From assembly GCA_021735165.1 (NCBI GenBank), contig JAIPHP010000011.1, forward strand, positions 1-43,876: 43,876 nt of DNA, given 5' to 3'. Under the pieces are notes generated by a model. That model saw nothing but the letters and a program-made list of their open reading frames with translations. It was not told the DNA's origin and did no database searches. Below are positions 1 through 43,876 of this stretch, in pieces. This DNA is from Candidatus Woesearchaeota archaeon (GTDB lineage Archaea; Nanobdellota; Nanobdellia; Woesearchaeales; 21-14-0-10-32-9). The first letter of the stretch is position 1. Each line of letters opens with the position of its first letter. A program made the position numbers and the translations under genes.

Positions 1-1398
1 AACGATTTGCCAAAAAACAATTTTCACGGATTAGCAAACTCGCACTATTTTGAAACGTACAGCAACAAACACGGTGTAATAACCAGAGCAATAACAATTC
101 AGAACGGTCAAATTACTCATGAGAGCGTAAAAGGAAACAGAACCATAAAAATGCCCGTAAACAAAAGCAATGGAAACAATGAACACAATATGCAAAAAGT
201 GCAAGCCTCGCAAGCTTCGCAGAATTTTCAAGACTCTGATTATTTGTATTTTAGATTAATAACTAACCCCGAAAATCTTGAAGGAAACCTGAAACAATAC
301 AGAGCAGATACTGCAATAGTAAGCACACCAAAAGATGCACCTACAAACATAACGAATCAAAAGCACAAACTAAACTTAAAAGACAACTACGTATCAGTGC
401 AGCTTTGGTACGTTACCAGCCTAGGAGAAGTAAACGCAAACAAAGAATTACCAACAAACATTTCAGGCGTATTAGACACAACTTTTTACTCCGACACAAA
501 CGGACTAGTAGATATAACATTCAAAAGGCCAGATACGGAAAACCAAGAAATAACAATCACATTTCCAGACTATGAAGATAAATTAAATGCTAGAGTAATA
601 CACAAAAAAGGGTCAATGCTAGACCAAAAGCCTGTAGCAATAACAGGATATTTGTACGATTATCCAAACGTAGAAGTCTACAACGATATGTACATACAAA
701 CTGATTCCTTGCAAAAAGCATATGATGAAGCAGATCTAGCATTGTTTGATTTCAAAAGCAAATACCGAACCAACGATTACGCAGGCGGATACCTTGATTT
801 AGACAACCCAGAACACAGAGCAATAAACAAATCAGGCCTAAACACCACATGGACTTCTGAACACACAGACACACTATTCATAATCACAAGCGACATCAAC
901 CAACACTACGGAACACCAGCACATGAACTTGAAATTCAAGAAAGAGACACAGTACTAACAGACTTAAAAAAAGTTCTAAATCTTGAAGGTACGAGTTTGG
1001 AAGAGTGGAAGCGAGTTAATTATTCTGGGCCGCATAAGGTTGACGACATATTGAATAACGAAATATACGACCGAATCGCTGAAGAATACGATGGCTATAA
1101 CTACGCGAATATTTATTTTATGAATTTTACGGGTAATAGTCAATCAATAGATTCTTTATACAGAATAAAAGGTGCTGGAATAAAATTCGAACCTTACTCA
1201 ACACTTGGCAATAAAGTTTCTGAGATATTTGAAGGCATTCTTAATTGTAGAGATCCTCCTACGTTGATGTTTAAGGTTGCTGATTATTTTCTTGCAACAG
1301 ACATCACTGGTTACAACGATACGCAGTTAACAGAAGCTTGTTGGGGTATGACACAACAAAAATTGTTATTACCGCAAGGGTACCCCTTAGGAAGATAA
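1..1398 (+). CDS. hypothetical protein, 5'-truncated
   Basis: The reading frame is open to the left edge of the window (codons AAC GAT precede a TTG at 7), so the true start is probably upstream and about 465 residues are visible. I recognise no family. The protein is hydrophilic and rich in Asn, Asp and Thr, with no evident signal peptide or membrane segment in the visible part. A short extended, beta-like first half is followed by a more helical part from about residue 310. The first 950 nt use A/C-rich codons while the last 400 nt are richer in G. This resembles a junction between two compositional segments, or a domain of different origin at the C terminus. It converges with the next gene, with 17 nt between the stop codons. 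No function is proposed. Confidence 0.6.
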   Translation, partial: NDLPKNNFHGLANSHYFETYSNKHGVITRAITIQNGQITHESVKGNRTIKMPVNKSNGNNEHNMQKVQASQASQNFQDSDYLYFRLITNPENLEGNLKQYRADTAIVSTPKDAPTNITNQKHKLNLKDNYVSVQLWYVTSLGEVNANKELPTNISGVLDTTFYSDTNGLVDITFKRPDTENQEITITFPDYEDKLNARVIHKKGSMLDQKPVAITGYLYDYPNVEVYNDMYIQTDSLQKAYDEADLALFDFKSKYRTNDYAGGYLDLDNPEHRAINKSGLNTTWTSEHTDTLFIITSDINQHYGTPAHELEIQERDTVLTDLKKVLNLEGTSLEEWKRVNYSGPHKVDDILNNEIYDRIAEEYDGYNYANIYFMNFTGNSQSIDSLYRIKGAGIKFEPYSTLGNKVSEIFEGILNCRDPPTLMFKVADYFLATDITGYNDTQLTEACWGMTQQKLLLPQGYPLGR

Positions 1399-1415
1399 AG
1401 AAAACATTCTTGTTT

Positions 1416-2699
1416 TCATTCTTCCTCTTCGTCTGGTTCGTGATAACCAAATATTTTAACGTTATCTTTATCAAACCAGTAATCTGTTTTACCATATTTC
1501 TCCATTTTGCAGCAAGCTGTGCTTTTGCCTTCCCAATGAGGCATTAATTCTTCTGGCGTATATTGAGAAGCAACCCAAAACGGAGAATTACACAAATTAT
1601 TATTAAAATAGTCTGTGCTTGCTAGCCAACCAGTACGATTATAGAACGGATTGTTAGTATCATCAAAACTAAACTTACAAACAGTATTGGGTGCAACGCC
1701 GCACTCATCTCTTTGCTGACATTCCCACAAACCAGTTAAGCTATCATAAAAAGCAAAAGTCCCTATAGGACAACACACACCAACTTGACTACTATCATCC
1801 AACAACTCCCCGTTATCATCTCTTAAATTAAATTCGTCATACAAACCGTAACTGCAATAAAAGTACTGTGAAGCTCCAAATAAATCATTTGGTCCTTGAC
1901 AGCTTTCATTAACCCCACCAACACTACCAGTACTACAACCATTCGTGTCAAAAGGGCTGCCAGTACATAGCTGAGGGCCAGCACCATATTTTCCAGCTAA
2001 AGGATTAGGAGGCTTAGGATCCATATCAGACCCATAACAGTCAGGATCAGCACAATCAATAAATCCATCGCCGTCATTATCAGTTCCATCCCAACAAAGC
2101 TCGGGCGTCGTGCAACACAAACTATACTTAAAACTGTGTCCGCTAGGATAAGGATACTTATCATCACCAGGATTACCAATCGTTGTATCGGAAGTACTGC
2201 CAACATGCCCATTCACAAGATTACTAACCGCTAACAATTCTTCCTCATAACCAAGACAAGCACTTACATTCCTCACAGCACAACTCAAAGCACCAACATC
2301 AACCTCTTCCAAACCACCACCATTATCATTATAGTTCTTGCCTTGACTATAATTCCAAACGTGACCTGTTTTAGCAACAAAAAAATCCACAGAATTCAAA
2401 CCATAAACCTCCGCAGCATCTCTGCCCTGAGAAGAGCAGCACAAATAAAAACCATGACCAGGAGCCTGATTAAAATGACCAGAAAGCTGCAAATCCCAAC
2501 TAACATCAAAACCCTCCAAACAAGAAACGCCACGCTCCAACAAATTATGAACATAACAATCCATAACACCACTACTACGACCAAGCAAACCCAAACTCAA
2601 ATCAATTTCCTCCTGCGGAACCTGCGCACTAACAGTCAAAATTAATAGAAGTATAAAAAACAAGAAACCAAACAACAAAACTATCCGTCTCCTTTTCAT
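1416..2699 (-). CDS. secreted Cys-rich protein with a DxDxDG calcium-binding-like motif
   Basis: The 427-aa protein has a clear export signal: Arg/Lys at residues 3-5, then a long hydrophobic stretch to about 24 ending in VSAQ. The mature part is Cys-rich, with several CC pairs (LCCSS, LCCTT, VCCPI, ACCKM) that suggest a disulphide-stabilised extracellular protein. Around residues 202-220 is WDGTDNDGDG followed by IDCADPDC, the acidic calcium-binding-like motif common in secreted proteins of bacteria and archaea. The tail is acidic (DEEEE). It has no C-terminal membrane anchor, so it is probably released or bound through partners. The ATG at 2699 has an SD-like GAGGTAG about 10 nt upstream and an AT-rich TATA-like stretch near 2720-2730. 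The plus strand here is strongly C-rich, unlike the rest of the window. Family unknown; secretion is confident. Confidence 0.75.
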   Translation of the reverse strand: MKRRRIVLLFGFLFFILLLILTVSAQVPQEEIDLSLGLLGRSSGVMDCYVHNLLERGVSCLEGFDVSWDLQLSGHFNQAPGHGFYLCCSSQGRDAAEVYGLNSVDFFVAKTGHVWNYSQGKNYNDNGGGLEEVDVGALSCAVRNVSACLGYEEELLAVSNLVNGHVGSTSDTTIGNPGDDKYPYPSGHSFKYSLCCTTPELCWDGTDNDGDGFIDCADPDCYGSDMDPKPPNPLAGKYGAGPQLCTGSPFDTNGCSTGSVGGVNESCQGPNDLFGASQYFYCSYGLYDEFNLRDDNGELLDDSSQVGVCCPIGTFAFYDSLTGLWECQQRDECGVAPNTVCKFSFDDTNNPFYNRTGWLASTDYFNNNLCNSPFWVASQYTPEELMPHWEGKSTACCKMEKYGKTDYWFDKDNVKIFGYHEPDEEEE

Positions 2700-2858
2700 A
2701 TGACGGATTCTACCTCATAATTATAAAAATATTTCGTTATCTTGCTCAAAAATTGTTTATTCTTACATTCTAAAGACAAATATCTTCATTTTCTCAACTT
2801 AGAGCTTAATAAGAATATTTAAGATTGTGTTGTGAGTTGCTAACCAGAATGTAGAAAA

Positions 2859-2896
2859 CTATATAAAGATGTGTTCAGTTGTGATTACATGGGGGT
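2859..2896 (+). promoter_or_regulatory. promoter and SD for the nucleotidyltransferase/debranching operon
   Basis: A TATA box (CTATATAAA, 2859-2867) sits where archaeal promoters expect it for a start site near 2890. It is followed by a GGGGGT Shine-Dalgarno-like run at 2891-2896, 6 nt before the TTG start at 2903. The SD supports that non-ATG start. Confidence 0.6.
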
Positions 2897-2902
2897 ATCA
2901 GT

Positions 2903-3880
2903 TTGAAATTAATCGTGCCAATGGCTGAAAAAGGAGAATTTTTAGGTTCTAGTCCTCATTCCACACCCAAAGGTTTAGTTCACATAGCAGGTAAGCCTTT
3001 GATCGAGCATATTCTTAATAGCATATCTAAGTTAAAAATCGATAAGGCTATTTTTATCGTTGATGAAAATTACTCCGAGTTAAGAGAAATTTTAAAGAAT
3101 TATTCTTTTGAATCTGTTTTTATTAAGCAAAAAGAAAAAAAAGGCGTTGGACATGCAATTTATGGTGCTAGAAAACATTGTAAAAACGATGATGTCTTGA
3201 TTCTATTAGGAGATTCGTTGATTGAAGTTGATTGGAAGAATTTTCCACCTCGTAATTGTGAGGGTTTAATTTGGACTATGAAAGTTAAGGATCCTAGTAA
3301 TTTTGGTGTTGTTTTTAAGCATGATGGTTTTGTTACAAGATTATTGGAAAAACCTGACAATCCAATTTCTGATGAGGCAATTGTAGGACTTTATTATTTT
3401 AGTAATTCTAATGAAGTGTTTGATTCTTTAAATCACATTATTTCTAATGAAATAACTAATAAAGGAGAATATCAATTAACAGATGCAATACAATTCATGA
3501 TTAGCAAGGGTTTAAAAATTAAAAGTTTAGAGGTTGTTGACTGGTATGATTGCGGAAATATCCCTCACATTTTGAATACTAATAGATATTTGTTGAGTGA
3601 AAATAAAAGCAGAGTTTCTGAAGTCGAGAATTCTGTGATTTTAAAACCTGTTTATATTGAAAAAGGCGCAATAATTAAAAACAGCATAATAGGACCTTTT
3701 GTCTCTGTTGGTAGACAAGCAGTTATTAAGAACAGCATAATCAAAGAAAGCATAATCAATGAAAGTGCAGTTGTTGAAGATGCATCTTTAAAAGAGTGCA
3801 TGATTGGTAAGAAAACAATCATTAGAGGAAATGCAAAGAAGCTTAATGTTGGAGATAATTCAGAAATTCATTACACTTAA
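2903..3880 (+). CDS. sugar-phosphate nucleotidyltransferase with C-terminal beta-helix
   Basis: This 325-aa protein belongs to the NTP_transferase family (GlmU/RfbA/GalU-like), which makes NDP-sugars from sugar 1-phosphates and NTP. The N-terminal fold is recognisable: LIVPMAEKG at residues 3-11 in the nucleotide loop position, TPKGL with the expected Lys23, and GKPLIEHIL. Further on are LLGDSL, carrying the metal-binding Asp, LLEKP, and WYDCGN, the usual W-D-G motif. From about residue 235 hexapeptide-like I/V-x-x-S/G-x-I repeats form a left-handed beta-helix tail. The nucleotide loop is atypical: the usual GxGTR is replaced by AEKGEF. The TTG start at 2903 is supported by the SD. The debranching enzyme follows after 6 nt, so a role in glycogen-like polysaccharide or glycoconjugate synthesis is inferred. 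The nucleotide and sugar specificity cannot be read from the sequence. Confidence 0.85.
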   Translation: MKLIVPMAEKGEFLGSSPHSTPKGLVHIAGKPLIEHILNSISKLKIDKAIFIVDENYSELREILKNYSFESVFIKQKEKKGVGHAIYGARKHCKNDDVLILLGDSLIEVDWKNFPPRNCEGLIWTMKVKDPSNFGVVFKHDGFVTRLLEKPDNPISDEAIVGLYYFSNSNEVFDSLNHIISNEITNKGEYQLTDAIQFMISKGLKIKSLEVVDWYDCGNIPHILNTNRYLLSENKSRVSEVENSVILKPVYIEKGAIIKNSIIGPFVSVGRQAVIKNSIIKESIINESAVVEDASLKECMIGKKTIIRGNAKKLNVGDNSEIHYT

Positions 3881-3886
3881 TTTTCA

Positions 3887-5725
3887 ATGAACATCATTCA
3901 TAAATTTAATAAAAAAGAGGTGAGCGGGGAAGGTTCCGATAATTTCTTGCTCTCTAGCAATAGCGGTGGTTTTTTAGGTGTTGGAAGTAGTTCTTTTTCT
4001 CAGTATTTAGGTTGGTTTCACTTTCTAGAAGATGAGTGGAATTTATTTAAGAGTATAGAACACATTGGTTTAAGAGGTTCTCCTGAAAAAATCATTAATC
4101 ATGGAAATTATTTTGAGAGAATTACTGGAAATAGTGTTGAGACTTTTATTTTAAATAATGACACCACTTTTACATATGTAGTTAGAAATTATGAAGGTTT
4201 GATTAATGTGTTTCTTGATTTTCGCAGGGTTCATGATTTTGATGATAGTGGAAAAGTTTATGATTTTTATTTTGAAAAGGGTTGTTTGGTTGTTGAGTAT
4301 AAAAAATATTATGATAATTCGTTACGCGATCTAAGAGAGATTAAGTTTCTTGTTTTAAAAGGGAATTTTGAGTTTGTAAAGAGAAATGAATGGATAAAAA
4401 GAAATTACAATTTTGATGCTCAAAGAAATACTAAAAGCGAGTTTTATGTCAATTACGGTTTTGATTTAGATGTTGATTGCAAAGGAGATTCTTTTTTTGT
4501 ATTTTCTTTTAATTCTAATAAGGAAGTTGCATTGTCTGATTGTTTTAGGGCATATTATAGCAACGTAGAAGGTCACAGGGTTAAAGACATAAATTCCGAG
4601 GATGTTAATTTGGATATTGTTAAGATTGCTAATCATAATCTGTTAACTCATTTTTCTAAAGATAATTCTTATGGTATTTTTGCAGGGTTACCCTGGTTTT
4701 TTCAGATTTGGTCTAGGGATGAATTGATTAGTTGTGTTGGTTTATTAATTGAGAAAAATTATTGGTTGTTAAAAGAGATTTTGTTGAATAATTGGAATAA
4801 TGTATTGGATAATGGTTTTTTAGCTAATAGAAGACCTCATTCAGATTTAGGTAGTGCTGATGGTATTGGTTGGTTGTATAAGAGAACTTTAAATTTTATT
4901 TTACATTTGGAAGATGAAGAACTTTTGAGAGATTATTTTGATGATGAAGAATTGATTTTTATTTACGTTAAATTATTAAATTCTATTAGTAAGATTAGAG
5001 AGTCTAATTTTAGAGAGGGTTTATTTTTTAATCACGGTTTAGAAACTTGGATGGATACTCATGGAAACACAGGCGATGTCAGAGATGGTTTTAGAGTTGA
5101 GATTCAAGCACTTCATTTCAAGGGCTTGGAATTGGCTGAAAAGTTATCCGTTATGTTAGGTGTTGATGAATCAAAATACAGTATTATGAAAAAAGAATTA
5201 ATCTTTGCTGTTAATAAGAATCTTGTTTTTGAGGATATTTTATTAGATGGTATTTATTTTGATTTTTCTCCTGATTGGACTGCAAGACCTAATATTTTTT
5301 TAGCGTATTATATTGCTCCTGAAATCGTGTCCAATTCTATTTGGAAAAAGACATTTGATTTTGTGCTAGAGAATTGTTGGCTTAATTGGGGTGGTTTAAG
5401 TAGCATATCTAAGAGAAGTTCTCTTTTTTGCAATAGACATACAGGCATGACTAATGATAGTTATCACAGAGGAGATTCTTGGTATTATGTTAATAATATT
5501 GCCGCCATAAGTTTAAATAAATTCAGTAGCATTATAGGAAATAATACTTATCAGCAATTTATTGATAAAATTAAAGCAGCTTCTATTAGAGAGATGTTAT
5601 TTTCTGGTTTTATTGGACAGTGTGCTGAATTAAGTGATGCTGCTGAAAATAACAGTAAAGGTTGTTTATGTCAAGCTTGGAGCGCAGCTACGTTACTTGA
5701 GCTGCTTTCTTTTCTTAAGAATTGA
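3887..5725 (+). CDS. glycogen debranching enzyme-like glycosidase (GDE_C / GH133-like)
   Basis: The 612-aa protein matches the amylo-alpha-1,6-glucosidase (GDE) family, which removes alpha-1,6 branch stubs from glycogen-like glucans in the cytosol. The N-terminal half (to about 255) is the beta-rich GDE_N-type region. The (alpha/alpha)6 catalytic half shows GLPWFFQIWSRDE at 267-279, ETWMD at 386-390 (the Asp of TWMD is a conserved family residue), RVEIQALHF, and GCLCQAWS at 592-599. No signal peptide or membrane segment is seen. Length fits single-function archaeal debranching enzymes. It starts 6 nt after the nucleotidyltransferase stop and is almost certainly co-transcribed. Codon use is strikingly T/G-rich, like the neighbouring gene. 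The family is confident; the exact substrate (glycogen, maltodextrin or another glucan) is inferred. Confidence 0.85.
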   Translation: MNIIHKFNKKEVSGEGSDNFLLSSNSGGFLGVGSSSFSQYLGWFHFLEDEWNLFKSIEHIGLRGSPEKIINHGNYFERITGNSVETFILNNDTTFTYVVRNYEGLINVFLDFRRVHDFDDSGKVYDFYFEKGCLVVEYKKYYDNSLRDLREIKFLVLKGNFEFVKRNEWIKRNYNFDAQRNTKSEFYVNYGFDLDVDCKGDSFFVFSFNSNKEVALSDCFRAYYSNVEGHRVKDINSEDVNLDIVKIANHNLLTHFSKDNSYGIFAGLPWFFQIWSRDELISCVGLLIEKNYWLLKEILLNNWNNVLDNGFLANRRPHSDLGSADGIGWLYKRTLNFILHLEDEELLRDYFDDEELIFIYVKLLNSISKIRESNFREGLFFNHGLETWMDTHGNTGDVRDGFRVEIQALHFKGLELAEKLSVMLGVDESKYSIMKKELIFAVNKNLVFEDILLDGIYFDFSPDWTARPNIFLAYYIAPEIVSNSIWKKTFDFVLENCWLNWGGLSSISKRSSLFCNRHTGMTNDSYHRGDSWYYVNNIAAISLNKFSSIIGNNTYQQFIDKIKAASIREMLFSGFIGQCAELSDAAENNSKGCLCQAWSAATLLELLSFLKN

Positions 5726-6013
5726 GCTTTAAAAATAGTCATAATTGAACATTAATAATTAGCTTGTTAGTAAAATTATTTCTTTTAAAGTATTTTAAAG
5801 AAAATATATGAACAATATCAATCTTAAGGCATTATATGTGTAATTCATTAATACCTATAAAAGAATCTTTCAAATTTATCTAAAAAGTTCTCGCAATTTA
5901 TCACGACAGAAATAGTTTTTACATAAAAAAATGAAAATTTGAAGCCTTAATTTGCTAATTATGTATTTGTTAACAACCAAATTATTTAAAAAACAAAGTC
6001 GATTTCTTGACAT
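5726..6013 (+). promoter_or_regulatory. intergenic region with leaderless promoter for the radical SAM gene
   Basis: This AT-rich gap holds no gene I can support. Near its right end ATTATTTAAAA (5981-5991) forms a TATA box centred about 26 nt before the ATG at 6014, with no Shine-Dalgarno sequence, so leaderless transcription is likely. The remaining 250 nt contain no clear repeat or RNA. Confidence 0.5.
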
Positions 6014-7105
6014 ATGCCGATTCAAGGAAAAAATAATGTGGATGAAATTATAGTAACTAAAGATTTGCAAAACTTAATTGATAAAGCTAATTCTTGTTAT
6101 AAATCTAATTTTAATGGTGATGCTTGGCTTGGTAGGTGTATTTTTTTGTCTTGGTATTGTGCTCTTGGAAATTGTGATTTTTGTTTTAGAAGCACTCAAA
6201 AGCATAAAATTAAGCATCCTGCAAATGCACGTAGAACTTATGAATCTATTTATGCAGAGGCATTTATTGCTAAGTTCTTAAATTGGAAACTTGAGTTTAT
6301 TACAGGAGGATATGGTATTTTTGAGTTTGAGGATCTTGTTAAGATTGCTAAAACTGTAAGTGATATTTTTGGTGAGAAAATTTGGGTTAATCTGGGAACT
6401 CTTTCAAAACAACAATTTGAGCAACTTATTCCTTATATAGAAGGATATGTTGCTTCTGTTGAAACGTTAGAGCCTAAACTTCACAAAAAGGTTGCACCGG
6501 GAAAACCAATGATGCCTTATGAGCATTCTCTTAAAGTTGCGCGTGAATTGGGATTGAAAACCAGCATAACTATTGTTTTAGGTCTCGGAGAGCCTATTTC
6601 TGATTACAAATATGTAAAAGAATTCATCAAGAAACATGAACTTTCAAGAATTACTTATTATGCCTTGCGCCCTGTTAAAGGGACTCCTTATGAACATGGT
6701 CCTGATCCTGAGTTTGTTGCGGAGTGGATAGCTAAAACTAGAATTGATTTTCCTGAAATTGAAATAGTTGTGGGAACTGCTGAAACAAGGCTTAATGAAA
6801 TTAGCATTTTATTAAGAGCTGGCGCGAATGCAATTACTAAGATTCCTGCCACAAAGATATTTGGTACAACAGGCGCAGAGGATATCCATAGACTTATAGG
6901 TGATGCCGACAGAAAATTTATTAGTGAATTAAGGACGTTTCCTATTGTTGATTGGGATGTTGAAGTTTCTAAAATTATTAAAGATGAAAAATTGAAAAGT
7001 AAAGTGATATCTAAATTGAAAGATTATGAAGTTAACAGATTAAATAAAAGTTATAAAGATTTTAAAGTCTTAAAAAAACAGTCCTGCGAACCTTGTAATG
7101 ATTAG
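6014..7105 (+). CDS. BioB/HydE-like radical SAM protein with CX4CX2C cluster motif
   Basis: The 363-aa protein has a radical SAM core. Cys49, Cys54 and Cys57 (in WYCALGNCDFC) are placed to bind the 4Fe-4S cluster with SAM. The spacing is CX4CX2C rather than the usual CX3CX2C. Later features fit the biotin-synthase-like branch: FITGGYG, a VASVET strand, ITIVLGLGEP at the SAM-binding GxE position, and a C-terminal AGANAITKIPATKIFGTTG resembling the BATS barrel segment. A CEPC pair (358-361) at the extreme C terminus could bind metal or form a disulphide. No biotin, HydE-partner or lipoate gene is adjacent, so the product is unknown. Candidate roles include a BioB-like or LipS-like sulphur insertion, or a cofactor-assembly step. 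The promoter is leaderless. It converges with the next gene with a few bases of overlap. Confidence 0.8.
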   Translation: MPIQGKNNVDEIIVTKDLQNLIDKANSCYKSNFNGDAWLGRCIFLSWYCALGNCDFCFRSTQKHKIKHPANARRTYESIYAEAFIAKFLNWKLEFITGGYGIFEFEDLVKIAKTVSDIFGEKIWVNLGTLSKQQFEQLIPYIEGYVASVETLEPKLHKKVAPGKPMMPYEHSLKVARELGLKTSITIVLGLGEPISDYKYVKEFIKKHELSRITYYALRPVKGTPYEHGPDPEFVAEWIAKTRIDFPEIEIVVGTAETRLNEISILLRAGANAITKIPATKIFGTTGAEDIHRLIGDADRKFISELRTFPIVDWDVEVSKIIKDEKLKSKVISKLKDYEVNRLNKSYKDFKVLKKQSCEPCND

Positions 7106-8124
7106 GTTTCATTATTTACTTCTTTTATATATATTTTTATGATTAGTGTTGATAGTGCTACAAGCATAGGACCTAATATGAATCCTATTAATCCAAATGC
7201 CGCTAGACCCCCTAGTGTTCCTACTAAGACAAGTACAGGGTGTATACCTGAGTTATCACTTATTATTTTTGGTTTTATGACATTATCTATGTTTGTTACA
7301 AGTATTCCGCTGTATATTATAAGGCCTATACCTGATGCAGTGTTTCCGCTTAGTAAAACTATTATGGATGCTGGAAGCCATATTATAGGAGTTCCTAGGA
7401 ATGGTAGAAATGCAAATAAGACCATTATGAATCCCCACAGTATTGGATTTGGGACTCCAAATATCCAAAATCCTATACCTCCTAGTATTCCTTGTATTAA
7501 TGCTACAAGAAACTGACCATACATCACACCATAAATTACTTTTTTTGTTTCGCTTTCTACTTCTACTTTTTGTTCTTTTTTTATGGGCAGTATATTAATT
7601 ATTGATTTTTGTATTTTGTCTCCTTCTTTAAACCCATAGAATATGAAAAAGAACATCACAAACGTGCTTAGTATTATATCTGTTATTGATCCTATTAAGG
7701 AGAATGCTGAGTTTGATACATAATTTAGAAGTTTAGAATTCACTCCTTTTATAAAAGACATTATATCTAAATCTAATCCTGTATATTCATTTATTTTTTC
7801 TGTCACTATGACCATATCTACGTTTTTAAAGCTAGTATATGCTTTTCCTGCTTCTCCTATAAGGTTTGTTGTTACAAATACTGCTGGTATAAATATTATG
7901 AGTATTGCTATTAGTAGCATTATTGTGCTTGTTATGTATTTGTTTTTTATTTTCTTTTGAAACCATTTGTTTAAAGGATAAAGAAATATTATGATTATTG
8001 CACCCAACATGAGCGCAGAAAAATATGGTTTGAATATCACGTATAATATTAACATTGCTAGCAGATATAATAGGAGCATTAGTAAATCTAAATTTCTTGA
8101 TTTTTCTGTTTTTTTAGTCACCAT
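7102..8124 (-). CDS. AI-2E/PerM-family membrane permease
   Basis: This 340-aa integral membrane protein has the layout of the AI-2E transporter family (formerly UPF0118). There are N-terminal membrane pairs at about 15-50 and 60-85, an amphipathic central region, and a hydrophobic C-terminal half. Diagnostic stretches are FGVPNPILWGF, FLPFLGTPIIWLP, PKIISDNSGIHPVLVLVG and GFILGPMLVAL. Members export diverse small molecules or ions, and the substrate here cannot be deduced. A TATA-like AAAATTTAAATA at 8147-8158 lies about 28 nt before the ATG, consistent with a leaderless mRNA. It overlaps the end of the convergent radical SAM gene by about 4 nt, which does not imply shared function. Confidence 0.88.
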   Translation of the reverse strand: MVTKKTEKSRNLDLLMLLLYLLAMLILYVIFKPYFSALMLGAIIIIFLYPLNKWFQKKIKNKYITSTIMLLIAILIIFIPAVFVTTNLIGEAGKAYTSFKNVDMVIVTEKINEYTGLDLDIMSFIKGVNSKLLNYVSNSAFSLIGSITDIILSTFVMFFFIFYGFKEGDKIQKSIINILPIKKEQKVEVESETKKVIYGVMYGQFLVALIQGILGGIGFWIFGVPNPILWGFIMVLFAFLPFLGTPIIWLPASIIVLLSGNTASGIGLIIYSGILVTNIDNVIKPKIISDNSGIHPVLVLVGTLGGLAAFGLIGFILGPMLVALSTLIIKIYIKEVNNET

Positions 8125-8324
8125 AGCAGTATCTTCTTATTAATATTATTTAAATTTTCCTAACTACCTAGTTAGTATGAAACAATTTTAGCTTGTTTTG
8201 AAGTGGTTTTTATGCTGTTACTTGGTTTGTTGTTTTCTTCGAGATAATTTTTTTTCTTAACGTATGGATTTTTAACAAATATTTCAGTTTAGTGAAAACG
8301 CACATTAGATATCTTGCGTTAATT

Positions 8325-9548
8325 TTATTCCGTTCTGAGTGCATCTACAGGATTCATTTTACTTGCGCGTCTTGCAGGCAAGGTTCCAAAGACTGCACCT
8401 AATGTAAAAGCAAAAGCTAGTGCGCCTAATATAAGCCACCAAGGCATCGCGGCTTTCAGTAATTCTGTTCCAAAAGCGTTTGTTCCGAAATATTCTACTG
8501 TTTTTGCTAATATAATTCCTAATATGACTCCCATAGCGCCTCCTACAAGCCCTAAGAATCCTGATTCTATTACAAAGATTAGCAGAACATCTGAATTTCT
8601 TGCACCTATTGCTTTCATGACGCCTATATCTTTTGTTCTTTCTATTACTGCAGTATACATAGTATTCATTATCCCTATGCCTCCAACTACCAAAGATATT
8701 GCAGCTATACCTACTAAAACTACTTGCACTATATTAAATATGTTTAAGAAACTTTGTATTAAGTCTTCAAATGTTGTTACTTCAAAATCTTCTTCACCTT
8801 CTTTTACATTTCTATTTTTTCTAAGGTCTTTTTCTATTTTTTCTACTATTTCTGAGGGAGATTCTCCATCTTTTACTCTTACAAATATTGCGCCTACTTC
8901 TTCTTTGTTTTCATCAGGGTATATTTCGAAATATGCTTCTTGCGTTATATATATTGCTTCGTCATCTTGTTGACTTCCTATTTTGTCATTTATGCCTATA
9001 ACTTCAAATTGTTTATTTTCTATGATTATTTTTTTTCCTGTTATTAGGTTTTCTGAAAATTTGTTTGAGTTTTGATAATTGTATCCTATTACTGCTTTGA
9101 ATTTATCTTCTTTTTTTAGTCTTCTGCCGCTTATTATTTCTGAGGTTGTTATTTCTTCTAGTAATTTCCTGTTTTCATCTAGGGGATATGTTATTATTGT
9201 TGCGAATGTTTGGTCGTTGTCTCCCCATGTTACAGTTGATACTTCATATGAGTAGGAAGATACTTCTTTTACTCCGTTCACATCTCTTATGATTTCTATG
9301 TCTTTTGTTGTTAGAGGATCAGGATTTTTATCGTTTAAGCCAAATGCAGAACCTGCAGGGTTTATGAGTATTTTGTCTGCGCCTAGTTCTTTGAATTCTG
9401 TGTCAAGGTAGTTTTGGAAACCTTGTGCTAGACTTACTAGGGCAACTACAGCAGCTATTCCTACAAATATACCTATTAGTGTTAAAAAAGTTCTTATTCT
9501 TCTGTGGCTTAGATTTGTAAAAGCCATTTTAAAATAGTCTTTTATCAT
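8325..9548 (-). CDS. MacB-like ABC transporter permease (FtsX fold), copy 2
   Basis: This 407-aa protein has one N-terminal membrane helix (about 18-42, LTLIGIFVGIAAVVALVSL), a large extracellular MacB_PCD-type domain (about 45-255), and three C-terminal FtsX helices (from about 270). The IGIMNTMYTAVIERTKDIG coupling segment faces the ATPase, and it ends in RRASKMNPVDALR. MacB-type systems work mechanically on extracytoplasmic substrates such as lipids, peptides or drugs. It is the last gene of the operon that begins at 13715 and is paralogous to the permease upstream, which suggests the two form a heterodimer driven by the single ATPase. The ATG is preceded by the same GAGCGTAACC sequence as its paralogue. 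A weak 6-bp stem (8297-8302 with 8315-8320) follows the stop. Confidence 0.9.
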   Translation of the reverse strand: MIKDYFKMAFTNLSHRRIRTFLTLIGIFVGIAAVVALVSLAQGFQNYLDTEFKELGADKILINPAGSAFGLNDKNPDPLTTKDIEIIRDVNGVKEVSSYSYEVSTVTWGDNDQTFATIITYPLDENRKLLEEITTSEIISGRRLKKEDKFKAVIGYNYQNSNKFSENLITGKKIIIENKQFEVIGINDKIGSQQDDEAIYITQEAYFEIYPDENKEEVGAIFVRVKDGESPSEIVEKIEKDLRKNRNVKEGEEDFEVTTFEDLIQSFLNIFNIVQVVLVGIAAISLVVGGIGIMNTMYTAVIERTKDIGVMKAIGARNSDVLLIFVIESGFLGLVGGAMGVILGIILAKTVEYFGTNAFGTELLKAAMPWWLILGALAFAFTLGAVFGTLPARRASKMNPVDALRTE

Positions 9549-9742
9549 AACTGGTTACGCTCGCTTAAGACGTACTCAGAAGCAAAGCTTCTGGTATCCG
9601 GAAAACTATGTTTTCCTTGACAATGCTAAGTACCATTTTCGATGGTACGACATTCTTGCGTCTGTTTTTATTTTTTAAGTTCATTTTTATTCTTTGAATA
9701 TTTTGATCCATTTTTTATCTCTAATCTGCTCGCTGAACTCTT
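9549..9742. repeat. intercistronic hairpin cluster between the two permeases
   Basis: This gap of about 190 nt carries three consecutive short perfect hairpins: 9577-9593 (CAGAAGC-AAA-GCTTCTG), 9600-9616 (GGAAAAC-TAT-GTTTTCC) and 9630-9648 (GTACCAT-TTTCG-ATGGTAC). The left edge (GGTTACGCTC, then GCTTAAG) also occurs next to the start of the other permease. The style of 6-8 bp arms with tiny A-rich loops matches the larger arrays at 14868 and 24306. I interpret it as a member of the same repeat family; an mRNA processing or stability role is possible. Confidence 0.6.
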
Positions 9743-10960
9743 TTAGTCCCGAAGTGCATCTACGGGATTCATTTTTGCTGCGCCTAGGGCAGGTAAAGTT
9801 CCTGCTGCGGCACCGACAATGAATGAAAACAATAATGCTCCTATTATTAGTTCTGGTGTAAATGATGCTTTTAGGAAATTAGATCCTAATGCTAGCGTTC
9901 CTATTATTTCTACGGTTTTTCCTATGCCCATCCCTAAAATTATTCCAATTATGCCTCCTGCCAGACCGAGGAATCCTGATTCTATGAAAAACATAATGAA
10001 TATGTCTTTATTTTGTGCGCCTATTGCTTTCATTATACCTATGTCCGCTTGCCTTTCTAAAACGGATGTGTACATAGTGTTCATTATGCCTATGCCGCCT
10101 ACAAATAATGATATTGCTGCTATTCCTGATAGTAATATTGTTACTATGTTTAGTGTGTCGTTTATTGATTGCATGCTTTGTTCGTTTGTTTGAACAGTGA
10201 AATCTTCTTTTCCTTCATCTATATTTCTTTCTTTTCTTAAATCTTTTATTATTCTTTCTACAACTTCGTCCATTTCATTTGTATTTGATGCTTTTGCTAC
10301 AATTAGATTATAGTCTGTTGGTTCATTGAATAGGTCTCTCATGACCTCTTCATTCATAGCTATTACGCCATCTACTGTAAAAGATCCTTTTTTTTCGTGA
10401 ATGCCTACAATTTCAAAGTCTTGTTCTTGTATTTTTATTGAGTCTCCTAAATTAAGGTTTTTTCCGAATGCTTTTTTTGTGTGATAATCGTTGCCTATTG
10501 TTATTTTATTTTTATCTGTTGGTTTCAGTTCTCGTCCATATTCTATAACTATGTTTCCAACAGTATTTATCCATTCTCTTTCTTCTTGATTTTTAGGAGT
10601 TGATCCTATGTATGTTGTGTATCTTTTGTCGTTTACTTCTGCAGTTGTCGGAATTATTAATCTGCCTGCGACTATATCCACACCTCTTACTCGTTGTATT
10701 ACTTTTAACTCTGCGTCTGTAAGGGGGTTTGCCACGTTTAGACCTGGAGGTCCAGCACCTATACCTTTAGCTTGTATGGTTATTCTTTCTGCTCCAAGAA
10801 TATTAAATTGTTGTGCAACTGCAAGTTTTAATCCGGCTCCAAGACTTATTAAGGATACTACTGCAGCAATCCCTATAAATATTCCTAGCATTGTCAGCCA
10901 AGATCTTATACCTCTTCTTTTCAGGCTGTTCCACGCTATTTTTATGTAGTCTCTTATCAT
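9743..10960 (-). CDS. MacB-like ABC transporter permease (FtsX fold), copy 1
   Basis: This 405-aa protein has the same organisation as the permease downstream: an N-terminal helix (about 18-42, LTMLGIFIGIAAVVSLISL), an extracellular MacB_PCD domain, then three helices with IGIMNTMYTSVLERQADIG and a C-terminal AAKMNPVDALRD. The membrane parts are clearly similar to the paralogue while the extracellular domains have diverged. This is what one expects if two permeases form a heterodimer or handle different partners. It lies in the operon with the ATPase and a secreted COG1361-like protein. The ATG follows the GAGCGTAACC-containing repeat. Substrate unknown; family confident. Confidence 0.9.
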   Translation of the reverse strand: MIRDYIKIAWNSLKRRGIRSWLTMLGIFIGIAAVVSLISLGAGLKLAVAQQFNILGAERITIQAKGIGAGPPGLNVANPLTDAELKVIQRVRGVDIVAGRLIIPTTAEVNDKRYTTYIGSTPKNQEEREWINTVGNIVIEYGRELKPTDKNKITIGNDYHTKKAFGKNLNLGDSIKIQEQDFEIVGIHEKKGSFTVDGVIAMNEEVMRDLFNEPTDYNLIVAKASNTNEMDEVVERIIKDLRKERNIDEGKEDFTVQTNEQSMQSINDTLNIVTILLSGIAAISLFVGGIGIMNTMYTSVLERQADIGIMKAIGAQNKDIFIMFFIESGFLGLAGGIIGIILGMGIGKTVEIIGTLALGSNFLKASFTPELIIGALLFSFIVGAAAGTLPALGAAKMNPVDALRD

Positions 10961-10991
10961 TTTATGGTTACGCTCATAACACGCAAGCTTA

Positions 10992-11050
10992 AGTACTGCA
11001 TTCGGTCACTAAGTTCCGAACTTTCAAGCAAGCTTGAAAGTACAGCAGTA
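10992..11050. repeat. cloverleaf-like intercistronic palindromic element
   Basis: An outer stem GTACTGC/GCAGTAC (10992-10998 with 11044-11050) encloses two hairpins: TTCGG/CCGAA (11000-11004, 11015-11019) and a strong ACTTTCAAGC/GCTTGAAAGT palindrome (11019-11040). It lies between the secreted protein gene and permease copy 1, and shares GTTACGCTC and GCTTAAG-TACT sequences with the hairpin cluster between the permeases. It probably folds in the operon mRNA. Confidence 0.6.
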
Positions 11051-11107
11051 CGAAGAGTTTTTTTGTTTTTTTTCATTTTTTCATATTAATAAAAAGTTAA
11101 AAAAAGT

Positions 11108-12334
11108 TTATTTTCTTTTTTTCTTTCTTTTTTTGTATATTATTATCCCAATTATTGCTAGTATTATTACTACAATTATTATGGTTCCTGTGTTGTTTTG
11201 TTCTCCATTTGGTTCTAGTATATTGTATTCTATTTCGTAGTTTTCTTTGAAGTCTTTGTTTAAGGAGTCTTTGTATTCTATTTGAATTGGTAGTTTTATT
11301 GTTCCAGAACCTTGTGTTTTTATTTCAAATCTAGCTGTTTCAAAGTCATCTGAATCCACATTTCCTAAATATATTTGGTTTGTAGGACTTATTATTTGGT
11401 AGTCTTGAGATTCTTCTAGCGTCAAAGTCATTAGTTTTAGGTCGCTTATACCTCTGTTTGTTACTGCTATTGTTATTTCTCCTTTTGGATTTTGAGTGTT
11501 TATTTGTGAGTCTTCTAAAGTTATCATTAGTTCGGGTTTACTGTTCACTTCCAGACCTATTAGTATTGTATCATTGTATTGTGTTCCTATTTCATCTCTG
11601 TATTTTATTTGTACTGGAACTTTGTATAGTTTGCTTTCTGCGTCAGGATATGTTGCTATTTGAAATTCAAATTCCGCTGTTTGTCCGGCTCTTATTTTGT
11701 CTAGTGTTTTTTTGCTTCCACTATTTAGTGGCGTGAATGGTATGTCTGCTAGAATTCCTGTTGAGCCATATACTGGCGTTAGTATTAGTTCTACAGATAG
11801 GTCTCTTACTGTTGACGATTTTGCTAAGTTTTTAATCCCTATTTTTAGTGTATTTTTTTCTCCTGGGTGCATAGTTTCATCGTTTAGTTTTACATAGCTT
11901 AGTGTTATTGGGGTATCTGTAGTTCTTATTAGGAGCGGCAGGTTTTTTGTTACACTATATTCTTGGTGACCGTCATAGGAGTATTTCATTTGTATGTTAT
12001 TACTGCCTTGTATTGCTCCAGGATCTATTTGTATTTTGTATCTGAGTATGTAACTTCTTCCCATTTCTAATTCGTTTATTGTTGTGATTCTGTCATTTTC
12101 TGATATTAGTTTGAAAGGATAGTTGTCTAGGAATTCTACTTGCAATTTTTTTGCAGTTTCAGTTCCTATGTTTTCTGCTTTTATCCATAATTCCGCTGAA
12201 TCTCCCGGTTCTATGGGACTTGGCGAGTATGATTGTATTGTTAGTTCTATTTCTGGGCTCGCTGCGTTTGTTTGTGTTGCCATTGCAAGAGTTAATATTA
12301 CTATTAGCGCCATTAGTATTGTTGTTTTTTTCAT
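11108..12334 (-). CDS. secreted, membrane-anchored COG1361-like protein of the ABC operon
   Basis: This 408-aa protein has a signal peptide (residues 1-24, ending TQTNAA), three or four beta-sandwich repeats of the NEW3/CARDB (COG1361, S-layer-like) kind, and a single C-terminal helix (about 380-398, IIIVVIILAIIGIIIY) followed by a KKRKKKRK tail. The repeats begin with phrases such as PGDSAELWIKAENIGT and HPGEKNTLKIGIKNLA. The orientation is therefore out-in: the bulk outside, the basic tail in the cytoplasm. An SD (GGAGGA, 12341-12346) supports the start. In archaea such proteins often lie beside MacB-type permeases and probably serve as the extracellular partner or receptor. Its position between ATPase and permeases supports that. 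Specific ligand unknown. Confidence 0.8.
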   Translation of the reverse strand: MKKTTILMALIVILTLAMATQTNAASPEIELTIQSYSPSPIEPGDSAELWIKAENIGTETAKKLQVEFLDNYPFKLISENDRITTINELEMGRSYILRYKIQIDPGAIQGSNNIQMKYSYDGHQEYSVTKNLPLLIRTTDTPITLSYVKLNDETMHPGEKNTLKIGIKNLAKSSTVRDLSVELILTPVYGSTGILADIPFTPLNSGSKKTLDKIRAGQTAEFEFQIATYPDAESKLYKVPVQIKYRDEIGTQYNDTILIGLEVNSKPELMITLEDSQINTQNPKGEITIAVTNRGISDLKLMTLTLEESQDYQIISPTNQIYLGNVDSDDFETARFEIKTQGSGTIKLPIQIEYKDSLNKDFKENYEIEYNILEPNGEQNNTGTIIIVVIILAIIGIIIYKKRKKKRK

Positions 12335-12373
12335 TTTTTATCCTCCAAATTTGTTTCTGAAACCTTAAATTTT

Positions 12374-13108
12374 TTAGTTTTTGTTGGTTTCAGGTATTTG
12401 TTTTTCTATTATTTTTGTTGTGTCTTCATCTAGTGATTTGACTATGAATCCGTCTTTTAGGTATACTATTCTATCTGCGTTATGTGCTACTTTGTCATCG
12501 TGTGTCACCATAACTATTGTTGTTCCTTTTTTTTCGTGTAGTTCTCTTAGGAAATCCAATACTGATGATCCTGTTTTACTATCTAGTGCTCCTGTTGGTT
12601 CATCTGCAAGAATTACATCTGGGGTGTTTGCCAGTGCTCTTGCTATTGCTACTCTTTGTTGTTGTCCGCCTGATAGTTCGTTTGGTGTGTGGTTCATTCT
12701 TTCTTGCAGTTCTACCATTGTTAGTGCTTTTTCTGCTAATTTTTCTCTTTCTGTTTTTGTAAGGTTTTGGAATGTTAGGGGCAGCATTACGTTTTCTTTT
12801 GCAGTCATGCTTGTTAGTAGGTTGAATTTTTGAAATATAAATCCTATTTTTTTTCCTCTTATTTGTGCTAGGTCTGATTCTGTCATTTTGCTTATGTCTT
12901 TTCCATCTAATAGTATGGTTCCTTTTGTTGGTACGTCGAGGCATCCTATCATGTTCATCGCAGTACTTTTTCCTGATCCAGAAGGTCCCATTACTGCAAG
13001 GAATTCTCCTTTTTCTACTTCTAGAGTTAGTCCTCTTAGTGCATGCACTTTTACTTCTCCCATATCGTATGTTTTCCACACATTTTTGAGTTCTATTATG
13101 TTTTTCAT
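12374..13108 (-). CDS. ABC transporter ATPase (LolD/MacB family)
   Basis: This 244-aa ATPase contains every canonical motif: Walker A GPSGSGKST at 41-49, Q-loop Gln93, signature LSGGQQQR at 145-152, Walker B ILADEPTGALD at 166-176, and the switch His203. The sequence style (VHALRGLTLEVEKGEF, NMIGCLDVPTKG) is that of the MacB/LolD/FtsE subgroup, which powers FtsX-type permeases by transmitting force across the membrane. It is the only ATPase in the operon and so presumably serves both permeases. Its ATG follows a GGTGA-type SD. It lies downstream of the regulator, separated by a hairpin-rich element. Confidence 0.95.
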   Translation of the reverse strand: MKNIIELKNVWKTYDMGEVKVHALRGLTLEVEKGEFLAVMGPSGSGKSTAMNMIGCLDVPTKGTILLDGKDISKMTESDLAQIRGKKIGFIFQKFNLLTSMTAKENVMLPLTFQNLTKTEREKLAEKALTMVELQERMNHTPNELSGGQQQRVAIARALANTPDVILADEPTGALDSKTGSSVLDFLRELHEKKGTTIVMVTHDDKVAHNADRIVYLKDGFIVKSLDEDTTKIIEKQIPETNKN

Positions 13109-13120
13109 TTTGTTTCACCA

Positions 13121-13203
13121 AAAAATGGAAAGCTCAAAAACAAAGGAAATGATTTCATTTCCGTGTGCAGAAAATCTTTGATTTTCTTGCATGCTCCATT
13201 TTT
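13121..13203. repeat. cloverleaf-like intercistronic palindromic element
   Basis: An outer stem AAAAATGGA/TCCATTTTT (13121-13129 with 13195-13203) encloses two perfect hairpins: GGAAATG-ATTT-CATTTCC (13145-13162) and AGAAAATC-TTT-GATTTTCT (13169-13187). Read on the transcribed minus strand the second loop is AAA, as in the large arrays. It fills the gap between the regulator and the ATPase, a place where selective mRNA processing would separate their expression. Confidence 0.6.
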
Positions 13204-13217
13204 GTTGTTTTTCATTT

Positions 13218-13715
13218 TCATTGTCTTAGCTTTTCTAGTTCTTCTAATACTTTTTTTAGTAATCCTTCCATTTTTGTTATTTGAGTTAAGTAGTTTTCTG
13301 CTATTTCGTGTATTTGTTTTTCTTTTTCAGGAAGTTTTGATTTTTTGTTGTTATTTAGGATTATTGGCAGTGCTTCTTTTAGGGGGATTATTTGTTTGTT
13401 TATTGCGAATTCTATTTTTTGTTGGTTTAATTTTATTAAGTCTTTGTCCATGTAAAAGTATAGTTTTTTGCTTCCTGGTTTTTTTCTTCTTTCTATCATA
13501 CCTATGTTTTCTAGAGGTTTTAGTTTTGTGCTTACTGCGCTTAGTGAGTAACCTGTTATTTCTGTTAATTCATCCATGCTTATTTCGTTTGGTTCCAGGT
13601 ATATGTAAGAAACTAGTTTTGAGCTTAATGAGTCTAATCCTACGTCTCTGAATAGTTTTTCAAATAGTATTAAGAGTTCTTTTTTGAATCCTGTTTCTTG
13701 TTCTGTTTTTTCCAT
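13218..13715 (-). CDS. GbsR/MarR-like winged-helix transcriptional regulator
   Basis: This 165-aa protein has a winged helix-turn-helix core at about 25-95: a helical start (LLILFEKLFRDVGLDSLSSKLVSYIYL), the HTH MDELTEITGYSLSAVSTKLKPLENIGMI, and a basic wing ERRKKPGSKKLYFY. A helical, coiled-coil-prone C-terminal part (110-165) probably dimerises. This matches the GbsR/MarR-like regulators often linked to archaeal ABC operons. It is the first gene of the operon. A near-perfect 26-bp palindrome lies over its predicted transcription start, so autoregulation of the whole transporter operon is likely. The effector is unknown. Confidence 0.85.
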   Translation of the reverse strand: MEKTEQETGFKKELLILFEKLFRDVGLDSLSSKLVSYIYLEPNEISMDELTEITGYSLSAVSTKLKPLENIGMIERRKKPGSKKLYFYMDKDLIKLNQQKIEFAINKQIIPLKEALPIILNNNKKSKLPEKEKQIHEIAENYLTQITKMEGLLKKVLEELEKLRQ

Positions 13716-13740
13716 TTACACCATCAAACATTTTCTATTT

Positions 13741-13792
13741 TCACAATTTTGTGAATATTGTATATTTGTACAATATTCTGATATTTAAATGT
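13741..13792 (-). promoter_or_regulatory. promoter with palindromic operator for the ABC operon
   Basis: The minus-strand TATA box (ATTTAAATAT, 13781-13790) predicts transcription starting near 13760. Exactly there lies an inverted repeat with 10-bp arms, GAATATTGTA/TACAATATTC (13753-13762 and 13769-13778, 6-bp spacer). It abuts a second palindrome TCACAATTTTGTGA (13741-13754). This geometry is typical of a repressor dimer blocking the start site, and the adjacent GbsR/MarR-like gene is the obvious ligand. Confidence 0.75.
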
Positions 13793-13805
13793 TGTGGAAT
13801 TGCAA

Positions 13806-14792
13806 TTAATTAAACAAAGATTTGAGATCAGTTATTTTTATTTTATAATATTTTTCTGCTTCAAGTTCATCATCAAACCAATCACTATAATATAACAGGC
13901 CAGTTAGAGTCCCTTTCAGTTCGTAAATTGATTTAAATGGCTCAGAAACTTCTGTTTCCAGACCATTTTTCTTTAGAATCTTGAAAAATTCTTCTTTTTC
14001 TTTTTTATATTTTTCAAATTTGAAATCACCAACAATATTCATTAAATCATTATATTCCGGGTATGAACCTGCCCATTCTAAGTCTAGAAGACCAACCACT
14101 TTGTTTTTTTCAACTAAGAAATTTTTAAGCATTAAATCATTAGATGTGAAAACCATTTTAGGATTATAAGATTTTTTAGAAAGGAGATTTTTTAAGAAAT
14201 CCTTTGATTTTTTTACATATTCTTTCAAATCCTCTCTTTTATTGGCTTGATTAAGAAGATATGTAATTTCTGCAAACATATATTCATCAAAATCGTTGAA
14301 TGGACCTGATTCTATATCGCCCACTTTAGAAATTACCATGTTTTTTCCAAACCATCCTATTTTATCGAATTCGAATTGTTTAATCTGTACATAGAAATCT
14401 GCTATTTGTTGTAAAACATGAGTTCTGTCTTCTTTGCTGTATGATTCATATTTTTCTGATAAAGGTTCACCTTCTATTTTATTCATAAGAATATATTCAA
14501 AACCAACTAGTTCTTTATCAATAGAATAATCAAGTATTTGAGGCACAGGAATGTTTGTTTTTTCACTTAAGAAGTTAATTGCTTCAACTTCATTAAGTGT
14601 TTTGTATGTTTTCCATTTTTCTAATGGATTTGTCAGCCGAAGGACTAATTCTTTTCCTGATTTTGTTTTTATAAAGTAAACCTGATTATTAAAGCCGTTG
14701 TTAAAAAGTTGTTTTGATTCTAGTGATTCACCTATTTTTGATAATACTTTTTCTATTGATTCATCCTCGATCTTCATATGCGATCTGTCCAT
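13806..14792 (-). CDS. aminoglycoside phosphotransferase (APH)-like kinase
   Basis: This 328-aa protein has the eukaryotic-like kinase fold of the APH/choline kinase family, which phosphorylates small molecules with ATP. Visible are FNNQVYFIKT (glycine-loop position), ELVLRLTN with the ATP-binding Lys/Arg strand, the catalytic-loop-like SNDLMLKNFLV with Asp219 and Asn224, and GLLDLEWAG with the metal-binding Asp237. The usual His-Gly before the catalytic Asp is replaced by Ser-Asn, a common position for divergence. The TATA-like ATTTATAT (14815-14822) lies about 26 nt before the ATG at 14792, so a leaderless start is plausible; an internal ATG at 14777 is the alternative. It stands alone between the ABC operon and the repeat array. 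Physiological substrate unknown; antibiotic resistance should not be assumed. Confidence 0.8.
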   Translation of the reverse strand: MDRSHMKIEDESIEKVLSKIGESLESKQLFNNGFNNQVYFIKTKSGKELVLRLTNPLEKWKTYKTLNEVEAINFLSEKTNIPVPQILDYSIDKELVGFEYILMNKIEGEPLSEKYESYSKEDRTHVLQQIADFYVQIKQFEFDKIGWFGKNMVISKVGDIESGPFNDFDEYMFAEITYLLNQANKREDLKEYVKKSKDFLKNLLSKKSYNPKMVFTSNDLMLKNFLVEKNKVVGLLDLEWAGSYPEYNDLMNIVGDFKFEKYKKEKEEFFKILKKNGLETEVSEPFKSIYELKGTLTGLLYYSDWFDDELEAEKYYKIKITDLKSLFN

Positions 14793-14867
14793 AGATGTAA
14801 ATGAGTATTAAATCATTTATATGTTTTTTTGATTCATTGAATTTCATTTCATTGAATTTTTTTATTG

Positions 14868-15154
14868 TATAATGAAAATAGCTGCTCCGAGTCTGCTAAG
14901 AAACTAAAAGTTTCTTGCACACAGAAATCAAAACTGATTTCTTCGCGAATTTCCACCCTAAATGCGCAGAAACAAAGTTTCTGGCACAACAAAAATGAAC
15001 GAACATTTTTGCGTACAATAAAAACAAAGTTTTTATTCGCATGCCAAAAATCAAAGATTTTTGAGCAGGACGGAGTACGACTAAATCAAAGCTTTTGTGT
15101 ACAATAAATGTGAAGCATTTATTTGTATTAAACCCCTCCGCTAGCGCGCAATAA
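14868..15154. repeat. multi-hairpin intergenic array, copy A
   Basis: This 287-nt non-coding segment carries at least seven near-perfect hairpins. Most have AAA loops: 14898-14916, 14923-14942, 14967-14983 (CAGAAAC-AAA-GTTTCTG), 14990-15011, 15017-15037, 15045-15063 and 15103-15123. Several centres are 24-27 nt apart, which gives a nearly regular period; two longer linkers break it. Linkers carry recurring GCACAC, GCGTACAAT and GCATGC motifs. CTCCG near 14885 can pair with CGGAG near 15072, closing the first six hairpins into a multibranch. It ends in CCGCTAGCGCGCAATAA. It is a close direct-orientation relative of copy B at 24306-24734. The open reading frame through it is not conserved at the codon level. 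It separates the kinase from the four-gene cassette. Confidence 0.8.
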
Positions 15155-15204
15155 TAAACATTCTATTGAACAACGAAAAATTAAGTATTTAAAAAAATGT
15201 TTTT

Positions 15205-17568
15205 CTAGCTTAATTTTTCTGACAATCCTTGTCCTGTATTTTTATATTGTGTCAAAGAAGTCAACCATTCTTTTGAGTCTTCTTTTTTTGTTTTTCTAAA
15301 GTTTTTATTTCCCAGTTCTCTGTTGAATAAAGAGTATATTTGGTAGTTATTTGTTTTTATGTTGTTTTCTGATAATTTTTTATGAGTTTCTTGTAATGTG
15401 TTGTTAAGATATGTTTCTGCTATAACTTTTATTAGGTCTGTTTTTTCCTCTTTGTTTAATGATTCGTAATATTTTTTTGTTAGTTTTATCTGTTCACTGT
15501 TATTTCCAAGGTAGTTTTCTTTTTGTTTTGAAAATTCATTTTTTTGTTTGTATTCTGGTATCTGTTTTGTTGTTTTCGCATACTTGATTTTTTCAGTTCC
15601 CCTTGTGTTTTCTGGTTTTGTTATAGGGTCTGAATCCTTATTTGAATATATTTGTTCTGGTGTTTTTGGTTCTTGGAATGCACTTTCGTAGGCTTTGTCT
15701 CCTTCGAGTTTTTTTGTTATTTTTGTTTCTTTAGTATTTGATTTTTTTGTTTGGTATGTAGGCGATCCTATTTTACTCATTTTTTTAACTATTTCTTTTG
15801 TAGTTTGTCTTATTTTTTGTTGGTGTTGTTCATATTTTTTATTTAGGTTTTCTTTTAGTTTTGTTATATCTTCTTTAGTTACTATATCATTTATTCCGTT
15901 GTTTTGATATTTTTTGTTTATTTTGTTTTCAAGCGTAGGTTTTTCTTCTTGAAGATTTATTCCTGCAAGCCCTGCCACATAATTTATATTTCCTTCTTTT
16001 AAATAGTCCTCAGGTTTAGTCTGTTTTTCTGTTAGTTCTTCGTATATTCCTGTCAACCCTCTTTTTTTTGCTATTTTTTCAAGATCTTCTTGAGTGTATT
16101 CTTTGAAATTTTTTATTTCCATTTTGTTTTTTTTGTCACCTATCATAAATTTTTCGTTTATTTTTATAGGCATCATTGTTATTTCTGTCTTTGATTCTTG
16201 ATTTTTTTCCGTTACATATATTGTTGAATCATCTATACAAGTTCTTATCATTTGGCCACCGAGCATTAATGAACCTGCAAGGAACATTCCAGTGGTTATT
16301 CCTTTGTAGTTTTCATCCAAATGTTTTTTTGCTGCTTCGTATTTTTTTCTTATCCAAGATGGTTTTGTTTTTTCTGCGTTTTCTGTTTTTTTATTATATT
16401 GTGGTTCGTTTTGTTCTGATGTTTTTGATTTTGTATTTGTTTCTTCTTTTTTGTCCTTAGTGTTTGTATCTTCAGTCATTTCGGCATTCTGTTCTTTGCT
16501 TTCTTCGCTTTCTTGTTTTTTGTAGTTTTCTTCTAAAAGAATTATTTTTTCTTCTAAGTTTGTTTCTTTTGTTTTGATTCCTAATATGTTTTTTATTTTC
16601 TTTTTAGCAGAAAAATATATTTGGTTTAAAAGGACCTTAGTGTTATTTGTTTCGCGAACAAATATATCTTTTTCATCTATTAATTCATAGCCCGTTTTTA
16701 TAGCTTGTTTGAAATTTATTTTTCCAAAATTGTAATCTTCAATTATTTGGTTTACTTCTTTATTTATTGTTTTTTCAACTCTGAGTTTTTGATCATTTAG
16801 GTCTTTAACGTAATCATTTATAGTAAGAGCTCCTTCAAACACGGAATCTGTAACAACTTTTGATACATCCCATGTTTTGGCGGCGTAATCTTTTATTGTT
16901 TCTAGAAGTTCTTTAAGACTTTTTCTCTTTTCATCCATTTTTTCTTCACTCATTCCATTTTTATTTGTTTCATTTCCATTATTTATTTCTTTTTCTGTAT
17001 ATATTGATGATGTAAATTCTTTGTTTTCATTTTGTTCTAATTTTTGAGCTTCTGTTTTTGCTAAGTCCGAAATTGTTCGATCGTTTTTTATTTTTCTTTT
17101 TATTTCATCGTCTATGTTTATTGGATCTTGTTGACCAGTCTCATTTTTATTTTGTGGTTTGGTTTTATAAGTATTTTCTTTTTTTGCAGCATCATCAAAT
17201 TTATTATTTTGCGTGTTACTCACAGCAGCATCATTAATTATTTCGGAAATATTTGGTGTTTTATTATAATTATTGGGGAGTTCAACAAAATTGCTTGCTA
17301 TTTTAGTAGTGTGCTCAGAGAGTTTGATAAAACTGTATGTGTTTTCAACTGTATGCTCAACAAGAGTGTTGATGTTTTGTTCATTACTAGGCGGAATAGC
17401 CTCTGTTTTTTCTTCTTTAGTTGTTTCTTTAATTTCTTTAGTTGTTTCTTTTTTTGTTTCTTTTTTTGTTTTTTTATTATTTTTCTCTTTAGGTTGAATG
17501 TCTTTATCTTTTTGGTTTTGTTCTTTTTCGTCTGATTTTTTTCTTCCCCAATCTTGTGGCCTTGCCAT
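15205..17568 (-). CDS. large charged, single-pass membrane protein of unknown function
   Basis: This 787-aa protein has no recognised domain. Residues 1-80 are low-complexity Lys/Glu/Thr/Asn (for example KKTKKETKKET). About 210-350 is helical, and 355-410 is another Glu/Lys/Asn/Thr linker. One hydrophobic helix near 426-445 (ITTGMFLAGSLMLGGQMI) is followed by a C-terminal region of about 340 aa that is again rich in Lys, Glu, Asn and Thr. The topology is probably one pass with both halves soluble and largely disordered or coiled. The start has an SD (AAAGGTGA) and lies 10 nt after the 470-aa gene, so the two form an operon. Divergently across a short promoter region are two more unrecognised coiled-coil proteins. 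Together they look like one system; the function is unknown. Confidence 0.7.
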   Translation of the reverse strand: MARPQDWGRKKSDEKEQNQKDKDIQPKEKNNKKTKKETKKETTKEIKETTKEEKTEAIPPSNEQNINTLVEHTVENTYSFIKLSEHTTKIASNFVELPNNYNKTPNISEIINDAAVSNTQNNKFDDAAKKENTYKTKPQNKNETGQQDPINIDDEIKRKIKNDRTISDLAKTEAQKLEQNENKEFTSSIYTEKEINNGNETNKNGMSEEKMDEKRKSLKELLETIKDYAAKTWDVSKVVTDSVFEGALTINDYVKDLNDQKLRVEKTINKEVNQIIEDYNFGKINFKQAIKTGYELIDEKDIFVRETNNTKVLLNQIYFSAKKKIKNILGIKTKETNLEEKIILLEENYKKQESEESKEQNAEMTEDTNTKDKKEETNTKSKTSEQNEPQYNKKTENAEKTKPSWIRKKYEAAKKHLDENYKGITTGMFLAGSLMLGGQMIRTCIDDSTIYVTEKNQESKTEITMMPIKINEKFMIGDKKNKMEIKNFKEYTQEDLEKIAKKRGLTGIYEELTEKQTKPEDYLKEGNINYVAGLAGINLQEEKPTLENKINKKYQNNGINDIVTKEDITKLKENLNKKYEQHQQKIRQTTKEIVKKMSKIGSPTYQTKKSNTKETKITKKLEGDKAYESAFQEPKTPEQIYSNKDSDPITKPENTRGTEKIKYAKTTKQIPEYKQKNEFSKQKENYLGNNSEQIKLTKKYYESLNKEEKTDLIKVIAETYLNNTLQETHKKLSENNIKTNNYQIYSLFNRELGNKNFRKTKKEDSKEWLTSLTQYKNTGQGLSEKLS

Positions 17569-17578
17569 TCATTCACCT

Positions 17579-18991
17579 TTATTGCATTATTTTTATTCCT
17601 GAACCTATTTGTATTCCATCAACTTTTGAATAACTTGTATTTTCTGTCGAAAACAGAGTTAAGTATGATTGCTGATTGTTTCTGTGCGTTATTTTTGTCA
17701 GAGCTATGCTTTTAAATATTTCATAGTCTATGTTTAATTTTGTTTTTTCGTCTTTTGTTTCTTCATTTCTTTTGAATAGTTTTAGTATGTAATTAAAAAC
17801 TGTTAAACCAGATCTTAGATCGTCAAACTCTTTTAGTTCTAAAGGAGATGTTTTTGAAAAATTGAAGTCTAGTTCTTGGTCTTTGTACAGATTTAAAGTT
17901 ATAGAATTTATTGATTTGGAGGAGAATGTTTTTTCTGCGCTTATCGGTATTTCATATGCCGGGTTTTTTGAGATTAATATGGCCATTGTTAGTTCTAAAT
18001 CGTTTATGTTTTTGTTGAATTCTCTTGAATATTCTTCGTCATCATATGTTTCGTCTAAGAATGTTAGTTTCTTTTCTTTTTTAAACGCGAAAAAGTCAAA
18101 ATAACAATTTGTTTCTTCAGGAGATTTTTTTATGAATTCTGTTATTGGAAGAAGTATTTCTGTGTCAAAATTTTCCGCGTTTTTTTCTTTTATTCTTTGA
18201 GTTGCAACATCATAAATTTTTATTTCGTTAATTCCTTTTAATTCTAATTCTTTTTTCAGATTGTAATTGTTTATTGTTCTCTCAAGATTCGCTTCTTTTT
18301 TTAGGTCATCATAATTTTTGTCTTTTTTATCTAATATAATTTGCAAATTTTCATTCTCTTTTTTTATCGAGTCGAATTCTTGTTTTAATGTATTTAAGTC
18401 AGCATCTTTTATTTCTATGTTTTTTGAATAGGAGTCTATTATTTCAGATATGTTCGATATTGTTTCTTTTGTTCCTTTTTGTATTGCTAACATTATTTCT
18501 TCTTGGGTTAGGTTTAGATTTTTTTGGAGCTTTTCTAGTTTTTCTAGTTCTGATTTAGAGTAGTTATCAACATCAGTTATTATTGTTTTTACATTTTTTA
18601 GTGTGGCATTTATCGTATTTTTTAGGGAATCATATTTTTCTGCGAATGTTTTAATGTAGGTTATAGAATCTCCGAATTCTGGTGTTTTCATAAAAGAGTT
18701 AACTTTCCCTAAAAGTTCCTCTTCTTTAATTCTTTGTTCTCTATTTAGTCTTAATCTTTCGTTTGCAGCAGATATTTTATAAGGTCTTTTTTCTTCACTT
18801 ATCAAATAATGCACTTCGTTTAGTTTTTCAAATTCTTGTATTGGAAAATTATTTAGAGGTCTCATAAAATCTAAGAAGTTTTCTATTTTTTCTTGAAGAT
18901 TGGAAAACAGTTCATTTATATTTGCAGTATCTAAACCTGCAGCACTATATTCTTGACCTACCCATTCAAGATCATTTTTTTCTTTTGACAT
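17579..18991 (-). CDS. coiled-coil protein of unknown function
   Basis: The 470-aa soluble protein lacks a signal peptide or membrane helix. Residues about 20-120 are helical, and 130-260 form long coiled coils (TLKQEFDSIKKENENLQIILDKKDKNYDDLKKE). From about 265 the protein becomes a compact alpha/beta region (CYFDFFAFKKEKKLTFLDET, then repeated hydrophobic strands) ending in VDGIQIGSGIKIMQ. This looks like a real globular domain of no family I recognise. It is the first gene of the minus-strand operon and is co-directional with the 787-aa membrane protein. Two TATA-like elements are present upstream, one compatible with a leaderless start and one with an SD (AGGGG, 19004-19008). Role unknown, perhaps a scaffold for the membrane partner. 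Confidence 0.7.
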   Translation of the reverse strand: MSKEKNDLEWVGQEYSAAGLDTANINELFSNLQEKIENFLDFMRPLNNFPIQEFEKLNEVHYLISEEKRPYKISAANERLRLNREQRIKEEELLGKVNSFMKTPEFGDSITYIKTFAEKYDSLKNTINATLKNVKTIITDVDNYSKSELEKLEKLQKNLNLTQEEIMLAIQKGTKETISNISEIIDSYSKNIEIKDADLNTLKQEFDSIKKENENLQIILDKKDKNYDDLKKEANLERTINNYNLKKELELKGINEIKIYDVATQRIKEKNAENFDTEILLPITEFIKKSPEETNCYFDFFAFKKEKKLTFLDETYDDEEYSREFNKNINDLELTMAILISKNPAYEIPISAEKTFSSKSINSITLNLYKDQELDFNFSKTSPLELKEFDDLRSGLTVFNYILKLFKRNEETKDEKTKLNIDYEIFKSIALTKITHRNNQQSYLTLFSTENTSYSKVDGIQIGSGIKIMQ

Positions 18992-19117
18992 CTTGTTTAT
19001 ATTCCCCTAATTTTTTAAATAAGTACGCTTATATTTATAAATTTAGCGTTTAGTTATGACTATCGAGGGGTTACTAGAGGAACATTTATATATTACTATT
19101 AACTTACAGACCCTAAG
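18992..19117. promoter_or_regulatory. divergent promoter region of the four-gene cassette
   Basis: This 126-nt stretch drives transcription both ways. On the plus strand TTTATATA (19085-19092) is centred about 28 nt before the GTG at 19118, suggesting a leaderless mRNA. On the minus strand TTTATAAATATAAG (19030-19043) and ATTTAAAAAATT (19010-19021) are candidate TATA boxes for the gene at 18991. A shared control region supports the four genes acting together. Confidence 0.55.
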
Positions 19118-21370
19118 GTGTTAGAACTGGAAGGTACTATTAAAAAAAATTTAGAAGATTTGTTAGTTATAGGTTCACCTTTATATTATACTGATGAAAA
19201 TGAAAAAATTGGCAAAAGTGCTGTTTTTGTAAGTACGGAAGATGATTTGAAACTAAACACTGAAGTAATTACAGGAAATACGCCTTCTGAAGATAATGAA
19301 AAAATTCTTGTTAAAGTTAAATATTCAGATATCGTAGAAGGAAAGATTTTGAAGAAAAATGTGAAAAAGCAAATTCTGTTAGCTCCTAAAGCATATAATG
19401 AAGATTATTCATTTAAACATTTGCCAAATAAAACTGCAACTTATGAAATGTCAAACGTTATTTGTGAATTATCAGATGATATCATTAGAGGAGATAAGTT
19501 TTATTTTCTTAAAAATAGTATGAATAAACCTACAAAAAAACTTGTAAAATTAAAAAAAGGATTTAATATTAATAAAATTATCGGGCTTTATTTAGAAAAT
19601 TTATTAGATTTTTTTAAAGATAAAAATGTTGTTCAGCCTCAACCTCAAAAATTGCTTAATTACATAATAGAAAGTTTTCTTCCAGTTTCTGGAATTGAGA
19701 ATTTAAAAGAGAGCATTGAAAAAAAACAAAGAAGTAAGACTTTGTTAAATTTTTCAGAGTTTTTTCAAACCCAAACTCATAGCGTTGATGACAATTATAT
19801 ATTGAAATCGATAAAGAGGGAAAAACAATCTCAGGAATCAATACCACTTTACGAGGAATTAAAAAATGAAGATTTATATTCAACAATGCAATTTGTGAAA
19901 TTGTTGCCTGAAATAATAAAAAATACAGATTTTATTCGCAGAAATATAGACATAGGAATTTCTTTAAGTGAAAAATCCCAAGAAATTGAAGAAAAGGTTT
20001 ATAGTTTTAAAGAAGATATTTTTTCTCAGTACAACGAGAAAATAAACATTTTTGAGAGTATTTCCAATCAATTTGAAAATAAAGAAAATTATAAACCTGA
20101 GCTAGCAAGTTTTAAGGAAGAAATAAATTATGTTGCTGAAACAATATTGAAGATTAAAAAATTTCCTTTTCTTAAAACAAAATATTTTACTCCGGAATTT
20201 ATTGAGAAAAATTTAGAAGATCTTGTTAGTGAAACTAATAAATTCAACATCATAAAAAGATTTGTTGATAAAACTTATTCGTTTGATAAGCTTGTGGAGA
20301 AAATAAATTACAATTTAGGTTTTAATGTAGATGAAAAAAAGGATGCGTGGAATGAATATCAAAGAATATCAGGAAAAATAAAAGAGATTGAAGAATCAGA
20401 GTCTCAGGAAAAGATAAATACTGCGGAGATAAAAAAAATATTTTTAAGAGAAGCGCACACTCTTCTTAAGGAGGCATACAGCGAAGACATATTTTATTCT
20501 ATTGATGATTCTATGATTTATGAAATAAATAGAGTCAGAGTTGAAATAGGGTATAGTGATTTGAATGAAAAGAATATGAACGAGATTATTGATGAGTATT
20601 CAAGAAAAGATATTGGTAACGCTCAAGAATTTTGTTTCAGAGTTGTGAATATAAGAGATTATTTAAGAACGAAAATGAGTGAAGATAAGGAAAAACATTT
20701 CGTTTCTATAAAAGAAAAAACTGAAACAATAAGGAAAGTTATGGAGCAAAAAGGAAGCTCTTTAGAACCATATAGTTATTTTGCTAATTTGCATGAAATA
20801 AAAAGACAAGTTGTTAATTTATATAAGTTTTTTAATTATTCAGAAAAAGAGAAATCTGAGTTATTTGAAAATGATATGGAAAAACAAACAAAAAAGCTTG
20901 CGTATTTTATTTTAAAAAGTGATCCGGACAAGCAAGGAACTCTTTATAAAACTCAACTTGCTAGTTGGAAAAGTAATATTTTTGAAAGATTTGAAGAGTT
21001 TAAGGCGCAAAAAAACACTAGTGAGCTGCTTGAAACAGATGTTGTGCACGCAAATTTAGCTGCTAAAGACCTAATTGAAGCAACGACAAATTATATTAAT
21101 AAATTAGATCAAAATATTGAAGAAGTCATACCAGAAAATTTGACTAGTTGTGAAAATAAATTTTATTCTATAATTGATAAAGTTAAGGGTATTGCCGATA
21201 GAAAACTTGAGTTGCTTGAAGAAACAAATTCTGCGTTTAATAATGTTCAAAGTGTTTTACAGACAATATATGATGTTGTACAAACCAGGAATAGCAAAGC
21301 AATAATAGAATATAAAGTAGGAAAACTTCTGAATAATTTAGGTTATGAGTTGAAAAGAGTTAAGAAGTAG
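19118..21370 (+). CDS. large helical protein of unknown function
   Basis: This 750-aa soluble protein has no signal peptide or membrane segment and no recognised domain. The first 140 residues are mixed alpha/beta and begin with LLVIGSPLYYTDENEKIGKSAVF, VKVKYSDIVEGKILKK and KQILLAPKAYNEDY, which looks like a small beta-rich domain. The remaining 600 residues are almost entirely amphipathic helix, with Glu/Lys-rich coiled-coil stretches at about 280-330, 420-450 and 640-720. The start is GTG, set by the TATA box about 28 nt upstream. The next gene begins about 4 nt after its stop, so they are co-transcribed. Divergent to the 470-aa/787-aa pair. A structural or scaffolding role is only a guess. 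Confidence 0.7.
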   Translation: MLELEGTIKKNLEDLLVIGSPLYYTDENEKIGKSAVFVSTEDDLKLNTEVITGNTPSEDNEKILVKVKYSDIVEGKILKKNVKKQILLAPKAYNEDYSFKHLPNKTATYEMSNVICELSDDIIRGDKFYFLKNSMNKPTKKLVKLKKGFNINKIIGLYLENLLDFFKDKNVVQPQPQKLLNYIIESFLPVSGIENLKESIEKKQRSKTLLNFSEFFQTQTHSVDDNYILKSIKREKQSQESIPLYEELKNEDLYSTMQFVKLLPEIIKNTDFIRRNIDIGISLSEKSQEIEEKVYSFKEDIFSQYNEKINIFESISNQFENKENYKPELASFKEEINYVAETILKIKKFPFLKTKYFTPEFIEKNLEDLVSETNKFNIIKRFVDKTYSFDKLVEKINYNLGFNVDEKKDAWNEYQRISGKIKEIEESESQEKINTAEIKKIFLREAHTLLKEAYSEDIFYSIDDSMIYEINRVRVEIGYSDLNEKNMNEIIDEYSRKDIGNAQEFCFRVVNIRDYLRTKMSEDKEKHFVSIKEKTETIRKVMEQKGSSLEPYSYFANLHEIKRQVVNLYKFFNYSEKEKSELFENDMEKQTKKLAYFILKSDPDKQGTLYKTQLASWKSNIFERFEEFKAQKNTSELLETDVVHANLAAKDLIEATTNYINKLDQNIEEVIPENLTSCENKFYSIIDKVKGIADRKLELLEETNSAFNNVQSVLQTIYDVVQTRNSKAIIEYKVGKLLNNLGYELKRVKK

Positions 21371-21373
21371 TGA

Positions 21374-23263
21374 TTGAAAATGCCTCTTAAGGAATCATTG
21401 CTGGAAGAGCAGACAAGAGAATCTGTAGAAAATGAAATTAAGAGATTGAAGAATAAGCAAAATTTCAAGACAGGCGCCAGAGTTTTTTTGGCAATACTAG
21501 CAACCTATGCTTTTTTTACGAGAAATTCTAATATTTCTGATTTAGAAACGATAGAGAGTTTGATTGATTCTACAAATGTTAAAGCATTTAAAAGGATGGG
21601 TTTGAGCATAAGCGGACCTGAAAGAAGTAATTTCTTATTTGAAACTTTTGTAGATCAAAATTATTTAGATACTTTTTTGATTAAGCAAAAAAAATTTAAT
21701 TTGAATTTGAGATCTCTTCTCGATCAGCAAGATTTGAATGAATTAGCAACAAAACTTGATGATGGTGTTAATTCTACGTTAAACACTATGTTAAGAAGTG
21801 CTGTTATGGATTCTTCTAGATTAAATAAAACATATCAAGAAGCAAGGTTTGAAAAAACATCTGAAGCAATCAGTAAAATATTAGAAAATTTTTCTTCAAA
21901 GGAATATGAATTATTTGAGATTAGCAGTCCTTCTCAAAAATCATTATTGATGAAAAGAAGCGGTTCTAATTTGCCAATAAAAGATATGAGAGACATAACT
22001 AAAATAAGGAAAAATTATGTTTTATCTTTAATGCCTACAGGAATATTTAAACCTGAAGAGCTAGACAATTATATAATAATGGCGTTGTGGGAAACTGAGA
22101 CTAAATCTGATGAAACTGCTATTGGAAGAGCAAATAATTTAGATACGGGTATAGGTCAATTTCAACCAAGGCCCGCGTTAAATCTTGTTGCAAAATTTTC
22201 TAGTAGAGGAACTGAGTATGAAAATATAATTTTAAGATTATTAAATCAAAGTAATGGCACGCATTATCAGAATTTAATAAAAAAAAGCATATATGAGGAT
22301 AAGAATTATGGAGATATTTCTTTAAAATCATTTGCTAATAGAATAGAAAAAAATTTGGATAAAATAAAAAAATTAAATAAGATAGATTTAGATATAAGGA
22401 CTTTGACAATTGTAAGAAACAGGAATACTGACTTGATGTCAGAAATAATTCCTGAAGACAATAGAGCGTCTATTTTAGATCGTGGTTTAAGCGATAAGTA
22501 CAGCATTTTCTCTAAAAATGAATATGCTTATTTTGTAAGTTTGTTAAAGCAAAAAGAGGATTTAAAAACAAAAGTTGAGAATGTAGAGTATAATTTGGAG
22601 CATAGCGCTCAGAATTTTTCAGATATAAAAAATGAAATTAGCAGTGCTAAAAGCCAGTTGGAATTGACTAATAAAAAAATAAAAGACATCATATTAAAAA
22701 ATGAAGAAAATTATTTACAGAAATCTGGCGAAATAAAAACGCAAATTGATGAGTTAACTAAAAACATTGTTCAAGATTCTACTTTAACTGATGTTATTAA
22801 TGAATATTATGTTTTGTTTGATGAAAAATTACAATCCATATTGGCTGCAGAATATCTTTATGAAGTATTTGAAAATAAAGCGGGTTTTTGGAATTATGTT
22901 AAGCAAGATAGTAAATTATCAGGCAGATCTTTAGAAGAAACAACTTTGTTTTATACGTATATTAGTTGGATGGGCGGCCTAGGCATGGTTGATGATGCTT
23001 TTAATGCTTTTAAGTCTGTAAATTTTAAAAAAACGGAAGTTGAAAAAAGATTAAAAGATAAAGTTTATGATAAGTGGTATACGTTATCTAGAGCTAATAA
23101 ATTAGTTCGTAATTATGATGTTATGCAAAAGTATAAGGAGCAGGGCGTTTTTGAAATATCTCCTAGGAATGGTAATTTTGAGTTTAATGTTTTAAAGGAT
23201 GTTGTTGATAAAACTAAACGCGTGAATCTAAGAGATATGATTAAAAATTATATTGGGTATTGA
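21374..23263 (+). CDS. lytic transglycosylase-like protein with coiled-coil insertion
   Basis: The 629-aa protein has a weak N-terminal hydrophobic segment (about 34-50) and long helical regions. Residues 232-270 read like the catalytic core of a lysozyme-fold lytic transglycosylase: IIMALWETETKSD with Glu240 or Glu242 in the catalytic position, then GIGQFQPRPAL at 259-269, in place of the family's G-x-x-Q-F/L-x-P. Much later (about 495-545), AAEYLYEVFENKAGFWNYVK and TLFYTYISWMGGLG resemble the closing YL...F and A-Y-N-x-G elements. A coiled-coil insertion of about 220 aa would separate the halves. Transglycosylases cleave bacterial murein, which archaea lack, so it may target other glycans, attack bacterial walls, or be a non-catalytic fold. 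The start is TTG 21374 or ATG 21380. Similarity is by eye and needs a profile search. Confidence 0.5.
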   Translation: MKMPLKESLLEEQTRESVENEIKRLKNKQNFKTGARVFLAILATYAFFTRNSNISDLETIESLIDSTNVKAFKRMGLSISGPERSNFLFETFVDQNYLDTFLIKQKKFNLNLRSLLDQQDLNELATKLDDGVNSTLNTMLRSAVMDSSRLNKTYQEARFEKTSEAISKILENFSSKEYELFEISSPSQKSLLMKRSGSNLPIKDMRDITKIRKNYVLSLMPTGIFKPEELDNYIIMALWETETKSDETAIGRANNLDTGIGQFQPRPALNLVAKFSSRGTEYENIILRLLNQSNGTHYQNLIKKSIYEDKNYGDISLKSFANRIEKNLDKIKKLNKIDLDIRTLTIVRNRNTDLMSEIIPEDNRASILDRGLSDKYSIFSKNEYAYFVSLLKQKEDLKTKVENVEYNLEHSAQNFSDIKNEISSAKSQLELTNKKIKDIILKNEENYLQKSGEIKTQIDELTKNIVQDSTLTDVINEYYVLFDEKLQSILAAEYLYEVFENKAGFWNYVKQDSKLSGRSLEETTLFYTYISWMGGLGMVDDAFNAFKSVNFKKTEVEKRLKDKVYDKWYTLSRANKLVRNYDVMQKYKEQGVFEISPRNGNFEFNVLKDVVDKTKRVNLRDMIKNYIGY

Positions 23264-23312
23264 TCTAGAGTATTTGTTCTATGATTTTTTAAGCTATATT
23301 TTAGAAAATTAA

Positions 23313-23385
23313 AGCCCCTGGGGAGAATTGAACTCCCGACCTGCAGATTACAAGTCTGCCGCAATAGCCGCTATGCTACAGGGGC
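23313..23385 (-). tRNA. tRNA-Thr (anticodon UGU)
   Basis: The minus strand folds as a complete cloverleaf. The acceptor GCCCCTG/CAGGGGC and the T stem GGGAG/CTCCC with loop TTCAATT are intact. The anticodon stem GCAGA/TCTGC encloses loop CTTGTAA, which gives anticodon UGU and reads ACA threonine codons. The discriminator base is U73, as in archaeal tRNA-Thr, and no CCA is encoded. No intron is present. A TATA-like CTTATTTAAATG at about 23421-23434 lies about 43 nt upstream. The gene lies at the right edge of the four-gene cassette. Confidence 0.95.
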
Positions 23386-23445
23386 ATAGATTTTATTTGA
23401 TAATCTTCGAAAAAAATGTTCATTTAAATAAGTTTCTCTAAAAAA

Positions 23446-23602
23446 GGGGTGTGTCCCAAATATCTATATTGCCTTGGAGCTCAATTGAGAGAAACACAAC
23501 GTGGAACACGTTAAAGATCTGTGTTTCTCGGTAAAAAACTTAGACTGCAAAGCAGCTAACAATACTCCGCAATACGAAAAAGAAAGACTTGGGACACACC
23601 CC
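23446..23602. mobile_element. MITE-like element with 14-bp terminal inverted repeats
   Basis: Perfect inverted repeats GGGGTGTGTCCCAA (23446-23459) and its complement (23589-23602) bound 157 nt with no reading frame. The immediate flanks are a 7-nt direct repeat TAAAAAA (23439-23445 and 23603-23609), as expected of a target-site duplication, though it is A-rich and could be chance. Inside are nested hairpins: GAGAAACACA/TGTGTTTCTC (23489-23498, 23520-23529) enclosing AACGTG-GAA-CACGTT (23498-23512), and CTGC-AAA-GCAG (23545-23555). No transposase is present. The internal hairpins resemble those of the neighbouring arrays, so it may alternatively be a structured RNA. Confidence 0.6.
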
Positions 23603-23701
23603 TAAAAAAAGGGCGTGTATTAGTATGAACATCAGAATATTTAATTACCATATAGAAAATTAATCATTTAGAATATATAGAAAAATATACTAAAAAAGTA
23701 T

Positions 23702-24154
23702 TCAGAAAAAAACATAATACATTAAAGACGAAACAAGCACACCCAATATCATTCCTGCAATAACTTGTAAAAATGTGTGGCCATATACAACTTTTATAGG
23801 ATCTTTCCTATATTTTTTAAGAAGTTGATTCAACATATCCCCTTGTTGACCTATGTTTTTTCTTACACCGAAAGCATCGCTAACAACTATTAACGCCAAT
23901 ACTAGTGCGACGTAAAAAGACCTACTTAGAACTCCCGAAGCAGTCATATCAACGTATCCTATTGCTACAACTATACTAGTTACTGAAGCGCTATGTGAAG
24001 AAGGCATGCCGCCATTTTGAAATCCATACCTGAAATTGTATTTTCCTCCTTTTTGATGACTTCTTGTGAATGATTTTATTATACAACTTAGTATCCATGC
24101 AATAAAAAATGATACGAAATAATAGCTTTGAAATAATTGAATTAACCAATACAT
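23702..24154 (-). CDS. divergent PAP2-family membrane protein (DUF212)
   Basis: This protein of about 150 aa is a member of the divergent PAP2/acid phosphatase family (DUF212). It has an N-terminal membrane helix, then the signature GGMPSSHSASVTS, SDAFGVRKNIGQQGDMLNQL and VVYGHTFLQVIAGMILGVL, each at the expected spacing, and further membrane helices. Family members are small integral membrane proteins whose activity is mostly untested; phosphatase-like chemistry on lipid phosphates is inferred from the fold. The frame extends to a TTG at 24193. However, a TATA box (TATTTAAATT, 24175-24184) is centred 26 nt before the ATG at 24154, so I choose that leaderless start. It lies between the MITE-like element and array B. 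Confidence 0.85.
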   Translation of the reverse strand: MYWLIQLFQSYYFVSFFIAWILSCIIKSFTRSHQKGGKYNFRYGFQNGGMPSSHSASVTSIVVAIGYVDMTASGVLSRSFYVALVLALIVVSDAFGVRKNIGQQGDMLNQLLKKYRKDPIKVVYGHTFLQVIAGMILGVLVSSLMYYVFF

Positions 24155-24174
24155 ACAGAACTTAAAATGGTTGG

Positions 24175-24184
24175 TATTTAAATT
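24175..24184 (-). promoter_or_regulatory. TATA box deciding the DUF212 start
   Basis: TATTTAAATT (read on the minus strand AATTTAAATA) is about 26 nt before the ATG at 24154. Transcripts starting there would exclude the longer TTG-initiated frame at 24193. Confidence 0.55.
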
Positions 24185-24305
24185 GTTTTCCAAAATTTAG
24201 TTGGCGACATAAGCAATTATGTTGTTTTTTGCTAACTAATTGCAAAAGTCAAGAAACACACAAAATATTTGTCTTTTACTAATAGAAAAATAAAACTCTC
24301 TAAAA

Positions 24306-24734
24306 TATAATGAAAATCGCTGCTCCGAGTCTGCTAAGAAACTAAAAGTTTCTTGCACACAGAAATCAAAAATGATTTCTTCGTGTATCTCCGCCCTAAA
24401 TGCACAGAAACAAAGTCTCTGGCACAACAAAAATGAACGAACATTTTTGTGTGCAATAAAAACAAAGTTTTTATTCGCATGCCAAAAATCAAAGATTTTT
24501 GAGCAGGACGGAGTATTACGACTCAGTCGCTTATCGCGATTCGCGAGAAACACAATAGTGTTTCTGTGCGCTATAAACTAAAGGTTTATACGCGTTCAGA
24601 TTGCGTGCTATCGACCTAAATGCACAGAAACAAAGATTTTTGTCCAGGTCGGGGTACGACAAAAGCAAAGCTTTTGTGTACAATAAATGCGAAGCATTTA
24701 TTTGTATTAAACCCCTTCCGCTGGCGCGCAATAA
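24306..24734. repeat. multi-hairpin intergenic array, copy B (longer)
   Basis: This 429-nt segment is a direct-orientation relative of copy A. The left parts (24306-24514 with 14868-15078) and right parts (24653-24734 with 15075-15154) are nearly identical; 24515-24652 is unique to B. CTCCGCCCT/AGGACGGAG (24389-24397 with 24505-24513, one mismatch) forms an outer stem around four hairpins. A second, shorter module starts with the same CCTAAATGCACAGAAACAAAG-like sequence and is closed by CGACCT/AGGTCG (24612-24617 with 24646-24651). In the right part B has perfect hairpins where A is decayed, for example CAAAAGC-AAA-GCTTTTG at 24660-24676. No credible gene is present. It separates the DUF212 gene from the vWA gene. 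Confidence 0.8.
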
Positions 24735-24768
24735 ATATATCAAAATACAGGAAATATTTACTGAGAAT

Positions 24769-25728
24769 TCACACCACTCTTCTATATATAGTATTTGCAA
24801 TTCCCCATTCAAAAAATAATAGTCCTAATGCTATTAATAGTCCAAGAAATGACAAGTCTATTTTTATGTATCCTTCTTTTGTGTTTTTTGTATATTCTTC
24901 GTATGCTTGTTTTAGTTCATCTGTATTAGTAACATAAATATAAGATCCATCGGTATCCTGTGCTATGGTTCTTAGTATATCTGCATCATAATTGCTACTT
25001 ATATTGTAATATTCTGGCAAATACCCTATTGGCCCTGTGTTTGTCCCCAGTCCTATCGTGTTTATTTTCACTTGATTTTCTTTTGCGTATCTTATTGCTT
25101 GTTTTACTGAATCCGATATGAATGCTCCAAGAGTATTTACTCCGTCAGAAACAAGTATTACTGTTTTTCCTTTATCAGATTCTGTTGCAAATAGATTTGT
25201 TGCAGTTATTATTGCGCCAGGTATATCTGTACCTCCTGTTTCTGAGATTTGCATTCCTTTTAATGCTACTTTTATATCTGATTTTTTTTCTGTTAAGGGC
25301 ATTTCTATTACTGTGCTTCCGGCAAAGCTTATTAAACCTATATTTGCTTGTGAGTCTAGTTCGTCCAAGAACATTTCCGCATATTCTTTTGACGCTGTGA
25401 ATCTTGAGGGTTTTATGTCTTGCGAAGTCATACTTGCACTTGAATCTATAGCGATTACAAAATTAACTTCATTTATTTGCCCTGTATGCCAAAGTGTTGC
25501 ACCTGCTACGCTCATTATAAGTGCGAACATTATTAGTATTCTCACAACTAAATGAGTCATATTTTTTGTTAATATTTTTTGGCCTGATATTCTTTTTAAT
25601 GCTTCAAAATTCGCAAATTTTATTGCTTTGGCTCTGCTTGATTTTAAAAACCAAAAATGCGTTACAATGAATAAAGGTATGCTTATTAAGAACCATAAAT
25701 ATATAGGGTTTTGAAATTGTAAGTACAT
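24769..25728 (-). CDS. BatA-like vWA domain membrane protein
   Basis: This 319-aa protein has two N-terminal membrane helices (about 9-28 and 60-80), a von Willebrand A domain (about 88-285), and a C-terminal helix (about 295-312). The MIDAS metal site is complete, with DSSAS (Asp95, Ser97, Ser99), the TGGTDIPG threonine and VSDGVNT. This is the layout of BatA-type proteins of the Bat/MoxR system, in which a membrane-bound vWA protein works with a MoxR chaperone-like AAA+ ATPase. It is the third gene of the MoxR-DUF58-vWA operon, starting 2 nt after the DUF58 stop. In DPANN-like genomes the target is unknown; envelope protein assembly is an inference from the surface genes nearby. Confidence 0.9.
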   Translation of the reverse strand: MYLQFQNPIYLWFLISIPLFIVTHFWFLKSSRAKAIKFANFEALKRISGQKILTKNMTHLVVRILIMFALIMSVAGATLWHTGQINEVNFVIAIDSSASMTSQDIKPSRFTASKEYAEMFLDELDSQANIGLISFAGSTVIEMPLTEKKSDIKVALKGMQISETGGTDIPGAIITATNLFATESDKGKTVILVSDGVNTLGAFISDSVKQAIRYAKENQVKINTIGLGTNTGPIGYLPEYYNISSNYDADILRTIAQDTDGSYIYVTNTDELKQAYEEYTKNTKEGYIKIDLSFLGLLIALGLLFFEWGIANTIYRRVV

Positions 25729-25730
25729 TT

Positions 25731-26627
25731 TTATTCTACTCTTTTTCCTCTTCTTCTAAAAAAAGTTGTTAGTTTCTCTAAATAATCTTCATTGGTTTTT
25801 AATAGTAGGAAATCTCCTTTGCTTTTTTTGAATACGTCTGATACGTATTTTTCTTGATCTAAGTTTTTTTGCTTATATTGTTTTGCAAATTTTTTTGTGT
25901 CTACATAAATGTTTTCATTATTATAAGGATTTTTTAGTAGTACTTGTCCTCCTGTTTCTGGAAATTCTCTATCTCTTGGATCTTTTATCATAAGCCCTAT
26001 CATTTCGTAATTATCAGACATTGTTTTTATGTACCTATCCCATCCATTTTTAAAACCGAGAAAATCAGATATTATTATGATTACTGCTTTTTGATTAACG
26101 AAATTTTTTGTCATAAGCATTGCTTTTGCAAAGTCTAGATTGCCTCCGTAGTTTTCTGGATTTATTAGACTGCTTTCTATGTTTTTTAGTACCTCCACAC
26201 CTATATTGGGGTATACGCTACTTATGAATTTATCTGTAAACATTGCAAGCCCTATTGCATCTCCTGCTTTGTTTATTGCGTCTGCTAATATGTATATCAT
26301 TTCTGCAGCGTATTCACATTTTAGTTTTTCTGTTGATGTAAAAAGCATAGAATCGCTTACATCAAACAAAAAGAATACTGTAAAGTTTTTGTAGTCTTCA
26401 AATTCTCTTACTAGCGTTTCTTTTGCTCTAAGGCTTGCTTTCCAATCTATAAGTGATGCGTCATCACCATAAACATATTTTCTAAATCCTGCAAATTCTA
26501 TGCCTCGTCCTTTGAATACTGTCGCCCACTCCCCTTCTAAAGTTCTTGATAGTACATCTCTTCTTGCATTTACTTCTAGTTTTTTTAGTCCTGGGGCTAA
26601 GTCTAATTTTATTTCTTTGATGGGCAT
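25731..26627 (-). CDS. DUF58 domain protein (vWA-like)
   Basis: This 298-aa soluble protein carries the DUF58 signature GRGIEFAGFRKYVYGDDASLIDWKASLRA (residues about 40-67), followed by VREFED. A vWA-like domain with MIDAS motif DVSDSM (Asp89, Ser91, Ser93) and IIIISDFLG comes next. DUF58 proteins are the usual partner between MoxR ATPases and vWA membrane proteins, probably acting as an adaptor for metal-dependent interaction with a client. It starts 4 nt after the MoxR stop and ends 2 nt before the BatA-like gene, so translation is probably coupled. No signal peptide. Confidence 0.92.
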   Translation of the reverse strand: MPIKEIKLDLAPGLKKLEVNARRDVLSRTLEGEWATVFKGRGIEFAGFRKYVYGDDASLIDWKASLRAKETLVREFEDYKNFTVFFLFDVSDSMLFTSTEKLKCEYAAEMIYILADAINKAGDAIGLAMFTDKFISSVYPNIGVEVLKNIESSLINPENYGGNLDFAKAMLMTKNFVNQKAVIIIISDFLGFKNGWDRYIKTMSDNYEMIGLMIKDPRDREFPETGGQVLLKNPYNNENIYVDTKKFAKQYKQKNLDQEKYVSDVFKKSKGDFLLLKTNEDYLEKLTTFFRRRGKRVE

Positions 26628-26631
26628 TTTT

Positions 26632-27645
26632 TTATACTATTCTTACTTTTTGCAGTATTTCTTCTATGATGTCATCAGGAGTTATGTCTTCTGCTTGTCC
26701 TTCGAAGTTTATTAGAATTCTGTGTCTTAAGACGTTTGCGACTATTTTTTTTACGTGGTCCGGCGTAACTTGAGGTTGATTTTCTAGTAGTGCTCTTGCT
26801 TTGCTTGTTATAAACATTGCTATGCTTGCTCTTGGTGAAGCGCCAAATGCTATGTATTTTCCTTTTTGTATATTATATTTTTTTGGGTTTCTTGTAGAGT
26901 CTACTAGTCTTACTATGTATTCTTCTATTTTTTTGTCTGTATGTATTTTTTTTGTTATCATTTGAGCAGTTAATATTTCATCAGGAGTCATTAGAGGGTT
27001 TAGTTCGAAGTCTTCAAATTTTCTTAGAGTCATATTTGTTCTTAATATTTGTCTTTCTTCTTCATTGTCAGGGTATAGCATTTCTATTTTGTATAGGAAT
27101 CTGTCTAGTTGTGCTTCCGGAAGTTTGTAGGTTCCTATTTGTTCTAGTGGGTTTTGTGTGGCCATTACAAAAAATGGGTCTGGCAATTTGAATGTTTCTT
27201 TTCCTATTGTGACTTGTTTTTCCTGCATTGCTTCAAGAAGTGCTGATTGTACTTTTGGAGGACTTCTGTTTATTTCATCTCCTAGTACAAAGTTTGCAAA
27301 GACAGGTCCTTTTACTGTGTAGAATCCTTTTCCTTCTTCGTATGTTGTTATTCCTAATATATCTGTAGGTAATAAATCTGGTGTGAATTGTATTCTTGAA
27401 AAACTGCATCCTGATATTTTTGCTAGTGTTTTAATTAGGAGTGTTTTTCCAACTCCAGGGATTCCTTCAACGAGTACGTGTCCGTCAGAGAGCAATGCTT
27501 CTATTAGTGCGGTAACCATTTTTTCTTGGCCGACAAAGATTTTTGATATTTCTTTTCTAATTAGTTGAAGTTTTTCTTGGTATGGTTCTATTTCTTTCTT
27601 TATTTCTTTTAATTTTTGTTCAGAAATTTTTTGTGATTCTACCAT
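26632..27645 (-). CDS. MoxR-family AAA+ ATPase
   Basis: This 337-aa ATPase has Walker A GIPGVGKT at 61-68, Walker B FVLGDEINR with Asp123-Glu124, the MoxR insertion-type sequence SPPKVQSALLEAMQEKQVTIG, sensor 1 MATQNPLE, and a C-terminal lid with ASPRASI. MoxR proteins act as chaperones, often for metal-centre insertion or complex assembly with vWA partners. Here it is the first gene of a three-gene MoxR/DUF58/vWA operon. Upstream TATA-like AAAAAATTATAG (about 27670-27681) lies in the region shared with a divergent Lys-rich protein. Family assignment is firm; client unknown. Confidence 0.95.
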   Translation of the reverse strand: MVESQKISEQKLKEIKKEIEPYQEKLQLIRKEISKIFVGQEKMVTALIEALLSDGHVLVEGIPGVGKTLLIKTLAKISGCSFSRIQFTPDLLPTDILGITTYEEGKGFYTVKGPVFANFVLGDEINRSPPKVQSALLEAMQEKQVTIGKETFKLPDPFFVMATQNPLEQIGTYKLPEAQLDRFLYKIEMLYPDNEEERQILRTNMTLRKFEDFELNPLMTPDEILTAQMITKKIHTDKKIEEYIVRLVDSTRNPKKYNIQKGKYIAFGASPRASIAMFITSKARALLENQPQVTPDHVKKIVANVLRHRILINFEGQAEDITPDDIIEEILQKVRIV

Positions 27646-27759
27646 ATTTGTTCATCGGCTGTTGATGTTTAAAAAATTATAGTTCCATTTTCAAATGGTA
27701 ACAATTTATTTTGTTTTATTATGGAAAAGTTTAAATATCGCCTTTGTTGAATTATTTGT
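27646..27759. promoter_or_regulatory. divergent promoter with small palindrome (MoxR operon / Lys-rich protein)
   Basis: On the plus strand AAGTTTAAATATC (27728-27740) is centred 25 nt before the ATG at 27760 and suggests leaderless transcription. On the minus strand a TATA-like element lies near 27670-27681 before the ATG at 27645. Between them is a palindrome CCATTT-TC-AAATGG (27685-27698), a candidate regulator site. Confidence 0.5.
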
Positions 27760-28815
27760 ATGGAAAGGGAAAGAGGTGAAGACGTTAAGGCTAACTCTAA
27801 AGTTTCTAAGCTTATGTTGGCTGATTTGACTAAGAAGAAAATTGATTATTATCTTTCTAAGAATTTTATTACTGATGTCGAGGTTTATTCTGTTTTTAAG
27901 GAGTTTTTTTCTGAGATGCTAGAAATTAGGTATGAATTTACTTGTTTGGAGTTAAAGGAAGAATTAAATAAAGTTTTTTTAGAGGATTCTGTTGAACGAG
28001 ATGTTTTGTTGTTTATTGATGATATTCGTGCGGTTGAGTATCAGGAAGAGCCTTTTGGTCAGGATAAACTTAAGGAGCTTTTGAAAAGATTGAAACACAT
28101 CGTTGATGCTTTAGTTATTCATGAAAAAAAGAATTCTAAAAGTTTTTTTGCGTTTTTATTTGGAAAAAAACAGAAACCTGTTAAAGATTCTTCAAAAAAT
28201 TTACTAGAAGGAACTAAAGATAATTATTTTTCTGATTCTGAAGTTAAAGTTAAAAAAGAGTTTTCTCTCAAAGATAACGATAGTAAAAAGGAAAACATAA
28301 ATTCTTATAACAAAAAAGCAGATAAAGATCCTTCTACTAATGAAGATTATGATAATCGTGAAAATGATGCGACTTTAAATACGGGAGTTGTTCGTAAAGT
28401 TTTGGATAAAGACAAAGAAAAGAATCCTGTTTTAGATTATGAGATTCCAGAAGACGATTGGACTGCTACTCCGAAGAAGAATAAAAAATTGAGCAAGAAA
28501 GATAAGGAATTAGACAAAAAAGATAAGGATTTAAGTGTTAAGAGTAAAAATATAAAAAACAAGAAAAATGTTAAAAGGACTAGTAAAGCTACTACTAAAA
28601 AGTCAGAGAAAAAGAGTGCTAAGAATTCTCACAATAACAACAATAACAATAATAAGTCTTTATCTGTTATGATAAAAGATGCTAAAAAGCTTAAAGATAA
28701 GAAAAAATTATTAGAGTCTTACAAATTAATTCTTGAAAAATATAATGGTTTGAGTGCTTCTGAGCAAGATAAGTATTTTGATTCTGTAAATAAATTATAT
28801 GAAAAGGTCAAATGA
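27760..28815 (+). CDS. Lys/Asp-rich protein with two helical domains, divergent from MoxR
   Basis: This 351-aa protein has an N-terminal helical domain (about 15-125, rich in conserved-looking hydrophobics such as YSVFKEFFSEMLEIRYEF). A long charged linker follows (about 130-300, Lys/Asp/Asn/Ser), with a pure Asn run near 290-297. It ends in a helical hairpin (300-351: KKKLLESYKLILEKYNGLSASEQDKYFDSVNKLYEKVK). The last motif is of the Y-x-x-L-x-x-x-x-x-x-Y-x-x-V-x-x-L-Y type that recurs in DPANN proteins of unknown role. No signal peptide is seen, so it is probably cytoplasmic. It is divergently transcribed from the MoxR operon across a shared region, which hints at a related function. Not recognised by family. 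Confidence 0.75.
   Translation: MERERGEDVKANSKVSKLMLADLTKKKIDYYLSKNFITDVEVYSVFKEFFSEMLEIRYEFTCLELKEELNKVFLEDSVERDVLLFIDDIRAVEYQEEPFGQDKLKELLKRLKHIVDALVIHEKKNSKSFFAFLFGKKQKPVKDSSKNLLEGTKDNYFSDSEVKVKKEFSLKDNDSKKENINSYNKKADKDPSTNEDYDNRENDATLNTGVVRKVLDKDKEKNPVLDYEIPEDDWTATPKKNKKLSKKDKELDKKDKDLSVKSKNIKNKKNVKRTSKATTKKSEKKSAKNSHNNNNNNNKSLSVMIKDAKKLKDKKKLLESYKLILEKYNGLSASEQDKYFDSVNKLYEKVK
28632..28656 (+). repeat. AAC/AAT microsatellite encoding poly-Asn
   Basis: Mixed AAC and AAT triplets encode seven or eight consecutive Asn in the charged linker of the Lys-rich protein. Length variation here would change linker length without shifting the frame. Confidence 0.7.
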
Positions 28816-28845
28816 TTTTTTTAATTTTAAATTGAAAAGAAAATT

Positions 28846-31800
28846 TTACTTTTGTTCCGTTATTATTTTTCTAAATGCAGCAACTACATAGAATGCTATC
28901 GTTAATATTAATAGAACTCCTGATCCTATGACTAGTTTTTCAGCATTAGTTCCTATGAAATCAAAGCTTTTATCTATAATACTAGGAGTTTCTCGCCTCA
29001 TTATTTTTTCTTCATTTATTAAGAATTTACAGCCATTTATCACTCCGTTAACTAAATTTAGCGATTGCTCATAATCTAATGATTTTAATGCTCTGTCTGC
29101 TCTTTCAAGAAGATCTGTTAATTCTCTGCATTCAGGGTTTTCTGAGAGCATGTCTCTTGCAAATGTTACTTTTGCTTCTATTTCTTTTCCTTCATTTGTT
29201 TGTTCCATTGAGTTTATTAGTATTGTTGTGGAATCAACAAAATTTGGTTCTTGTACTGATGCATATATTGTAATTTCAAATGGTCCGTCTGTTCTATAGT
29301 TTGTTATGCTTAGGTCTGTTTCTACTTGAGACCCTGGAGTTATTATGTTAAAGTATGTTTTGTCAAATTTGTACGTTATGTTATTTTGTAGAGCCATTGA
29401 AGCATTTATATAAACGCCTTTAATTTCTTCTTCCCAAGTATTTAGTATTTTTATAGGTATGTGTATTGTTTTGTTTGCATATGTATCTACGTTTGCAGGC
29501 GCTATTATTTTTATTGGTTTTGGCGTTTCTACTTCTTCTTCTATAGGCACTGTTATTACTCTAGTATTTGTTCTTGATCCTCCGCTACTTGCTCCGCTAC
29601 TAGTGCCTGTCTCTGGTGTTGCGCCTATTACTGTCATTGTTACTTGATCGCTTAATACAGATTCTCCGTATGGATCTGTAGCGTTAAATACTATCACGCA
29701 ACTTCCTGTTTCTGTTGGTGTTACTCTTAGAGTGTCTTGTGTGAATGAAAATGTTGCTAGCGAACATAGTTCTGGATTCATCACTGAGTATGTTAGTTGG
29801 CTTGTTTCATTGTCTTCTGAACGTATTTTTCCATCTGGTGTTTGTGGAAATATGTCATCATCTGGATCGTAGAATCTTTGTGTTAAATTTCTGTAATTCA
29901 TGTAGTTTACGAATTCTGAAGAATAATTTACAGATAAGTCTTCTAGTGTATCGTGGTTGTATTGCGGTGGTCTGTTTATGTTTGTTACATTTATTTGCCA
30001 TGTGAAATTTGTTGTGGAGTATCTTATGTCTTCCGCGATCAGCGTAATATTGTATAGTCCAGAACTCCAAAAATCGTATTCTATTGTTAGATTTGTATTT
30101 GTGTTTTGCGTCGTGTTTGTTATTGTTTTATTTAGTTGTCCGTTGATGTACCAAGCATATGTTAGGTTGTTATTAAGTATTGTTGTATCATTTTCTATTA
30201 TTGCATCATATATTAGAGTCGTATTTTCAGGTATTGTTAAATTCATATGTTTTGTTTGGTATATTGTTGCATTTGTAAAGTTATTTAGTGTTTCATTTAG
30301 CGTTTCGTTGTAATAGGGTTTTATATAGTGAATTATTGGGGGCGTACTTGAATCTAGTACCGTAAATGATATGTTTTGTTGTGTTGATGCATTATTTGAA
30401 TCTGTCAATATCAGATTTAACCATTGCGTTCCTGTTGTGTTGGCTTTAAATTTTAATTCAAATGAGTCTTGTCCTGTTTTTGTTATGTTTATTAGATCAA
30501 AGTTTTCTGATGTTTCGTTGTATGTCATTGACAGAGTTTCGTTTGCGTATGTTGAATTTAGTAGTAAGTCGTAGTCCGTTACGTTTATGTTCTTTGTGTG
30601 TATTATGTTTTTTACAATTGTGCCCATTGTTAATGTATCTGATATGTTGTCTTTGTTTTGGTCAAAAATAGGGTAATCGTTTTCGTTTAGTATTTGCATA
30701 GTTATTATTGCAGTACTTATATTTGGCCTTGATGAATTGAGTTCGTCGTATGTGTTTATTGTTATGTTATGGAACCCTACTTGATCGTTTGCTAATCTGT
30801 TTGTTGTTTGAGTCATGTTTATTAATGATGTCTGATTGTTCATGTAATTTGAGTAGTTGTTTGTTATTGTTGTAATATTATATATTGTTGAGTTGAATTC
30901 TGTGTGACTTTCTATTGTTATGTTTATTGATTCGTTATTTCTTTCTAGTATGTTAAAGTATATTTCTATTGTGTCTGATTGGTTGAATGTATAGTTTGTT
31001 TGGTTTATTGTTATTTCTGGGGCTGTGTTGTTTATTACTGTTATGTTCATTATTCTTGATGAGTTGTATTCATTGTCTGTTACAGTTATGTTAAAGGACC
31101 AGTTTCCTACGTATGATTCGTTTGTTGGATTTATCGTTATTGTGTTTGTTTCGTTGTTTATTGTTAGGAAGGTTGTGTCGTTTGAAGTATATGTTAGATT
31201 TGCTGTGTTTTCTGCGTCGTAGGTATATGAATCTATGTCTGTTGCGTTTATTTTGTATTGCACTGTTGAATAGAGGTGTACGTTTAGGTGCGTTATGTTT
31301 CCTGATTCGCTTTCTTCATGTAGTTCGGGGGGGTCGTTTGTATTCGTTAGGTTTAAAGTGTATATTTGTGATGTTGATCCTGAATCGTCATCTTGTAAGG
31401 TTATATTTACTGTTCTGCATGCTATGTGGGTGTTGTTTAGTGTCATGTTTATTAGTGCTGTTGAGTTGATTGCTGAGTTGTTTTTTGTTTCTATTGTCCA
31501 TGGCCAGTTGTTTTGGCATAGTTGTGTTGCATTTGTTAAAGGGGTTATTGACCATGTTAGATTGTTTTCTGTGTCTGTATCGTTTCCATATAATGTGTTT
31601 GTGTATAGTAATCCTTGTGTTCCGTTTTGTATTGATGCGTTAGTGATTATTTCGGGGTAGTGGTTTGTTCTGTTTATTATTAATTGAAAAGTGTATGTTG
31701 TAGGGGGCACTGTTGCGTTCCATCCGTAGTTGTCTGTTATGTTTATTTGTATTGTCCAGTTTCCTACGTGTGCGTTTGTTGGTGCTCCGTTTTGTGTTGA

Positions 31801-32676
31801 GAAGTTTATTTTTGATTGTGTTTGGCTTGTGTTATGTATGTTTATTAAGTTGGGAAATGCGTTGTTTAGGTCCGAGCTTAGTGTGAAGTTGTATGGTGTG
31901 TTTGTTTCTTCGTCTGTTCCTATAAGTGTGTATTCCCAAGTTGTGTCTGCGTTTATGGTTATTATTGGGGAAGGCAGCGTTGAAAAGTTTGCTTGGTCGT
32001 TTTGAGGTATTACTGTGAAATTTACTCTTAAGTATTCTCCTTCTCCTGGACTGTTGTCTTCTGCAAAGAAGCTTATGAATTTGCTGTATGGACTTTCTGG
32101 GCTTGTTAGGTCATCGTTAGTTGGGGTGCAAGTAAAGTTTCCGTTTGTGTAGTCAAAGGTTGTGCTTATTCCACATATTGTTCCAGCGTGAGCGTAGGTT
32201 ATTTGGTCGTTGTCTGGGTCTGTTGAATTTATGAATAGGCCATATGTGTTGTCTTCATATACCAATATTGTGCTTCCTTGGTTTTGGTTTGTGGAATTAT
32301 ATAGTGTTGGTACTAGGGGCAGGCTGTTTATTATTGTTGTTGAGGCTGATTGATTTGTTTCGTGTGTTGAGTTTTGTATTGTTATGTTGCAGTGCCAGAT
32401 TTCTCCTTTGGTGGTGTTTGCGGAGTTGAGTGTGCTTGGGTTTGTTGCTGGGTTTTCTGTTAATATCAGTTGAGTTCCGTTGTACCAGTTTATGATTGTG
32501 TTTGTCGTGTCTGGCGATGATGTCCAGTTGCATATTAGGTCTTCTGTTGTGTAAGAAGTTCCCGTTCCTGAGTTTATTTGAGGGTTTTGTGTGAAGTTTA
32601 GGGACAGGGTTGAGTATGTTATTATTATTAGCACTAGTAAATATATTATTGTGGTTGTTTTGTTTCTTGTTTTCAT
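28846..32676 (-). CDS. giant cell-surface protein with cadherin-like/Ig-like repeats
   Basis: The 1276-aa protein has a signal peptide (about 1-27), about 1000 residues of beta-sandwich repeats, a Gly/Ser linker (SGASSGGS), a NEW3-like domain, then a helical stretch and a C-terminal membrane helix (about 1248-1268, LVIGSGVLLILTIAFYVV) with a short basic tail. Repeats contain cadherin/He_PIG-like phrases such as IDSYTYDAENTANLTYT and NVTDYDLLLNS, and DPDDD or DTDTENN acidic clusters suggest calcium binding. It is loaded with N-x-S/T sequons, consistent with N-glycosylation. Its ATG overlaps the stop of a 40-aa ribbon-helix-helix gene (ATGA), so it is probably the third gene of a self-regulated operon. 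Likely an adhesin or S-layer-associated protein; function not testable here. Confidence 0.85.
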   Translation of the reverse strand: MKTRNKTTTIIYLLVLIIITYSTLSLNFTQNPQINSGTGTSYTTEDLICNWTSSPDTTNTIINWYNGTQLILTENPATNPSTLNSANTTKGEIWHCNITIQNSTHETNQSASTTIINSLPLVPTLYNSTNQNQGSTILVYEDNTYGLFINSTDPDNDQITYAHAGTICGISTTFDYTNGNFTCTPTNDDLTSPESPYSKFISFFAEDNSPGEGEYLRVNFTVIPQNDQANFSTLPSPIITINADTTWEYTLIGTDEETNTPYNFTLSSDLNNAFPNLINIHNTSQTQSKINFSTQNGAPTNAHVGNWTIQINITDNYGWNATVPPTTYTFQLIINRTNHYPEIITNASIQNGTQGLLYTNTLYGNDTDTENNLTWSITPLTNATQLCQNNWPWTIETKNNSAINSTALINMTLNNTHIACRTVNITLQDDDSGSTSQIYTLNLTNTNDPPELHEESESGNITHLNVHLYSTVQYKINATDIDSYTYDAENTANLTYTSNDTTFLTINNETNTITINPTNESYVGNWSFNITVTDNEYNSSRIMNITVINNTAPEITINQTNYTFNQSDTIEIYFNILERNNESINITIESHTEFNSTIYNITTITNNYSNYMNNQTSLINMTQTTNRLANDQVGFHNITINTYDELNSSRPNISTAIITMQILNENDYPIFDQNKDNISDTLTMGTIVKNIIHTKNINVTDYDLLLNSTYANETLSMTYNETSENFDLINITKTGQDSFELKFKANTTGTQWLNLILTDSNNASTQQNISFTVLDSSTPPIIHYIKPYYNETLNETLNNFTNATIYQTKHMNLTIPENTTLIYDAIIENDTTILNNNLTYAWYINGQLNKTITNTTQNTNTNLTIEYDFWSSGLYNITLIAEDIRYSTTNFTWQINVTNINRPPQYNHDTLEDLSVNYSSEFVNYMNYRNLTQRFYDPDDDIFPQTPDGKIRSEDNETSQLTYSVMNPELCSLATFSFTQDTLRVTPTETGSCVIVFNATDPYGESVLSDQVTMTVIGATPETGTSSGASSGGSRTNTRVITVPIEEEVETPKPIKIIAPANVDTYANKTIHIPIKILNTWEEEIKGVYINASMALQNNITYKFDKTYFNIITPGSQVETDLSITNYRTDGPFEITIYASVQEPNFVDSTTILINSMEQTNEGKEIEAKVTFARDMLSENPECRELTDLLERADRALKSLDYEQSLNLVNGVINGCKFLINEEKIMRRETPSIIDKSFDFIGTNAEKLVIGSGVLLILTIAFYVVAAFRKIITEQK

Positions 32677-32795
32677 TTTGTTTTTTTCTCCAAGATTTCT
32701 ATTATCAGGTTTTTTAGAGTTGTGTCTTTTTCTAGTGCTTCAAATTTTAGCTTTTTGTGAAGTTCTGGTTTTATTTGTATGTTTATGTTTGTCAT
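32673..32795 (-). CDS. 40-aa ribbon-helix-helix-like protein (paralogue 2)
   Basis: This small gene encodes 40 aa, from MTNINIQIKPELHKKLKF through EALEKDTTLKNLIIEIL to a basic end. A short beta strand followed by two helices matches the ribbon-helix-helix (Arc/CopG-like) DNA-binding fold, here at the minimal length. The stop TGA overlaps the ATG of the giant surface protein (ATGA). It is 2 nt downstream of its paralogue, with which it shares EKDTTLKNLIIE, the strand-1 motif NINIQI and a 31-nt stretch of identical DNA. The two are a recent duplication. As RHH proteins dimerise, homo- or heterodimers may repress the operon. Confidence 0.75.
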   Translation of the reverse strand: MTNINIQIKPELHKKLKFEALEKDTTLKNLIIEILEKKTK

Positions 32796-32797
32796 TT

Positions 32798-32911
32798 TTA
32801 TTTTCCTAAATATTCTATTATTAGATTTTTTAGAGTTGTGTCTTTTTCTAGTGCTTTGTATTTTAGTTTTTTGTGTAATTGTTCAGGTATTTGTATGTTG
32901 ATATTTGGCAT
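32798..32911 (-). CDS. 37-aa ribbon-helix-helix-like protein (paralogue 1)
   Basis: This small gene encodes 37 aa starting MPNINIQIPEQLHKKLKYK, then ALEKDTTLKNLIIEYLGK. It has the strand-helix-helix layout of ribbon-helix-helix regulators. Helix 1 is QLHKKLKYKALE and helix 2 is TLKNLIIEYL. An in-frame ATG 6 nt upstream (32917) is the alternative start (39 aa). A TATA box (CTTTATATAC, 32934-32943) is about 22-28 nt upstream of these ATGs, so the mRNA is leaderless or nearly so. It is the first of three genes leading to the giant surface protein. It could equally be a bare antitoxin-like protein, but no toxin is adjacent. Confidence 0.75.
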   Translation of the reverse strand: MPNINIQIPEQLHKKLKYKALEKDTTLKNLIIEYLGK

Positions 32912-33182
32912 ATCCATCTTAATTATTAAATTAGTATATAAAGTTTACGTATTTTGCTTAACTTACTTAGTTAACTTATTTGAGTTAGTTCTTTTTTTGG
33001 GGGTTTTTAGGACATAAACTTATTTTTTTAGATGTTCGCTCAAACATCTTATTTTTTAGATTTGCTATTGCTAATATTTGTATTGAACTTTTTTTGACAA
33101 ATATGCTTATAAGAACCGATGATTTAATTTGAATATTTTAGTTTCATACTTGTAAATATGCAAATGCGAATGTAAATATATT
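32912..33182. promoter_or_regulatory. promoter region of the RHH/surface operon with repeated half-sites
   Basis: Beyond the TATA box at 32934-32943 lies TTAACTTACTTAGTTAACTTATTTGAGTTAGTT (32958-32990), in which TTAACTTA/TAAGTTAA-like and GTTAG half-sites repeat every few bases. This is the arrangement expected of ribbon-helix-helix operators. A perfect hairpin AGATGTT-CGCTCA-AACATCT is at 33030-33049. No gene is visible in the rest. Confidence 0.45.
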
Positions 33183-35141
33183 TTATTTGTTCCAAGAAAT
33201 TATTGATTTTATGTGATTGTATAGTCTTTCCAAGTCTGCAAAGAGTATTCTTTTTTTGCTTGTTTTTAATGATTCGTATTGGTTCCATGCCTTCAAATAC
33301 CTATTTTTTGCTTTTTCTATTTCTCCGTATTGTAGTGCTATGATTGCGCCAAAAGATAATCTTAGTATTATTTCTAAGGAAGATCCTTCTATAGGAAATT
33401 CTTTTGCTTTAAATGTATAATCAGAAGATTTGACTTTACTTATTTCAAATATTATCAGTCTTAATTCTTCTATTAATAAAGAAAAATGTATTTTTGACAG
33501 ATTTAAGGATTTTGTTTCTAAATACATTATTTTATATGCGTATGATTTTAGAGATTCTTCGAAATTTTTTAGAAGTATTGTTTTTTCTAGTTTTTCTGTT
33601 AATTCTTTTTTGTCAAATTCTTGCTGCATATTTAGTGCTTTTGAATATACTTTTCTTGCTATTTTAAATAGGTTTAAAGATAATGATTCGTTTGTTTTTA
33701 GTTCCTCTTTTTTTGAAAGAGCCAATTTATTTTCTATGTTTGTTAATTCTTTAAGTAAAGATGTTTTTTCTTTTTCATCCAGTAATATTTGTTTTTTGTG
33801 TTTTCTTGTAAATAGCCAACCTAATTTTGCTATGAGATTATTTATTTCTTTTTTGAATACTAAATATATCATTGCAAGAAATATTAAAGATAAACCTACA
33901 ATCATAGCTATTCTTACCAATGATGAATCTGGTGCATCCATAGAAGAAGGTATTTGTATTTCTTTGCAAGGGTCACATTCTCCCCCACAATCTATGCCCG
34001 TTTCGTTTTGATTTTTTATACCATCAAAGCAAGTTGCAGGTATTTTTGGGCATGCTTTGCATGTTGCACCTCCGCAATCAATGTCTTCTTCGTCTCCGTT
34101 TTTTATGCCGTCAAAACATGTTGGTTCTGCAAAGCACGCTGGGCAAGGACCACCGCAGTCTACATCTTCTTCATTCTGATTTTTTATGCCGTCAAAACAT
34201 GTTGGCACGTATTCGCATTCTTCCCAGAAGAATCTTCTTAAGTTATACTCGTCGCAACCATTTAAATCTATACATTCTCTGTATCTTGTTCCATTTATTA
34301 AGCATCTTGACCAATCTCTGCATTGCCATTCAGGAATACATCGGCTTCCACCGCCACCACCACTGGATGTTGAAATTGACTCTTGTACACATATTGATTC
34401 TACAGATACAATGTTTGAGTCTGCTGTTAGGTTTCCGGAGTCTATTGCTGTAAAATATATATTTTCTGTTGAACAAAAGGTGCTTGGACTAAAAATGGAT
34501 ACTTCTGAAGTATTTTCGTTTATACTTATGCTTATAGCAGAATTTCCTGAAACCTCATATGATAATGTTGTATCTTCTAAGTCTCCAAAATAGTTATTTA
34601 GGAAAAATACGGATGATGTTGTTCCTGCAGGCATTTGTATTGAGGGAATATTTGTTATTAGGTAGGGAGGGTCATTTATCGGCCATATTGTGAATTCATA
34701 AGTTGTGTTTCTTGTTACATTTGAAGATGTGCAAACTGATGTGTCTAAAAAATGTATTACTGTTGAATATGTCCCTATGCCTGTGTGGTTTCCCCACATA
34801 GTTACGTGACCTGAGTCATTTATTTCAAATAGTACTCCTGGATAATTTATTGGTTCGTAGTCCCAAGTTGCATTTGTTTGATTATTATCATTTGTTATTA
34901 AAAAACGGCAATATTGAGTGTTATCTTCTATGGTTGTTGATTGATTTATGTTATTAGAACAATTAGAAGTATCTATTATTGGAGGCGCATTTATGCAGAG
35001 ATTTAGTTGTGCTTGTCCTGTTGCTTTTGCTTTTATAAAATTTGGAGATCCTATGTTGTTTGTAGTGTATATTAAGAATGTTGCTTGAAATATTGATGTT
35101 AGGAATAGAGCTATTACCAACCACATTAATAGTTTTCTCAT
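33183..35141 (-). CDS. membrane-anchored surface protein with TSP1-like and Cys-rich DGIKN repeats
   Basis: This 652-aa protein has a signal peptide (about 1-27), a beta-sandwich extracellular region, and a thrombospondin type 1-like segment (about 264-300, EWQCRDWSRC...). Three consecutive Cys-rich repeats follow, at about 312, 339 and 368, of the form CFDGIKN-x-x-E-x-x-x-DCGG-x-C-x-x-C. A membrane helix (about 408-428) then leads to a cytoplasmic helical domain of about 220 aa ending in YLKAWNQYESLK and LERLYNHIKSII. The repeats are also repeated in the DNA. The SD (GAGGAT) lies about 9 nt before the ATG, and a TATA-like TTTAAATATA lies near 35158-35171. The large cytoplasmic helical part is unusual for a simple adhesin and suggests signalling or attachment to an internal partner. 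Confidence 0.8.
   Translation of the reverse strand: MRKLLMWLVIALFLTSIFQATFLIYTTNNIGSPNFIKAKATGQAQLNLCINAPPIIDTSNCSNNINQSTTIEDNTQYCRFLITNDNNQTNATWDYEPINYPGVLFEINDSGHVTMWGNHTGIGTYSTVIHFLDTSVCTSSNVTRNTTYEFTIWPINDPPYLITNIPSIQMPAGTTSSVFFLNNYFGDLEDTTLSYEVSGNSAISISINENTSEVSIFSPSTFCSTENIYFTAIDSGNLTADSNIVSVESICVQESISTSSGGGGGSRCIPEWQCRDWSRCLINGTRYRECIDLNGCDEYNLRRFFWEECEYVPTCFDGIKNQNEEDVDCGGPCPACFAEPTCFDGIKNGDEEDIDCGGATCKACPKIPATCFDGIKNQNETGIDCGGECDPCKEIQIPSSMDAPDSSLVRIAMIVGLSLIFLAMIYLVFKKEINNLIAKLGWLFTRKHKKQILLDEKEKTSLLKELTNIENKLALSKKEELKTNESLSLNLFKIARKVYSKALNMQQEFDKKELTEKLEKTILLKNFEESLKSYAYKIMYLETKSLNLSKIHFSLLIEELRLIIFEISKVKSSDYTFKAKEFPIEGSSLEIILRLSFGAIIALQYGEIEKAKNRYLKAWNQYESLKTSKKRILFADLERLYNHIKSIISWNK
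34013..34205 (-). repeat. DNA repeats coding the CFDGIKN motifs
   Basis: Two copies of a 24-nt segment containing GCCGTCAAAACATGTTGG on the plus strand (34101-34124 and 34182-34205) are identical. A third, diverged copy lies near 34013-34036. Spacing of about 81 nt gives in-frame 27-residue units, so copy number could vary by recombination. Confidence 0.65.
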
Positions 35142-35171
35142 ATCAGGTAAATCCTCTTATTTATATTTAAA
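35142..35171 (-). promoter_or_regulatory. promoter and SD of the Cys-rich surface protein
   Basis: The minus strand has a TATA-like TTTAAATATAAATA (about 35158-35171) followed by AGAGGAT about 9 nt before the ATG at 35141. This marks a separate transcription start inside the surface-gene series, although read-through from upstream is also possible. Confidence 0.4.
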
Positions 35172-35213
35172 GGTTGCTGTTAAATTTGGAATTTTTCTTT
35201 TAAATGGGTGTTT

Positions 35214-35762
35214 TTACTCAGTATCTGTGTCATTTTGAGTTGTATTTATTGAATCGTTTATTGTTATTGCAACTTTTGGTTTTTCTTCTTGCATTGTGTT
35301 TGTTGATACTAGAGTTCCTTTGAGAAATAGTTCTTCTAAGAATGATAGTTTTTTGTTTGTTATTGTTATGTATGTTGTTTCTTCGTGTTCTCCTTTGAAG
35401 TATTTGTTTTGTGGTTGTGCAAGCATCTCTATGTCGAATTCATTCACACTTGATTGTATTGGGTTTCCGTAAGTTTTTAGCCATCCGTCTTTTTGGCCTG
35501 ACCAGGATATGTAAACGTATTTATCTTGTGCGTTTGCTATGTGCATGTTTCTTTTTGCGCGACCATTAGGTAGTAATGTTCCAAAATACAGTTTGTCAGA
35601 ATCTAAATTTATTCCTACGTCAGTTCCGATTATCATGTTGGCTCTTATTTCGTTTGTGGAATGTATTTTGTTTGAAAGTGAACTCGTCGTAATTATTATA
35701 AGTAGTAAGCATAAAATTATAATTATCGATGCTCCAAGTAATATTTTATTTGTTTTGTTCAT
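35214..35762 (-). CDS. small signal-anchored extracellular protein
   Basis: This 182-aa protein has one N-terminal membrane helix (about 8-27, LLGASIIIILCLLLIIITTSS) and no C-terminal anchor. The body (about 45-150) is beta-rich, with LDSDKLYFGTLLPNGRAKRNMHI, YVYISWSGQKDGWLK and TTYITITNKK. These resemble a small immunoglobulin-like or COG1361-type domain. The acidic, Thr/Asn-rich tail may be glycosylated. Its ATG overlaps the TGA of the upstream gene (ATGA), so translation is coupled. I do not recognise a family; it looks like a component of the surface operon. Confidence 0.7.
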   Translation of the reverse strand: MNKTNKILLGASIIIILCLLLIIITTSSLSNKIHSTNEIRANMIIGTDVGINLDSDKLYFGTLLPNGRAKRNMHIANAQDKYVYISWSGQKDGWLKTYGNPIQSSVNEFDIEMLAQPQNKYFKGEHEETTYITITNKKLSFLEELFLKGTLVSTNTMQEEKPKVAITINDSINTTQNDTDTE

Positions 35763-36910
35763 TTTCTGTGTTTATGTTTGTGTTTCTTTTTTGTTGTTTT
35801 TAGCGTTAGTAATAAAATTACTAGTATTAATATTATTATTGCAATTGTTAGTAGTACTAAGGTATAATTTATTTTTTTAGGAATGTAAGGATTTAATACC
35901 TCTATAATTATAGGGTGTTTTTCTGATTTGTTTAAGAAAAATATTTCTATTTCTCCATCATATGTTCCATTTTCTAGATTTTTTGTGTCTACGAATTGAG
36001 TTATATTTATTTTTCCTAATTCTTCTATTGTGAAGCTAGGAGATCTTGCATTTACTCCTTCTAAGTTTATTTCTGCATATACATTTTCAAATCTTCCTTT
36101 CCATAAGTTTTCAAATTCCATTCTTAGGTTTAAGAGTTCTCCCTCAGTAACATTCTTTGGGTCATAGTCTAGTAAAATTATGGATTCTTCTCCTATTCTA
36201 AAGGTAATGTTTTTTTCTCTAATCATATCCGAGTATTTTACTTTAAGATTTGCATAGTATTTTCCTGGAATCCATGTTTTTGTAGATATTGTTTCTTGTA
36301 TTTCATCTGTTTGTTTTGGACCTATTCTTTTTTTTGGCCATGTTTTTTCATATATTTTTTCGTAATTATTATCTAATATTTTAACTTCTGTCTCGTAATT
36401 TGTAACATCTAGACCTCTTGATAAAATGTTTATGTTCATTGTTGTGTCTTGGTTTTTATTTACATTTTCAATAGAAAATCCTTTTATTTCTAAGTATTCT
36501 CCTTGATATGGAAAGTCAACTATGAATCTTGATTTTACTGCTGTTCTTACAGCTATCAATCCTTGGTTTTCTGGAATAAATTCTCTTGCACCTATTTGTA
36601 CTTCGTGAGGCCCCACATAATCCGCAAAAGAAGGTATGTCTATTAAGAAGTTTATTGCAGTAAGTCCTTTTGGAGGCACAGTTATTTTTTCATCTTCTAT
36701 TATAACATATTTCGCTAGTTCTCCATTCATAATTACTTCAAAACTTGTTTCTTGAGAAGAATAGGATCTTATACTTACAGAGTATTCTCCACTCAGTCCT
36801 GTAGATGGTTCGTAATATGCTCTTATTATTGGAGGTGTAACTCCTAAAGATAAAACGCTAGGTATCAAAAGTAAGAGAAAAATAATACCAAAATAATATC
36901 TAACAATCAC
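35759..36910 (-). CDS. COG1361-like surface protein with C-terminal anchor
   Basis: About 383 aa: a signal peptide (RYYFGIIFLLLLIPSVLS), beta-sandwich domains of the COG1361/NEW3 kind (VTPPIIRAYYEP, VPPKGLTAINFLIDIPS, LDYDPKNVTEGELLNLRMEFENLW), a C-terminal helix (LVLLTIAIIILILVILLLTL) and a Lys/His/Arg tail (KKKHKHKHRK). Bulk extracellular, tail inside. The frame extends to a GTG at 36919. The SD AGAGGTG (36917-36923) overlaps that codon and sits 6 nt before the GTG at 36910, so I place the start there. It ends in a 4-nt overlap with the next gene. Similar in plan to the 397-aa protein further up the operon. Confidence 0.75.
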   Translation of the reverse strand: MIVRYYFGIIFLLLLIPSVLSLGVTPPIIRAYYEPSTGLSGEYSVSIRSYSSQETSFEVIMNGELAKYVIIEDEKITVPPKGLTAINFLIDIPSFADYVGPHEVQIGAREFIPENQGLIAVRTAVKSRFIVDFPYQGEYLEIKGFSIENVNKNQDTTMNINILSRGLDVTNYETEVKILDNNYEKIYEKTWPKKRIGPKQTDEIQETISTKTWIPGKYYANLKVKYSDMIREKNITFRIGEESIILLDYDPKNVTEGELLNLRMEFENLWKGRFENVYAEINLEGVNARSPSFTIEELGKINITQFVDTKNLENGTYDGEIEIFFLNKSEKHPIIIEVLNPYIPKKINYTLVLLTIAIIILILVILLLTLKTTKKKHKHKHRK

Positions 36911-36962
36911 TGTTTTCACCTCTAGTTAAAAAAATAAAAAGAAAATAAAAAAATAAAAATTT

Positions 36963-37613
36963 TTAGTTCCCTGCAGCCGTAGCAGTATACGTTACTGTAA
37001 CTGAATGTGTTGTTTGTGGTGCATTGCTTGGAACTATTATTTGGAAATCCGTTGTAAACATACTAGTATCCACTCCTGTTGTTAAGTTTTCACAAGCAAG
37101 CAGTTCGGTTGCTGCTTGAGTTGCATTCACAAATGTTGATTGTGAGTTTCCTGAACAACCAGCACCGTAAGTAGCATCCCCTGCATTTGATATTTTGTAT
37201 GCTATTTCAGATTCAGCGTTTTCTGTTGCTAGGAATCCTCCTGATGAAGTTGTTCCATTTCCTACATCGCTGAATTGTATTGTTACATTCGCATCAGTGT
37301 TACCGCTATTTCTTACAGTTATGTTGTCTGGACCTGTGAATAAAGAACAGTGAGTTGTTGTTTCTCCACTAGCATCAGAAGTTATAACAATTGCAGTGTC
37401 TCCTGTTGTACATTCAAAGAAGTCTACTAAGCCATCTACGACTTCAATTGCTAAGGTTTCATTTATTGTCAGATTTACTTCTCCTGATCCTGATGTTGCG
37501 TATCCTGTTGTTGTCACACTATCTAATTTATTTAGACTGACTATTGTTCCTCCTAGTGAGACTACGATTGCAGCCAGTAAAAACATTGCTAATGCCCTAT
37601 TTGATATATCCAT
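36963..37613 (-). CDS. small surface/pilin-like protein
   Basis: This 216-aa protein has a hydrophobic N-terminal helix (about 8-26, AMFLLAAIVVSLGGTIVSL) and a Thr/Ser/Gly/Asn-rich beta-sheet body. Four Cys (FECTTG, THCSLF, GAGCSG, LACEN) could make two disulphides. There is no C-terminal anchor. It contains several N-x-S/T sequons. This layout is found in archaeal type IV pilin-like and S-layer-associated proteins, but I see no clear class III signal peptide cleavage motif, so the pilin assignment is uncertain. An SD (GGAGGA, near 37621-37627) supports the start. It follows an 81-aa protein with a similar N-terminal helix. Its abundance-type composition suggests a major surface component. 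Confidence 0.65.
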   Translation of the reverse strand: MDISNRALAMFLLAAIVVSLGGTIVSLNKLDSVTTTGYATSGSGEVNLTINETLAIEVVDGLVDFFECTTGDTAIVITSDASGETTTHCSLFTGPDNITVRNSGNTDANVTIQFSDVGNGTTSSGGFLATENAESEIAYKISNAGDATYGAGCSGNSQSTFVNATQAATELLACENLTTGVDTSMFTTDFQIIVPSNAPQTTHSVTVTYTATAAGN

Positions 37614-37637
37614 TTTTTATTCCTCCACGGTTTATTT

Positions 37638-37883
37638 TTAATTTACAATATTCAGTCTAACTTCTCCGTTAACTGAATCTTCTATCGGTATTCGTTCTCC
37701 TATGTGTAATTTTACTACGCCTCGACTACTAGTCGCTGTAGTCTCCGAATGTGGCATTTCTGCGTATGGTGCTACTTTGTTCGCTTCCTGCAAAACTGTG
37801 AAAGTTCCCAGAACCGATACAAGAATAACCAAGAATACGAGGACCACTACGGTTTGTTTCGAAACATCCTTTTCTTTGCCCAT
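37638..37883 (-). CDS. 81-aa membrane-anchored protein
   Basis: This small protein has a basic start (MGKEKDVSK), one hydrophobic helix (about 10-30, TVVVLVFLVILVSVLGTF) and a short extracellular part ending in VVKLHIGERIP...VNGEVRLNIVN. The N terminus resembles that of the 216-aa protein encoded immediately downstream (24 nt gap), so they may be partners of the same surface assembly. A strong SD (AGGAGG, near 37889-37894) and a TATA-like AATATATAAATG (about 37930-37942) precede it. Family unknown. Confidence 0.7.
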   Translation of the reverse strand: MGKEKDVSKQTVVVLVFLVILVSVLGTFTVLQEANKVAPYAEMPHSETTATSSRGVVKLHIGERIPIEDSVNGEVRLNIVN

Positions 37884-37942
37884 TTTATCCTCCTATATTA
37901 TTGAATATTAATAGTCATGACTGTTTTCATTTATATATTTTT
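37884..37942 (-). promoter_or_regulatory. promoter and SD before the 81-aa/216-aa pair
   Basis: TATA-like AATATATAAATG near 37930-37942 on the minus strand predicts transcription starting near 37910, with a strong AGGAGG SD at 37889-37894 before the ATG at 37883. This marks an internal promoter in the surface operon, as expected if these small proteins are needed in large amount. Confidence 0.5.
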
Positions 37943-37968
37943 CTTTTTTTGTGTTTGTTTTTTAGTAA

Positions 37969-39162
37969 TTACTTTCTTTTCTTTTTTATCATGAACTTGT
38001 ATATTATTATTGCATTCATAATTATTAGGAACAGTATCAAGACTATTAATAAACTCGTTGTACTACTAGATGAGGACGCTTTTTTGTTTTTGCTTCCTGA
38101 TACTTGTCCTGTAGGCAACAACACATTTAATTCGTCTTCTGTCATGGTAATATCATATGTGTGTGATTTTTGCGTTCCTAGATAATTAAGATTTATTATC
38201 ATCTTATATAGGCCAGGTGCTTGGTTTTCTGTGTCCCAGTATACTGGTAGAATTGTTTTACCTAAGGGTTCTAGTGTTTCTGAAGGTGTTTTTGTCGCTG
38301 CTAATAATTCGTTTTGTTTCATAAAGACCACTTCTGCAAATACATTTTCTATTTTTTCTGCCCAGTTACTGTTTAGTACCAAATCAAAGTGCGCAACACC
38401 ACCTAATAAGAAATCATAAGTCGTTATTGTTGTTATGTCTATGGATGGACTTCCTACATGTATTCTTTTTGTTTGTTGCATTGATTGTCCATCGTAAATT
38501 AAGGTTGCAGTTGCTTTGTATTCTCCATTATTTAGTTCTGGTGACCAAGGCATATTATATGCATGCATTTCTCCTTTTCTTATCATTTTTGATTCAGACG
38601 TTAAAGTTTCTAGTTTGTTATTTGCCAAATCATATATCTCTATTATTGCTTTTGAATTAACTATATTTGCGGTTCCTGTATTTGTAGCTTCTATTAAAAA
38701 GTTACTTTGTTGGTGTTGTTTGAAGTTTGCTGTGTAAAATTTCATATCTAAAGAGTGTCCTTCGCTTGGAACCGTTATTATTAAGTCGAAATTTACTGCT
38801 AAATTTGCACTCAGTTGATTTCCTGTCGGCATTTTTTGCATTATTACAATGTTTACTACATTTTTCCCTCGTGGCAATGTTTCTATTTTTGGCAAGTCAA
38901 CATTCACATTTATTATTTCAGAATCTTTGTCTTTTGTAAATATTATAGTTTCTTCACTTAATGAAACGTATTCGGATAGCTCTCCTTCTACATTTATGAA
39001 AGCTATGAACTCTTCGTTTTGGTTGTTCATTATTTTTATTGGGAATGAGTAGCTTTGCTCTTTTACAAGTATTTCTTTTGTTGCAGGTGCTAAACCAAGT
39101 GCTAAAGCATTACTTGAGAAAATTATGAATATTAACAAAGTAATTATTAGGGCGCGTTTCAT
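37969..39162 (-). CDS. COG1361-like surface protein, anchored
   Basis: About 397 aa: a signal peptide (MKRALIITLLIFIIFSSNALA), several beta-sandwich repeats (SFPIKIMNNQNEEFIAFINVEG, DFDLIITVPSEGHSLDM-like, FLIEATNTGTANI), a Ser-rich linker, and a C-terminal helix (LLIVLILFLIIMNAIIIY) with KKKRK inside. The frame could start 15 nt earlier at an ATG at 39177. The SD GGGGTG (39171-39176) and the ATGA overlap with the upstream stop both favour 39162. It belongs to the same NEW3/COG1361 class as the proteins at 11108 and 35759, so the surface region uses repeated variants of one fold. It may serve as a chaperone or anchor for the neighbouring LamG protein. Confidence 0.78.
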   Translation of the reverse strand: MKRALIITLLIFIIFSSNALALGLAPATKEILVKEQSYSFPIKIMNNQNEEFIAFINVEGELSEYVSLSEETIIFTKDKDSEIINVNVDLPKIETLPRGKNVVNIVIMQKMPTGNQLSANLAVNFDLIITVPSEGHSLDMKFYTANFKQHQQSNFLIEATNTGTANIVNSKAIIEIYDLANNKLETLTSESKMIRKGEMHAYNMPWSPELNNGEYKATATLIYDGQSMQQTKRIHVGSPSIDITTITTYDFLLGGVAHFDLVLNSNWAEKIENVFAEVVFMKQNELLAATKTPSETLEPLGKTILPVYWDTENQAPGLYKMIINLNYLGTQKSHTYDITMTEDELNVLLPTGQVSGSKNKKASSSSSTTSLLIVLILFLIIMNAIIIYKFMIKKKRK

Positions 39163-42100
39163 TGAGATACACCCCACGTAAAATTTAGAGTTGCTTGTTT
39201 TTGTCCTGGTGATTCGTAAGTTGGTACTTTAACTTGGATATCTGCATTTACAGTATTATTTTCTGGATGATAATCTAATAACTTTATCAAGTCGTCTATT
39301 ACAAAAGACATATTATTCCAGTAAACTTTGCTTCCAGACTCATTAAATGTTCCTGTGCTTCTTGGCATTATTTGCCAATACTCAGTATCTAAATCAGCAG
39401 TTTCCCATAAGCTTTCTGAAGTTGTTATGTTTCTCAAATCTGCTTCTACATTCCCATCGTTTCTAAATGAAAATGGAAGAGGTGAATCTAAAGAAGTATT
39501 TCTTATGCTTGAAACATCAAGTGTTCCAAAATCTACGTTACTATTAGTCATAGTTATTATAAGACTGTTTACTAAAGTATAATTCCAAGTTTCACTCCAA
39601 TCACTGTAATTTTCTCCATCATAAGATCTTACTTTCCAGTAATATGTGTCGAAATCTAGTTCGTTTATTTCGGTATAATTATTGCTTGTTAGCCCTGTTT
39701 CATTTCCAACTATTATCGTGAATGATTCATTTCTTGCAACTAGCAACTCGTATGTTAATTCGTCGCCATCTATATCTGATGATTGAGTCCAGTTATAAAA
39801 AGGAGTTCTGTTTGTATATGTCAAATCGTTATTTGTTGGCCTGCTTAAATTTACAGTTGTTGGAGGAGTATTTAATATATTTATTGTTGAACTGTTCATC
39901 CACGAACTATTTAAGGTTCCGTCATCTGCTTTGCAACCTAATACCCATGTTTCGTGCTTTGTCGTTTCTCCGCTCGTTATATTATCCACGTTTAGCTCAA
40001 TTCCTTCCGTTACTAAAGAAGAAGTTCCTGTTGCATATTGAGTTCCATTTCTGTACCAAACATAATGAAGCAATATAGAACCTTCATCAACATCAGTTGC
40101 ATTGCAAAAACCTAACAAAGTGTTGTTAGTAAACACATTTGTGCTTGGTTCTACTCTTACAGAAAACATTTGAGGAGCTGTGTTTTCTATTAATAAACTA
40201 TTGGAAACTAAAGTTACTCCTTCATCATATTTATCACTAGGAGTTACTGCAACTGACCAATTGTCGCCTGAAGTTGTTTCTTGCGAAACTAATTTGTTAT
40301 ATCCTTCCGCATATATTTGAAGTATTTCTTCATTGCTTAGGTACTTGTCAAAAATCATCACTTCATCTAATGAACCGTTAAACCAATAAGTGTTTGAACC
40401 TCCTTTTTTTCCTATTGCCAAACCTGTTCCTGACCAGTCAATATTATAAGTCAAAAAATTTGGATTTGATGTTTTCGAAGAACTATCTAATCTTAAGTAA
40501 TGAGTGTTAGTTTCGGCATTATATGCGCTTGCAACAAAGTGCCAATTATTATCTGAAGGCATACTATAAGATAGCGAACTTCTGTGAGTTCCATAAGGAT
40601 CACCTGAATATATATCAGAACCAATTGTTTTAGATGTAACTGAAAACCCTATTGCATGACCTACATCTATATTTCCTGCCCAATTATTTCCTCCTAAAAC
40701 CGTTTGCCAATTAGTAACATTATCAGGATGTTGTTTATACCACAATATGAATGTTTGCGAACCATTTAATCTTCCTATTATGTTTTGAGGTACAGATATA
40801 TAATCATTTACACCATCAAACTTGTAACCACCACCATATTTTGCATTTTCTATCCATTCTGGCATTTTATCATAGTCTCCATCTCCAAGAGTTCCAAAAG
40901 TTCCAGTTACAGAATAATCTTTTATAGATCCTGTACTTTCATTAGAAATATTTCTATCAAAACTCATGTGTAAAAGAGTTAAGCTTTCTCCGTCATAATT
41001 ATTTCTGTATCTTCTCAATCCTGCATAGTAACTAGCATTTATTTGTTCCTGAGTTAATGCATAATTATATATTTTTGGTTCGTCTATCAGCCCATTGAAT
41101 TCGTATGTGCTTCCTGCGTTTCTGCTTCCAATCAACACATCATTAGTGTTAGGTTCCAAAGATGCCGTGATTGAAGCATTTTCTTCTTTTAGTTCTCCAT
41201 CCACATATATCCTTAATGTATTTGTTGCGTCATCAAAAGTTCCAGTTATAAATGACCATTCTTCTATAGGTATATTAGTTTGCGTATCAACTTCGTATTG
41301 TGTGCCTCCATTTTCGAATCCGAATCTGACTATTTCATTTCCACTAGAATATGCTAATGAATAATGTCCAAAACTTCCTGATTCGTCTTTTGCAATTATT
41401 CCTGCAAAATTTACTTGATCTGTTTCTGGATATACCCACACAGATAGCGATACTGCGGATTGCAAATTTAGTGAAGATGAGTGAGAAATATTTATGTAAT
41501 CATCAGCACCATCAAAATCATACGCGCCCCCTATTTTTCCGTTCGTAGTCCAATTAGGAACATACTGTGAATTTCCCCCACCAAGAGTTCCATGATTGTT
41601 ATAAATCGAGTAATCATTTATTGCGCCCAATGTCGTGCTAGTTATTTTTTCGTCAAAATTCATAACTAATAATTCTCTTTTTGTATCTGTTTTTCTCCAA
41701 TCATAAGTCCAAGTTATTGTATCCGAATCCGCATCGTTTTGATTCTGATAAACCACTGTTAAATTATCATTTGTGGTATTTGAATCCGTACTTGAAAGTG
41801 TTGGTTGATCATGTGTAGGAACACTGTTTAAAAAACAACATACTTTTAAATTATACGCATTACAATCACCAATGTGCGCATTAGTATAATTATTTCCTTC
41901 TGAACTTGCAATGCTTGCTGTACATTCATAATCAGCAGGACAATTTGATTCTGCTAAAGTACAATAAGAAGTTCCTAAACTATTCACACAAGTAGAATGA
42001 GAATATCTGGGACTTAAAGAATTGTTTTCAGGATCTTGTACATGACTATTTGTTAGGGACTCTAAATATAACATAGCATCTGCTTTTTCATTGCACTCAG

Positions 42101-42341
42101 CACCTATTGTTTGAGTTGTGCTTGAACAACAAATTGCATTTGCGTATTGTGTTTGATTTGCATGATTTACATGACTATTATTTATTCCTCCGGAATCTGA
42201 TTGCAAAGTTAGAAGTATGTCATCAGAACAACTAGCAGTAGTTTGAACATTACAACTAATATCAGCGCTAGAACTTGGAAATAATGCTAACGCTAAGAAT
42301 ATTAAAATTACACTTAATTTTAGCTGTTCTTCATACTTCAT
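39159..42341 (-). CDS. large secreted protein with two LamG-like domains and FN3-like repeats
   Basis: About 1060 aa from ATG 42341, chosen over an in-frame TTG at 42377 because it begins directly with the signal peptide (KLSVILIFLALALFPSSSA) and avoids overlap with the upstream gene. The N-terminal 170 residues are Cys-rich. Two concanavalin-like LamG domains follow: the first has YDFDGADDYINISHSSSLN, SLSVWVYP and GLIDEPKIYNYALT, the second has YKFDGVNDYISVPQ, FILWYKQ and GSLDEVMIFDKYLS. Beyond lie Ig/FN3-like domains (PTNNDLTYTNRTPFYNWTQSSDIDGDELTYELLVARN) and a final beta domain. LamG folds often bind glycans. No C-terminal membrane helix is seen, so it may be released or held by its operon partners. 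Confidence 0.85.
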   Translation of the reverse strand: MKYEEQLKLSVILIFLALALFPSSSADISCNVQTTASCSDDILLTLQSDSGGINNSHVNHANQTQYANAICCSSTTQTIGAECNEKADAMLYLESLTNSHVQDPENNSLSPRYSHSTCVNSLGTSYCTLAESNCPADYECTASIASSEGNNYTNAHIGDCNAYNLKVCCFLNSVPTHDQPTLSSTDSNTTNDNLTVVYQNQNDADSDTITWTYDWRKTDTKRELLVMNFDEKITSTTLGAINDYSIYNNHGTLGGGNSQYVPNWTTNGKIGGAYDFDGADDYINISHSSSLNLQSAVSLSVWVYPETDQVNFAGIIAKDESGSFGHYSLAYSSGNEIVRFGFENGGTQYEVDTQTNIPIEEWSFITGTFDDATNTLRIYVDGELKEENASITASLEPNTNDVLIGSRNAGSTYEFNGLIDEPKIYNYALTQEQINASYYAGLRRYRNNYDGESLTLLHMSFDRNISNESTGSIKDYSVTGTFGTLGDGDYDKMPEWIENAKYGGGYKFDGVNDYISVPQNIIGRLNGSQTFILWYKQHPDNVTNWQTVLGGNNWAGNIDVGHAIGFSVTSKTIGSDIYSGDPYGTHRSSLSYSMPSDNNWHFVASAYNAETNTHYLRLDSSSKTSNPNFLTYNIDWSGTGLAIGKKGGSNTYWFNGSLDEVMIFDKYLSNEEILQIYAEGYNKLVSQETTSGDNWSVAVTPSDKYDEGVTLVSNSLLIENTAPQMFSVRVEPSTNVFTNNTLLGFCNATDVDEGSILLHYVWYRNGTQYATGTSSLVTEGIELNVDNITSGETTKHETWVLGCKADDGTLNSSWMNSSTINILNTPPTTVNLSRPTNNDLTYTNRTPFYNWTQSSDIDGDELTYELLVARNESFTIIVGNETGLTSNNYTEINELDFDTYYWKVRSYDGENYSDWSETWNYTLVNSLIITMTNSNVDFGTLDVSSIRNTSLDSPLPFSFRNDGNVEADLRNITTSESLWETADLDTEYWQIMPRSTGTFNESGSKVYWNNMSFVIDDLIKLLDYHPENNTVNADIQVKVPTYESPGQKQATLNFTWGVSQ

Positions 42342-42345
42342 TTTT

Positions 42346-42786
42346 TTAATTTGTCTGCTGCAAACACTCCGCTGCAATCATATTAACAGTAACATTTCCA
42401 AATGTTAAAGGATACGGTTCACAAGTCGTTGCTTGTAAAAACACACATTCCAAAGGAAGCATTGTCATCGTAGTATTTTGAACTATTATAGGAGTTGGAT
42501 TACAATTACTGCCTTGCTCAAACAAATACATTATTGTATCTTCACTACCCTGCTGTGCGCCACTTATATATATTGCTTGTTGCTGCTGAATTTTTGCTTG
42601 TTGGTAATTACCTATTAACACATATATTACTGTTGCTAAAAACAAAACTGCAAATATTAAAGTTAACCATTTGAAAACATTATTTTTTTCTGCGTTTTGT
42701 TTCTTCGTTGTTTTTTTTCTTTCCTCTTTTTTCACTGTTTTTTTTTCTTTCATTTTATTTTCATTCTTCATTCTATTTTCCTCCAT
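42346..42786 (-). CDS. small membrane-anchored protein of the surface operon
   Basis: About 146 aa from ATG 42786, chosen because an SD (AGGTGG-like, 42792-42798) lies 5-6 nt upstream. A very basic cytoplasmic N terminus (KMKEKKTVKKEERKKTTKK) precedes one membrane helix (WLTLIFAVLFLATVIYVLI), then a Gln-rich stretch and an extracellular Cys-containing region (SNCNPTPIIVQ, PLECVFLQATTCEPYPL, AAECLQQ). Four or five Cys suggest disulphides. The motif ISGAQQGSEDTIMYLFEQ is one I have seen as a pattern in DPANN proteins, but the function is unknown. It sits between the tail-fibre-like gene and the LamG protein with gaps of 2-4 nt, so they are co-translated. Confidence 0.7.
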   Translation of the reverse strand: MEENRMKNENKMKEKKTVKKEERKKTTKKQNAEKNNVFKWLTLIFAVLFLATVIYVLIGNYQQAKIQQQQAIYISGAQQGSEDTIMYLFEQGSNCNPTPIIVQNTTMTMLPLECVFLQATTCEPYPLTFGNVTVNMIAAECLQQTN

Positions 42787-42788
42787 AT

Positions 42789-43876
42789 TTATCCACCTCT
42801 TGCTACCATTGCCCAATTATATGTTCCACCTGAATTTCTCATGCAAGCATACATAATGTCTTCTGTTCCAGAAGCTTCCTGATCAAACCACAACGTGCCC
42901 CTAGTACTAGAATCACAAGTAGGTTTACTCGCAGTCGTATTCATTCTTATTCCTCCAGCCACTTCAAGTTTCGCATTCGGACTCGTCGTGCCGATGCCGA
43001 CGTTGTTCGTATTTGAATTGACAAAAAACGTCGTTCCGTCAACTGTTAAATTAGTGTTGAAAATATTATTATTTGTAAAAGTGTTTGCCGACGCTAAATA
43101 TGGAACTAATGTCGAATTTTCTGTCCAATAAGGGTCTGTTTCAGCAATATTTGCAGTCGCATTTACCGCCTGAAGTTGCGATAACGTTACCGCCCCAGTC
43201 AATTCCGTCGCGTTTGAAAGTCCAATTAACGTCCCGTTTATGACCGCCGAGCCGTTCACGTGTAATTTCGCTGACGGACTCGTCGTCCCGATGCCTACGT
43301 TGCCACTTTCTATTATTGAAATCGCTTTTATATCAGGTGCCCCATTATTTGGTGCAAAAATATTAAACACATTATTTTCTGCGTCTAGTTGTATATCTGC
43401 ATGTTCATTGTTTACTCCTTCAAAATCTCCAGACCAACGAATAGTAGGATTTATTGTCCCATCACTCTTCCCCACTCTTATTTGCACATCACTTGAAGAA
43501 TCATAGACATTTAGTTTACTTCCTGGACTCGTTGTCCCGATGCCTACGTTATTTCCGTCCTGATAAATCACTGAATCGCCTATATTTGAATCCGACGTGA
43601 ATTTTGGAATGTAATTAGCCGACCCGCTTGACGTTACGTTTGCTCCAGTTGTTGTCGCGACCTCCGAGCCATTAATTAACAACTGGTAGGCGTTGACGTT
43701 TCCTTGGACGTCTAGTTTGTATGACGGGTCCGTCGTTCCGATGCCTACGTTGCCGTCTCCTCTAATTCTCATTAGGAAATTACCATCATTATTGAAGTCT
43801 ATATAATTATTTGAACCTGAACTTATATCGGCTAATTGTATATGAGGCCCTAAATTCCCAGGTCCTGCATTAGTTG
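42789..43876 (-). CDS. tail-fibre-like surface protein with VGIGTT repeats, 5'-truncated by the window edge
   Basis: The minus-strand frame remains open to the right edge (residues read SGSNNYIDFNNDGNFL before the ATG at 43772), so the visible 361 aa are a C-terminal part. Four copies of a N-V-G-I-G-T-T-(S/D)-P-(S/N)-x-K-L-x-V motif recur, the hallmark of phage tail-fibre and adhesin stalks that trimerise. It ends with CDSSTRGTLWF...DIMYACMRNSGGTYNWAMVARG, a small C-terminal cap-like domain seen in surface proteins. The repeat core is also repeated at the DNA level and is locally GC-rich. It is the first visible gene of the surface operon; the stop is 2 nt before the next start. Probably a host-contact or adhesin fibre. 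Confidence 0.8.
   Translation of the reverse strand, partial: TNAGPGNLGPHIQLADISSGSNNYIDFNNDGNFLMRIRGDGNVGIGTTDPSYKLDVQGNVNAYQLLINGSEVATTTGANVTSSGSANYIPKFTSDSNIGDSVIYQDGNNVGIGTTSPGSKLNVYDSSSDVQIRVGKSDGTINPTIRWSGDFEGVNNEHADIQLDAENNVFNIFAPNNGAPDIKAISIIESGNVGIGTTSPSAKLHVNGSAVINGTLIGLSNATELTGAVTLSQLQAVNATANIAETDPYWTENSTLVPYLASANTFTNNNIFNTNLTVDGTTFFVNSNTNNVGIGTTSPNAKLEVAGGIRMNTTASKPTCDSSTRGTLWFDQEASGTEDIMYACMRNSGGTYNWAMVARGG
42984..43751 (-). repeat. four GC-richer DNA repeats coding VGIGTT
   Basis: A 21-nt segment containing GTCGTNCCGATGCC on the plus strand occurs at 42984-43004, 43281-43301, 43530-43550 and 43731-43751. Spacings (297, 249 and 201 nt) are multiples of three. The repeats are nearly identical in DNA as well as protein, and GC-richer than their surroundings, so recombination between them could shorten or lengthen the fibre in frame. 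Confidence 0.75.

Follow-up and report, generated by a model that had tools for sequence, protein, structure and literature searches.

Probable non-autonomous IS200/IS605-type elements with ends enlarged by double-hairpin modules in Woesearchaeota

The closest precedent for the repeats described here is found in Haloquadratum walsbyi (PMC3119063), in the elements known as PATEs and in IS605-type ends invaded by SMR-A, so the class of element is already known. PATEs lack inverted terminal repeats, carry near-terminal palindromes related to the ends of IS605-type elements, are too short to code and have a conserved short target at their borders, and their cores undergo repeat-mediated deletions; all of these features are shared by our elements. 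SMR-A of Haloquadratum is a short sequence (~110 bp, with terminal inverted repeats) that inserts without target duplication into the near-terminal palindromes of PATEs and of IS605-type elements, and is also found outside PATEs. Regarding mechanism, the reference is IS608 of Helicobacter pylori, in which the target is set by pairing with a four-nucleotide guide at the foot of a hairpin, TTAC going with the guide AAAG (PMC5934647). Two other kinds of palindrome are relevant, the REPs, believed to owe their movement to relatives of TnpA (PMC8266576), and the perfect stems that template switching is able to create and maintain (PMC8794818). Finally, fungal and algal mitochondria have double-hairpin elements, in which small hairpins are likewise paired and collect at intergenic sites.

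The window, i.e. the whole stretch of 43,876 nucleotides analysed, contains two arrays of short hairpins, A and B. A first-pass annotation had described them as runs of perfect hairpins, mostly with AAA or GAA loops, and the counts bear this out. With a stem of at least 7 and a loop of 3-8 as the definition of a perfect hairpin, A contains 7 (mean 0.20 and maximum 2 in 500 dinucleotide shuffles) and B contains 9 (mean 0.27, maximum 3), so that shuffled sequence does not yield equally many, and the loops are mostly AAA, AAAA or GAA. The rest of the window has three such hairpins with ~3 expected, i.e. chance level. Fold z-scores were -10.3 for B as RNA, -10.2 for its other strand as DNA and -5.8 for A. 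The outer stem around four hairpins in B was also found as described, and the right-hand hairpin is perfect in B (CAAAAGC / GCTTTTG) and decayed in A (CTAAATC / CTTTTGT). The exact borders (all features are given on the + strand) are 14873-15154 for A and 24311-24734 for B, and each array is preceded by ATAA. What had been overlooked is a common 136-bp core of which both arrays are variants, the pairwise arrival of the additional hairpins at fixed sites, and the absence of the core's middle part from A. The folding, covariance model and search for relatives that had been proposed were all run and were decisive.

Array B used as a BLAST query gave 87 matches at ~45 places of its own 1.1 Mb genome, a count based on BLAST only, so that copies under its sensitivity may be missed. 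Copies were also found in a sister genome (G001) and across the order, which disposes of the objection that the arrays might have no relatives. The smallest intact members measure 136 bp, consist of two stem domains and have sharp borders, starting directly after ATAA with TGAAAATC and finishing with GCGCGCAATAA. ATAA stands directly 5' of 21 of the 24 full-length copies in the own genome (the others have TTAA or ATGA, or are cut at a contig start, one copy), including B, where it occupies 24307-24310 (TTAT on the transposition strand). All 24 terminate in ATAA, in the form GC(G/A)CAATAA or a close variant. These copies are thus located 3' of a fixed short oligonucleotide, without any variable target duplication. 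Actually, at one locus of the sister genome (L148) an element sits directly in the terminal ATAA of another. The equivalent of the B locus is free of the element in the sister genome, the matching flanks being 190 bp apart there and 605 bp here, although the spacer has diverged and the junction therefore lacks a base-by-base alignment to the empty site. Adjoining B, at 24769-27645, there are genes for BatA/VWA, DUF58 and a MoxR-type ATPase, and this gene order is kept in the sister genome at least up to 26700. A three-hairpin array found just upstream of another family member (L010:1440-1500; G000:C5:7639-7696) is perhaps a decayed older element. To view the arrays as self-complementary hairpins that form a DPANN repeat family is correct, as is the statement that they represent no gene and no REP of fixed sequence.

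The core folds into two domains, P1 around H1 and P2 around H2 and H3, with near-terminal palindromes and without terminal inverted repeats. Its covariance model matches 73 genomes in a sample of 242 from the order (Woesearchaeales). In 30 aligned matches 94% of the cells pair, 32 of the 41 pairs are compensated on both sides and the covariation score is 0.55, compared with 0.15 in shuffles (0 of 500 reach 0.55) and at most 0.09 in slid controls, figures that lean upward because the alignment was fitted to the model. RNAalifold, making its own prediction from the same alignment, gave 36 pairs, 30 of them with compensation, and the nine minimal copies alone have 10 pairs altered on both sides.

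G·U pairs are common in RNA families. Here 93% of the cells are Watson-Crick, and G·T pairs are no more frequent than A·C mismatches (15 and 22 of 1183 cells), with no asymmetry between the two that would tell the folding strand. Such strict covariation with so few G·U pairs points to DNA folding as the likely constraint; it would be exerted on DNA hairpins and not on RNA, or the stems would be maintained by copying between their two arms. The pattern makes it very unlikely that the arrays are a structured RNA or a 3'-UTR or terminator element, kept for a function in transcripts, in spite of the strong predicted RNA fold. The elements had no match in an Rfam covariance-model search. The transcript reading might also appeal to five full-length copies of the own genome (L038, L006, L021, L031 and L005) in which ATAA overlaps the stop codon that ends the reading frame upstream; since in these the TAA of the target is that stop codon, insertion leaves the frame intact, and only 9 of the 24 full-length copies have a co-oriented upstream frame. 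The sharp ends, fixed target and dispersed copies, together with the guide-target covariation presented below, point instead to transposition.

The right part of the element, in reverse complement, matches the left end (LE) of an IS200 at 81-87% in the own genome (G000, best E 2.5e-10), the sister genome (best E 1.6e-10) and another related one (G010). At three loci (L097, L049 and L099) an intact Y1 transposase gene, coding for a TnpA of ~138 aa, lies beside the matching left end, and at the first two tnpA is flanked by the LE match and by a match to H1 and the right end (RE). The protein belongs to Y1_Tnp (Pfam PF01797, E ~1e-23) and in sequence searches resembles solved IS200/IS605-type transposases, ISHp608 included. 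The H1 match, covering model positions 24-50, is located just downstream of tnpA at L097, L049 and L064 and is weak (E 0.04-0.17). The right end of the element resembles that of the IS at the hairpin level only, and the latter appears to use a different guide/cut pair. The closing stems of P1 and P2 were not seen in the autonomous IS ends.

No complete tnpA is present in the own-genome assembly, and a Pfam Y1_Tnp search of it gave no match. What this assembly contains is the last 33 aa of the tnpA product (C-terminus, 88% identical) with a right end at a contig end, and two IS left ends that stop at contig ends (G000:C19:22375-22514, C16:1-139 and C31:5741-5839 for the three pieces), as expected for collapsed repeats. 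The sister genome has at least 8 contig ends bearing IS200 (L101-L108, L206, L209). This coincidence explains why the transposase gene is missing from both MAG assemblies although the element is multicopy, and related IS copies coincide with many of the contig breaks in these MAGs. The sister genome has in addition a second IS200 type (L102:140-200, in G001:C24), the right end of which shows by eye a GAAT guide and a TCAA cut site, the same pair as GR/CR of IS608. The first IS200 left end was also found in a Lokiarchaeota MAG (L098, Zod_Metabat.578), by horizontal transfer or bin contamination. A possible omega-RNA nature of the arrays was dropped because TnpB (PF07282) had no match over the cut-off in the six genomes searched.

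The tetranucleotide at the border covaries with the one at the foot of the hairpin. Read on the transposition strand, TTAT appears with AATA or AAAA, TTAA with AATT, and TTAC with AAAG, the last pair in nine genomes and several families. For elements across the order, complementarity of the fourth base held at all 45 right ends (shuffle mean 31.8) and at 37 of 38 left ends (shuffle mean 24.8), figures the significance of which the shuffles overstate because the sequences are related. In B the guide beside H1 is TATT (24514-24517), which reads AATA on the transposition strand and is the complement of the tetranucleotide at the left terminus. The left ends of the IS gave AATT with TTAA 18 times and TATT with ATAA in 8 regex rows; two rows (L078 and L079) stop too early and read TATT/ATAA by eye, and two exceptions to the rule were found (L100 and L088). 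The seven IS left ends of the sister genome have AATA with TTAT. In the own genome, the IS left ends that can be seen combine the guide AATT with the target TTAA, not AATA with TTAT; the exact match to the elements is in the sister genome.

A Y1-type enzyme together with palindromes that bear a guide of four nucleotides would also be expected if a domesticated RAYT transposase had spread the arrays as REP/BIME-like repeats. Such repeats would show a single palindrome, a RAYT-type GTAG guide and alternating copies, and what we found is a core with two distinct end domains and its own target at both borders, with guides (AATA, AAAG, AATT) that vary with the target. Furthermore, the LE is common to a simple IS with tnpA between LE and RE, and the TnpA, of ~138 aa, has no extra domains, all of which makes a RAYT-spread repeat highly improbable. 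The guide-target covariation, with its IS608-like rule, points to A and B as non-autonomous elements of the IS200/IS605 type. From the sequences compared we consider it very probable that they are PATE-like MITEs with ends enlarged by double-hairpin modules of ~50 nt, mobilised in trans most likely by the TnpA of a resident IS200.

In copy B, the site of which is empty in the sister genome, P1 is formed by the 5' arm TGAAAATCGC (24311-24320) and the 3' arm GCGATT...TTCA, which is split by a module into 24536-24541 and 24595-24598 (covarying helix 1). H1 (CTCCGCC / GGACGGAG, 24389-24513) is the probable counterpart of the IS right-end hairpin. The P2 domain (24600-24732, arms 24600-24610 and 24722-24732) corresponds to the IS left end, by its reverse-complement match and helices 4-6, and includes H2 (24613-24650) and H3 (24651-24715). 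Longer copies differ from the core by sequence inserted cleanly at five constant positions. S1 lies between P1 and H1, S2 and S4 occupy the loops of H1 and H2, S3 interrupts the 3' arm of P1 and S5 is located between guide and H2. Modules have 50-57 nt and two hairpins, 105 nt when a second pair is nested inside, or, in a few copies, 26 or 75 nt. B has all five points occupied. S1 (24332-24385, 54 nt) and S3 (24542-24594, 53 nt) have two hairpins each and are cleanly present or absent among copies. S2 (24401-24505) opens the H1 loop with an outer pair of hairpins (24401-24424 and 24480-24505) and a second pair nested between them (24425-24479), and measures 0, 50, 53 or 105 nt among copies. 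S4 (24621-24646) has a single hairpin in B and 50-105 nt in other copies, and S5 (24657-24706, 50 nt) has two.

Copy A, with its ATAA target at 14869-14872 by border comparison, is a fused derivative without the P1 3' arm, the P2 5' arm and H2, the loss spanning the interval between GGAGTA and GGGGTA repeats. By hairpin scan and comparison of copies it has S1 with two hairpins (14894-14947), S2 with four (14963-15067) and S5 with two, the first one decayed (15078-15127). Several further copies are fused in the same way, with the middle of the core missing.

In several copies S2 and S4 are filled by the same module, and across sites the modules fall with moderate support into two groups, one with S1 and S2/S4 and the other with the inner S2, S3 and S5 (z ~4-5 against stem-shuffled controls, other pairs being weaker). 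Their alignment was structurally inconsistent and gave no covariance model. A distant relative (G014) also has double-hairpin insertions, one of them at the point equivalent to S3 in one copy (L125) and absent in another (L048), and in a further genome (G207, L164) the loop of H1 contains an insertion with a hairpin. No module was found apart from core sequence, as each place detected with the B query retains some of the core or all of it. Copies sharing modules occupy different loci, indicating that module-bearing elements have probably moved. The comparison of copies suggests that modules are gained, lost or exchanged as units, and that they might originate by template switching or insertion rather than differ by loss only. 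A more speculative and rather unlikely scenario is that the modules are themselves a parasitic mobile unit, confined to the end palindromes of IS200-type MITEs and inserting into folded single-stranded loops and junctions; the arrays would then be a hyperparasite chain of IS, MITE, module and module inside module.

In one copy (L024, C1:2966) inspection by eye shows an inverted loop in the second hairpin of S1, CAAAACTG of other copies becoming CAGTTTTG, which is the mark expected from template switching. A systematic scan by script found no further inversion inside the elements. Template switching may explain how stems and modules change; as the whole explanation, with the hairpins as mere by-products of replication errors and nothing mobile or selected, it is barely credible, as it explains neither why full-length copies are dispersed and have constant ends and a constant target nor the guide-target match, and hairpins elsewhere in the window are at chance level. 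Because the presence or absence of modules is base-precise among dozens of copies, they are suitable for asking how perfect DNA hairpins arise, are copied and stay perfect.

For the non-autonomous IS200/IS605-type elements that we favour, the following mechanism can be proposed. On the strand opposite to the one given here, the left-end and right-end palindrome domains would be joined without a transposase gene between them. The Y1 (HUH) TnpA, most likely from a resident IS200, would bind the folded ends of a single-stranded DNA intermediate and cut at TTAT, the choice of which would depend on base pairing with AATA, the guide located at each hairpin foot; the element would be pasted in 3' of a different TTAT. 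The ends would have been enlarged in this genus at the five fixed points, in hairpin loops, junctions and one arm, by modules able to nest and presumably gained, lost or exchanged as units.

The first-pass annotation knew of no named family with such a layout. Regarding the core this does not hold, as its kind was already named PATE in Haloquadratum (PMC3119063); the paired modules inside end palindromes are undescribed in the open-access papers searched. Compared with PATEs, the present elements belong to another archaeal phylum and have other sequences, both ends are closed by long covarying stems, the palindromes are filled by paired hairpin modules and the core is recognisable across an order. 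It is thus an order-wide foldable DNA family in uncultured Woesearchaeota, of which we found no description in the open-access literature searched. Unlike IS608, they have no transposase gene and use several target/guide pairs, and the right-end guide and cut site follow the left-end rule. The guide-target rule has been known so far mainly from IS608 experiments, and these elements provide a natural record, over many families, of guide-target co-evolution in IS200/IS605 transposition. The double-hairpin elements of mitochondria are similar by form only; they are not tied to an IS end and have no HUH transposase. The nearest precedent for module accretion is the insertion of SMR-A into PATE palindromes, with the difference that the modules are half as long or so (50-57 nt), consist of a hairpin pair, may be nested and were encountered nowhere but inside these elements. 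Within the limits of a literature search restricted to open-access papers, what is new is the pairing and nesting of the modules, the stems that close the two domains, a fold shared across the order and the natural series of guide-target pairs.
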